Positions 1 through 64,000 of a stretch of DNA of 64,000 nt are shown in pieces. Source of the DNA: Antitrichia curtipendula. Lineage: Eukaryota > Streptophyta > Bryopsida > Hypnales > Leucodontaceae. The notes beneath the pieces were generated by a model. It was not told the DNA's origin. It saw nothing but the letters and a program-made list of their open reading frames with translations, and did no database searches. The stretch spans positions 8,928,001 through 8,992,000 of the forward strand of contig OX579635.1 of NCBI GenBank assembly GCA_951230915.1, given 5' to 3'. Made by a program: the position numbers and the translations under genes. How positions within the stretch are numbered: position 1 is the first letter of the stretch; each line of letters opens with the position of its first letter.

Positions 1-60
1 GAAAGGGGCAATGACTGGGAGCAGCCCATCTCGTGGAGGGTAAAAATTGAACCAGATTGA

Positions 61-3000
61 TTAGTTGCAATACAGCTTCACAAGCGAGTCAGCTCCTGAT
101 GTGAAAAGCCATGGCTGCTTCGGATGAAATAAGCAGTCCATAACACCTGTTGGAAAATAAACAACAGGAGTTTATCATATTAGCGCCTACCCGTCCAAAA
201 AGCAGTATAAAAAGTAACCTCGGCATGTTCCATTGATCTCTAAAGTTTTTGAATCAAACAATACGTACAGAAATTTAAGGTAAGCGAGATCATGATTGGA
301 AACTTAAACTCTCCTGTTGGCAATATTTGGGTTACAAAGAAAGAAGTTGCCCTCTAACAGATTCAGTCGCACCTTAACTGCTAGCATGCAGGGCATTGGA
401 CTTTTTATGACCACGAAAATTGCCAAAAATACCTCGAATGTTCTACTGACAACATACCTTTGTGATTAACTGATTTGTGGCCATGTAATATTTTGAGCGG
501 AACAAGTAGAGGATTCTGCAAGAGATCGGAGTACACCATGCCATGGAATACACTAGTTGTTCCGTCATCTGAACAAGACGCGAACAGAGGATACGTCTTG
601 TGAAATGCTACGGACCTGATATCCTTTGTGTGATTCCTGTGTTCCATAAGCAAAAGGACAACACGTTAGGACAAAAATCTCTAGTTGCTGGAAGATAAGA
701 TACAGGAGCAGAAAAAACAAGAAACTTCCAAATCGGAATAATACCAAAAGAATGTGTGTTCCTTTTCACAAATCATCAAATGAGAAAACTAGAAGGAGCA
801 CATACTAATGAAGTTTTGACAGGCAGCGGTGCATGATCAGAGAACTCACTTAAACGCCTTATAAGGCTTTGTCGAAAGATCCATGTCAAACCAAACCATC
901 TTTGATTCTTGACTACCCAAAATCAAATTATCACCTGCAATCGAAATGCACAAGTATCACATTCAGACCTTTAGTCAAAGGATGATAGCAGACGAGGCCA
1001 CAGCTCAAAGACGCCAAACATGAAAGTATCACCAACGATCTGTTCAAATGAAGCTGCAAAGCTGACCTCCAGGATGGATTGCCATTGAGGATATTTCATT
1101 TAGGCTGGTCATTAGCTTTTTCGAGAGCAGTTGCTTGGCCAAATTGTAGATCCGCACGTGCATCTTTGTTGCTACAAATAGGAAAGGACGCTGTGGGTGG
1201 AACAACACTCGTACGACACGTCCATGATGTTTTCGGAATGGATTCTGAGACTGTTGCTTCGTAAGCTGGTGCACCAACACCGATTTTGTAATCCGTGCAG
1301 TCAGTAGGTTAAGGAAAATCTTCACAAAATTCAGCTAAAGGCTCCACTGTAGAATTTCAATATGTCACTGTAATGCAAAGAATAAGCGAAGAGATAAGAG
1401 CAACAAGGTGAGTAGGATATCATCGGGCGCAACAGTGGCAAAATAGTCTCCCTTGTGATGCCAGACGAGTGAATGAACGACCTGCAAAATCTCACGAAGT
1501 ACAAGACCAAATTACTACATTAAAGTCAAATTCCAGAATTCAAAGTCCAGAGCTGATTATTCAAGATTGATAAGTAACAAGTTAAAACATCCAGAAGCTT
1601 AGAAGGTGCAAGAGCTAATCCACAGCTCAATCAATTTTATCGTGAAGGAAAGGACCGTACAAATGGCTGTCGCACTTTTAAGCTTTTTAATTTCTCATCC
1701 AAAACCCAGGTTGCAAGTGGTGACGATTCTGCGACAGAATCATTCGAGGGTCAAAACTTAACACGCACAACTCCTAACAGAAAACGAAGATGACAACGTA
1801 GCTACCACTGATGCAAAAAAAAAAAAATGACTACAGTCATTGTGGTCTACGTTGTGCACAGTTGCTGTATCTGGTTACACGTAAGCACATGCGGTAGGTT
1901 TGAGATTTACCTGCTTCTTTCTCAGGGGCCTCCTGAGCTTTGAGTGTCAACAAGGCAGATACATTCGCACTAACTTCTTCCTCACCCAATTCTGTTGGTA
2001 ACAACACCACATCTTTGTCCCTGAAACCAAAGCAAGTATTATGGCGAAGAACGGTTTAGAACAAAGAGAAGGTACAAAGATCAAATCGATTGGGTACATG
2101 ATGAGTTTGTCAAGACCATATCCACGGTAGTGATTTGGAAACATACACTGCAACGCCCAAAATATTGATTTGCGGATTAGGATTCCACTGCACATTGTTG
2201 ATCTTTGATCCAAAGTTCCACACTTTCCGACACCGACCTGATTGCACATCCCAGAGTCGCACTGTACCATCCAAGGAACCTACACAATTGTTGCCATGCC
2301 GACCTAATTAGAAAGTAACGTGTAAACACTGCCGCTGTGCAAGGTACGACTATTAAAGAGCTAAACTGAAACTTCTAGAGCTCACGCCGATAATGAATAA
2401 CCCCAGCTGGACTGTAGAAGTGGCAATTATGCAACCTACAACTGATACAATAGAAAGGGAGTATCTAAAGAAAACAACTACAATGCAGGAGTAAGGCATC
2501 AGGCTACTTTTAACTTTGCACTCAACTGCCTGTTTTAGGCATCATGTACAGTTCGTCATCTCTTGCCTTAACATTTATAACTTCCCGTCGTCTAAAACCA
2601 AAGGAAGACCGGGAAAGGAGGTCATGATGGACTAGGTAAATCATTAATTCAGACAAAAGAGAATGTGAGGCATCAGGCTACTTTTAACTAGCATTCCAGT
2701 GCCTGTTGCAGGCATCGTCAATGTTGGTCATCTGTAGCCTCAACCAATTCTTTTCCAGCTGAATGAGAATAGAGAAAAAGACTGCAAGAGGTGACTACGA
2801 ACTATCCAAAAACTTAACTCAGACCTGAGAGAGAATGTCAAGCAGAAGACCACTTTAGAGTTGCAATCAGCTGCGCTAATGTATAGCATCTGAGACCTCT
2901 TGACATAACACAGAACTTGCAAATTACAGAATCAGGATACAGACATAAGAACATAAGAGAACCAATTGTCCTCCCTACGTTGAAGGCTTGCTGAAGCAGA

Positions 3001-6000
3001 TTGCAAAATCAAAAAGCTTCTCATACTTAACAAAGTCACGAACATCACGTCATGCATGTTCTAAAGTACTGAAACCCCAACGTAAGTTGCGCACCTGTAG
3101 CAAGCCATTCTCCAGTATTGTCAACAGACATTGAGGTAACAGCTCCATCATGGCCCCGGTATTCCATATAACAAGTTGATGGATAGGGTTGCAAGTCTTT
3201 CGGTTTAGGAAGCTTTGGTATGAGTGTCTCTGGATCGAAATGTTTCTAAGAGACACAACGACATAATTTAGGTGGAGCTTAACTAATCAGAATAGGAAAA
3301 GGAAAACATAATTCAAGATCCTTGTCTTGCATACTAAAAGACAAAAAATTCGTTCGAACTCATGTTCGCCCAAACACTGGAAATAACGGAAAATATTATG
3401 GAAATGCATACCCTGTCTTTCTTCTGGCGCGGACATAAATATAGGTCCAGACACCGCTCAAAAATCTCATTTATATACCTAGGATAAGCTGGAACTTGAC
3501 GAAGAGATGGAAACCTGCAGGGCAAGATGGAAACCATGGTCCATTTATATCCTTGGATACAATTAATTACAAAATAAAAAAACACGAAGTCAATACTGTA
3601 TAAACAGGCACAATATCCATAAACATCAATGCATGCCCAAGTAGACTAAATGAACCTAGTGTATAAGATGCTTTCTCGTGATAGAAGAGGTGAGGAACAT
3701 AAGGTAGTTCAACACCAGCAAGATATAGCAAAGATCATAAAATACCTTTTCGGAATAAATTTGGGACGATCTTCTTCATACATGGATTCATAAGATTTCA
3801 CTTCCTGTTCTGTAGGGATATATTCGACTGGAGGGTTGTACGATTCATCATGTCCTGTATCAGCATCCATCCGAGCAAGTTGTCTTAACTACAAGCTAAA
3901 ATATAAAGAAATACACACTTGCTTAAACTTGTTCCTGGCAAACCGTGATAAAAAGATCCCTTTGATTTCTCCTTGTGCTCGCAATGGAACCATATGTAAG
4001 GAATATTATATACCTGGAAGTTTGGGCTTAGGGGCTGGAATATACGCCAGTCCATTGGCAGTCTTGTCGGAAGTTTTCAGGTCATCACCCCACATCAGAT
4101 ACAACTCGGGTTTCTCCTTAGGTTTATCCAGTTTAATCCACCCCTTCCTTATAGCTCGAACCAGTTTCACAACCTGCAATATAAGCCAGAGCGTTTGAGC
4201 GATCACTAAATAGGGTACTCATAAGTATATTCCATGCAACCCTTGGGCTGAAAGGGAACGTATTCACTTTACTCTCAAGCATAAAAAATCTAAAAACTAA
4301 AATACTGTCATGAAAAATTACGTCACTTTAGAATAATTCACGGCAATGTTGATGAAATGCCCAGAAAAGCAAGACAAAAAAATCCACAACATGTAAATGT
4401 ACGAATAATCTACCCGCAGTAAAAGTTCCTCAAATAAGTACTCGACACAATTTTAGACCATGAGGTTAGATGTTGAGGTCCCTGAATGAATTAAAAAAGC
4501 AAACAACAAACGCTTGTGGTTGCAGCACGGCGATTTTGAAGCAACTACATCTCCCTTGCAATTCTATCATCCATAAGGTACATCATTGATATATCTAACA
4601 CCAAGAGCCAGGAAGATTACTAGTACCTTCTTAGCCTCCCATTTCGATGGGATAAACCTTCGCTTAGGCTCCGGGGCACTTGATAGAGGATGGCCTTTGT
4701 CTTCATACTCAAACCAGTCAACATATGGCTACAGCAAAGTGACAAGATAGATTAAAACGGTTAATGTACTGACCATGTACCGAATTACACCACAAGATAT
4801 TCTCCAATAAGCATATCTTACAGGTTCCTAGATATTTTTTTACATCATTTTCCCCAGACGAAGGCAAGTATAGACAATATCGACCAATATTTCTAACCTC
4901 ATACGGATTGACCTCTGCATGAGGAATCTTGCCCTGTCGAAGTCGACGAATCATATCTATTTCTTCTTTAGTCAGCTCCACTTCCTCATCATTATACTCG
5001 TCGTAAACCTTCCTCCTGATAACCAACATTTAAAGAGTTTGTCAATTCTTGAATCCTATCTAATTAATCTACACGCACTCAACCCTCAAGTCCACGCCAA
5101 CCCCGAACTAAATCGAAATAAGCAAGAAAGGCCAGGCACATCATTCCATCAAACGTACTACCATAACGACATCTTCACCCTCACATGAACCGATTTGTGC
5201 CCAGCATACAAGAATTCAGTAATTCTTTATGACAGCGTTTGTATACTTGTCACCGAACTATCAAAGGGAGAATGCAAGAAATATTTAGTGAAACTTTGAT
5301 CATATGGAAGCTATCAGCTTTCGACAGCAGGCGTTTCACTTAGCTGACAACGCCTAGGAAGGCATATGAACAAAATTTCCAGCGTTCATGGGTTTAGGGT
5401 CCAAGATCGGTAGTAATATCTCACCATTCATCAGCGTTTTCTGTGCGAGCTAAAAAGGTATCAAGCTGGTCGCGTTGCACTTGCTTCTTAATTTTAAGCC
5501 CGTCTTTAGTGTAACCAATGTGATCCTCGTTTTTATACCACTCCAGCGGCACATCTCCAACTGTGTTCCTATCAGGTACCTGTCATTCGTTTAATCAATG
5601 TAAAGCTGTAAGAATGCTAAAGCATAAGAGAGCACTATGAAGAACCACTCGTGCACTCCTAGATTTTGTGGTCACAGATACAGGTAGATAGTTAGCTAGA
5701 ATCTGCAAGAGGAAACCCCAGCTCTGCAAGAATAATTTGAAGAAAATGTTCACAGGAGTCGATAAATTCAGTCGCAAACAATTCTTTTACGGGAGCAACA
5801 ACAGGTACATTGCTTGACATAGGGACAAGGACAGATACATCCAAAGCGTTTAACTCCTAAATTTTCTGCCAATTCAGGAACAAATGAGTTTACAACTTAA
5901 ATTTGAACCACAAAGGATGACAGGCTTCACACCTCATCTTCAGACGAATCGCTTTCCTCGGCCATGGTCGGGTTAACAGTTTGATCATCTGGTTCACTGC

Positions 6001-6511
6001 CGCCATTTCCTTGGCTTTCATGCTCTCCATCTTCCTCTGCATCTCGTGCCCCAGAACCTGTCAAATAATCTTTCATGACGTCCAGGACATAGTTCCGTGT
6101 TTCTTCGTCTACCTCCTCTTCGTCGCCGCTAGACTCATCCCCTTCATCGCCGCTGGCATAATCCGACCTGTTGCAGCGAAAGCTTCCAATTAATGTCCAG
6201 ATTACAGGAAGACCTAATCAAACGTGGCCACATCACACTACGGAACAATGCACAGAGACGCTCACTAACCCCTCAGAATCACCATCCTCCTCGTCCTCGC
6301 TTCCAGATTCTTCTTCTTCCTCCTCCTCCTTCTCACCATCTTCGTCGTTTTGTTCTCCGTCTGTGGAAATCTCAGGATCAGAATCACTCTCATCACCAGC
6401 CACTATGACGTCGGGAATAGGCCCTTCATCCTCAACTACCACAACCTCTTTCACAATCGGCGAAGGAGGGCCCTGGGACCTCAGCCTGCGTCTCGACACA
6501 ACTGCAGCCAT
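61..6511 (-). CDS. BOP1: BOP1 ribosome biogenesis protein (17 exons, 774 aa)
   Basis: BOP1 belongs to the PeBoW complex (BOP1-PES1-WDR12) that acts in the nucleolus on 27S/32S pre-rRNA and 60S subunit maturation. Exons read on the minus strand: 6511-6270, 6167-5933, 5579-5425, 5015-4898, 4728-4627, 4173-4014, 3854-3746, 3514-3412, 3245-3095, 2279-2147, 2020-1911, 1728-1661, 1481-1421, 1294-1067, 934-850, 636-458, 146-61 (stop TAA). All phases join, giving 2325 nt; known BOP1 proteins are about 750 aa. The first about 160 residues are rich in Glu/Asp/Ser, followed by a BOP1NT domain (for example [14 protein letters not shown] and [19 protein letters not shown]). The C-terminal half is WD40 repeats, with the family-typical [17 protein letters not shown] and a final [11 protein letters not shown]. 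The chosen start ([14 protein letters not shown]) is the second Met of the open frame, just before the acidic domain. Fifteen introns are GT-AG; the one between exons 13 and 14 is AT-AC. Identification is firm; exact edges come from reading by eye. Confidence 0.95.
1295..1420 (-). other. BOP1: U12-type AT-AC intron of BOP1
   Basis: The exon ending ...APD and the exon starting [10 protein letters not shown] cannot be joined with GT-AG sites in frame. The minus strand instead has a 5' splice site beginning ATATCCT at 1420 and a 3' end ...CTGCAC at 1295. A perfect U12 branch-point consensus TTCCTTAAC lies at 1316-1308, with its last A 14 nt from the 3' splice site. Splicing at AT and AC gives a Gly codon across the junction and keeps the frame. 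These are the defining features of minor-spliceosome introns. Confidence 0.88.
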
Positions 6512-6637
6512 CTGACCAGAGGAAAACTCGTGAAGTCGAGAAAGGTACAATCCTAGCAACCTCCAAGAGCTGCCGGATCATGGCAAAGTGGCAAACTCCG
6601 CAAACAAAGGCCTTGAGGCGATGCACATCCCAATACC

Positions 6638-6673
6638 CAAACCCTAAAACCCTAAAACCCCTAAAACCCCTAG
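6638..6673. promoter_or_regulatory. Telo-box cluster upstream of BOP1
   Basis: Repeated AAACCCTA/AAAACCCCTA units lie about 130-160 bp upstream of the BOP1 start codon. In plants, telo-boxes near transcription starts are typical of ribosomal-protein and ribosome-biogenesis genes and are bound by Myb-type telobox factors. The copies drift between ACCCTA and ACCCCTA, so this is a promoter motif cluster rather than a true telomere tract. Confidence 0.6.
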
Positions 6674-9600
6674 AAAGAAAAAGTAAGATAACCCCTAAAG
6701 ATGAATGAACCGCCACGGATGGATGACAATTTTATGGATGAGTTGGGATTCTGTTAACATGTGGACATTCAGTTTGCATTCACTGCAGGCTACTACTGTA
6801 AATTTTAATTAGTTGCATATTGTACGAATTTTTACAAATTTAAATAAAATCATAGTGGCAATAAGAAAGAAATTAAACGCTCCATGCAGGCCAATTCTAC
6901 CACCTTTAATGTTATTATTTTTTTTTTTCTTTAAATTATGCATTATAATGGAGATTAGTGTGCCAGGTGCTATTGTCACAACCAAAATAAAAGTAAAAGT
7001 AGTTTTCTAATTTTTCTAATTCATAAAACTTTCAAAATTTAGTATCATTCATATCATAGGTTTAAAAAACACAAAATAAAGTCCATACACCCCTCCTTGT
7101 AGAGAGCTTTGCTGACAGTACCATGAACGCAACCGGAAGACACGAGGTTTAGGAGATCTCACTATAACAAACAAACAAATTCATTTAAAGTTTGGATAGA
7201 TGTTATAGTAATAATAAAACATCATAGCAGAGCTTTTAGCCATTTGAAGTGCTCCAACGTCCATATTATGAATGATGGACCAAAGACTTGCAAATATTGT
7301 TTCATCTAACTAACTTTTCATTCATCCAATGTAATATATGAATATTGAAAAGACAACCTTTTTAATGACTAATTTCATGAAATTGCGGTAATTGATATTT
7401 CTATACATATAAAGATATAAGCAAAAATGTGCAAAAATGTACAAAAATTCAAAAAAGGATCAAGGCATTTAAATGTTAACCATGTATAGACATTGTAACC
7501 TAGAAGGTGTGATGTATGACTTCATTATTAATTGTAAATACAAAAATATACCTAATGGTTCAATAATCAGAGTATTTTGGTGAGTATCTTGGTCAAGGGA
7601 ACCACATCATTCTAGGATTAAAGCCTTAAGCTCCTATATATTGTATCAATGAGCATGAAATTCTTAATTAATGCTACAACTATAATAGTGATGACTACAC
7701 TAGTAGACATTGTATTTTAGACCATTTTAATCCTTTTTTTAAAACCTACATGGACTAACGTGTATTTTCATATGATGTCAAAGGTTACTTGAAGGTGCCA
7801 CATAGGCAATGAACAAGGCTTTATAGCTCCCAAAGAATTTATATTCTTTTTGAGTAAAATAGCTATAAACAATACATCTTAAAAACAAAGTGTAACTACA
7901 CTTTGTAATTTTTTTATGCAACTCTTAACCATAGGATCTTACAATTGACCTGTCCCCCAATTTTTTGAGTTAATTTCTTTAGCATATTGAAGTTTAATGT
8001 TCAAAATAGTGCATCATCTTTTCCCAATCCTTTACAATGACAATGACAATGAGCTCAAAGTAGGCAGAACTACCTAATACAACTGAATTGGAAGGTGAAA
8101 GGTGATATAAAGGTGAAATATTCAAATTGTCCTATTGTAGGTTAGCTTCATAAATACTTAGGAAAAATGTGGAACATGTCTCAAATTAACCCCTAAAACC
8201 CCATTTGTCCCCTCATGGGACAATTTGGGTCCGGGTAGGTTCCTGTGACCTCAATTTGTAGAGAATTTTTTTGGGATTTTTTGAAGTTGTGCGGTTTTGC
8301 GAGAGCTTTGTGGATATATAATTTTTATTTCAATTGGTGCCCAAGAGAAAAAGTTATGCCAAAAATAGAGTTTAGAGGGCAACACAAAAAAATCACAGAA
8401 AGTCAAAATAAATTTCTTAAATATTTTTTTCAAAATCTATGTCTTTTTGTCTACATTTGAAGCTTTGATTCATTCTATTTGGACTAATAATGAAAAAGTT
8501 ATGGACAATCTTAGTTTTTCGGGCAATCTAAGCATCTTCTTGAAAAAATAACTTTTAGGATTCATTTCTTAATGCAGTTTTTACAATTTTCAGAATTTTT
8601 TTTTTAAACAAGGTTGAATTTGCTTTCTAGAACAATCTCACCGTTGGGATTATGGTATTTCAATTTTGTCTTAGAGCTATTAACGATTTAGTTATTCCTT
8701 CAATCTTGAATCTACTTCTACTTAACAATTTTTTAATGAGTAAAAATTTAGTGTTTTTTTCTTGAATTTTTTTTCCTAGATTCTCAACTGAAGTATTCAA
8801 CATATAAACTTAGAAAATCAAAATCAACAATACAAAAAATTTAAGTTAAATAGGTTCAAAGCCCCCAAATCTAGTCAAGCAAGGTACAAAAAAACTTGTT
8901 TTCTTCACTTTGAATGCAAATATCTTGCAATCTATTTATTCAAGGTTTCTGAAATTTCTTGCACACATTCTCATACTAGTCTAGTATAAGATCCTACGGT
9001 TAGATATGCAAAAAAATAATAATTTTTATAGTTTTTTGCTCTTTGCAATAGAAGTGGCAGTTTTGAGTGTGTTTTGATGGAGAAAAGACCTTGGGGTTTT
9101 AGGGGTTAAAAAAGTCGTAAAACTATTTCTGAAAATCTCAAAAAAAATTCATTGGTGCCATTTCTAAATATCCAAAAAATAATCTTACAAAAATTTAGAA
9201 AAAGAACACATTTATACATGAATAGAAAAAATCAATTCCAAATTGGGAGTGTCAAAAAAGGAGGAGGAACAAAATGCCAAAAGTTACAAAAATCAAAACA
9301 AGTTGTTGAACTGTCCAAATTCTAAAAATTAGATTATTTCGCACCAAGGTGTCAAATTTGACTTGAATGTACAGTGTAAAACTCTTAATGAAAAAACATG
9401 TCTTTTGTAACTCAAAGAATTTGATACCATAGTAGATGATTGAATTGAAAATCTACGGAAAAGATTCAAGAAAAAAAATATTATTCTTTTTTTTTAAACT
9501 CCTAAATGCCAACAACCACTTTATAATTGTTGCCCATCTTCATGGGCTTCCTAGATCCCAAGAAAATGCGTTTTTTAAAATTTCATATTGTTCTCATCTA

Positions 9601-10762
9601 GTTCATCAGGTTATCTTCCCATAACCAAAAAAAACATTTAATCTGAACAAAATCTTTCCCTTGGGTGATTTTTCAAAGTCAAACACTTCAAAAAGTGCTC
9701 ATTGGATTGTCTTGGAAGGGAAACCTAGCCAATCAAAAGTCATCGCCTCAAAAACCTTCCATGGGTATGTAAGTAGGCAAGGGGCTAACTAGTTCGAGCA
9801 TAAGTGAATAGGCAAGTGAAATTTTTGTTTTTCCAATCTTCATCACTTGATTGCAAGGCTTCAAAAACAATCTTCCATGGTAAAAATCATTGAAAAAATT
9901 AGCTTGCATATTTTTAACCTCCAAAGTATAAAACCATTGATTTCAAGCCTCATTGTCCATCACACTATTTGTTGCCATTTTGCAACTAGATATGAATGAA
10001 AATCTTATATTTATTTTTTAGAGATGAAGTCATATGTTTGCTACGAGTCATAACATTTTCGGTTTTTTGGAGAAAATATTGAATTATTGTGAATTTTTTA
10101 AGAGGAAAATGAAGGAAATTCATATCAAATACATTCAAAAATTTGAAATTTGCACCATAGATGTACATTATAGTGTATACTCAAGTGTATAACATCATGG
10201 TATTAACCAAAGTTATTGTGTCACTCTAAAATTGGACAATCAACAAACCATCCAACATTCATATTGGTATAAAATATTCAAACTTATGGTGAAAAGCTAG
10301 TTCCAGTGGCATATAAGTTAGACACTAAAATCTTCCTCATTGTTTTTTGTCTCTCCCACTTGGGGTAAGGTAAGTGTCTCTAATAGCAACATGTCTCTAA
10401 AAGTGAGCCCTAACACAAAGATACATTTTACTTTCTTCAAGTTACCAAAATTGTACATTTCAGGAGGAGGTCACTTTTAGAAACCACGGGGTTTCGACTT
10501 CAAAATTTTTTTAACTAATTCCACAAAGGTCCAAAAAATATGAAACGACTTGGAGTAGATGCCAATTCCATTTTTCTTCCTACTAAAATTTACTGAAAAT
10601 TGTTTCAAGGAGTTTAGCTTCCCTGAAAATGCAATCAGCTCTTAAAGGTTTCTTTAACCCTTGAAGGACGGACTGGTAGCCGTGAAAATCATGTATTTTG
10701 ATTCCGTGTGACATCATCTACTTTGAAAAAGCCTAATATATTCTTTGGAAGTTAAAGAACTG
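6674..10762. other. AT-rich intergenic region with a TIR element
   Basis: No convincing gene is visible. The region is strongly AT-rich with many stops in all frames; the short open frames have no recognisable domains. The one clear structure is the inverted-repeat element at 8186-9109, listed separately. A lone TTTAACCC-type end resembling the termini of that family is present near 10650. Confidence 0.6.
8186..9109. mobile_element. TTAACCCC-TIR non-autonomous element, copy 1
   Basis: The left end TTAACCCCTAAAACCCCA is repeated exactly inverted at the right end (TGGGGTTTTAGGGGTTAA). The element is 924 bp, has no coding capacity and has an AT-rich interior. An internal segment around 8925-9010 (motif TATCTTGCAATCTAT, then GATCCTACGGTTAGATATGC) is recognisably shared with copy 2 around 42905-43010, which shows they are a family. 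I could not define a convincing target-site duplication, so the superfamily is unassigned. Confidence 0.65.
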
Positions 10763-10996
10763 TTAAAGATCTTTCCTTTCCACTCCTAATACTGAGGATG
10801 AAAAGTTGCACTTCTGTCCTGTAGGGAAAGATTCTTTGTCATTCAAAGGACGCAGAACGTCCTCGTCGACGTTCAAGGGTTTGAGCCTCCTACCTACTAT
10901 TCGAGGATTGAACATCAAGTTGTGCAGCAAGTATCTCTCACGTTGTTCATCCTCTTTTACGTGACTAAACATATAATTCTCTCGTTGATCACCCAA
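10763..10996 (-). CDS. Small hypothetical ORF (77 aa)
   Basis: This open frame is less AT-rich than the surrounding DNA and encodes a charged 77-residue protein (begins MGDQRENYMFSHVKEDEQRE) with no domain I recognise. It lies 3' of the RNA-repair gene on the same strand, and a run of plant telomere-like CCCTAAA units lies about 120 bp upstream (11119-11140), as upstream of BOP1. It could be a short gene, one exon of a longer one, or chance. Confidence 0.25.
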   Translation of the reverse strand: MGDQRENYMFSHVKEDEQRERYLLHNLMFNPRIVGRRLKPLNVDEDVLRPLNDKESFPTGQKCNFSSSVLGVERKDL

Positions 10997-11118
10997 AAGT
11001 TTCTACGCTAAATGACTATACTGTGACTTGGGTCAACAAAAAATTCAACCCCATTCTCTTTCCTCACCCAGGGCAGTACCCTCCTTAAGGACTGATGTCA
11101 AATGATGTTACAATCTCA

Positions 11119-11140
11119 CCCTAAACCCTAAACCCTGAAA
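11119..11140. promoter_or_regulatory. Telomere-like CCCTAAA run
   Basis: Three adjacent CCCTAAA-type units, the last imperfect (CCCTGAA), read on the plus strand. They could be a telo-box for the small minus-strand ORF to the left, or a tiny interstitial telomeric scar. Too short to decide. Confidence 0.4.
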
Positions 11141-11390
11141 CCTCGGATACCTTCTCGAACCTCAATACAGTCTCAAAATGCTTCCTGGCAGTTCACCTTG
11201 CAATTGCTAGCCTACTCTTCGCAGAGAATGGATAAAGAAAAGAAAAGTTTTGGCATGTGTGAATTACGAGTTGTCATTGCAGGGTTCCTCACCAAAGCTC
11301 AGAGGAGTACACCTCCAATATGGGGGAGTCACTGTAGCTTCAGTGAGGTTAAGCGAGTTGAGGGAAGGCCTTGCTCATCCTCGGGCAAGT

Positions 11391-11514
11391 ACAAGATTCT
11401 TCAACGAGTTCGAGTTCGTTGAAAGTTTCTTGGTTATCCACTCATCTCTTGTAGAAGATTCTTCAACGAGTTTGATTTCGGTGAAGGATTATTGGTTTTC
11501 CACTCATTTCTTCG
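11391..11514 (+). repeat. About 62-bp tandem direct duplication
   Basis: Two adjacent diverged copies begin AGATTCTTCAACGAGTT (at about 11393 and 11455). Each continues through a similar GTTGAAAG/GGTGAAGG, TTGGTTTTCCACTCATTTCTT-like stretch. The repeat lies just 3' of the RNA-repair gene stop codon, probably in its 3' flank. Confidence 0.6.
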
Positions 11515-11610
11515 GTGAACGATTTGGGGGAATGAGGGCTCACTCCTTCTCCAGATATCAATTCCTGTGTCAATGGGCACCCAGAATGCAGACGTCGGAG
11601 GTGAGTTTCA

Positions 11611-14163
11611 TCAGATGCGTGAGGAAGCGGAGCACGAGGGTTCTAGAATCCCATTCGTTTTCACAATTCCTTTGCTCCAATGTTCGTTCCCAGCGATGAA
11701 ATCTGCTCGCACGACCTTTCCCCTCTCCACAGTGCGCATTCGTTCCGCATCCTCAAACCGAACGTACACCCCCTCGACAGGTCCGTCATAGACCGCCGAA
11801 GTCCGGTGCGCGAGCTCCAGAATCTTCTCTCTTGACACGCCCTGCTCTAGATCGCAAATGATCGGCACTTGCTGAATTCCCGTGCCTTGCAAAACTCGAG
11901 CGAGCATCTCCCGCGAGGCGAAGGCACCCGTGACGCGGTCGTAGAAGTCGAACGCCAGGAACACGTCGGGCAGCGTGGAGTACGCGATGGAGTGCATCGC
12001 CACCACCCACTCGCCATACAGGATGTGCCGTTCCGGAAACTCGTCGTCTTGATAAAGGATGGAGTGGAGGTCACGAGCGTGGCGCTCCAGCCAGGCATCT
12101 AAGCAGCGGAACTGCCTGTGAGAGCGTGAGTTTACGATGTGGCTTCGATTCTGCACCACCAGCGATTTGTTGTAGTCGAGAGAGATGCCCATGTTGGCGC
12201 CGTCGATCTTCTCCTCAATGACGACAGGGCCTGTGGAGTGGAAATTGTTTGCGACTAAGTCGTCTGCGCTGGCGGCGCCGAGGTTGATGAGGTGCGGAGT
12301 GCGAGGGAATTTGAGGAGCGGGGGTGTGCCGGCGAGAAGCCTGACGGCTTCGCGAGCTGCGTCGAACGACGGGATGGTGATCACGGCGCTGAATCCTTCA
12401 TCTAACGACGGTTTGATCAAGAGGCGCTTCATTTGGTTCATGGCATTGGCGGATCGTCCAGCTCGCAGAGTTGGGTGGTGAATGCGGCGGTCGATTCTTT
12501 GGGTACAGAGGGAATCGCCGACGTCGAAGTAGACTGCGACGGCGTTAGTGTCGCCAGCATCGGCAAGAGCCAACCAATCGCGTCTCTCAGTTCGGGATGG
12601 GTTGCAACGATCCAGGACTACCATGGTGCCAGGCCGTCGTCTACTGACGGCACTCTCGCAGAGCGCTCTTGAGCCGGTCTCGTCTTGCGACACGACGTCC
12701 ACAGCGGGCTTGCGCTTCTTCAAAGCGGAGGAAAACCAGCTTTTTCCACTTCCGGGAAGCCCCACCAGGATGAGAAGCTCAGGATGCTCTGGAACACGGC
12801 CCTCGACACGCATCGGAGCCGAGGGTTCAGGGAAATCTGGCTCTGTTTTCAATTTCCAGCGGTAGCTGATCCAATTCGAAATGAAGTGCTCTTGCTGCGC
12901 CGTCTCAATGGAGCCCGGTCGGAGCGTCCGCAGCCATCTGATCACGGTGGCTGCGTCGCAAATCGGCTTCTGTTGCACGCTGGTCGGCTTCTGAAAGCCA
13001 TACAAGGCGATGTAGCATGCGAGAAGCGTCCCCGCCCTTCCTTTCCCTCCTCCACAATGAACCAACCAAACCGTCTGCTCCTCATGAACGGCGTCAAGGA
13101 AGTAATCCACCTCTTTGAACGTGGGCGCCTCGTAATTCGCAACCGGGATGAAGATGTTCTTCACCGTCTTGAATGCAAACCAAGAAGCTGGCAGCGGCTC
13201 CTCTTCGGTCAGAGTGAGAATTCGGTTGATGCCGAGTTTCGCAAGCGTATCCACGTCCTCGGCACTGCGAGGTGTGGACATGCCAGCCAGAAAGTACGGC
13301 ACAATCCATGAAAAGAACCGAGGCAGCTCGTAGGATTCAAACCATAGCCGTTCTCTCGAGATTGCAGCGAGCATTGTCGGAGGATGTTCAAGCAAATCGT
13401 GACCAATCTCACGAGCCTCGGCGCACCAAGCATCTCGTAGCAGAATCTCTCTCGTCTCCTCGGAGATCGATTCTCGTTCTTGCCTGGTCATGAGAGGTCC
13501 GTAATGGGTGAACGGCGCGAGGCGACGAAGCCGCCGCGCGACGTAATTTCTCACTGTCGAACCATCGAGCAACAGTGCACGAGCATACGCGAGCATCGAC
13601 AGCTTAGGATTGTCAATTACGCTCGCATCTCCCAATCGCAAAAAACTCTTTGCAGACTCCGGGTGAGCGATTGCAGACGAGATCGATAGAGGCAGAGTGA
13701 GCTGACTACGGATCCCGTGAAGATGATGCAACACATGGTCCTGTTTCTGCGAGGGGAAATCTGGAAACGCCAGGACAAGCTCCTCGGGGTTCAGAAGCGA
13801 AGACGCGTTCTTGGCAACGCTGTGCACGTCACGACTTGTGAGCGTGATATGAAAATCCTTCGCTGGAAGACCCAATTTCTTCCGGAATGCCGCCCCGGCG
13901 GACCACACGCAAACAACCCAGTATACTCTGTCGATTCCTGCACCGCCCAGGCCAAGGAAGTAGAGCTCGTCCACACAAATGCTGGGAGTCTCCTCATCAG
14001 TACTACCCAGGAGCTCGGATCGATATTCTTCTTTGGCCACAAGAGTGATGTGATATGGCGTGCTGGGTGCATCCCCGCAAACCCTAAATTTCCTGCCTGT
14101 CTCGTCGATCACGGGACCCAGTAACGCCAGGCCACCGCTAAATCTTGTGAGCGTGGCCGCCAT
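11611..14163 (-). CDS. Four-module RNA healing/sealing enzyme: 2H-CPDase, phosphatase, kinase, RNA ligase (850 aa)
   Basis: A single uninterrupted frame with four catalytic signatures in order. Residues about 1-125: a 2H phosphoesterase with two HxT motifs (H38-I-T40, H105-I-T107; context LGLPAKDFHITL), the fold that opens 2',3'-cyclic phosphates. Residues about 285-440: a dual-specificity-type phosphatase with CX5R signature HCGGGKGRAGT (C370, R376). Residues about 460-615: a P-loop kinase (GLPGSGKS at 468-475; SQDE around D494; VVLDRCNPSR at 515-524), as in polynucleotide kinases. Residues about 620-835: an RNA-ligase nucleotidyltransferase with motif I EKIDGAN (K652 the likely adenylated lysine), motif Ia VQNRS, motif III YGEW, IIIa FLAFDFYD, motif IV EGVYVR and motif V GKVVRADF. 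Together these could process both ends of a broken RNA and join them. The order differs from plant tRNA ligase (ligase-kinase-CPD). It is GC-rich and intronless, unlike its neighbours. Motifs are seen directly; substrate and role are inferred. Confidence 0.85.
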   Translation of the reverse strand: MAATLTRFSGGLALLGPVIDETGRKFRVCGDAPSTPYHITLVAKEEYRSELLGSTDEETPSICVDELYFLGLGGAGIDRVYWVVCVWSAGAAFRKKLGLPAKDFHITLTSRDVHSVAKNASSLLNPEELVLAFPDFPSQKQDHVLHHLHGIRSQLTLPLSISSAIAHPESAKSFLRLGDASVIDNPKLSMLAYARALLLDGSTVRNYVARRLRRLAPFTHYGPLMTRQERESISEETREILLRDAWCAEAREIGHDLLEHPPTMLAAISRERLWFESYELPRFFSWIVPYFLAGMSTPRSAEDVDTLAKLGINRILTLTEEEPLPASWFAFKTVKNIFIPVANYEAPTFKEVDYFLDAVHEEQTVWLVHCGGGKGRAGTLLACYIALYGFQKPTSVQQKPICDAATVIRWLRTLRPGSIETAQQEHFISNWISYRWKLKTEPDFPEPSAPMRVEGRVPEHPELLILVGLPGSGKSWFSSALKKRKPAVDVVSQDETGSRALCESAVSRRRPGTMVVLDRCNPSRTERRDWLALADAGDTNAVAVYFDVGDSLCTQRIDRRIHHPTLRAGRSANAMNQMKRLLIKPSLDEGFSAVITIPSFDAAREAVRLLAGTPPLLKFPRTPHLINLGAASADDLVANNFHSTGPVVIEEKIDGANMGISLDYNKSLVVQNRSHIVNSRSHRQFRCLDAWLERHARDLHSILYQDDEFPERHILYGEWVVAMHSIAYSTLPDVFLAFDFYDRVTGAFASREMLARVLQGTGIQQVPIICDLEQGVSREKILELAHRTSAVYDGPVEGVYVRFEDAERMRTVERGKVVRADFIAGNEHWSKGIVKTNGILEPSCSASSRI

Positions 14164-15539
14164 ACCATCGTCAGCGAGCTAGCGAGTACTATCAATCGTG
14201 AAAGGTTTGGTTTCAGCTAAAATGGTTCACTCCTTTAAATCGATGGCAGTCCACATGGGAATTTAATCCCACTAGCGATGGAAACGCGCACGTGAGTGCG
14301 ACTCCATCAAAACTTTGGCTTGAAGACTACTCCAGGAATTCTTTGCACGCTGAAAGAATTGATTGACTAGAAACAGATGGCCGACAGATGGAATCCAGAG
14401 TTTTTATTGTCACATTACTTAGAACGCATGAAATTCGATTTTCTTTAATTTAAAATCGTCCATTAGGCAAATATGGGTCCATGTCTGTAGCCTTCAAAAC
14501 TAATTACACATTTGGGGGGCTGCCCAACGACGATTTCTATATTAAAATTTTAGGTTCCTTTGGCGATTCAGGATTTGAACAAATAGTTCAAAGTTGCTAT
14601 CCAGAATAGACTTAGGAATGCTAAATAGCAATTCATTGATTTTTCAACCTCACATAGAAGCAGATTCATCAAATTTTAAGCATTTGGACAAAGCAATAAC
14701 CATCTTGAGGAATGAAAATAAACCTTACAACTACAGAAGCCAAACATTGAACCAATACATACCATATTACACAAAGAAAGAATTCAAAGTTGAACATGAA
14801 AAATGTTCTCAAGTGTTCATGAAACAATGTAGCAACATAATAATAAAGTGTGTTTGATGTTCAATGTTTGAGTCATGTACCAAGCACAACCAACTTTGTC
14901 CAAAAAGTGGCTCATATGACTCTATAGTAATGGAAATCTGAACTACATACTTCAACCCCAAAAGCCAACAATACCAAAACAAAAGCCCATTTGCCTATAT
15001 AGAGCAACATGGGCAATAACTAGCCATGATTGCATTCAAAGGTTTTCTTGGTATCTGCCCCACTTGGACTTAGCAAGTCTCCAATGTTCAATTGCTTCTT
15101 TGTACGGCATGGTTTGAATTCTCAAGTGTTTTTGGGCAAACATAGCTGCACACAAAGCAAGATGGTCTGTTAAGCTCCGGGTGATACCAATTCACGAGTC
15201 CACTTCCATTTGTTGATCTCTGTCTCCATTTCTTTGGGCTATCCAAAGACATTTTTGATAACACCAAGATGATGTTGCAGTTGTCGCTCATCTACATCTG
15301 CAAGCCAAAATTGTAGATATACGATGCATAGAGCATCCATTATGTGGCTTGGTGGAAAGCGGTTGGATAACTCCATCATCATCTTTTGTTGCAGCCCCTA
15401 CATGACACTCAAACATCTACCACCAGATTAGAAGGACTGAATCATCTTCCAAACTGAATCACCAATTAGATTAGAGCAACCAAATTGTTGAAGAAGAAGA
15501 ACCTTGCACATCTTTTTTCACTTCAGCCTAGACCATCTC
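14164..15539. other. Intergenic region, 5' flank of the RNA-repair gene
   Basis: AT-rich DNA with no convincing gene. The portion nearest 14163 should hold the promoter of the RNA-repair gene. The part from about 15040 may be the degraded 3' end of the adjacent transposase remnant. Short open frames here have no recognisable domains. Confidence 0.5.
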
Positions 15540-17182
15540 CTATAGATCATGTGTAACAAACCCTTGTGTCCTAGTTGAGGTATTGAAGCAAGTGGCATTC
15601 AAATGTGACCTTGCCGAAGTTTCATGATGAGCTTCAAATACCAGATGATCGTCACCATCGTTCAAGTCTGGTTGACATCGTAATCTCACATGATTGTTGT
15701 TCAACTCAAAAATAGAATTGAACTCTGAAAATGCATCAGACTTGAAAGCCGTTTCACCATGGACATAGGCTGCGTGAGTGTCTTGTTGGCAAATAGTTAA
15801 TGCCTTGGTAAAGTTATAAACGTATACATTTTGGGACTGGGCAAAAACTATTAGATTCTTCATGATTTGTAAAAGAAGTAACATAGCAGCCAACCACAAC
15901 AAGGTTTTGACATCAGCCAAAAGTTCAAAGTTGGCACTAGCTCCTTTAATGGTTGGCTTCAGCAACACTTGATACTCTGTGAGGACATGTCTCAATGGGG
16001 ACAACATTGAGATCCATCGTGTTTTGACATTGTTCAAAATTTTATCGCCCTTTGAATTTAGCAACTCTCATAACTTTTCCAATTCAAAATGTTGCTTGGG
16101 ACTCTTACTAAAGTAAGAATATAACTTCTTTAGTATCTTTTCAAATTTAGAGATCATCTGGAAGTCTGACAAAACCTCCACAGCTAGGTCTGTCCAATGA
16201 GCAACGCAGTGCATTCCAACACAATGGGGTACATGAAGTCCTTGTAGTTGTATAATAACTCCAGTCCGTTTTCCCTACAAGACAAATGCCCCATCTGAAC
16301 TAAAGCAAAGGAGTTTTTCTTGAATGTCTTCTTTCTTTAAACAACCATTATGATTGATGGACCTCACAATGACTTTGGTTATCTCTAGGGCTATGGCACC
16401 ATTTGTCAATCTCTCCAAGCTCAACAACATGGTTGTTGTCAACGTCAGGGGATCCCCTATTCCAGAAAATGACGAGGCCGGGCCATGACACCCTTTTTCA
16501 GTTAATGAGCACATAAGTATAAATAGAAATCCATGATTGGTTGTCTATTGTAGTTACCTCATCACAGCTAAGGGAGAAATAGTTGGATCCACTCACTACT
16601 TCCTTTGTCCGCTTTTGCACCACGTTGTACATACTCTTTGCAAGTTGCCAACCTAAAGAATCGGACCAATGTTTTACTTGTAATTTTGGGCAACGTAGCT
16701 GCTTCAGAAGAACACACATGTGTTCATATTATGTCAAAGGTCGGCCAAAAGAGAATAAATGAAAAATAACAACCATTTGAACCTCTTTTCGTTTTGGTGC
16801 AGCCCCAGCTACAACTGCCGTGAAAATGTCATGCACTGGCAAGGCAGCATACCTTCTTGTGCTTGGATTCAGGATTCATCTAAGACTCTCCTTTTTATTT
16901 CCCCAATTTTGGTTTGTCACTCTTCAAAGTTGTCTATCCTTCATGCTTTCTTAGGTTGTCCCCTCTGGCGTCCAAGAAGTAATCATGTCTAGAGACACGA
17001 GAGCATATGATACATTTCACTTTTTTATAATTTCCAACTCCATTTGGGTCTTGTTTACACCATAGATACTTCAAGGTCCAATTCTCTTGGTATTCCTTCC
17101 TGCAATAATTGAAATGAAGTAGAAAATGAGTTAGACTTACAACTTGCATAAAAAAAATATGATTCCATAAGATAGACATCAA
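15540..17182 (-). pseudogene. hAT-like transposase remnant, copy 1
   Basis: Several broken reading frames on the minus strand line up as one decayed transposase. At 17180-16934 there is a BED-type zinc-finger-like stretch (CIICSRVSRHDY...LRKHEG, with WCKQDPNG before it). At 16720-16500 is FSLSCDEVTTIDNQSW, followed by GCLKKEDIQEKLLCFSSDGA at about 16400-16290, both typical of the RNase-H-like core of hAT/DUF4371 transposases. At 16064-15540 is a segment with KTRWISMLSPLRHVLTEY. The pieces sit in different frames with stops between them, so the gene is not functional. The same motifs recur in copy 2 at about 40960-43440 on the other strand. Confidence 0.65.
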
Positions 17183-18872
17183 AAGATTGTCATGAGAATA
17201 GTCATAACACCAATTTTACTAATCAACATTCTAATCCATTTACAATCACAACTTCTAAAATCGTACAACTTCTACAACTTCTAAGTCCTAAATCCAACGA
17301 AAGTTGTAGAAGTTATAAAATTGTAAAAGGATTGTAAAATCACAACTCCTAAAATCGCACAAATATGCAATTCAACCTTATTCCTTTTATTATGTTAATA
17401 AATTTTTTGCAAGGTCTTATTAATAATTAAAAGAAGATTCTAGATTTTCTTATAATTCATTTTTGGGACTCTATATGAATAAACTACAAATTTTCAAATA
17501 AGATTTAGGATAATCAACTATATAATCTCTTAAACATTTAACGCTACAATCTAGACTATGTGCTTTTCAAGAATGGTCAAAATTATCTTATCTTGTGACT
17601 CCATGACTCATTGTGCCATGTGCCTAGGTAAATACAACCAAATGTGACACCTTCTTGTTTTCCAATATCTAAAAAATGTTGAATGAATACTTTCATAACT
17701 CATAACCACCACAAACTTTCAAGAGCAGCTAATGACACTTGAGACGTTCATTACTTTAAGGATGTTCCTTCAAGGGAATTCTAGTATTATGTATAGATTA
17801 TCTTGTGTTCTCTTGAACTTTATAAATTTGCAAAATAGTATCCAAGCACCAAAAAATTATGAAAACACTTGGATTGCATTTTTCTCAAGTTAACTAAAAC
17901 ATCTCTCTAAAACAATTGTTATTCAAACATTGAGATAGTAGGACTAGAAAAAATGTCACTTTGAGGTGCTCATACCTAAACACAAGTCATATTGTACAAA
18001 ATGAAAATAAATGAAAAAACCATCCTTGGTATCTTGGAATGGGTCCATTATTTTTATGTTACCTAGAAGAAGTTGCAAAGATTCTACCTCATCCAGAAAG
18101 ATCTAAACATTAAGCACTCATTACAATTAGTGTAAAGGTTGTCTAAATTGTTGTCTGAAAATAGTTGTTTACAAAGTTTCAGAGACAAAGACTATTACTA
18201 AAAAAAACTAATCTTTACATTACATCGACCATTCTTCAATATATGATTTTGGAGGTGATTCTTTAGGGCCCACACATCTTGTTGCCTGTTACTGAACAAT
18301 ACATTGACTGAGTGAGAAAAATTGAAAGACCCAGTGCAACGGGGACAGTCTCTCAGAGCTAGTTCTTGTTTACCCTGCCAGGCCCGAACGAAGTCATAAG
18401 CCTCAGACCCTTCACACTTGTAAGTAACATGAGGGACACAAGGCTATATATTAACAGCCAAAGCTAGGAAGACTTTCTGTTAATGAAACCTCAAAATTAT
18501 AGACGTGACATTGTTGACCCTATGCCATTGTTGTGGATCCTTTTTGCTGGAAAATTTACATCGTTTGTAAAAGTGAAAAGTGAGCTACAAATGATAAAAC
18601 AACATTTCAACGAGACCTAAAGACGTAAAATTTACAGTGAGCAGTCTACAGACAAGTCATGCTTGTCAGATCAGGGTCTGAATGAATGGAGTCTGGAATT
18701 CTCCTATGATATAAAAGCAACTACAGGGTAGAGACTGTAGACTGCAACTGACAAGGAGTTTTGATGTCGAAGATGAAGGAGGACGTCTATGAGACAACAA
18801 GAAAAAATGAACCAGAAGATTCAACAAGACGTGTTGAATGCATAGTACAACGTCTGTGTTCGATTAGAGGAA
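17183..18872. other. Intergenic region, 3' flank of the HMG gene
   Basis: AT-rich; no gene recognised. A short inverted pair occurs around 17257-17325 (ACTTCTACAACTTCTAAGTC against GAAAGTTGTAGAAGTTATAA). Sequence from about 18300 to 18872 is less AT-rich and is probably 3' UTR and terminator region of the minus-strand HMG-box gene. Confidence 0.45.
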
Positions 18873-21800
18873 TCACACAACTGCCTCAGGATTTGTCTTG
18901 CGGTACTCCTCCATATCCGCCTCGTACTTTTTCTTCAAAAGTGCTGCCATCTCATTCCAAGGTTCCTTTTCCTTGTCGGAGAGTTCCTGTGTACCAATTG
19001 AGGATGAAATCGTGAGGTTACTAGATAACAAATTAAGGTAGATAAAGAAAGCGATTAGTTATGCGAAGTGACAATCACGTGCGCATAAGCAATACAGGTG
19101 CTTACAGCCTCAGCGGCAATCAGCCCCCAGGTTATGAAAAACATGACAAGAGTAATACCTTCCACTTTTGTGAAATGTGGGCATTGGTGTCGGCGAAATT
19201 TAATCCAGCTTGATCATTGGCAAGATTTTTTCTCATCTCCATGCTGCACCCATAAACGAAAGGCTCTCAATGACTTAGCTCAACATGAAACGAGATGATC
19301 TCGTACATTAACACAAGTTACTTGGTCCACCCCAATCCTAACAGCATTTGTCCTGACACAGACCCCAGTTTTCGGACGAGCATGATGCGAGAAAGCAAGG
19401 ACGCAGAATAAAGGAAAAATCAGAACACTACCAGATAGGAACTTCCTTACCCAAAAACCAAGTACGATGAAAGAGGTTTCTTCGGTTTGTTTGGGTCCTT
19501 CGCTTTCTTTTTCTCCTTGGCTTGTTCCTTCTTATCCTGAGCCGAATCCTTCTTTTCCTTGGTCAGATCCTTCTTAATCTTGGCCAAGTCTTTTTCCTTC
19601 GTCTGTTCCTTCTTTTCCTTTGTCTGATCCTTCTGTGCCTTGGTTGGATCCTTCTTTTCCTTAGCTTGATCCTTCTTCTCCTTAGCCTGTTCCTTCTTTT
19701 CCTTAGCCTGATCCTTCTTTTCCTTGATCGATTCTTTCATTACCTGCAAATAGAGACTTACTCATCAGTCAGACATTGAAAAAATCTGTACTCATGCCAC
19801 AAGATGACATATCCCAACGCAAATGCCCATTTCTTCAAGTTCCTGATATCGAGGAAAAGCATGAGATCGACAAGTATGAGACGTGAGCGTCAACTTTCAT
19901 ATTGTCAGAGTTTTACCTTTTTAGCCTGATCCAGTTTTTCCTTCTGCTTGTAGAGCTGAAGAGCTTGAGCTTTCTCTAACTTAGACTTCTCCTCTACTTC
20001 TCGCTCCATTGTTGACAGGTCCTGAGACACGCATGACAACCATTAGATGATACCCAGTATCATTTAAAACACAAATTAGATACATTAATGCAAGTTTTCG
20101 TCAAGTAGTCAAGAGAACCCAATTATACCTCAGCTTTATTTCTTTTGTAGGCCTCAAGCTCCACAGAGTATCTCTCTTTCTCCTTTGCGGCAATCTGCGA
20201 AAATAGACGAAAGACAAATCCGATGTCACGAACATGAACGAAGCTCTCTAATTGTTACGTCATTCAAAAACATCTGATAGGATAATGAAGGTCAAGGATT
20301 TTACCTCCTCAAAAGGTACTCGCTTGGCAGCACTCAGGGCTTTCCATTCTTCTCCCAGTATCTTTGAAATCTGCAAGTACTTTCATCATTAGTAACTCTT
20401 TCCACAAGCTGGCGTTTAAAAATGTGAGCATGGAGCAAATCTCCTTGGGAGAGTCGAGATGACAGAACTCCAACAATAGAATCACATGTTATTAGCTAAG
20501 ACAAATGAATGACACAATTCAAAGGATTGTGGGTATTTGGTATAAAGATAACCTCTATAACAGGTTTTTTCTCCTCCAGTAGAGCTGGTCGTCGAGATTG
20601 AGAAAAGGCAAAGAAGGCAGAAATAGGATGCTTGGGTTTCAAGGGATCTTTTTCCTTCCTGTGAATTGCTTAGGGTTAGTAACTACAACTACTTGAATAT
20701 CCAGATATACAATTCAAGCAGGTAACGAACATCAGGTCTACAGTAAAAAACTACTAGTCTATCAACCATCATTCCATCCAATCAACAGCAGATAGGAAGA
20801 TTGGTTATCATCTCAAAAACGTACTTCTTTTTCTTTCCATTGTCAGTCTCAGCGTCCTGCAAAAAATGCAGATAAAAAACATGTTTCAATAATCTTTAAT
20901 TATTGAAAATCATTACGAAGCACACTAGTGGACGACATTAAACTCTTAATATTCTAAGAAAATGTGAACATCAAGCACCCCGTACACAAATGCACCCTAT
21001 GTCATGAATTATCTATCACAAATGTGAGGAGAAAATTGAGAAGAGCGCCTGAAGAGCTACCTTCTTGTAAGCAAGGTACTGTTCCAGAAGTTCTTGGGCC
21101 TGCTTCTTATTCTGTTCTTCATGAAATAATTTTAATGCCTCTGTCTCTCGCTTCTCCTGACCAACCAACTGAATGAATCCAAAAACCAAGGTAATTCAGC
21201 GCATGCAGCTGTTAAAAGATACAATTTCAATTCTAATGTTGATAAACAGGGACACTGCACTCGCTGTAGCAGTTTCTATACAGCCTGATCGGATCAATTC
21301 CGTTAAGAGTGTGACAACATGACGTCTCAGCGAACTCCATGTCTTATAACAGAGTTTAATTTTCATTAAATAAGAAGATAATGAAATCCGTAAGGCACTG
21401 GCTCTAAAAATGTACCTTTAGGTAGATGTCCTTCTCTACTTTATATCTATCTTCGTATGGTTTGCGTTCCTCTTCAGAAACATTCTTCCATTTATCTCCC
21501 ATAATGGTACTCATTTCAGCGAAAGTGGCAGTGGGATTCTCTTCACAAACCTACACAAAAAGAATACCGTTAGACGGTCCTGCAAAACGGAAACCTCATG
21601 TGAACAACCAACAGAAATCAAGCTAAGAGGTAAGGAATTAGGTACTTTCTGACGATGCTCTTTGCACCAAAGCAGAAATGCAGACTTGGGCTTCTTCAGG
21701 CGGTTCGGGTCCTTCTTCTTCTTCTTAATCAATTCCTCTGGAGCGTCAGGGGCTGACGTCGAAAGATTCTGCAGAACCAAACCATATCTTACAGTCAAGA

Positions 21801-22278
21801 ATTAGCTACTGACTGCAAAAAATCTGCACTTGCAAAGAACAAACGAAGTCAGTATTTAACTGTATTTGCACTCTTCTCGGGAACTACGTGAATAGTATGA
21901 ATTACGGGAAATGGAGGAGAAATTTGAGATGAAACATACCAAGGTAGGTTGGAATCCCTGCACTTTCTGAAGCTTCCGGAGCTTCTCCTCAAGCCTTTTC
22001 TTTTCATCATCGGAGTTCTTCAGCAAATGCTGGATGCGCTCGGCCTCTACAGCCTGAGCAGATAACTGCTCATCCTTCTCCTTCAGCTTCGCCTCGTTCA
22101 GCTCCTTCTCGAGAGAAACCTGCTTCAAGGCTTTCGTCATGGCCTCGAGCTCCTCCTCAAGAGTGGGCTTATTGGCGTTCTTTACAAGACCCTTCACAGG
22201 CGAAACATCAACATTCTCCTTCTCAGCCGCTAGCTCTCCTCCTTTCTGACCCCGTTTAGATCGTGGTTTCGACGCCAT
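18873..22278 (-). CDS. Three-HMG-box chromatin protein (12 exons, 523 aa)
   Basis: Exons on the minus strand: 22278-21940, 21768-21646, 21550-21416, 21168-21061, 20856-20825, 20658-20553, 20370-20305, 20194-20129, 20021-19917, 19743-19451, 19243-19159, 18986-18873 (stop TGA). All junctions are GT-AG and in phase. The product has an N-terminal coiled-coil-like region (about 40-110). HMG box 1 is at about 130-199 (DPNRLKKPKSAFLLW), box 2 at about 250-325 (DPLKPKHPISAFFAF) and box 3 at about 445-517 (DPNKPKKPLSSYLVFG). Between boxes 2 and 3 is an array of KEKKDQA-type heptads (about 363-440). This matches the plant 3xHMG-box family, DNA-binding proteins reported to associate with chromosomes during mitosis and meiosis. 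The start chosen is the Met of MASKPRSKRGQKGG, followed by a basic stretch; an upstream in-frame Met (22320) is possible but less typical. Confidence 0.92.
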
Positions 22279-22619
22279 TTCAGAACTCGCGAGAACGACG
22301 TGAATCCTCTCTGCAAACACCCCAAAAGCACAGCGGTGGAGATCGGGAAGGGGGCACAGAAGTGTGGAGCGAAAGAGAAAGTGCGGCGATTGATTGTTTG
22401 AATTTGAAAGCCGAGAGTGGCGCAGGTTCAGGAAAGGGCGGCTGTAAGGCCGGGGATTTGAATTGCGAACGCCTTGTATCCGGGAACGGGCGTCCGACGG
22501 CCGAGAGCTCCGCCCAAGACGTTGTCAGGCAGGGGACATTTTCAAATTTGTCAGGGAAGGATGCGAAGACTGAAGGGTACTGTTCGCTCATCCCTCTCTA
22601 ATGTCACTTTCTCTAATAT

Positions 22620-24492
22620 CACTTCCTTCTCTCACTTGAGAATGGAAATTAGCTCATTTCAAATTTAACTCATTTAAACTCTAACTTTCACATTTAGTTA
22701 TGCCACAAAATCTTGCTTACAAATATTGTGATACTATGTAAAGGGCTCTAAACCACCTTTCATAACTTCAAGTAATTTTTTCATGTAGCTTTTATGTAAA
22801 ATACTATTCTAGCATAGTATTGCAAAATTTCATAAAATTTTGTGCATTTTCAACACTAAGAGTAGAACTCATTTTGGAGAGAATTTTTTTTCTTTCAAAT
22901 ATGAATTATTTGAAACATCAATGCCAATTTTTTGGAGAATTTTTTTTAATTGTATAGGATGAAAAATAATTTTTAGAAATAATTCTATTATTAGCAATAC
23001 TAAGACTTGTTTTCTAGAAAAAAATTGAATATTTGGCAGAAAATTGGTGACCTTATCCTTGACTCACAATACTTAAATTTGTTAACTATTTCAAAAAATT
23101 GTTCAATAAGTTGACTCCTAATTGATGTATGTTTTTATTATAAATTTTTATAATTTAAATAAAAATCTTAATATGATTTCATTTTTCCAAATTCTTGATT
23201 TTTACAAAGTCTAAGGATCACAAAAGTGGTGATTTCATGCAATAGGTCATGAATCCATGAAAGAGAAACACTACATATACAAATTTTCTTACAAAAAAAT
23301 AATTTCCATATGAATCAATTGCAATAAAATACAATACTAAAGCAACCACATCTAAAATTGTCCTACTAAGCTCTATTGCGTTGAGGGTTAAGTAATAGAA
23401 ATTGAAGAATAGTTGTTTTTTACACTAACAAATATTTATGAAGCAACTAAAAAATAACTAGGCAAACCTTGCAACAATAGTGAACTTATTATAAAATCTT
23501 AAAAGAGAAGGCTATAGGTTGTTATTAATAGAACTTAGGTCAATCCAAAATCTATCTTATAGACACTAAGAAAGATATCCTCATTGTCAAATATTGTTAA
23601 AAGGAGACATAAAATTTAAATAAATTTCGTTACAAAGCCAAAATCTCTTGACATTGGCACAAATGAACCCATTCACTATTAAAAATGGCCATAAACTCTA
23701 CAAGCATTGTAAAATTTTGGATATTCACTTATTTATTTTTCGTTCAAAAGTAAGGGATGCCATTCAAAAAGGGATGCCATTCAAAAAGGGATGCCATTCA
23801 AAAAGGGATGATGTCAAATTTGACTACCTTAACCCTTAACAATCATTTACATTGTAAATCCCCCAAACATTAAAAATGGTCACATTTGATAGGAAAAATG
23901 CCCAAAATGCCTAGCATTAAAAAGCACTAGACAATGTTTGCATTTGGATCAAGATTTTTGGATACAAAAAATTGCAAAAATAACAATTATAACTATAAAA
24001 ACACAATTTCACATACACATTACAAAAAATAAAAAAATTCAATTCAATTTCTTCACCATTGTGAAGCTCACATGATCAAAGTAGAAAATCCTCTTTTTCT
24101 TGATGTCCACATGTTTATCTCAACTTCAAAACTCAAAGAAAATTAGAGGATATGAAATTCAACCTCCATCTACATGAACACATATAAGAAATTGAGTCAC
24201 TAAGCAATAAACAAGGCAAAGACTTTCCTCGCAATAAATAGCATGTGTTTCATTTTCTACACAATTTATAACATTTGTATGAACAATCCTATGCAGATAA
24301 TTGAGCTAATTGTAAGGTTCAAACTTTAACCCTGAAAGGACAAGATCCGTCACCCAAATACTAAGAATGATCCAGATATTGGATGAACAGACTCATACTT
24401 TTATTTCCCCAGGAACCCTAAAAGTCATTCCTTGAAAACTTTTTGGGTTACCCACAGTATTACAGATTCACGGAGTTAGAAGGGGATTAAAA
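22620..24492. other. AT-rich intergenic region
   Basis: No gene seen. It includes a short 17-bp tandem repeat (listed separately). The 22280-22600 stretch immediately 5' of the HMG start is GC-richer and is the likely promoter/5' UTR of that gene. Confidence 0.5.
23754..23810. repeat. 17-bp tandem repeat, about 3.4 units
   Basis: Three perfect consecutive copies of GGGATGCCATTCAAAAA followed by a partial fourth (GGGATG). Perfect identity implies recent slippage. Confidence 0.9.
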
Positions 24493-27400
24493 TTATGAGC
24501 CTGGATTCAACTTAAATTTCGGCTGAATTCCGAATGCAAAGAATAGAGCTGCGACCACCAAAAGCGCCATTGCCAGCAGAAGGCCGTAAAACAATGTGTT
24601 CTCGGTGCGCTTCTGTAGTTCAATTTGCCGAAATGGTATGTCCGACCAGAGTTGCTGGTAAGAAACTCTGTAACCAAACAAACAGATCCCCACTTACTCA
24701 ATAGACAAATTAGAGAGACAATTGTACCCAGCATGGTCTATGAAAACCAGAACATACACGCACTAAAGTAAGGCAAACAGTTGAGGGATTTTGTTGACCA
24801 AGGAAGCTATACTTACGGTCTGAAAATCTTTGGAGCCAATTTATGGAGGGAGGTGAGCATCATCATTTGTAAGCTGGGAAAAAAACCAAGCGGGAACAAT
24901 TCTCGGGTCGTGTTCATTCTAACAATCGCATGAGCATCCTCCAGCCGTCGTTTTGAAAACTCCATTGCAACTTTTTCATAATTGATACCTCCGTTCCCTG
25001 TCCAACAGATACAGTATCATTCTTAGAAGAATTCAGGCATCACAAGCATGAGAAGCTTGACTGGGAATACATTGATCCTGTAATTTATGTGACCGAAGAA
25101 AATGCAAATGTCAAGCCAGCACGAGAGACGGACACTGAAACCTATGGGAACATTCATTGTATCAATCTAACGAGGTTAAAGCGTTCAAGCTGTAGGTACC
25201 GCTAATAAATTCTCCAAGGATTTGGTCCAGATGTAGGCAATCCTCAAGAGCCACGTTGCATCCCGTGCCATATGACGGAAGCTGAAGAAAACAGAGTCAG
25301 TTGACAGAACCCCACTCTCAAAGCATCGGCTTAACACACAATACACGTCACTCTCGGTTTAGACAGGGCTGCTACATTATGCATTATTCACCGATGTATC
25401 GTGTAAGAGAAGATGCAAAATATAATTTATTTTGGTACTCACCATGGCATGTGCAGCGTCACCGATTACAAGACAGTTCCCATGGTGAAAACGAGAGAGG
25501 GTGACGGCCCCTCCAAATGATATTGCTGGCTGCTTCAGAAAGTCTTCACAAAAATTGGGGTTTTCTTCCAGAAGAAGGTCCAACAATTCTGGTGCGTTTT
25601 GCCTGGTTCATCACCCATTACCAATGTCAATGAAACTGAATTTAGCTAATGGTCTGTGTGAGGCTAATTGTAAAAGCCAATACTCACAAACAGTCATTTG
25701 CTCCAACGGCAAAGAAGATCTTCACTCGTAGTGATATACACAAGGGGCCAACCATACCGACTCCTTCGGCAGACCTTAATTTGAGGCACTGATATCAATT
25801 TAGTAAACTTCTATGACCCGACATAAATACGAACATACAATGATTAAAATCTGGAAGATGGTACGATATTTGGCAAGGACGCTTATACGATAGAGCTTGA
25901 GACACACTGACCTGAACAGAAGTTCTACCTCGTGTGCAGAGGATGCATCCATGAGCTGCTTATTCTTGGAGCCACCCCAAAAACTGCCGTCAGCCATTCC
26001 TGTCGCGAGTACATTGATCACAGGCCATGCCTGCACCCACAACTCATGTAATAGTTGGTAATAGTACTCTCTCGTGGGTGGCATTGGCCGTTAGTACATG
26101 ACGCGGTTGACGTACTGGCCCATACATTAACCACGAAAAATGTGCATACATACTCGCAAAGCTCATGCGACACAATACCTGAACTCGGTTGCGATCTTCA
26201 TAAACGGGAGACTTCTTTGCTATCTCAGGTCTCACATAGAAAGACTTGTATGACTCACCGCTGGGTTGGAAGTCCAATGTCAGAGGTTTCAAATTCCTGA
26301 AGGACACATTAATATGTTAAGGTTTACTAGTACGCTCGTGAACGTCCAAGAGCGACAAATCACAAAAGAACGATTGATTGCAAAGCTAAAGATCGCCTCG
26401 TGTCTCTTATGTCTTACATACTTTTGGGGGGAAGGTGCTCCAAAATTGTCTAATTTCATCATCTCTGCTCGAACTGTACTTTTGACGCCGTCCGCACCCA
26501 CCAAGAAGTCATATTTGACTTCCACCGACTCCGGCTTTGGAGAAAAGAAATCCTCCGAGCTCAGTCTGAAGGAGGCAGTATTCGTAGTTGCGTCGACTGA
26601 CTTAAGTTCGTACTCGAAATAGGTCGTCAAGTTTGGAAGCCTGGAGTGGCAGAAACATTCAGGCAAGTAAGAGGCTATGATGCTTCACATTTGGTCTCGA
26701 TTGCTCCAAAATACATGAAAATAGTTCGGAACAAGAAGAGACCAATTTATGGGCTAAAGATTCAAGCCAGAGTAATGTAGTAGAAACTAGGATCGGTTCT
26801 ACCTGTCATGGAGAGATTGTTGCAACCATGCAACCAGCGCATTCCGACTAACACCAAAGCTCAATAGTCCTGGCTCGTTAGAATAGTTGAATTTCCTCTG
26901 CATCCCACGTCAATTCCAAAACAGAATCACACATATATTAAACGAACTTGTAAGCATTCGTCAGCATGTAAGGAAGAATAAATACATACGACACACAACC
27001 AGCTGATATTACCAGGAGTTGAGACATTGCCAGCAGGTTTAGGATGCCCAGTTAGCCATTGGTTATTAGAAGCCAGTACCTTTTTTCCATTTGGCTGGTG
27101 CATGCAGCTGCCGAACAGCTGATTGAGAAGACCAGGAGGCACCTTCAATCCTGCACCTTCGAAGGCCTTCATAGCTCTTGACGTAAGCAAGATGGTGTAC
27201 GATCGTGAATCCCCCCGGGCGTAAACTTGTTGCCCGCTTCCATCCCCCTCTGCCAGTGCTTCAAAATCAACTTGTAAGTTTCCATCGCAGCGTGCCATAC
27301 CATACGAAGACACAGAAAAGCAACTAATGACAATATGGCATCGAGCAACACAACCTGCAGTCTATATCACATTGGATCTACATTGATTTCCCCAATTTCA

Positions 27401-28065
27401 CTTGGTAGCAGAATTCCTTCACTTTGCTTAAAAACACAGAAATACCCTGTCAAAGCCTATGGACAAATTGCTCGAGCGTGGAACAAAGAACTCAGAAGCA
27501 ATGCATATTGTTTCGTATTCTGTATAAAGGGAAATGTCATATAGTGTACCAGGCTGAAGGGGAGGAGTGCCAGGACGTTTTTCGAACAGATGCACGGAGA
27601 AGCCTCGACGGAGAAGATAGTGAGCCAGCAAACATCCTGCTGGGCCCGCTCCAACCACCACCACTTCTCCTAGTGTTTGCTAATAAGGCATTGCAACAAA
27701 CAAATCAAGTGAGGACTAGGGTTTGGGAATCAAGATAACGGATGTCATAAGGATTGATTCCTTCACATACAGTGTTCAAAGTTCCGAAACTAATTAAGCA
27801 TTTCAATATTCGAGCCAAAGCCTGAGTTTGAGCTTACAGATGAGGGCTGCGTGTCTGAGAAGTTTTCCATTTGAACCGAAGCAGGAGGAGCCGCCTTGGC
27901 GACAATTCGCGACTGATAACAATCACAAGTCTTTGAAGTAACAGAGCTTCCGGGCCTGAAAATTAGTTTACTAAAGCGTACTGAATTTTGGTATTCCAGA
28001 AGGTCACACGACAAGGGACTGAGCTTGGGCAACTTGTGAAACCCCACAGGCACGTGACTTAGCAT
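24493..28065 (-). CDS. FAD-dependent monooxygenase, kynurenine 3-monooxygenase-like (11 exons, 595 aa)
   Basis: Exons on the minus strand: 28065-27838, 27679-27550, 27270-26990, 26897-26803, 26640-26422, 26296-26179, 26030-25912, 25602-25443, 25281-25200, 24997-24817, 24667-24493. Phases close to 1788 nt. The dinucleotide-binding motif VVVVGAGPAG (G86, G88, G91), the DG motif FLVGADGVKST (D295, G296) and the GD motif CLVIGDAAHAM (G444, D445) define a class A flavoprotein hydroxylase. The C-terminal hydrophobic stretch FYGLLLAMALLVVAALFF (about 563-580) is a membrane anchor like that of kynurenine 3-monooxygenases, which hydroxylate kynurenine using NADPH and O2. The first about 75 residues are Ser/Arg/Lys-containing with few acids, so a plastid or mitochondrial transit peptide is possible. 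The edges of exons 2-4 are the least certain. Substrate is inferred from family resemblance only. Confidence 0.85.
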
Positions 28066-28985
28066 TTCACACGATTACAAAAACTCAGTCCACTATGTTC
28101 GGATTCCGCCAACCATAGGAACTTCGATCTTGGCTCCTGCAGCTCAAGAGAGTAGAATCCATCAACTCTCCAGGATAGTTTCAACAGAGATTACAGGTAC
28201 TTGCTCCGTGAACAAAATACTGATGTTGACTCTCTCCTGTTGAACATGACCCATCTCCTCGATAAGCGAGGATCTTCCAGTAATTTCAGAAGAGGAACTT
28301 CTTTTTCCAGTATAGTCGGCTGACAAAGACGATGACAATGCAATCGACTAAAGCTCCACGACATTGTTCTAATTCCTCAACTCGCAAATGCACGTCACCA
28401 ACAACTAGTTCAAATTCCATCGCTCACAGTACAATTCCTCCACAACCACGTCAACGGTGCACTATTTTCTGAAGAATACAAAAATCGACAAACTCAATGG
28501 CACCATTCCAAAGACACAATCCTTGTACCAAAAACAATCTCCAATTCTAGTCCCAAATAAATCCCACCCCCAAAGAAGAACTCACAAGCGCCGGAAAGGT
28601 CAGAAACACCAAGCAGTTCAAGAGGTCAGATTTCTAATTCCTCAACCAATCAATCAAATCTCAACAAATAAATCTCCACAATTCCATCACCGACATGAAA
28701 ATTCACAGAAATCAGCAAACACTCAATTCCAACGAAACTCCATCCGAAAGAAAACCTCCGCCGCAATAAATGTGAGATCTAAGAGAAACTCACAATCGCC
28801 GGAAGCTCCACAACACGAGACAATTCAAGATTTGTTCAGAGAGGGTGACGGAGAGCGCCGCTTCAAGGTTGTAGATTGCAATCGAGCTGCAACTGAGATG
28901 CACATAGCGAAATTAAAGTTATGATAAGTTTATTACGTAAACTTGGTTCGTAAGCCTCTGAGAAAACTAAGATTTCCGAGGAGCG
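28066..28985. other. 5' flank of the monooxygenase gene
   Basis: Moderately AT-rich region upstream of the minus-strand monooxygenase start. It holds a diverged direct repeat (ACTCACAAGCGCCGGAA at about 28579 and ACTCACAATCGCCGGAA at about 28788). The long plus-strand open frame here (28457-28924) is Gln/Lys/Asn-rich without recognisable domains. I read it as promoter/5' UTR sequence, not a gene. Confidence 0.45.
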
Positions 28986-29340
28986 ATGGGAACATTGACA
29001 CATTCAATAAGCTGGCGGCATGGCGCCTCCGCATCCACTCGTACACCCCACCCACATGCGGGGGTTTCTGCCCCCCCACCCGCCAATCCGCCTGGCCAGG
29101 TGGCGCGGGCTGAGTGGGGGCCCGGACTGGAGTGGGGGCACTGCACTCCAGTCCAACACAGTGCAGTCCCCCCACTCCATTTTTTACCTTTTTCCACCTT
29201 TTCAGTACCATTTTTTCCTATAGGCGTGGTGCTAGGCCATAAAATTTGGTGCAATTTTGAAGTCCCCTCACTCCAGCCCGGCCAGGGGGATCCTGCCACG
29301 CCTTGCCGCGCCCTGCCAAGGTAGGTGAAATCCACAAGGG
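28986..29340. other. GC-rich, C-run-rich segment
   Basis: A sharp local GC increase with many CCCC/GGGG runs. It contains a small inverted repeat, GGACTGGAGTG (29124-29134) against CACTCCAGTCC (29144-29154). Overlapping open frames on both strands follow from the skewed composition. A compositionally similar fragment occurs at about 30229-30480. Probably repeat-derived; family unknown. Confidence 0.5.
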
Positions 29341-29354
29341 GGGTTCTTTTAATT

Positions 29355-29590
29355 GGTCGGGGTGAATTGACCCCTTGCTCGTCCCCCCTGGGAAAACCCT
29401 GAAATTTTTTATTTTCCACACATGATTTTTTTTGCAAATTCTGAATTTGTATTTGCAATCAGAGGCCCCAAATTAGTTGTTAGTGCTTTAGAAAATAGAT
29501 TTTACACGGCACAAAATAAGGGACTTTTTAATATATGCACCCCTGGATGGACTTTGGCAAGACGAGCGAGGGGGACAATTCACCCCGGCC
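29355..29590. mobile_element. hAT-type MITE, copy 1 (236 bp)
   Basis: Termini GGTCGGGGTGAATTG and (inverted) GGCCGGGGTGAATTG are flanked by a perfect 8-bp direct duplication TTTTAATT (29347-29354 and 29591-29598). An 8-bp duplication is the hAT hallmark. The interior has GAAATTTTTTATTTTCCA and GCAATCAGAGGCCCCAAATT, shared with copies at 29931 and 48534. Too short to code. Confidence 0.85.
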
Positions 29591-29930
29591 TTTTAATTCT
29601 ACCTACGTTTTAGGATTGAAGCATTCAAGTTATACATGGAATCACACCTTCTTGGTGTTCTTTTATTTTAAATTTGTTTTTTGTTTTTTAGGATCCTCAA
29701 TTGTCTTTTAGTTATTTATTAATTCTATTTTTGTTGATTGCAAGATACCTCATATGCACTTTAGTTGTGACAAAACTGAATTAAGCTAAGTTCAAATCAT
29801 ATAAAAATTCTTTAAAAACATTCACCTTCCTTGCAAACTCTTTCAAAAAAATGAACGTATTTGAAACAAAATGTTTTCAATCTAAACACAACAAAAAACC
29901 AAACAATAGGTGGGTCGAGCACCTGCCCTG

Positions 29931-30170
29931 TCCTGAGCTAGGGAGGATTGACCCCTATATTGCCCTGTGATTTATCCCTGCAAAAAACACTGAAATTTTT
30001 TATTTGCTACATATGATAAAATTTTCAAATTTTGAACTCATATCTGCAATCAAAGGCCCCATATTCGCTAGCAAACATGAAGAAATACAAAATTTAAGCG
30101 GCACAAAATAGGGGGTAATTTTTACATTTATCTTTGATGGGACAATACAAGGGTCAATCCTCCCTAGCCC
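29931..30170. mobile_element. hAT-type MITE, copy 2 (240 bp, diverged)
   Basis: Inverted ends contain GCTAGGGAGGATTGACCC on both sides. Flanks CTGCCCTG (29923-29930) and CTGCCCTA (30171-30178) look like an 8-bp duplication with one mismatch. The interior GAAATTTTTTATTTGCTACA and CTGCAATCAAAGGCCCCATA parallels copy 1, so it is an older or different subfamily member. Confidence 0.65.
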
Positions 30171-30228
30171 CTGCCCTAGAGCTACAAAGAGGAGGCTATT
30201 AATTAATCGGAACTCGCAGTTTCACCCC

Positions 30229-31059
30229 CACACTCACCAGTAATCCAGCACCTTATCTTTTTCCATTTGAGGGGGTAAAAGTGCAGTGCCGCGACCCCTA
30301 GTGGTGGTCAAGTCCACGAGGGTTGGTTCCGCCAGTCCGCCAAGTGGAGCATGGCAAAAAACGCTTGCACCCGCCAAATTGGGAGGCATGTGCGTAGGAT
30401 GGTAGTGTACATGTGCACCTAGCCGTGGAGCTCCCATTTTTCATCCATCCATTTCATCCATCACCCACCTTATCCTCACACTCACCATGTGGATGATATT
30501 TTTTTAGCAAATCATGTTCTGAAAGTTGATTCCAGTGATCCTTAAATTGGCTAAAATTAGCTGAGTTTCTACCCAAAAAATCCTTGCGCTCCTAGTGCAT
30601 TGTAAAAAAGGACCTTTAATAAAAATATTTTAGCCAAAACTGCAACAATTGATAGCCAACAAATTGCAACAATTTGCAACTTCCTCCACCTTAGAATTAA
30701 CAACTATTTAGTCAGTTTCGTATTATAGTACTCCCAATAACCCTTCACAACTTGCAAAATCCTTTCTTTTCTATTTTTTTGATACTACTCAGTCTCAAGG
30801 TAGCTAAAGTCGATGCATGTTCATCTTGAGGGTATCATATTGCACTAAATTCATAAATTAGTTTTGGGATCAGTGGTTGGCTCTAACATTTGTTGTTGGT
30901 GTATGCTTGCATGATGCTAACTGAAACATGTCCCATGAAGTGAACCATGTAGTCTGAAAATGAAAAAATTATATCCTTTGGAATGCAATATCAATCTAGT
31001 CAGTTGAACAATGAAATTGCAAAAGTGAGAAAACCATTTAAAAACAACTAGAATAGAAC
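30229..31059. other. Intergenic region
   Basis: The first about 250 bp are GC-richer and resemble the composition of 28986-29340; the remainder is AT-rich. No gene recognised; the 67-codon minus-strand frame at 30234-30437 follows the GC-rich patch. Confidence 0.4.
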
Positions 31060-31790
31060 CTCGGCACCAAAAGGCTTTTTAGAGAGGCCAGAGGTTGAGA
31101 CTCTAAAAAAAAATTCAATTCTTTTTTGTCATGCCTTTATCACCCCCAAGAGGCTTAAAGGCCCCTTCAGGATTTTAGGGTTTGGAACTCTAAAATTATT
31201 TAATTAACTTTTTTTTTAACTTTTTACTGTCACTATTCCATCACACACACCATACATCTCTCTCGGTACCATGAGCCCCCCATAGAGGGTTCAGGAATTA
31301 AAACTCTCAAAAAATAAATTTAATTAACTTTAAAAAAAATTCCCTTTAAACAAGTCACCCCCAAACCCCTTCTTGGTACTGAGTGCCCCCATTGGGGAAT
31401 TTGGGATTTAGAACTATATAAAAATAATAATTATTTCTAAAAATAATAATAATTTTAAGAAAAAACAATTTTTTTCCTCAACTAGGTCACACACACACAC
31501 AAAAAAAACACCTTTGGATACTAAGAGACCCCCTTGGAGAATTTAGGATTGGGAATTTTCAAAAAAAAAAAAAATTCAATTGAAATGATTTTTTCAATTT
31601 TTTTCCCTCGACCGAGTGACCCCATAAACCCCTCTCAATATAGAGAGCCTCCTTGGGGGGTTGGAGTTTGAAACTCTGAAAACTGGAGGGGCATCACACA
31701 CACACGCCTTCCCCCTTTCGGTATTGAAAACTTGCCTTGGAAGACTTGAGATTTGGAACTCTCAAAATTGTTTCTCTTTTTTAAATTTAA
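31060..31790. repeat. Degenerate satellite-like array, about 100-150-bp units
   Basis: A recurring module CCCCCTTGG...GGTTTGGGATTTGGAACTCT..AAAA, followed by an A/T-rich spacer and CACACAC/CACCCCC, appears about seven times (near 31070, 31150, 31275, 31385, 31525, 31640, 31725). Units are diverged in length and sequence, as in an old tandem array. Related units reappear at 33690-33960 and 34258-34320. Confidence 0.6.
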
Positions 31791-32263
31791 AAATAAAAAA
31801 AAGGCTTTTTCTCTTACACCCCTTTAGAAGGGTATCATTCTATTCACTACTAAACATAACATTTTTTGTGTTAAAGCTTGTCTTTTGGATGCCAAGTGTA
31901 GACACTATCACACTTAAAAGAGCTATACCTTTTCTTTCCTATGCATTTTTTTTTTTTATAATTTGAGCCTTAAAGCACAAAGTCTATCAAGGTAAGAGTC
32001 TATGTAAGATGGTTCTTGCAACATTACAGAAATTATGTGGCGTTTGGAGGGTCACCATAAAATGACATGACAATTCTATTAACTTGAAATAACACTCCTG
32101 ACATTAGTAGCTGCAGCGCGATGTCAGCTGAGGTGACTTTTTGCTACAACAATTCCATTGTGGTTTGACATGTGGGATTGTTTGTTTGTTTTGTTTTTTA
32201 AACACTTGGATCATTGTCTCTACAATTTTTAATGTTACAAATAGTGTTTAAACTCAATTTTTT

Positions 32264-32348
32264 TTCAATGAAGTCAAATTAATTGGCTATTGAAGCTATT
32301 TGCCATTGGCAATTAGCTTCAATAGCCAATTAATTTGACTTCATTGAA
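32264..32348. repeat. Long near-perfect hairpin
   Basis: Two 41-nt arms (32264-32304 and 32308-32348) are complementary with one mismatch and a 3-nt loop; arms begin TTCAATGAAGTCAAATTAAT. It could be a foldback element end or a small-RNA-generating hairpin. Confidence 0.85.
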
Positions 32349-32358
32349 ACCAAAATGA

Positions 32359-32516
32359 ACTTAATTTGTGAGTTACAAGAAGAGAAGAGGAGGTCTTCAT
32401 GGAATTGGGCTTGTGGTAGAGTTCATTGTCAAATGAATGAAGATACATATCCCACATGGGTTGTGAGCTCTACCACAAGCCCAATTCCATAAAGATCTCT
32501 TATAACTCACAAATTG
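32359..32516. repeat. Foldback with 21-bp perfect core
   Basis: GGAATTGGGCTTGTGGTAGA (32401-32420) is matched by its complement at about 32469-32488. Imperfect pairing continues outward (AATTTGTGAGTTACAAGA against TATAACTCACAAATT). The loop is about 47 nt, giving the shape of a plant miRNA-precursor-like or MITE foldback. Confidence 0.75.
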
Positions 32517-32637
32517 TCAATGAAGTTAGTCCTTTGCACATCCACCCACCCCAAAAAATGTGGATGATGGTCATTAGATAATTTAGGGACATTTCTTTAT
32601 TTTGGCATGATTAGTGTTAAATACAAAGTGTTAAAAA

Positions 32638-32675
32638 ATCAGGGTTAAGGTACATCATAGTACCTTAACCTTGAT
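32638..32675. repeat. Short inverted repeat
   Basis: ATCAGGGTTAAGGTAC and its near-exact complement GTACCTTAACCTTGAT flank a 6-nt loop. It is the third hairpin in 400 bp. Confidence 0.8.
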
Positions 32676-33361
32676 TCATTAGTCCTTTCTTTTCACATTT
32701 TAAATCATTGCCAAGATCTGACAATGGAACTTCAGGTGGGCGTAAATAAGGGGAAAAAACCATGTGTCAAGGTAAAAAAAAACTAAACTGTGGGGTCCTT
32801 GGAGGGCTATGAAGTGGCCTTCCGGAGGCCCAAAATTTCTTCAATGAAAGTCTTGCAAGCCTTATATTCTATGTGTATTTTTTCTACAATATTTTTTTTT
32901 CAAAAATGATAACATAGATTCTATATATTTTGAAACATCATAGGAAAAAACACAGATCATACTATCAATAAAAGTTTCTCCAATGAATTTGGTTGCAACT
33001 ATTGCGTTGCAAAGCAGCCATACTTTTCCTCTTGCCAAGAAACACCACATACCAAGCTTTGGAATAGGGCAAAAAGTTTTGTTAAAAAAAACTATTGTTC
33101 CTTGCTAGATTCAGTCCGACCTTTGCGGCCGTCTAAGTGAAACTTAGTATTGTGATTTCTTGGTCGATCAGTGAATTAGGATAACATGCACAACCTATTG
33201 ATACTAATCCGACAAGAAACATTGATAAGCCAGCTCTTATGAATTATAGGGATTCAGGTTTATTTAAAAGTTGAAGCTTTCTTTGAACCACGTTAATAAG
33301 GTGCTTAGAGCCTGTAACCATCCTAATATAGAATCATTGTCAAGATTTTACTAGAAAGACC

Positions 33362-33517
33362 TATACTTAAAACACCCCTTTCTCTTAAATATCTTGTAAG
33401 ATTTTACTAGAAAGACACAAATATCTTGTAAATTCTTACTGAAAATCTCCTAAAAAGGTCATTACTTAAAATTTTATCTCTAGGACTATACTTAAAACAC
33501 CCCTTTCTCTTGTAGTG
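33362..33517. mobile_element. Degraded CACTA-type MITE relative
   Basis: The right end CTTTCTCTTGTAGTG (33503-33517) is preceded by GGACTATACTTAAAACACCC, identical to the right end of the palindromic MITE at 39615-39846. The left part carries an internal second copy of CTTAAAACACCCCTTTCTCTT (from 33369) but lacks an intact CACTA terminus. An old or rearranged copy. Confidence 0.6.
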
Positions 33518-33669
33518 ATTTAACCAGGGAATCACATCTTTGGAAATCACAATTAGCTTCTAATTATGATTTTATGTACATATACTTTGTCACCATATTA
33601 TTGAATCATAATATGTGACCTATTCTAAGTCAAGGAATTGGCACTTAGCTAAGAAAGTAGGGGGGAAAA

Positions 33670-34320
33670 AAAATTCCTTGACCATGTGACCTCCAAAACT
33701 CCTCTTGGTTTTTATAGCCCCCTTTAGTGGGTTTTGGATTTGGAACTCTCAAAACTCTCTTTTTTGGATTAATTTTTTTGTCACAAGTTTGTCACCTTAA
33801 GAAGCCCCTTGGAGGTGTCAAATTTAGCCTCCCTAAAAATTTCCAATTTTTATTTTATTTTATATTTTTGTGTGTATGCAATAATTTCATCACACTTCAA
33901 AATTGCACTTGACATTGAGAAGCCCCATAGAAGTTTGAGGGTTGGAACACTCTAGCGTGGTTCTATTTAATTGATAATAAGAGTTTTAAAATAAATATTT
34001 CCATAAGTTAGAGCCCTTGATGGCCTTAGATTGCTAAAGAATCATAAAACTTTCTAGAAAATTAATCAACTACTAAAGAACCATGATGAGATACATTTAT
34101 CAAAAATATGAATTTAAAAATGAATGGCTCCATTAGTTAGAACCTTGAGGCCCCTCTTGGCACCCAAAGGCCATAGATTGGTGAATAATTATAGAACTTT
34201 TAGCAAAACTTGAAACAAATTTGGCAAGACTTAAAAGAAAATTGCATGATCCTCACACACACCGGACCCCTCTCAATGCCGAGAGGCTCTTTGGAGGGCG
34301 TTGGATCTTGGAACTAAATG
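33670..34320. repeat. Outlying copies of the satellite-like module
   Basis: Units with CCCCCTTTAGTGGGTTTTGGATTTGGAACTCTC-like sequence (about 33715-33760) and related forms at about 33905-33955, 34150-34190 and 34258-34320 match the array at 31060-31790. They are interspersed with unique AT-rich DNA. Confidence 0.5.
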
Positions 34321-34749
34321 AAAATACAACCAAACCCAAGGCATGGCAATCTTGAATTTTAAAAACAAATTCGGTGAAACTTGAATGAAAAGGCATCGAG
34401 AGCTCCCACTCTATGGAACCGAGTATCCATGTTGACGCACACATTGTTGATGCAACATTGGTGAGGTGATCTGAAAATACAAAGTTTGCAACAAATTGTG
34501 AAGAGCAAGGACAATTTTGGACAAAACAAGCTTGCAATGTAAGTGTATGAAGAGAGGACGGTTCTAGGGTCACAAAGATAGAGTTGCTTTCAAAGTGAAG
34601 GTGCACTATGACAATTGAGAAAGCGCTCCACTTATTTAGCTAATACATGGTTAGGAGAACGTCACCAAAAAATTTGGCATTTAAATCTCCCATAGAGCGC
34701 CAAATTCCATTAGATCTGCTTGTGCCAGTTCATGCCGCATTGAATGTAC

Positions 34750-36840
34750 GATTGAATGGGCTGCCAAGAAGAGATCAAATGTCATGGTGTTACAACATTG
34801 ATTGAATCTACACCAAGATGGCAAGATGCGGTTAATCTTCCTAATTCAGCATGCCAAAAATGTTGGTTAATGTTTAACCATGTCAAGCGTGTAAAGAGTT
34901 GGACCACTATTGCTTGCCAATATATGACTCTGCGTATTGCAAAACCATGATTATTGTAGTATGCGACATGCAATCTGAAGACACTGATGGTCGAGTCATC
35001 ATGTAGAGATGTCTAAACAAAGTAATGGAGAAGAATGGAGTATATCACTTGAACTTCAAAGGCTTTATAATGGCGAACGATGCTCAAGCCAACTGGAATG
35101 TTGTTTGAATTGTCTTTAGCTTAGTCCCTCCATGGACCCTAAAGATGATTGACTATAAGTGCACCTACTCTTTCATTGAACAACCTGGATGAAACAACAC
35201 ACAGAGAGGTTCATAAAATGAGAATTTCAAAGTCAGCACATTAAGCTCTGTAGAGACTACAAAGAAGCCAAGAATTTAGAGGAAGTCAAGAGCAAATACT
35301 TGCAAATTAATGCAAGGTGATATTCCTCTAATACAACAATGGAATAATTTCTATGGGAGCTTGAGTTGTGATTAGCATTCTAGTACTTCAAATATCGTCA
35401 GTGGGATGGTTTCAGGAAATTGTAAGTCTCTCAACCTCATCCCTTTTATCCCATACTTCATCTGGTTATGGGTTCATAATCTTCTCCTCTATCATATCTA
35501 ATATTAAATCTTTCAGGATCTATCATTGGAAGAGTAGGTGGATATGTCGTCTTGCAACTTATTGGGAATGGTCCACAACAAATGGCTTCAAGCATTTGGG
35601 AAACATGGCAACCACTTATACTTGGAAATATGCGATGATTGGGTTTAAAAATTCATGCAAATGACAAATTACTGTGTGTACTTCAACGGCGACCTTTCCG
35701 GACTTGGCCTATCTCATCACAACTTGAAACTCAAGAGAGTGGTTGCATCCATGAATAGAAAGAAAATCACGAATGCCTTGTGCAGCATGCCTGAAGCTAA
35801 AGATTTTTGCACTCGTAATCCCCACTTAGAAGGGAAGGAAGTCTTTGGTTCATTAAAACAAAAGCTTGACATACCCATTGGTTTTGAAGATGATTTTCAT
35901 TGCTCGGAAAAGGTAAACTTTTCACATCCAAAAGTGCAAACAAGATCTACTAGAGCGCCAATTGCAAATGTGGTTGATGCCACTCTGCCAAACCCCCATG
36001 TTTTGGAGATCGATTGTGTCCTATTTGAGTGGCACATTGCTTGCATTTCAGAAACTCCAAGAAGAAATGTCATGCCACACAATCACAAAGGGAGTTAAAG
36101 TGCACTGTGTTTATAGCTAGGGGTTCCAAAGCCATTGTTGTACCAATATACAAGGGCTAGCAGTGCAAGTTTAAAGTTTCAAGAATAGAGACTGATGAGT
36201 TATGGTTCTATCCAGATTGATATTAAACATTGTATGGTTTTAAGAGGTCACATGTCTTTAGCCAACTAAAGATGCATGGTATATGACTAGTGATGATTGG
36301 TACTAGTCTTATGAATGAAGAGATTATACTATATAAAGAGGCAAGATTTCGTCTCCAAGAGCTAACGTCCATATCTCCGCAGTACCTATTTATATCTTCC
36401 AAAGAATTTGAGTCCTTAGTGGACTCATCCAAGACCCACTTATTCCAATAAAGCTCCATCCATTCAGAATGGAAAGAGCATTCTCAGGAATGAGAAGGCA
36501 TCCACCAATGATCATCGCAACCATTGGGAGAGTGTCTCGAACATGAATGCAACTAGTCTCTGAGTGAACATCCTTCCATACCCTAGACTTGGGGCTGTCA
36601 TTACTCTAAAATCTAGAGTAGAACCTGACCACAAGGTTCATCGGATTACTCTTTGCAATTTTCCAACTTGCTTGAACTTCATCGATATGGCGTCTTCATT
36701 TATTGGAGAGTGAAGAAAGTATTTGAACTGCAAAAATTTGAATTATATCTTCCACTATCTTTGCAAGATGGACTACAAAAAAGACCAATTTATTCATGCC
36801 CCAAGTCTCAGCATGGACGAGGTCACAAAACTTCTTGAAG
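34750..36840 (+). pseudogene. Decayed transposase-like coding remnant, family unassigned
   Basis: Plus-strand sequence retains protein-like stretches broken by stops and frame changes. Near 34895-35120 it reads SWTTIACQY..., VVCDMQSED..., MEKNGVYH and MANDAQANWNVV in different frames. Further right are an open frame at 35655-36098 (147 aa) and shorter frames to about 36838. The repeated disruption and neighbourhood of other elements point to an old transposon, but I cannot assign the superfamily. Confidence 0.35.
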
Positions 36841-39614
36841 TTGTTGGGATGATTACAAGCATTGTTTAGTATTCTAATTGCTTTATATAAATTATGGGTA
36901 GCACTTGAATGTCAAACTGTGTTTTATTATCTTTATATATAGCCAATTAGCATTCAATGGCACTTTTTAGAAAGGAACCCATTATGTAATTTCTCACTTT
37001 TCTCATTTGTAAACCAATATTTGAATAATATAAAATTGAATTTGAGCGATTATATTTTTTGATGCTATATAGCTTAAGCTTCATTTGACCAAATAAATGT
37101 TTTTTATATGCTAAAACTTGAATTACTAGGAAGTCAATCCCTCTTAAGGATCTTACAAAATAACCATAGCCAATACGCTAGATGCATGTTAAGTTAACTA
37201 TGCACCACAATTCTTCACTTCCCCACATTGTTTTATGTACTTTGTCATATTTCTGCACTCTTATGTAGGCTCTCAATATTGAGACAATATTTTTTGCCTA
37301 AAGCTCTTGTGACATGGAAATAATGGAGCTTGGAATTTTTGGAGGATTGATACCCTTGTAATGCATTGGGGCTCAAAAAAATTGTTGTATGAAAAAAAAT
37401 GGGGCTCCCAAGGTCATAAGTTCATGTTCATAGGTCATAGTCATGGGGCTGAAATTGTACTATTAGGAGTAAAAAAATTTAAAATGCCCACTTTTGTTCT
37501 TCTCACCCTCATAGATTTGCAACTTCCTTTATAGTGGATACTTGGGGCTCACAAAGAGTATGCTTGCAACTCTTGAGCTTGCGTTTTTAGCCTCACAAAT
37601 TAGCATTGTTTTTTTTTGTCTTGATTCACATCTAATTAGTTTTCATACAAAGGAGAGAATCACATTCTAGTCTACTAAATAATAAAGGGATACCTTGGTG
37701 GATGGCATTCTTTGTATTTTTTTTAATAAAAAATTGAGTCAAAAGGATATTTTTAGAGGAATATTATGTAATATGATCTAAATAAAAGTTGTTTAGAAAA
37801 ATTCTTACAATTTTGGCCAAATATTTTCTAATATGTTCTTAAGAGACCCTATTTTATTTTCAAAGTTTTTAAAATTTAATTGCCAAACACAATTGGCATT
37901 CTATATTTGGACATTTCAAATTTTCTAAGACACACTCTAATGATGCTACGGTGTGCCAACACAAAAATGTGAGCATGTGAGCCTTGAGCCTAGGTATAAA
38001 TAGATACCCTACAACCGTTGAAGGTGTTTATAACATAAACACTAATAATATAGGTATCTATAACATAATTATTAATACTATAATTATAGAAGGTCTCTAT
38101 AATGTGGATACCTATAACATATGTGTCTGGATTCTTAGGCTCATGGGTTTATGATGCTAAGCTCACATAATAGCAACCCTCATAAAAAAATCTTGGCAAT
38201 TAGATATTTGATTATTGTTACCTTAAAAGTCACCTATTGTATTAATTTCCACATTGTTTATGTTTTCACTTTTCATGTAGTAAAATTGTATGTATTTGAA
38301 AATTTAATGAATTTTTTGTACCTTTGCTTTTAAAATAATTGTATCTTTGCAGACCTAAAGCCTTAAATTATACAACAAGACAAATATAGAAGATTGTATC
38401 TCTAAAAATTCAATCTTTGTTTGCAATTTTAATAATGTCTAATGTAATTTCATTTATTATACTTGTATAGTTAAATGATGTTTTGAATAAGTTCCCATAA
38501 TCTCAATCTTTGATCTAATTTTTTTTAACTTTTTATAAAGATGACAATTTTGAAGAGCTTTGGAAGGATATTGTCTTCATTTAAATCAAATTCACATTCC
38601 AAAAGTTATAAGGATTTTAGCTCAAATTTTCCAAGCCAAAGGACAGGTTGGGCATGAGAATGTATGGGAATTCACTTGACTTTGGAGAAGGCAACATCCA
38701 AACTAGTGAATAAAGGACCAAAGTTTCCAATGATGAAAACTCTTCAAAAATAAGGTTCCCTCTTATAGAAACAAGGGGAACAAAGTTCTTAATGATAGGA
38801 ATTCATGGAAACAAATGCAAGAAATAAGAAGGGACATTGTTTTAAAGGTACCCAATGTCTTAGGCACTTGATTGATTACATTGTACTTCTAATTTCTATA
38901 GAAATTATATAATTTTATCTTTTTTGGAAGTTTTTTTTTGCACTAGAAGATTTATGGGGCCAAAACAAAATTGTGAGTTCCTAGGAGTTCTCGAATTGTA
39001 GAAAACAATGGAAACTCTGCCAAATCAACAAGCAACAATCTGACGTGGCCGCACATTAGATAATATTATTTAATTAGATAATTCATTTTTTATTTTTTAT
39101 TTATTTTTAAATATTAAAAAATTAAATATTTTGACTAGTTCACAGCATAGGGAATAGGCCTGAAATGGCCCCTTCGTGCCTTCAAATCCCTTCTAATTTA
39201 TTTGTAAAGAAAAAATGCATCTTGGCATCCTCCTTTGGGATCCTTCTAATTTGAAAGTATCAAGTGCAAATTTTGTTTATAAAAAAGCCTAGTCATTTCT
39301 TCACACAACTAAACAATGTTTTTTTTCCTGGCAAAAAAGTGCCAAATTTCTTTGGTACATAGAAACCAAGGTTTTCTTTGCCGTGAGAAATTAATAGAGT
39401 TTTTGAATAATTTATCGCTAAAATTTTTGTGGGTAAAGGATGTAGAAAGTCTAAAATCATGTACCCATGTGGGCTATGTTGCTAGATGTAACTCGAGTGA
39501 TTTAACACCCAAGCACAACCATGTCACCATCTAGCAACAATCAATGAGCTTTGAGCAATATTTGATGCCAACTAATCTATCATCTAGGTCGCTAGTGTCA
39601 CTTTCTTCTTTCTT
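36841..39614. other. AT-rich intergenic region
   Basis: No gene, RNA gene or intact element recognised. Very AT-rich, with stops in all frames. Confidence 0.5.
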
Positions 39615-39846
39615 CACTACAAGAGAAAGGGGTGTTTTAAGTATAGTCCTAGAGATCAGATTTTAAGTACTGACCTTTTTAGGAGACTTTTAGTAAGAAT
39701 TTATTCAAAACACGTGTCTTTTTAGTAAAATTTTACTAAAAAGACACGTGTTTTGAATAAATTCTTACTAAAAGTCTCCTAAAAAGGTCAGTACTTAAAA
39801 TCTGATCTTTAGGACTATACTTAAAACACCCCTTTCTCTTGTAGTG
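39615..39846. mobile_element. Palindromic CACTA-type MITE (232 bp)
   Basis: It begins CACTACAAGAGAAAGGGGTG and ends with the inverse (CACCCCTTTCTCTTGTAGTG). It is flanked by a perfect 3-bp duplication CTT (39612-39614 and 39847-39849), the CACTA-superfamily signature. The whole element is one inverted repeat of about 115-bp arms with only a few mismatches. Termini resemble those of the 16-kb CACTA element at 48106. Confidence 0.92.
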
Positions 39847-39849
39847 CTT

Positions 39850-40790
39850 GCTTCAATTACTTGGAAGTTGAAAAGCTAGAAGAAAATCAAGTGAGAACTG
39901 ATCAATTCAAGGGGTCAATTTAAAATAGAAAGCTTTGTTTAATTGCCTGTTGGTTTTGTGCCTTGATAATAGTACTATTAATTGCTTTATTTCTTTGTAC
40001 AAATCTTTCTCTTGCAAATTACTAGGTCTTCAATGAGAGTCAATTGTAGAGGTCTTTAAAAAGAATTGTTTGTATCCAAAAATTTGCCATTGCCTCAGGT
40101 TCATCAAGGCAACCTCAAAATCATGAGTTTGATTTGCATTGATGGAATAATGTAGGCAATGCCTTGGTGAGGGATCATCATGTAGAGGTACAATGTCACG
40201 CAACTTGTAGTTCTATACCAATTGTAATGTAATGGAAGCTTAGAAGTAGGATATGTAGAATATTAAAAGAACAATGCATTACCTTCAATCTTCACAGCTT
40301 TGCGGTGCCTATACACTAAGCATCCTTGTTGTTTTCATCTTTTTTTGTCTAAATTTGTTGTGAAATTACAAAATTTTCAAGCATTAGGATTTTCAGTCTA
40401 GCATTAGTATTGTTGTGTACCACCATTTCACCATGTTTTGTGGTTCTACACTTGAGAGGTACTTCTCAAGAGCTACCATTGGAAGTAGTGATGGAGGGAC
40501 AAGCCAAGGCTCTAGAACCCGCACCATAGAAAATGGGGCAAGTTATAGTAGCGCTTGTAACTCCCCAACTATTGGCTCCATTCTCAATAGTGCAATTGGG
40601 ACCTTAATTCTTGAGAGCAATCCCCGTTTTGTTCACAAGCCCATGCCAGGTCCTGTTTGTTGTAGGGACATCCCTCATAGTATTTGTAACCAACCTTGTA
40701 AGCGGAAGTCTCGTTCAAATCCAACAATGAAGGTGATTACACCATTGAATGTCCCTTTTCAAGTTGATTAGGTTGTAAGCAATTTAAGTA
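39850..40790. other. Flank of transposase remnant copy 2
   Basis: AT-rich with one plus-strand open frame (40415-40771, 118 aa, Ser/Thr/Pro-rich, no domain recognised) lying just 5' of the hAT-like remnant. It may be an N-terminal relic of that element or chance. Confidence 0.35.
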
Positions 40791-40959
40791 TGCAAGATTT
40801 TTGTGGCCGTTATCAAGTTGATAAGGTCATAAGCGATTTAGATATGCAAATTTTTTGTCAAGATCTAGTAAATTTGAGTTCCAATTGTATAGTGGTTGTA
40901 AGTAACAATCAACTCGATGGTGAAGAAGTACATATAATTGTTGAGAAGAAAAAGAATCA

Positions 40960-43440
40960 TATGAGGTCACTCGCAAGTTTAAAGAGAACTGAGCTACTAA
41001 ACTTCTTTGGGCCGAGTGTGTGAAAGGTTTGGATGGCCTTTGCAAATTTGTAAAGTGTCAAATTTGTTCTTTGATGGAAGTTGCACAAATTCTGCGACAA
41101 GATTATTGCACCCAAATGGGATATGCTCAAGAAACATGGATGAAAGCAAAAGGCTAAGAGGAACATGGTAAACAATATAAAAAAAGGAATAGTGATAAAT
41201 TGCAAAAATTGCAAGCATCTGCAATATGAACGTAGGTATGTGTCAAGGTTGGCAATAGTATTAATCAATAAACTAGTCACCTAGGTCAAAGAACAACACG
41301 CTTGGAAAAAACAAACAAATAGGCTTGATATTTCACCTCTTGCAACAAGGCCAGCCTATGTTTGAATTTGAAGGTATGAAGCCATTGTTTGATTTCCTAC
41401 AAGTGCCAAAAACACCCAAACACCATTTGAACAACAATGCAGAATGGGGTATAATAAACTATATATGCACAAACAAATTTTAGCAAAGACAAAAGGACCT
41501 ATACTACTAACACACTTCATATTTGTCACTTGCAACAAAGTAACAACCATTGATAATAACACTTGGGTCTTTATTCATATATATATTGTCGGACAATTGG
41601 AACCACTTACCAATTTTGATATCGTTTAAGCATGTCCAAAAGAGAGCAATTGAAGACAATTTTACAAAAGTAATCATGGGAGTGATAAATGAAGTTGGTG
41701 GCTTCATCAAGGAAGATATCAATACAAAGTTTTTAGCCTTTGGTGCAAGTAAATTCCTAACATGTCTTTTAAATTGAATTATGTTGTATGTTCATGTATA
41801 TCAAAAAAAATTATTTTATTTTTTATTTCAATTGTGCTTAGGTGGTTATGTGATCAATGTTCATTGTTATGTTAAATAATGTACAGATGGAATAGAGTCA
41901 ATGTTTTTCAAGGATCCAAGAATGGTGTTGTGCAACAGCTAGTCAATTAGAAAGATCTTTGAGCCTAAGGGTCGCAAGCATACATTGCATGGTAAGTTAC
42001 ATCCTACATAACTTCTCTTCTTGTAATTACATTAAAGTTGGTTCATATTGTTGAGGTAGTTGCAATAGTGAATCAATTTTGAATAGGTTTTATATAGGCT
42101 TTTTTATTCAAATTTATTTGTCTTTTGATATTTCCACAATATAATCAATTGGATTTAAATCCTTGTTTCTTTAACCCCTAAAGGACCAACATGCATTTTT
42201 TTGGCAGTATAAAAATTTTAGGCAGGTACTTGTGACTAGAGATTTGCATATTTTTGGCTGAAATTTTAAGAAAAGTTAGGGACAAATAATATCTTTGATA
42301 TGCACTAAGCTTCGTGACATTTGAAAATACAAATCAAAAGTTATGGCCTAATATGTTATTTTTTCCCCACCCGGGCAGTATGGGTAGATTAAAAAAATCT
42401 CTTTTTTCAAAAACAAAAATTTGAAATTGGTTTTCTAGAGTTATATATACGTAGAAAGCTTAGAATCATTCCATTTTGATCATGAGTCAAAAGTTATGAT
42501 GAGTTTTAGTTTATAGGCAGTTATAGATTCTCTATTCTAACATAAACTTTGAGGTCCTTTATCTTACTCAGTTTTCAATATTTTTTGAAAAAAATAAAAT
42601 CATAGGATGTAGATTGTTTATTACAACATTTAGACCATTGGAATTGTCATTTATCAATTCCATAACCAAATTCTTAACAATTTTGTATTTTGAATAACTC
42701 TCTACTTCTTTCTACTTACTATTCTTTTTCTATATGTTGTACAATTTCAAATAATCTGAAAATTTTTAAGCATGTAGCTAGCTTGTCTAGGAAAAAGAAT
42801 CCAAATAATCACTATCATTTTGGACATTTTCTCATACAAAAGTGAGCTTGTGAAGTGCAACTGCCTTGTTTTTTTGTAAGGCCAAAAAAATAGTTTCAGT
42901 GAATTTGAATGCTTATATCTTGCAATCTATGTAGTGGAAATTTTTGAAATTTGTATCACATGTTTTCAAGTCAGCATACTATGAGACCCTATGGTTAGAT
43001 GTGCAAAAAATACTTTTTTTTCAAAATTTGGTACTTGTACTAGAAATGGCAGTTTTGGAGCAGTTTTGGTGAAAACATAGTCAAGGAATTTAAGGGGTTA
43101 AGAGTTAAGCATGAATTATTTGAAGTTCATGTGAAGGGGCATTTATTACAATTACATAATGTAATCTAATGTGTATTATTTTATTTTGTAGGCCTAGAGA
43201 ACCAACTTGGTAGTCCAAACTTCAAGTGAATTGCTAATTGTGGGTTGGATTGCAAGCATGGTACAAGATTTATATACCTATTTTAGCCACTCACTCAAGT
43301 GGCACCTAGAATTTGTAAAACTTGTTGAGGTGATTCAAACCAAGGGTTTGAAGATCCTCAACATTATAAAAACATGGTGGCTTTCAATGTTGACTCTCAA
43401 TGAGATCCCATGTTGTCCAAGTCATGAATGAATACATGAC
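40960..43440 (+). pseudogene. hAT-like transposase remnant, copy 2
   Basis: The same order of motifs as copy 1, here on the plus strand. A degraded zinc-finger-like region runs from about 41030 (IIAPKWDMLKKHG). At about 41480-41580 is a VTTIDNNTWVFIHIYI stretch matching VTTIDNQSWISIYTYV of copy 1. At about 41640-41760 is FTKVIMGVINEVGGFIKEDI, matching ITKVIVRSINHNGCLKKEDI. At about 43320-43400 is KGLKILNIIKTWWLSML, matching KGDKILNNVKTRWISML. Numerous stops and frameshifts separate the blocks. A TTAACCCC element (42171-43101) has inserted between the third and fourth blocks. Confidence 0.6.
42171..43101. mobile_element. TTAACCCC-TIR element, copy 2
   Basis: The left end TTAACCCCTAAAGGACC and right end (inverted) TTAACCCCTTAAATTCC delimit 931 bp. 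Its interior shares TATCTTGCAATCTATG and ACCCTATGGTTAGATGTGC with copy 1 (8186-9109). It interrupts the hAT-like remnant. Confidence 0.6.
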
Positions 43441-43879
43441 AGTTCTCATAGAAATGGAGCAAGATTTGTCCACAACTAACAACACCAAAATTTGCATTAA
43501 TCATCTTGTAGACGTGCAAATAGTTGTTGGGTTTGCGTGCCTCACACCCATCTTGTAATTTGTGTATGCGCTAATGCAATATGCTGAGAAATCATATGCA
43601 TTTATTTGTGATTTTTTTTGCTATTGTGAAAATCTCCCAAGCTGACATCAATGCAATGTATTGCAATCTTGTTAGTGCATACACTCAAAATTCAATTTGG
43701 GACTTCAAAGCTCTCATCAACATATGACATCATGCAATACACATGAAATGGATTTTAAATGCTTTGGACTCAAATGCTAATGGCGTTGAATATCTAAGTT
43801 TTGAACCCATTGGACACATCATTTGGATGATCTATAGAGATATAGTCATGCAAATCAACACCATAATCACTTGAGACGT

Positions 43880-44395
43880 GTTTACAATAATCTATTAGAT
43901 GAGATTCATCTCCTCAACAAGGCCACAAGTTCTCGCGAGTTCCTCCAGGTTTCTGAAGTGTGGGAACTCTGACATGTTAGCAATCTAATGTGGCAAAACT
44001 ATTGCCACGCTAGATAATAATTTTTAATTAATTTAAAATCTAAAATCTATTTTTTTTTATAAATTATTCATTATTATAGCTAGCATTGGTTGGTTCACAA
44101 TATGGGGCATTGGATTAAATGTTTTGGGGGGCATTTGAGGACCATTTTACAGCTATTCTCTATGTTGTCAATTAGCTAGTGCTTGACAAAATAAACAATA
44201 ATATTATTATTGTATATATATTAAATAAATTTAATCAATAAGTTTAATCAATAATTTTAATCAATAAATTTATTATTATTATCTGATGTGGCAATCTCTT
44301 GGCCACGTCAAATTGTGGTTGTGGCCAAGTTCCAAAAATCCGGGAACTCTAAAGAACTTACAATCATAAAGACTAAGTTTCATCTAATAGATTGA
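43880..44395. repeat. Inverted-repeat element with CATCTAATAGATT ends
   Basis: AATCTATTAGATGAGATTCA (from about 43891) is matched in inverse by TTTCATCTAATAGATTGA (about 44378-44395). A second inner pair, GGGAACTCT with CGGGAACTCT, lies inside. Noncoding, AT-rich interior. A related motif set occurs near 38985-39060. Confidence 0.45.
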
Positions 44396-45098
44396 CTCTA
44401 TTATAAGTGCCGCTATAGGTATGAATCACCATTCTCAAATTTTGGTTTAATCATCTTGCTCATTGTTCAAAATTTTGAAAGTATTGCTATTTTTGTCATT
44501 GTGTTTATTCCTTGCTTTGTTTTATAGGTGCAACATCTATACTAATCTTAAATTGACAACAAGGTTTCCAACATTGCATCTCATGGACGTGTTGGGTATA
44601 GTTTATCCGCAATATTGGCTTGATGAGGAGTGTGAAAAAATTTTAACCGTCATCAAATAGCCATCAAAGCTGTGTATAGATACGCAAAGCATTTTACCGG
44701 CAAGAATAGCACCTTCAACGTAGAGGTTGATTTGCTTTTGTCGCTTGCAAAATTGGACATGCAAGTAAGTTTATTTAAGCTCACTATGCAAAGTAATGCA
44801 AAACTCATAATGCTCTGAAGCCCTTTGAGGTGAATCATGTGACTCAATGTAGCATACAATCAAAGGTAATTCATACTTGTGTCACTAGCTCTTGGAGTAC
44901 CTAAAGATTGCGGATAGTAATTATAATGGTATTGGGCATGGTTCAAGACAAGTAAACAATTAGTATTGTATATTTTATGAAGATGAAGTTACGCAATCAC
45001 TTAATTATCCATCTACTCTTGGTCTTTGGAATGAAAGATCAAGGATTCTATGATTTGTTTAATTTCCCTTACAATGTTGCATATGACTTTAGGAAGGC
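44396..45098. other. AT-rich intergenic region
   Basis: Short plus-strand open frames with weak protein-like character (for example 44463-44660) could be the far 3' end of the hAT-like remnant. Nothing else recognised. Confidence 0.35.
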
Positions 45099-45750
45099 TT
45101 AACCCCAAAATGACCCTGGAAATTCCTGAGCTTCTAGGAATTTGTTCTAAATTGAATTAAAAGTCAACATTTGATAAGTTGTATCAATTTTTTTTGAATT
45201 GTAACCATATAAAATCAAACTAGACATGTTAGACATCACATTAGAAAAGAAAATACAACAATATCTCTTACAAATTGAAAGATTATAATGTTTGATCATG
45301 AGGGTGTTAAAACTGTGAAAGTGATTTGAAGTCTTTCAATCCTCTCTTCACATGTCAAATCTAAAAAGTTGGTCACCAAAAAAATATGAGGTTGAAGGGC
45401 CTAACATGCATAACCCCAATCAATTTATGACTTCTCAAAATCTACTCTACAATTTTTTTAGATGAATTTCTAATGTGATTTTTTCCCAAAGATCTAGTGT
45501 ATTTGAGGCTCATTCCCAAGAGCCCTCAACACTACAAAAGTCAAGATTGCAATGGACACATGTGCACAAAATCTTGAATAGAAAAATCATAATCAATCAT
45601 TTTCAAAATCAGATTTTGAAGCTAAAATTAAACTTCAAAAATAATTTATCAAAAATTTAAATTACAAAAAATAGTAGTTTAGTAAGGTTTTATTTAACTT
45701 CAAAAATTGGTCAAGGACACATTTTGTCCTCAGGGTCCTTTTGGGGTTAA
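45099..45750. mobile_element. TTAACCCC-TIR element, copy 3
   Basis: The left terminus TTAACCCCAAAATGACCCTG is inverted at the right end with one mismatch (CAGGGTCCTTTTGGGGTTAA). The element is 652 bp and noncoding. The terminal six to eight bases are the same as in copies 1 and 2. Confidence 0.65.
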
Positions 45751-46553
45751 ATGAAGCGCCAATATGATGTTTACCAAATCAACATTATTCTACTCCCTTG
45801 TGTATTTGTTGAACTTGACAAACTCATGATAACTTTGATGTTTAAGATAATTGCTTACTTGAGGATTATACAATTTTTTTGGAAGCTTTGAGCTTGTTAG
45901 TTTGTTGTAGAGTGCTTCAATGTATTTATTTTACATGTTCTTGTAGGGTGCTTAGAAGTCTACTATGAATTCAGATTTAGCTTTCAAAATTTTGGATCCT
46001 CTATACTTTGTGACCAAGTTAGTATATTGCCAGAATCCAATTTGTTTCTTGTGTTAGGTAGCCAATTTCACTTGAAATATAAAGCTTTGTCACTTAAACC
46101 TGGTTGGGAAGAAAATTCTTGTGTCGCCTATTTTGAATTGTTAAGTTTCTATACGAAGTCAGGTTTCTTCATGCCCAACAATCCTTATTCCCTAGATAGT
46201 TTATGATGAAAAAACCCCTTAGAAGTCTAAATTACATGGCATTTGCAAACTTGGTGCCACCTTGGTGATTGCCATATTTAATTAATATAGAGAAACGTAG
46301 CATCCAAGCATTGCAAAAGTTTTTTGGATATGTTTCACTCCTTTGTTACCTTTGAAAGCTGGTGGAGATATGCTTGAAATGTTCTTGAATATTATAGGAT
46401 TTTTAATTCAAAGTCCATAGTGCAAAAATTTCCCACAAGAAGAGGTGAAGGCCATCTAAAATTCTTGGATAAGGTCCAAATTTTTTTTTCTTTCACTCCA
46501 AATGCTAATATCTTGCAATCCATGCAATCAAATTTAATGAAATTCTTACCACA

Positions 46554-46766
46554 TTTTCATATATAAGTTTAGTTAAAGATCCCATGGTTCATTATTTTAA
46601 ACATTAATTTTTCCATATTTTTGAATGAATACAATAAAAATGGTAGTTTTCAATGAATTTTGATGGAAAAAAATCATTTTGCATTTAAAGATTAATAAAC
46701 GAATAAACAAATGATTTATTCAACTCAATGCATTAGAAAATAGCAATTTTGACAACCCAATTTTCA
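46554..46766 (+). repeat. 213-bp direct repeat, copy A
   Basis: Almost identical to 47479-47691 (a few substitutions and one-base indels), in the same orientation, starting TTTTCATATATAAGTTTA and ending CAACCCAATTTTCA. The two copies enclose 712 bp. The sequence also resembles the interior of the TTAACCCC family (CCCATGGTTCATTATTTTAA against CCCTATGGTTAGATGTGC). Confidence 0.85.
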
Positions 46767-47478
46767 TACTACTAAAATCATAATTCCCTCTGTAATATCA
46801 CAAATGCTACCATTAATAATAGGGGCTCATACTTGCTATGCTACGCATTCATTGTATCACATATTAGTAAAATTTTGATATATTTGAATAGAATGCATGA
46901 TAATGATTTCAATAAGTCTTTGAAATAATTAATTTCAATATTTTGTAAAAATAATTTCAATCATGTATACGTAAAAATAATATTTTCACACAATGTTATA
47001 TTACAGAAATAGAGTAGTAGTTTGCAGTCACCTCTGTAATATCACTTTTACAACTTTTATGATTTTAAAATTCTATTGCTACTACCAAATGATTTGAAAA
47101 ATTTATTCAATTGAAGCAATTTTGAATTTCACAACAATTAAATTGTTCATGAAGTTTTTGAAATTTACAAGTTTTTCTTTTCAATTCACCAAGTTTTTGG
47201 GTTGCCATTGTTCGTAACAATTGAGTCAACTTTTGAATGCATTACAATAAATGTGTATCTTTTACAGTATTCACCATTGCATATATTTCATTCATCATTC
47301 AATAAATTTCTATTGTACATTTCAATATATGATTACTTATAAAAAAAATTATACAAAGATTTTAGTAATTTTTATTTGAATATTTATTGAAATTTTTGTT
47401 TTGCATTTTATCTAATACATAAAAATTCTAATAAAATTCTAGTGATGAATACATAGCATAGCAAGAACCAACAACTAG

Positions 47479-47691
47479 TTTTCATATATAAGTTTAATTA
47501 AAGATCCCATGGTTCATTATTTTAAAACATTAATTTTTCCATATTTTTGAATGAATACAATAAAAATGGTAGTTTTCAATGAATTTTGATGGGAAAAATC
47601 ATTTTGCATTTAAAGATTAGTAAATGAATAAACAAATGATTTATTCAACTCAATGCATTAGAAAATAGCAATTTTGACAACCCAATTTTCA
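47479..47691 (+). repeat. 213-bp direct repeat, copy B
   Basis: Second copy of the repeat at 46554-46766. The pair could be the terminal repeats of a miniature retroelement or a local duplication. The ends do not read TG...CA and I see no flanking duplication, so a duplication is as likely. Confidence 0.85.
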
Positions 47692-48533
47692 ACCTAAATT
47701 GTACAATGTACCTCAATTCTACAAGGCTATTGACTACAAAATGCACATCATCATTTTAGAAAACACATGTGTTGTGAAGGAACATTCTCGCCAATACTGT
47801 ATTACTGTTAGCCCTAAGCACATTCTATTGGTATTGGATACATCTTTGCTACTAGGTTGTAGATTAAGGTTTTAATTATCCAATATATAGACAAATAAAA
47901 TTCATTACGTAGGAGAAGGACAAATAGAGATCTAGATAAACTAACTGATTCTAATCCAACATATAAGCACAACTCAAGATTTCGATTAGATATCTTTACC
48001 AACTAGGCCTAATTACAAATCTACACTCCCCTCTTAATTGCCACAAAGGTGAGGATAATGGTATCTCTTAATCTTGACTCTTTTTACATCTTCCAGCTCG
48101 ACATACACTACAAGAGAAGTGGCGGTTTTAAGGAGGGAAGATTAGTATCAAATTGCTGGAATTCCATTGAGGGTGATGGAGGGTCACGTCCTATCAGTAA
48201 ACTGGACTGTGGAAAAATTATTAGTCACGGCAGGTCTGAAAAGTAGGTCCTTACCGGTGGGACCTTGAGGCAAGTTGCTTGCGCTACCAAATGTAGAAAT
48301 TTCTCACAGTATTTTTTGGCGATAAATAATTCCAAATTTTATTTAGAGTAAATGACGGCAGTACAAAGCAGCTGGCAATGTCGTTGAGCCCTCATTGGCA
48401 TGTGATTTTAAGGAGATACTGTTTCAGTTTTGGCTTCATATTGAATAAAGTAAACATTGACAGTCAATGACATTATGCAAAGCAACATGCAAATGGAAAT
48501 TACTCAAGCACAATAAGGTAGTGTGCTCTAAAA

Positions 48534-49026
48534 GGCCGGGGTGAACTACCCCCCTCGCTCGTACTGCCAAAGTCCATCCAGGGGTGCACATAAAAAAAAG
48601 CCCCCTATTTTGTGGGATCTCGATAAATTGGTTGCACGAGATATTTCAGGAGGGGGGGGTGGGGTAAAACCTGCCCCTGTTTTTTTTGGTTTTTTTAAAG
48701 TAGAAGGGGACCTCCTAGAGTAAATTGGGGCCGTAGGCCCCAAATTTGCCAAAAAAATTTAAAAAAAAAGCCTCCGGACCCCTAAAATGAGAAAGCCAGA
48801 AATTTGAGAAGGCAAAGGGCCCACCTCCTGAATTATTTCGTGCAACCAAAATATTGAGATCCTATTTTGTGCCGTGTAAAATCTATTTTCTAAAACCCCC
48901 CTAGCTAATTTGGGGCCTCTGATTGCAAATATGAATTCAGAATTTGCAAAAAAATTCATGCATGAAAAATAAAAAATTTCAGGGTTTTCCCAGGGGTACG
49001 AGCGAGGGGGTCAGTTCACCCCGGCC
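48534..49026. mobile_element. hAT-type MITE, copy 3, nested in the CACTA element (493 bp)
   Basis: Terminal inverted repeats GGCCGGGGTGAACT are flanked by a perfect 8-bp duplication CTCTAAAA (48526-48533 and 49027-49034). The right half (GATTGCAAATATGAATTCAG and GAAATTTTTTATTTTTCATG read inverted) matches copy 1 at 29355. The left half has extra sequence. It is noncoding. It postdates the CACTA insertion. Confidence 0.9.
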
Positions 49027-49034
49027 CTCTAAAA

Positions 49035-50830
49035 GTGCCCATCTTCTTCAAACCGCCCCTATTTTTAGGTGGAGAATGGAGATGAGGTGATCCTTAAATG
49101 GATTGATTTAGCAATTGAATGCATGGATGAAAAATTGTTTTTCTATTGCAAGAGCCAATCATTGTCTTTGATTTCCGCACATTTCTTTACAAGTTGCAAG
49201 TGGACAAATTTGGGAAGACCTATGGTCACAAATAGGTGCCTATGCTTTGAATCTTTGAAAATTCATAAGTAATTCAAAAATGCTTGGAAAAATACAAAAC
49301 CACTTGTGTTAGGTTCCACATCTATTTTTCTTTCTCTAAAAAATGGTCTAAAAATATTTTCGTCCAAGAAAGCCTGTGAAAAAGGCGGACCAGCCCTTAA
49401 ATGGTCTCTTTAAGAGCATACTACCTTAGCCATTGGTAGAAGGTATTGAATTACACAGGAAGTTGAATAATGGCTCATCCTTTGTCCTCTAAGGACAATT
49501 CGTTCAGTCATCCTTCATCAGTATTCAAAATTTAATCATACATTTCAGAATTTTTATATTTTTTTCTTCCATAAATTTACTAATTTACATAAAATGCAAT
49601 CTCATTTTTCCAGTATTAAGAAAATGAAATTGAATTTTATAATGTTTTAAAGATTTCTTCCAAAAAAAAAAAATTCTGAAATTCTTAGAATAATATTAAA
49701 TTTTAAATACAACTGAAAGTATTTGTGGCAAACATAATACTGTCATTCATGTATTCTTTCTTGTCACACCAATTGAAACACAATTTGATACATGAAGTTG
49801 GAAATTACTACCTTTTGAACTTTCAAGATGCAATCTTAAAAAAAAATTCAAAATTACAGATTTAACACAAGCACAGCATTGGAGCCACAATTTTCTTTAA
49901 TGAACTTCAACAACATTTAAAATCTATAAGCATGTTAACATTTCAATTTCAATTTCTCAAACCCCCATGGGACTCACACTGTCATGTTAGGGTTCACTGT
50001 CATGAACGGCAAGCATTATTAATTTTTTATTTTAGGCTATGTCTTCAAGATAATTTCCATTCCGATACAAGCATTACTTTGGCTATCAGTCCAGCTCATG
50101 CTTGTCACTTCATGAATGATCGATGTGGGTTCAGCAAGAGTAACACTTCCGCTGTGCAAACAAGATATTCCAAATCTTCATGTCATCTGCAAGACATTAA
50201 ATTTTAATATACATTGCACCAATATGGTTTCTGTTCTCAATCAGAAATGAAGTCACATCATGTACATGCCTTCTTGCCCTTCAGAAGCTTGTTCTACTTT
50301 TCCATCTACACAAATTCTGTCGGTTCTCACTCTGCCATCCATCTTCCTTGCTAAGCTCTCTTTCTAACAAACATAATGCTGAAAAATATGCATAGGACAG
50401 CCTCTCCTTGGTATGGCAGACCCTCACATGCGATTGAACAATCTTTCCACAGGGAAATGAAAAAGACGACAATTTTGTGCAGGGTTTCTTTTCAATGCTG
50501 CCTTGTTCCATTCAATTCTCTCGCTTCTCTCTTGCAACTAATACCGACGGTTGCATAATGTCAAGGGAAAACACCAGGTTTACAAAAGAATAAATTGTTG
50601 TTTTACGCAATCATAGTCCACAGCTCACACCTTGAAATGTATGTGCTTTTGCTTACATCAAATTAGAATTCCAAATCACTAATGGAATTCCCTCACGTAG
50701 ACATGGAAGCAATGATAAGCTACAACAACAACACTTTCCTTAAGCACCTCCAATTCATAATCATTCCATAATTTAAAAGGTCACGAGGGTATAATCAAAC
50801 TGACCGTTCCAGGGCCTTGGCCGTCATCAG
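49035..50830. other. CACTA left internal noncoding region
   Basis: Between the nested MITE and the 3' end of TNP2. Mostly AT-rich to about 49900, then more balanced. Short open frames at 49932-50207 and 50281-50558 have no recognisable domain; this may be TNP2 3' UTR or extra exons. Confidence 0.4.
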
Positions 50831-50841
50831 TCATGGAGGAC

Positions 50842-53800
50842 TTAATCTTCGTCCCCTTCAAATTCCATCAAAGTGTCGTCGTCCAATCCTTCATCCTCAA
50901 CTCGTTGTGCTTCACATTGTACAGCTACATGTGCAGTTCTGAGATCCTCCTCCGTCATATGTTCTCCCCCATTGTCATTGTTTTCGTCACTAGCATCTGC
51001 ACTAATGTCTACAAAGCTTTCCTCACTCATGTTGTGCACAGAAGCACTATAGTTTCTGTTAGACACTTCCTCAATTCATGTCGACCTTGGATTAGCATGA
51101 ATAACAACTGACCATTCCGGTTCCTCTCCACAATTGGAGAAGAATATTTGAGATGCTTGAATGGGAAATACAAACGAATTTGCTGACCTCCGCATCACTC
51201 TATTCAACTTCAATAGAGTGTAACCAAATTTGTCTTTCTTTAAACATGTCGTTGGGCCTCTCCAAATTGGCACCACCCAATCGCACAACAATACTACCGG
51301 CTTCAATCGTCCGTAGTCCAACTCCATAATTTCTTGTATTTTACCAAAGTATGTCATTGGCCCATATACAGAATTACTGTCAGAGGGACCACTACATTGC
51401 TCTGTCTTACAAGTGACAGTCACTCCTGAATCCGCCGTCACCAAATTGAACTCGGCACTTGACACCCGAAAATGCTTTCCATAGACTTTCATTGACTTGA
51501 AAGACCGCGTCCTTAAGTTGGGGGGCATGGACAAATCCACCACATCGTCTTCAAAGGACTCATTCCCCGCTTGTATTGTATTCCCTAACCACTCAGGGAA
51601 ATCTGGAAGGGCATTCAATTCCCTGGGATACTCCAACCGCCTTCTTTACCTTGGATGTATTCCAAGTCTGTAAGATGCTCTACCTCTCATGATGTCCGAG
51701 GACAAACGCTTGTGAGTCCTGCTTCAACAACAACACATATGCATCGTAAGTTTGTGCTGGATAGAATGTGAGACACTAACCTATTCACAAATGCAATGCA
51801 TGCTCACTTGTGCAACATCCGTAATACAGAAAAGCACCATGGAACAACAAACCAAAAATACAAATGACTTCCATACTCACTCTCTTAGTCTATCAAGACA
51901 AGTCGAGTTGTTTAGCACACAAGAATGCGCCCATTGGCATTCTTCAATGGACAAATTCCGATTCTTGGATGCTGTGCAAGGGACCTCTCCACTATCTCCA
52001 AGTTCTTCATCCGCATCCCAGACACGCTTACGAGTGGACTCGCATTCAAGAATGTATTCTGTTGATAAACCAAGACTAACTTCCATTGCCGTACCACTTG
52101 CCATACAACCTTCGGGTCGAGCTTTATTTCGTACGTATGACTTCATATACTTCATGTACCTCTCAAGAGGGTACATCCAACGGTTATGAACCGGACCGCA
52201 CAAATGAATCTCTTCCACCAAATGCACAAGCAGGTGTGTCATTGGATCAAAAAATGAGGGAGGAAATTTTCGTTCAAGCAAACACAATGTTATTGCCACT
52301 TCTTCATTCATCAAGTCCATCTGCAATGGATCCATTACCTTTGAACATATCCTCCTGAAAATAGAACTCAATTGCATAATTGCTTTTGTGACTCGATCTG
52401 GCAACAAACCTTGAACACACACGGGAATGATTTCCTGCATAAGCACATGGTAATCATGGCTTTTCAAGCCATGCAATGATCCATCAGGGGCTATTTTTGA
52501 CTTCAAATTGGACATAAAGCCCGTAGGACTTCTCAAGCTCCTCAGTCTGTCTATGAACCTTCTTTTGTTCTCCTTTGATAACACGTAAGGAGCATCAGGG
52601 ATACGAAAACCTGATTGCGGTGGTTTCTCTTTTCGAATATGCAAGGCTCTCTTGCACCCGACTTCCTTCATATCATTACGGACTGAAGGACCGTCCTTCA
52701 TACCTAATAATGTATTGAGTAGGTTCTTGGCAAGGTTCTTTTCACAATGCATTACATCGAGGATATGCCTTATTAAGAGTCTCTGCACAACAAGCAAACA
52801 AAATTGAACATAGAGATATGAGAAACATAAGAGCTTTTCTCATACATTTGAATGGAAACGACCTCTACAATGGAAGATGAAGCGGCTTTGGAGGAGTTCT
52901 TGCTAACCTTCCAAAAAATTTAATTAACATAAAATGATTTCAATTGGACATATGCATTGAAGAGAATGAAGTAACTCACGTCCCAATATGGCAATTTAAA
53001 AGAATTGAATGCCTCTTCACGCCATTTCGTTTCACAGGATCATTGTCACTCCCCGCCGTCCCACCTGCAGCTAACCACCTCTCTCTTGCCTCACCCCTCC
53101 TTCGATGCTCAAGGCCTGATACTCTGATAGGTTTGGACCTGTGTTCTTCTTTCCCATTGAATGATTCAGTCATGATTCTGAAAGGGTGATTTTCCCGACA
53201 AGTAACGGCGATGCCCTTGAAAAATATTTTTCCTCAAACTCATAGAAAACCTTGAGTCTACATGGGGGCCGCAAATGGGACATCCTTGGTAGCCCTTCGT
53301 GGCGCATCCGGATATTAATCCATAAGCTCGATAATCATGAATGGTCCAAAGCAGCATCCCTTGAAGTATGAATGCACTTGGATTTGCACTATTGGACATG
53401 TCCACTGCTGGCACCCCATCCCACAGCAAAAGCAACTCGTCTACAAGAGGTTCTAAGTAGACATCAATGTTGTTGGATTTCATAGACTCTTTTCCAGGTA
53501 TCAACAATGATAGCATCACAAAAAACCGCTTTGTGACCAACCACCCAGGCAAGTTGTAATTTAAAAGAAATATCGGCCAAGTAGAATGCCTAGTTGATTT
53601 ATCGGCAAACGGATTCATTCCATCGAGAGTTAATCCAAGCTTGACATTTCTACTCTCTTGAAAAAAGGCTCTATCAATTTTTTCAACTTCTTTCCATGCA
53701 GGACTATCCAGTACAGATCGGACCTTCCCATCAATGGAGGGATTTTTATCGTGCCACCTCATTAGGGTAGCAATATCACGACAACGATACATTTTTAGCA

Positions 53801-56182
53801 GTCTCGGAAATAATGGAAAATGTCTGAGAACTTTAATGGGAATTGAAGTGCTCCCTGCTACATATCCAGAAGACTTACATTTGGGACACTGGGAGAGATC
53901 TTGTATGTCTTTCCAGAAAAGAACACACCCATTCCGACAGGCATGGATGGTAGAAAAAGAAAGACCTAAGCGATCAATGAACCTTCGAGCTTCGTGTCGA
54001 GTCTTTGGTAATCTGTTTGAGGGTGGTAGCACATCTAATTTCAAGAAGGAGAAGAGTTCATCCATGAAGGAATTGCTCACATTATGCAAATGCGCTAAAT
54101 TCATCAATACAAGAACAGAAGCTAGTGTTGAAACTTTTGAGCCACAATACAAAGGTACCTGACTCTGCTGTAGCCATTCCTCCATGTGCGGATCAGCAGA
54201 GTCTGCAAAGACCTTTACTTCAGCTTCATTCCCATTTTCATCAACTTCTGTATTAACAGCAATGCTTTCTCTCCTATCATCAACTTCTTGAAACCATTCC
54301 GATGTGAGTCTTTCAAAGTCAAAAGCTTCGTCAAAGTTCTCTTGCTGTGGAATATTTCTGTCATCATTGGCTACAGTTTCAGACTCTGCCTGGTCACCAA
54401 AGTTGAAGTCCTTTGCATCTGTGTCCTCAGGCTGCAAAAAATAACAATGTAATGGTCAGAGACATTATGTAAGGTACATGACTAGCTAAGGTTTACATGC
54501 ACAAGCACATTCAAGATTGAAAAAAAATCCATATAAGAACAGGTAAGATGTGCAAACATTGAAGTTTGCATCCTTCAAGGTGAACTGAGGACAAGTTGTT
54601 TTTTCTTGAGTACCGATCATGAATTCTAGTTTCCTTTCTCCCACTGCTCCTAATCTAAAAACCACAATTAAGTGACTAAGTTGGTTTTCCAACAGCAGTT
54701 TCCCGTTCAAGCCATGCTCTATAGAACATCCATGAATTTTGCAACGCATTGTTGAATGGACAAAATTTATGGAAAACAGAAGCACTGAACAAATCACTTT
54801 CCCTCTTTGAAATACTGGCATGCAGGAAGCACTGGAAATATATACTACTCCCAACCTTTATGGAATAGCAATGTCTAAGATTTTGATAAAACTCTTACCT
54901 TTTTGTTGAGAGACTGATTAATTTTGCATTCTGGAAGAGCACACACCCAAAACCCTAAAGGAAAATGTTTTACACTTCTTGACACGGACTGATTTGTATT
55001 GTGGATTTAAAACTTGAAATTGTTTTTTGATTTCACCATCTCAGTAGTTGAGGTATGCTAGCAAGAGTTACAATGTATGTCAAATTTAAGGTAGCCACAT
55101 GAAAGACTCTCCGTTTTAGAGTTTTGCATTGGACTTATTGTACAGGAAATTTGATTACTGAAAGTTTTTTATGGAAGCATTTCGTTAGTCCTCCATAAAA
55201 TAAGGGTAGTTTTGAGCCTGAAAGGTAGGTCTGCACATGACATTGCTTAGCTAGTCGAAAACTAAAAACTAAATGAAATTTTTAATTTAGGTCACTAATG
55301 CTTGAACTAGATAGAAATCAAAACTGCTTTTTTTGTTTAAACTTGTTTTCTGATGAGGTACAGAATTGAACAATCTAAGTTGGCAGACTATTTAATTTGT
55401 CCCGCTATCTTCTCAAGCAGACGCCTCTCTTTGCAGTCTCCATCTACGCATTAGTGCAAAAAGTGCCTCCCAATGTCATTTCACTTTGAGAAGGTGGCAG
55501 TGGCTCTGTTCTTGTTACCCATCTTAAATTTGAAATGTATTGCAATGCTAGTATTGAAGAAGTTATTTTCTTAGAATGAAGGACATTCCAAAGGCCACAA
55601 AGTATAAAGAATGTCTACTGAAGAACTAATTGCTCTTAGTAAAAAGCCACATACTAATGTTTTTGCGGAATCTTTTTCTATGAAGAGCATGTCTGCACTA
55701 GAATGCGGCCTCTATAAAGACTCTAACGATAAAACTGAAAAGGAAATTTTTTCTATTGGTCAATGCATGAGGACATTGCTGTTTGTAGTTTCACTTTAGA
55801 AAACCTAAGTAGAGGAAGGGCTTTAAGGATTTTGACTACACGTAATCTCTCCCTTCTTGAAGGCATTTTCGAACTAGGTTTTCGTAAGCGTCACCAACGC
55901 CAGAAGCAAAAGAGAAGATGAAGCATCATAGTAAGGAAATCAAACTAGAGGGACTGGAAAACTTACTAGCATTGAATGCATGAGAGTTGGATCTCTACCA
56001 TGATGGCGCAAGTGTCCTTCAATTGTGCGTCGTAAAATTGGTCGTCCTCCACCTTTGCACTAAGTACAAGGGCACTTGTAACTACTCAGAAGTCGTTCGT
56101 TTGCCCGTGATCGGTCTAAAGCATTCAATGTCATCGCTAAGGGTGCAAATCTTGTAACCTGGATTGCAGGGACTTGCTCCAT
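50842..56182 (-). pseudogene. CACTA TNP2 transposase, defective
   Basis: The transposase that cuts and moves CACTA elements. A first exon at 56182-55967 (MEQVPAIQVTRFAPL...) encodes the zinc-binding transposase-associated domain (CPC..C, IEGHLRHHGRDP) but has an in-frame TAG at 56062-56060. From 54431 to about 53190 comes the Transposase_21/TNP2 core (LGLTLDGMNPFADKSTRHST, LLWTIHDYRAYGLISGCATKG, CPICG). The block FNGKEEHRSKP (about 53165) is in a different frame, and the frame returns by about 53010 (FKLPYWD, donor at 52979). The next exon starts at 52782 (RLLIRHILDVMHCEKN) and carries the DUF4218 domain through about 51880. DUF4216 follows at 51636-51079 (VYGPMTYFGKIQEI, CDWVVPIWRG). A TGA at 51078-51076 then precedes an acidic tail ending at 50842. 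The family is clear, the splice edges partly so; as read it cannot make a full protein. Confidence 0.85.
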
Positions 56183-58057
56183 GTTGACAGACTGTGTGAA
56201 AGATTTACGGAAGAGAGTGTGCTCTAGCGCAGACAAAAAACAAGTGTTAGGTCATGAGCTCCGGGAAATGTGGGCCATGGCTAGAATAATGGACTCGATT
56301 GATCCTTAGAGTGCATGTACAGTTTTGCACAAGAGTGCATGTAACCCCTTTGATTCTATTCTAGCATCTACAAACTACATCTACTATCTGCCATATAGTC
56401 CTTCTGCTGTCAAGTTAGTATGGATGTGGCTACCGTGTGCCCCGATGTAAAAATAGTGAAAGCACAATGAACAACGTCAAGGTATCGACAACAGGAGAAT
56501 GACTTGTTGAACTGAGAGCACGTCACTGGAAGAATTCTGTCATTCTTTCGGTAAGCCTTATACGTCCTTGAAGCCTGCCCCACTGCACATTAAAACTCCC
56601 AATGAACTCTCTTTGCTTTATTGACCCTTGTACGGCATTGAAAGTCTATCAAGTACGGTACGCAAATGGTTTAGACACTGATTCCTTACAGCACTTAATA
56701 CTTCTGAAGTCATTACTTCTATAGGGTATTGAAGCACAGAGTATGACCATGGCATCAGAAGAGGACCTCACTTCATACAAGGCGGTGCGGAAGAAGAACG
56801 TTGATAGAAATATGAATGTTATGCGCATGTTGGGGTTGTGCCCTCCGAGGTGAACGTCTTCCTTCTGAAAGTGAATTGTGATTGCAAAATGGAATAATTA
56901 TGCATACTTTGTCTTATTGCTTAGTAGAATGCTGTTGTCGTTCATCCAAGTATTGCAAATTCTTTGGAATTGGTGATAATTCATACGCCATTTTTCCTTT
57001 GACAGCTGTAGATTCATGACGTCTTGGTTTGAAAGTCAGTATGCATTATTCGTGGAGTAAAGCCATTGTTGTGGAAAATGAGTGTCTTTAATCTTGTGTT
57101 GTACCTTTTTTTGTGCATCGTATGAGAACAAGTAGCGCTGTGTGGCTTTGGGGCATGAGGGTTTTGCTCTCTATGGTTGAACACTGTTGACAAAGGCTAT
57201 AGAATTCTCTAAATAGTAGTTCAATGTCTTTTTTCCTCAAGCATGTCGAGCACTCAGGGGAAGGGGAAGTAGGCCTTAGTGACAATGACGCAATGTTCGT
57301 ATAATTCATGGCTGATGTCCGAAGTTCGTAATAGGAAGTCCACTTGTTCCAGTAGGAAGTGGAAGAAGCCTTTTTCTCTTGAAGTGGAAGCAGTGATCGC
57401 AAAACTAGTTAATGGAATTTACTAGAGTATGCTACCATCAGGATAGACACACTTAAAATTCGGCTGCATTGACATTCAGTGATATGGAAGAAAGAAATTT
57501 GAGAATAAGGAATTGCAACTCCTCAAGGAGTATTGAAAATAATATAATATAAAATTGACTAAAAAAATGCTTATTTTAGTGTGGACGAAGTTGCAAAATT
57601 GCTATAAAATTATATAGTTTTTTGAATTGATTGCTTGAATTATTGCATGAGAGGCCCTTTTTCAGGGGGCGCCATTAACGCAAAAAGTCTTTAGGTAGGA
57701 ACTCAGCTAATTTTAACCAATGTAGGGATAACCGAGTGGTGGGCATTCAGCCGCCATGCAGTTAGCACTCGAATGTGAGCTTTAAATGAACATTGATAAA
57801 ATTAGATGTGGTAGGACATCTTAATATATATTTTGAGACGTTCAATGGTGGTGAATTCATAGATTCTTGCTTTCATTTTGGCATGTCCAGGAATCCATGG
57901 AGAAGATTTGGCTCACTTGAAATGACGTAGCAGAGTTTGCTGACAAAACGAGTACGCATTAATTGAAATTGTTTGCAAAAGCATGTACAAGGCACTGAAC
58001 TGCTATTTTCAGTTTGGAATGACAGAAGTGCTAGTTCACTGACTGTTTCAGAAATTA
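56183..58057. other. Central divergent promoter region of the CACTA element
   Basis: Separates the 5' ends of the divergent TNP2 and TNP1-like genes, so it should contain both promoters. Open frames on either strand here (for example 57088-57402 minus) lack recognisable domains. An upstream exon of the plus-strand gene could be hidden here. Confidence 0.4.
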
Positions 58058-61000
58058 TTGTGCAGATGCAATGAGGAGCGTGAACAAAAGAGAGAACAAA
58101 AACAACGGACAAGAACAACGTCGAAGAAGGGTGAAAATGATCCTCGCAGAAGTGCAAGGATAGCGTCTTTTACAAAGTTGTCATTGCAGCCGAGAGAATT
58201 ATCAGGAAGTGCTTGTCTTTTGGTTGACTCTGTTTTGAGCTCAGTTGAACCTGAAGGGAACACTGTAGACTTGAAGAACGAGGTCAAAGTGGGTCAGAGC
58301 TCGAAAGTGGAAAACGTAAGTTTCAAGCGCACAAGTTATTTGTGGTCAAAGTATTGGTGCATGCTGTAGTTGTTGAGCATGAATTCGTGGAGTTTGATGT
58401 GGGTTTGATGTGAGTTTGAATTAAAATCAACCTTTTTATGTTGTGCTAGGTAAAGCCGGTGAGGTTGGAAATGGATCTCCACGAAAAATTGGAATTGACT
58501 TACAGTACAGACTCTTCCTTGGAGAGTTTTGACGCAGTGCAAGTGGATATGGACTTATTCGGCAAGGAAGTCGTCCATGAAAGTGTTGTAGCAACGGAGA
58601 TGCTGCCAAAGAATCTCGAAACCATGTCCAGTGCAGTTACTATGGATTGTGCTACCATGCATGCAGCCACAGCTTTTGGGACCCAATTTCAAGAATTCAT
58701 TATTCAAACCTTGATGCAGTCAACAGCGTCTTTGATTGGTCCTTCCGCAGGTGTTCTATCCATGCCTCGAAACAGGTTCACACCCAATCAAGTACTGAGC
58801 ATAGAAGCCCCTCCGGCAGCAAAAACATGGAACGAATCGACTTACAACAAAGCTGAAGCGACACGGAAGAGGAAATCTCAAGTGACAAGGACCTCAGCAG
58901 GAGAAGGATCAGATTCGCAAGAAGATTTTCCCATACCACAGAATGAAAGTCCAAAACAGAGGTCAGGAAGGACACGGTAGTTGAATAGATCTCGTGCAAA
59001 TAGGGCCAAGGATTTGACAGATAATCGAAAGGCTTTAAAAAAACTTCCTCATGTCATTCATGTGGATGGGATGGCCAAAGCCAGAGGAATTCACAGACAC
59101 CTTTGGCGTGCAGCAGTGCGTGGCCAGTGTGGACGTCTTGATCCTACTATGGATAATATAAATCATCATTCAAAGCAGGTCGTTGATAGTATTTGGCATG
59201 CGCTAGAGAGGGAGTGGGAATTTGAGGGCTTTGCCCATCGAGCCAGGGAGATGTTCAAGAGGTCCGCAACGAAGTTCATGAGAAATCGAAAAATGCAACT
59301 AAAATACAAGTCCCAAAAAAACCCCGGAGGCTTTAAACCTCACGATGTCCGTCCGGCTCACTGGTTGAAGGTTGTGGACTTGCCGAATAAATCCGAGAAG
59401 CATAGTGTTGGCAGCGGGTGCAACCACAGTACAACGAAAGGGAAAGAGCAAGTGCCGGCAACTGAAAACGAAATAACCGAGTCATTATTCGCCCCATTGG
59501 TAGGTCTTTGTTTTTTTGAAGTGAAATAACAGAAGAGTATTTTTCTGCATTCGATAATTATTTAGGACTTGCTGCCTTTTCAACTATTTCAAGAGGGCAA
59601 CAGAAGTTATATTTGTAATGTTGATTGAGTTATGAAAAATTATAAAAGATGAAATGAGTCTAAATGAACCCTTGCCCATGATCCACGTGTATGTTCATTG
59701 AATCATCATCCATTAAGAAAACCAGCAGTCGTTCATTCGATTTCATTTTTGATTTTGTGAAATGATATCAAAGAGGGCAACTGCTGAAGAATCAGAGGAC
59801 GTCAATGTAATACATGCTTATTTTATGGACTTTGACACTGTAGACGTTGACACTGTATTGTTGATAATCTAACCTTGTGGCAGGGTATTGAACATGATAG
59901 TGAAAGTCACTATGCAAATCCATTACCATTGAATGTTGACTCATTTCTGTTGCCGGATGACGATGTCGATGCCAAAATTCGCAGTTTACAAAAGGAATTG
60001 ATGAGGTTGGAGAACTCTAGAAAGGTAAGGAAATGGATGATGAGTTTTGGACTTGTGCAAAGGCATTGTATAAGAAAAACACAGGCTACGTGATTTTAAG
60101 CAAATTTGCTCAGTTCCTGCGAATGGTATTTATTGTTTGGTGTACTGACTACTTCATTAATGTAGGATCAGCTTCTGGTAATTTTTTTGCTGGTACAATT
60201 GGAGCAATCGGTGATCTGGACAATGTCCCATGCATGAGCAAGGTAGGGACTTTTAAGTATGAAGGCTTCTCTGATACATTAAGAAGTCCGTCTTTCTTCT
60301 AACCAATGTTTCCATAAATGTGCAGGTTGCATGTCAGGTGCAGCATGATGCAAGCAATAGTGGACCCCAGACATTGGAGGACATTGATGTCGTTACTGCA
60401 GTGGGCACAGGTATGTATGTTGAAATAACAAGATGCTGAAGTGCTGTCAAGCACACAGCCACAGAAAACAAATATGTTGTCATTTGAGTTACCGTAAATA
60501 CTCGTACTGCTTGTATGGGAACTCACCTTATTTTGATTTCATACAAAACCAAGACTGTTGTATGAGTACTGTATCTACAGGTCACCTTCGCCACATGTTT
60601 GCCGAATAATTAATTGAAGTCTAAAAAACACTTCAGCACTTTAAAATATAATTTCTTAAGAATTCGGCATTAAAATAAGTAATATTGTAATTTCCGGCAA
60701 TCATCTTTCATAGATTCAAAAGTCACTTTTGCTTAAATGGAAGAAGGTGTTTAGACAATATATTTATACAAGTGAGGTGGTAGAGGTGGAACAACCCATG
60801 TGGGATATGTAAATTTGGATTAGTAGAAGCTCAGCCGCTCATACCTAGTTAACTCAAATTAAAGCAAAAATTGTGCTCAATGTCAAAATTCAAACTTCAT
60901 TTTGACATAGAAGAATAATTTTTTTTATAAAACTTTGAACTAAGGAAAGTTGGTAAATCAACCCTTATTTCATCTCCAAAAATCATTTTGAGATTTTGAG

Positions 61001-63145
61001 TCTCCAATAAAAAGTTATGGACAAAATTCAGAGAGGGGGTTAGGAGAGAAATTTTCTTTGACATTTTCGAACATTTTCTCTGAATTTTGTCCATAACTTT
61101 TGACTGGAGTCTTGAAATATCAAATGGATTTTTGGAGATGAAATTAGGCTTAATTTCTCAACTTTTTTTAGTTCAGAGTTTAAGAAAAAAAGTTACTCTA
61201 CTATGCCAAAACGAGGTCTAAAGTTCTACAGTAAACACAATTCCTGCGTTTTGACAATGAGCGTTCAAGCTCATCTTCAAATTGTCCAAATCCTTTGAGG
61301 ATTCATGATGGACAATGAACTTCACTATAAAAGTGACCTCTCTATCCATCACTTAGTGGACATGTATTGGCATGTAGATGTCTTGGAATATTTTCTAGGA
61401 TTTCGGTTTTCTTAACAATGAATTTTTCTTAAACTCGGCAAGGTAACTTGTTAATTTTCAAAATCATTCGGCTTAAAAAATTTTAATTATTTTCTGCCGA
61501 AGGTGACCTCTAGCTACGGTAGTGTCAAAGCGTGCTATCATTCTCAATTTTAGATTGAATGTCCCTTTGTGTATATTGAATGGGTGCTCGCCTGCAAGTT
61601 CGCAATTTAGCTTTGAATCGGCCCCGTCAATATTGATGAATGCTCTGCATTTACTTATCTATCATGGAATTGGTTTATAGTAAGTATACTAAGTCTTGTT
61701 CCAATTACGTAGGCCGAAGTGTTTGAAGAGAGATAGAGACCGAGCATATTTTGGTGTGTAAGAAGAGAAATAGTAATTCAATGATGGAAGCAGCATTCCA
61801 TGAGAACCTGAGACATTTGAACGAATAATTAGGAAGTAGGCATTACTAAGGACACACTCGTCTTGTCGACTGCTTTGGACTGTTAGTGCTGTGGAAATTT
61901 GTTTACTTCGAAGAGTGACCAGACTTTTTGCATGTCGGTAGTATTCAAAGACATGAAGGCAAATTTGAAGCCACGTAATGGTAATGGAAAGCACATGCTA
62001 CAGGCAACGTCCACAACTATTCAAAAAAAAAGGGTGCAGATGTGCAGGGGAAAGTGCTATGCAGAGCAGAAGAGAAGAAGTCGTCCATATTCATGAAAGA
62101 GGTACGAGAGTTACAGAAATCAGGAGACGACATCAAAGAAATGGAGGTGAGAGTTCTTTCGATGTTGTTCATGAATTCTTTAAGATATGAATCGTCTTGG
62201 TGGAATGAACTCATAGGAAGCATCAGTGTGTAGAGGACACCCAAAAAAAACTCCTCTGTCTCAAAATAATTGTCCACTTTGAATGTCATTTTATTTTAAG
62301 GTTGTTTAGAGTAGGTGAAAACAAATCTTTGTTCTGGCTAATTGTACTTAGGTTTCCATGAACACATGCAATGTTTTTCATTGATTCTTGTGACATAAAA
62401 TATTGTAAATTTGTTTTATTATGTTCTTTAAAATATGTTCAATGAAATTGGCTCAGAAAAATACCGGAAAAAATTGTGGACAATCACTTCGGAACAAAGG
62501 GAGTACTGTAAGTGTCAGCATGTGCATTGGAAGTTCTAAATTGATGAGAGCAACTCATGAAGGTCACGACAGACATCCAATAATAACTTACAGCTTATAC
62601 GATAAAAGCACGTAGAGGTTTTGTGACTGAGTTTGTCTACATGCTTCCTGCAGTAGTGTCAATGACATGATTTGTGGTTTTAAGGAGATGTAACGTATTA
62701 TTGAACTTTCATTGAAGCAAGTGAAATTTGATGGTCTACTTAAGGTTGTCGCTTTCCAAAGTCTGTTATATCATGTGTGCTACACTTTGAAATTAACGAT
62801 ATAATGTACGTACTAAAGTCGTAGGAGATGGACTGAATGTGAGTATTGCAGATGGATTGTGGTGACGTCGTGCGTCTGTTTGCATTCACTGGAGGGAGAA
62901 AGGAAGAGATTGGGAAGGCTATTGTAATGGGATTGGCAGGGTCTAAGTACGGCAAGAAAATTATTCCAAAAGGGTGGCGGAGCATCAAAGTCACTTCATA
63001 TACCGGTAGTGGAGGCTCAAAAGTTTGTCCATTCCCACCTGGATGGACAGAGCAATTGAAGAGTCAGACAGTCCAACAAGCAATGGTCGAGGAATTCTAT
63101 GGCCGGATATGCTTTTACACAACCTTCTGCAAGTCTAACAAATAG
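58058..63145 (+). pseudogene. CACTA TNP1/Transposase_24-like accessory gene, probably defective
   Basis: Second gene of the transposon; such proteins are thought to bind subterminal repeats and help TNP2. In-phase exons read 58058-58315, 58450-59499, 59884-60024, with further fragments to 63145. The first exon is basic (MCRCNEEREQKREQKQRTRT). The second contains a TAG at 58978-58980, after which the same frame continues for 173 codons holding the Transposase_24 (Ptta/En/Spm) region (VIHVDGMAKARGIHRHLW, HDVRPAHWLKVVDLPNKSEK). The 59884 exon has a short leucine-heptad stretch (IRSLQKELMRLENSRK). A coiled fragment lies at about 62040-62150. The 62846-63145 frame (VVRLFAFTGGRKEEIGKAIV, IKVTSYTG) resembles the Tnp1 C-terminal domain. 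The stop codon and an unresolved phase after 60024 suggest decay. The true start may lie upstream. Confidence 0.65.
60895..61214. mobile_element. Foldback element inside the CACTA element (about 320 bp)
   Basis: The left arm from about 60897 (TCATTTTGACATAGAAGAAT) pairs imperfectly with the right arm ending about 61212 (inverse CTCGTTTTGGCATAGTAGAG). The innermost part is strong: ATGGACAAAATTCAGAGAG near 61017-61036 against CTCTGAATTTTGTCCATAAC near 61079-61098. Probably a MITE in an intron of the TNP1-like gene. Confidence 0.65.
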
Positions 63146-63339
63146 AAGAACCTCACTGGTCATCGTAGCTGCTAATGGAATTGTACAAAGAACCCTGCGG
63201 CATAGAATGCTCAGAAATGGCCAGTGCTCATCGGAACGACGACATTGTAGTATTGTACAGGTAGTACTTAAGTGTGTATGCTGAGAGTTTATTTTGTAGT
63301 TTTTATGTAATCACCATCTCTTCTGATGCGTGTAACATG

Positions 63340-63500
63340 GAGATAGTGATATACGTAGTATATATGTAGTGATGTATATAGCGATATACATAGCGATATA
63401 TGTAGTAGTATATGTAATATATACGTAGTGGTATACATAATATATACGTAGTGGTATACATAATATATACATAGTGGTATACAAAGACATAGTGATATAC
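63340..63500. repeat. Imperfect TATAC/GTAGTG tandem repeat
   Basis: A run of 12- to 25-bp units such as ATATACGTAGTGGTATACAT repeated with variation. All overlapping minus-strand open frames rich in Tyr/Ile/Thr are products of this repeat. Located near the right end of the CACTA element, where subterminal repeats are expected. Confidence 0.8.
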
Positions 63501-64000
63501 AAAGTATAGGGAACAATGTACATAGAACAATGACAATAAAACAATATTTAAATAAAAAATGTTTATACCGTAATTATTTTTGCTTGAATGTGTATTTCGC
63601 TAGAAGCACACGTGTTTTATGTAAAGCTTTGCTTTGAAAATCAGACGTCCAGCCATTGGGTGCAGAGGTGGTTTTAGAAAACGCCAAGTGTCAGCAGATG
63701 CAAAGAAGTTAAAATTAGAAACACAATCCAGTAAGTTTCATGGATATAGACCAGTCAAACCACTTTCCTCATTCGTTGCTTAAAAGTCATGCATTTATGA
63801 GCTGAAAGGACATATAGTAGTATATTAAAAAAGTACTATAAGGCAAGTCCTAGACACCAGATTTTCAATAAAATTTTACTGAATGTCCAAGACCTTCCAG
63901 TATGGATATTTGGACTGAAAATTGCGCTTAAACCCCCCCCTTCCCTTGTAGTGATACTTTTCACCAACTGGATATTCTTTTCTTCATTCAACTATATTTT

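What the first reader, a model, noticed from the sequence alone, without database searches (positions are those of the whole stretch)
11611..14163. Single-polypeptide RNA repair enzyme: cyclic phosphodiesterase + phosphatase + kinase + ligase
One intronless 850-residue frame carries intact signatures for four RNA-end activities: two HxT motifs (2H fold), a CX5R phosphatase loop, a P-loop kinase with polynucleotide-kinase-like motifs, and all five nucleotidyltransferase motifs of an RNA ligase. Established knowledge: plant and fungal tRNA ligases are ligase-kinase-CPD, and T4-type repair splits kinase/phosphatase and ligase into separate proteins. Here the order is reversed, and a cysteine phosphatase domain is inserted between healing modules. 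Inference: the protein could heal and seal 2',3'-cyclic-phosphate/5'-OH or phosphate-blocked breaks, acting in tRNA repair, a stress response or defence against ribotoxins.
Basis: partly seen in the sequence, partly recalled or inferred. Interest (0 to 1): 0.92.

Follow-up and report, generated by a model that had tools for sequence, protein, structure and literature searches.

The report
Moss-borne fungal-type RNA repair enzyme
A moss-like genome carries one intact gene for a protein that appears able to trim, phosphorylate and rejoin broken RNA, a 'Swiss Army Knife' repair enzyme already named as a family and best known here from fungi, probably gained through gene transfer and not yet tested in the lab.

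Summary
Pfam finds 2H-SAK, PTP-SAK, AAA_33 and RNA_ligase, all above cut-off. AlphaFold (mean pLDDT 86) gives a DUSP23-like phosphatase, a PNK-like kinase and an Rnl2-like ligase.

The architecture is not new. Pfam calls it 'Swiss Army Knife'; the named homologues listed are mostly fungal. The closest named relative is the moss Ceratodon purpureus (72%), on a 16-Mb contig; named fungi follow at 41-47%. Moss-type sequences form one clade (100/98) and the data reject fungi as one group, so horizontal transfer is likely.

New detail: the usual phosphatase acid Asp is Asn (164 of 172 ungapped), while the Glu that is the main acid in DUSP23 is kept (188 of 189). I predict a Glu-driven RNA-end phosphatase.

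Most likely function: heal 2',3'-cyclic-phosphate/5'-OH RNA breaks to 3'-OH/5'-P and seal them. Substrate and biological role are untested.

The parts
11611..14163 (-). 850-codon uninterrupted ORF, 2H-TPRlike-PTP-PNK-ligase protein (ATG to stop)
13822..14130 (-). 2H-SAK phosphoesterase domain, residues 12-114
   Evidence: Pfam PF22547 5e-18, 66 bits vs cut-off 27
14050..14052 (-). H38 of first HxT motif
   Evidence: His in 113 of 121 aligned, 5 of the rest gaps
13849..13851 (-). H105 of second HxT motif
   Evidence: His in 114 of 121 aligned, Tyr 4, gap 3
13378..13791 (-). TPR-like all-helical linker, about residues 125-262
12880..13323 (-). DSP/PTP phosphatase domain, residues 281-428
13135..13137 (-). 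N343, at the position of the DUSP23 Asp65 acid
   Evidence: profile alignment; Asn 164, Asp 7, Thr 1, gap 22 of 194 aligned stretches
13036..13056 (-). CX5R signature C370-R376
   Evidence: Cys 182 of 182 and Arg 183 of 183 ungapped
12904..12906 (-). E420, aligned with the Glu of RPGSIE in DUSP23 (Glu134)
   Evidence: Glu in 188 of 189 ungapped
12424..12777 (-). P-loop polynucleotide-kinase-like domain, residues 463-580
12739..12762 (-). P-loop GLPGSGKS 468-475
   Evidence: G468, P470, G471, G473, K474 each 121/121; L469 107, S472 110, S475 114
11638..12321 (-). RNA ligase nucleotidyltransferase domain, residues 615-842
   Evidence: PF09414 9.7e-27 (646-807); Foldseek to Naegleria RNA ligase 6vtf 2.3e-7 and T4 Rnl2 2hvr 2.1e-6
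12208..12210 (-). K652, predicted AMP-accepting lysine (motif I EKIDG)
   Evidence: Lys in 121/121

Best explanation
A moss copy of the 'Swiss Army Knife' RNA-repair protein family, most probably gained by an ancestor of these mosses from a fungus or fungus-like source. Proposed mechanism: the 2H domain opens a 2',3'-cyclic phosphate; the DUSP23-like domain, with C370/R376 as nucleophile site and E420 rather than the usual Asp as acid, removes the remaining 2'- or 3'-phosphate; the kinase adds phosphate to the 5'-OH; the ligase seals 3'-OH to 5'-P after AMP transfer through K652. Unlike the plant/fungal tRNA-ligase route this would leave no 2'-phosphate at the joint. Shown: sequence, domain matches, conserved residues, predicted folds, phylogeny. 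Inferred: every reaction, the RNA target, the host, the donor and the role in the moss.
For: Pfam domains above cut-off; signature residues conserved; confident model and structural matches for three catalytic modules; full architecture in 118 of 121 set-1 proteins; Ceratodon copy on a 16-Mb contig, and nine sequences at 64-92% above a drop to 41-50% in the other 111 listed; moss clade 100/98 and fungal monophyly rejected; purifying constraint; DUSP23 precedent for Glu134 as main acid (PMC9038691, passages).
Against: No activity has been measured. The 2H domain rests on Pfam and motifs only; the structure search of residues 1-280 had no match at E<=0.001 and the rows shown were mostly TPR. 117 of 118 set-2 proteins show no full 2H-to-ligase chain (54 PTP-kinase-ligase, 46 kinase-ligase, 17 without 2H only); many may be fragments, but the named rotifer, oomycete and Ectocarpus proteins have the short form, so 2H is not needed everywhere. 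Only one of the nine moss-like hits is named; calling the other eight and the window moss is my inference. The sister group of the moss clade is unresolved in the careful tree. A phosphatase without its loop Asp may be slow or act on other substrates.
Confidence: 0.72

Rival explanations
1. The phosphatase domain works on a phosphoanhydride, for example trimming 5'-triphosphate RNA to 5'-monophosphate so that such ends can be ligated, rather than on 2'/3'-phosphates.
For: The loop Asp is Asn in 164 of 172 ungapped. PMC9038691 (passages) lists RNA 5'-phosphatases (MCE1, baculovirus enzyme, DUSP11/PIR1) among PTPs whose loop lacks the WPD motif.
Against: E420, matching the DUSP23 Glu134 acid, is kept in 188 of 189 ungapped, so an acid is probably available. 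The closest fold is DUSP23; I recognised no RNA triphosphatase among the 50 rows shown. A 2H plus kinase partner fits healing of endonuclease breaks better.
Confidence: 0.12
2. Moss and fungal copies are both vertical relics of an old eukaryotic gene lost in most lineages, with no transfer.
For: Homologues also occur in oomycetes, a brown alga and a green alga; the moss clade is deep and its sister unresolved.
Against: No named land plant other than Ceratodon is among the 120 best hits (a capped list of 543); bdelloid rotifers group with seven basidiomycetes (97/91), which vertical descent does not explain; GC stands well above the flanks; many losses would be needed.
Confidence: 0.2
3. The window contig is fungal or a fungal contaminant in a plant assembly.
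For: Uninterrupted, GC-rich frame with fungal relatives.
Against: The window protein is 92% identical to one moss-like sequence and lies inside the clade that holds Ceratodon, while named fungi are at 41-47%; the flanks are 26-44% GC. The neighbouring genes were not placed: a tnp2-type transposase and a weak FAD-binding match do not name the host.
Confidence: 0.03

Closest known systems
'Swiss Army Knife' (SAK) RNA repair proteins, Pfam PF22547 (2H-SAK) and PF22784 (PTP-SAK)
   Same: Same domains in the same order in 118 of 121 set-1 sequences, window included
   Different: Host is inferred to be a moss rather than a fungus; otherwise an ordinary member
Plant/fungal tRNA ligase (Trl1/RLG1)
   Same: Cyclic phosphodiesterase, kinase and ligase activities on one chain (PMC3400036, passages)
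   Different: Domain order differs (order recalled); no tRNA-ligase Pfam family among the 15 matched; SAK adds a Cys phosphatase that would remove the 2'-phosphate made by the yeast/plant cyclic phosphodiesterase
Bacterial Pnkp-Hen1 and Pnkp1-Rnl-Hen1; phage T4 Pnkp/Rnl1
   Same: Heal both ends, then seal (PMC4411300, abstract and introduction); kinase domain related by profile, well under the NCBIfam whole-protein cut-off because one domain matches
   Different: Two or three separate proteins; Hen1 methylase not matched here; that they use other phosphatase types and no 2H is recalled
Human DUSP23/VHZ phosphatase
   Different: Asp65 replaced by Asn; embedded in an RNA-repair chain
Rnl2-type RNA ligases (T4 Rnl2, Naegleria gruberi RNA ligase)
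   Same: Nucleotidyltransferase fold and motifs
   Different: 13-19% identity in the Naegleria and T4 Rnl2 rows; no PDB sequence match at E<=1 for the ligase piece; extra domains of those ligases not examined

Membership tests
Swiss Army Knife RNA repair proteins | 2H-SAK domain with two HxT motifs | tested here: met
   66 bits vs cut-off 27; H38, T40, H105, T107 present
Swiss Army Knife RNA repair proteins | PTP-SAK domain with CX5R | tested here: met
   197 bits vs 27; C370, R376
Swiss Army Knife RNA repair proteins | P-loop kinase and RNA_ligase on the same chain, same order as homologues | tested here: met
Swiss Army Knife RNA repair proteins | RNA-end healing and sealing activity | not testable with these tools
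   needs protein assays
Plant/fungal tRNA ligase (Trl1/RLG1) | Match to a tRNA-ligase Pfam family and ligase-kinase-CPD order (recalled) | tested here: not met
   none among 15 families listed at E<=1; order is 2H-PTP-kinase-ligase
Rnl2-type RNA ligase | Nucleotidyltransferase motifs I (K652), Ia (R673), III (E718), IIIa (D739), IV (E797), V (K816) | tested here: met
   each 120 or 121 of 121; motif names recalled
DUSP23-like DSP | Fold and CX5R loop | tested here: met
DUSP23-like DSP | Loop general-acid Asp (Asp65) | tested here: not met
   Asn343 in the window; Asn 164 of 172 ungapped
DUSP23-like DSP | Glu134 acid | tested here: met
   E420; 188 of 189 ungapped; position by alignment, geometry not measured
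2H phosphoesterase fold | Known 2H structure as neighbour | tested here: inconclusive
   search of residues 1-280: no match at E<=0.001, rows mostly TPR
Known anti-phage defence protein | PADLOC model match | tested here: not met
   0 families at E<=0.1

The most novel reading that the evidence does not exclude
Mosses captured a complete fungal RNA-repair machine in one piece and use it to undo RNA cuts made by fungal or bacterial ribotoxins or by desiccation; its phosphatase is a new chemical variant, an RNA 2'/3'-end Cys phosphatase that has discarded the loop Asp and works through the remote Glu alone.
Probability: 0.3. Interest if true: 0.7.

Novelty: new member of a known kind. Interest (0 to 1): 0.45.

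Why it matters
If right, a land-plant lineage owns a second, self-contained RNA-repair route beside its tRNA ligase (the latter by general knowledge, not tested here), obtained from outside plants. The patchy spread (fungi, moss, bdelloid rotifers, oomycetes, algae) makes the idea of exchanged RNA-repair tools in biological conflict testable in a moss such as Ceratodon. The Asn-for-Asp swap gives a sharp enzymology test of how DSP phosphatases act on RNA ends. I found no biochemical study of this architecture in the listings, which search an open-licence library that lacks most subscription papers.

Tried and rejected
Viral origin of the fusion: a scan of viral contigs with the single protein found nothing. 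With the alignment, 80 of 81 relatives were kept; all 80 match the ligase part, 6 of 80 also have a kinase match in another ORF of the fetched stretch, and none a 2H or phosphatase match at E<=1e-4. The scan patterns were one ligase and one phosphatase motif, so the sample leans to the ligase.

A stand-alone 2H-TPR protein: none scored E<=0.001 among 5423 candidates; the tool's length rule limits these to about 154-490 aa.

Transposon capture: in 8000-18000 the longest inverted pair flanking the gene is 50 nt at 70%, no better than chance to my eye. Defence-system label: no PADLOC model. Rfam and tRNA genes in the window: none reported (tRNA scan used bacterial settings).

The rotifer link: two papers report horizontally acquired RNA ligases induced by fungal attack or by radiation (PMC11258130, PMC10809525, passages). 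I could not show that they are these genes, and in PMC11258130 RNA ligase was not enriched after desiccation. The ligase piece alone has no PDB match by sequence at E<=1.

Results against my reading: the careful tree leaves the sister of mosses open and is rooted on a very long branch that I chose (Ectocarpus, 3.08). The AU tests were run after trees had been seen, and the rejection of fungal monophyly may be driven by the rotifer/oomycete group rather than by mosses. Old paralogy with loss is not excluded.

Rows dropped: the tree used 61 of 239 sequences; one search used 36 of those 61 (rows labelled unknown and a partial Cutaneotrichosporon row dropped). The 'moss' label of the eight unnamed rows is mine.

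Full report
Observation. Translation of the plus strand at 11611-14163 gives many stops; the 850-aa frame is on the minus strand, ATG at 14163, stop at 11611. Pfam gives PTP-SAK (281-428, 2.2e-58), RNA_ligase (646-807, 9.7e-27), 2H-SAK (12-114, 5e-18) and AAA_33 (463-580, 1.5e-12), each above its curated cut-off. GC is 53-60% in the windows over the frame and 26-44% on either side; codon positions are 0.60/0.45/0.64 GC.

Relatives. A protein search scored 7994 candidates (those sharing most words) and found 543 at E<=0.001, of which 120 are listed. Nine of the 120, 64-92% identical, stand apart; the only named one is Ceratodon purpureus M758_8G169100 (72%, longest contig 16.25 Mb). The other 111 are 41-50% identical; those with a name are Basidiomycota or Ascomycota at 41-47% (phyla by my knowledge). 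A second search with the kinase-ligase half found 805 of 7995 candidates, 120 listed, among them bdelloid rotifers (Rotaria, Adineta, Didymodactylos), oomycetes (Phytophthora, Globisporangium), the brown alga Ectocarpus and the green alga Trebouxia. No named land plant other than Ceratodon is in either capped list, and many rows have no name. The 2H-TPR half alone found nothing at E<=0.001.

Architecture. With segment profiles, 118 of 121 set-1 sequences (window plus 120) show 2H-TPRlike-PTP-kinase-ligase and 3 lack detectable 2H; of 118 set-2 proteins 54 are PTP-kinase-ligase, 46 kinase-ligase, 17 lack only 2H and 1 is full. Set 2 was limited to about 218-693 aa by the search's length rule, so it over-represents short forms and gene fragments. 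The three rotifer, two oomycete, Ectocarpus and one Aureobasidium protein looked at are PTP-kinase-ligase.

Conservation. Across 121 aligned sequences C370, R376, P-loop G468/P470/G471/G473/K474, D494, D518, R560, K652, D654, G655, R673, E718, E797 and K816 are invariant; D739 is 120/121, H38 113, T40 111, H105 114, T107 112, and within the P-loop L469 107, S472 110, S475 114. Window and nearest relative differ at 60 of 800 compared columns, but at 0 of 140 that are at least 97% conserved and 3 of 203 at least 90% conserved; no permutation of 20000 was as low as 3. The gene is therefore under purifying constraint.

Phosphatase chemistry. In the profile alignment N343 falls on the Asp of DUSP23's IPDF loop, Asp65. 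Of 194 stretches aligned to the phosphatase profile, 172 have a letter there: Asn 164, Asp 7, Thr 1. The seven with Asp include Ectocarpus, Trebouxia and one named fungus (Lyophyllum shimeji). E420 in RPGSIE falls on the Glu of the same motif in DUSP23 (Glu134 by counting, allowing for one extra residue in the chain), and is Glu in 188 of 189. PMC9038691 (passages, and part of one section) states that in DUSP23 Asp65 is subservient to the remote Glu134 as primary acid, and that RNA 5'-phosphatases such as MCE1 and DUSP11 lack the WPD motif altogether. So the family has probably kept the main acid and lost the subsidiary one. This is inference from alignment.

Phylogeny. A quick tree of 61 of the 239 sequences puts the 10 moss-type sequences (window included) together at 100, next to a mixed Basidiomycota/Ascomycota group at 93. 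A careful tree of 36 mostly named rows gives the moss group 100/98, rotifers with seven basidiomycetes 97/91, but leaves the sister of the mosses open. Holding all 19 fungal rows together costs 159.7 log units (AU p 7e-60); without Aureobasidium 153.7 (AU p 5.5e-10); these tests followed a look at the trees. Transfer among eukaryotes is the simpler reading; direction into mosses is inferred from the breadth of fungi. Deep paralogy with loss remains possible.

Mechanism. Most ribotoxins leave 2',3'-cyclic phosphate and 5'-OH (PMC4411300, introduction). Yeast and plant tRNA ligases open the cyclic phosphate to a 2'-phosphate with 3'-OH (PMC3400036, passages) and, as I recall, seal with it in place. 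A chain with 2H, phosphatase, kinase and Rnl2-type ligase would instead restore plain 3'-OH and 5'-P and seal without a 2'-phosphate. Each step is inferred from domain identity. Forms without 2H suggest either that another enzyme opens the ring or that they act on phosphate-blocked ends.

What is known. The architecture already carries the Pfam name Swiss Army Knife. The review that I believe described it (Burroughs and Aravind 2016) was not held. No paper in the listings showed biochemistry of this fusion. Likely moss acquisition of fungal KP4, and a fungal-type HET domain in moss, are mentioned in PMC11228847 (passages). I therefore rate it a new member of a known kind, with a plant host and a phosphatase active-site detail as the fresh points.

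Host. The tree places it inside the clade that holds Ceratodon, so a moss is the likely source; its neighbours are a tnp2-type transposase and a weak FAD-binding match, which do not settle the host. The genome itself could not be searched.

Bacterial kin. The ligase domain's closest bacterial relatives lie in a conserved gene trio with a candidate anti-phage label in the two loci tested; see Noticed in passing. This ties the ligase subfamily, not the fusion, to conflict systems.

Noticed in passing
L001-L080, for example L001:3952-6690: The closest bacterial relatives of the ligase domain are ORFs of about 250 aa (median). By BLAST clustering 61 of 80 loci share one neighbouring gene upstream and 53 of 80 a second just before the ligase; in 51 both stand in that order on the same strand. 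In the two loci examined (L001, L002) the first is an AAA_15/DUF3696 ATPase and PADLOC's best models are HEC-03B and HEC-03A, a candidate anti-phage system; PADLOC had no model for the ligase. A three-gene ATPase - small protein with a PIN-like pattern (recalled, untested) - RNA ligase operon may couple RNA cutting and sealing.
   Followed up: partly
L021 6618-11532; L034 5868-8246: Helicase plus PglZ genes (L021), and a TOTE primase-helicase gene (L034), lie directly downstream of bacterial ligase homologues, as might be in defence islands.
   Followed up: no
window 51076-54455 (-): DUF4216 (just under its cut-off), DUF4218 and Transposase_21 (tnp2) matches in three separate ORFs: probably a CACTA-type transposon split by introns or decay.
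   Followed up: no
window 26289-26684 (-): Weak FAD_binding_3 match (18.2 bits, under cut-off), possibly one exon of a monooxygenase gene.
   Followed up: no
window 11389-11512: A 62-nt tandem duplication (85% identical) about 100 bases beyond the gene's stop codon.
   Followed up: no
P0121: A 430-aa kinase-ligase protein 73% identical to the window over 97% of the query, likely another moss-type copy or fragment.
   Followed up: no
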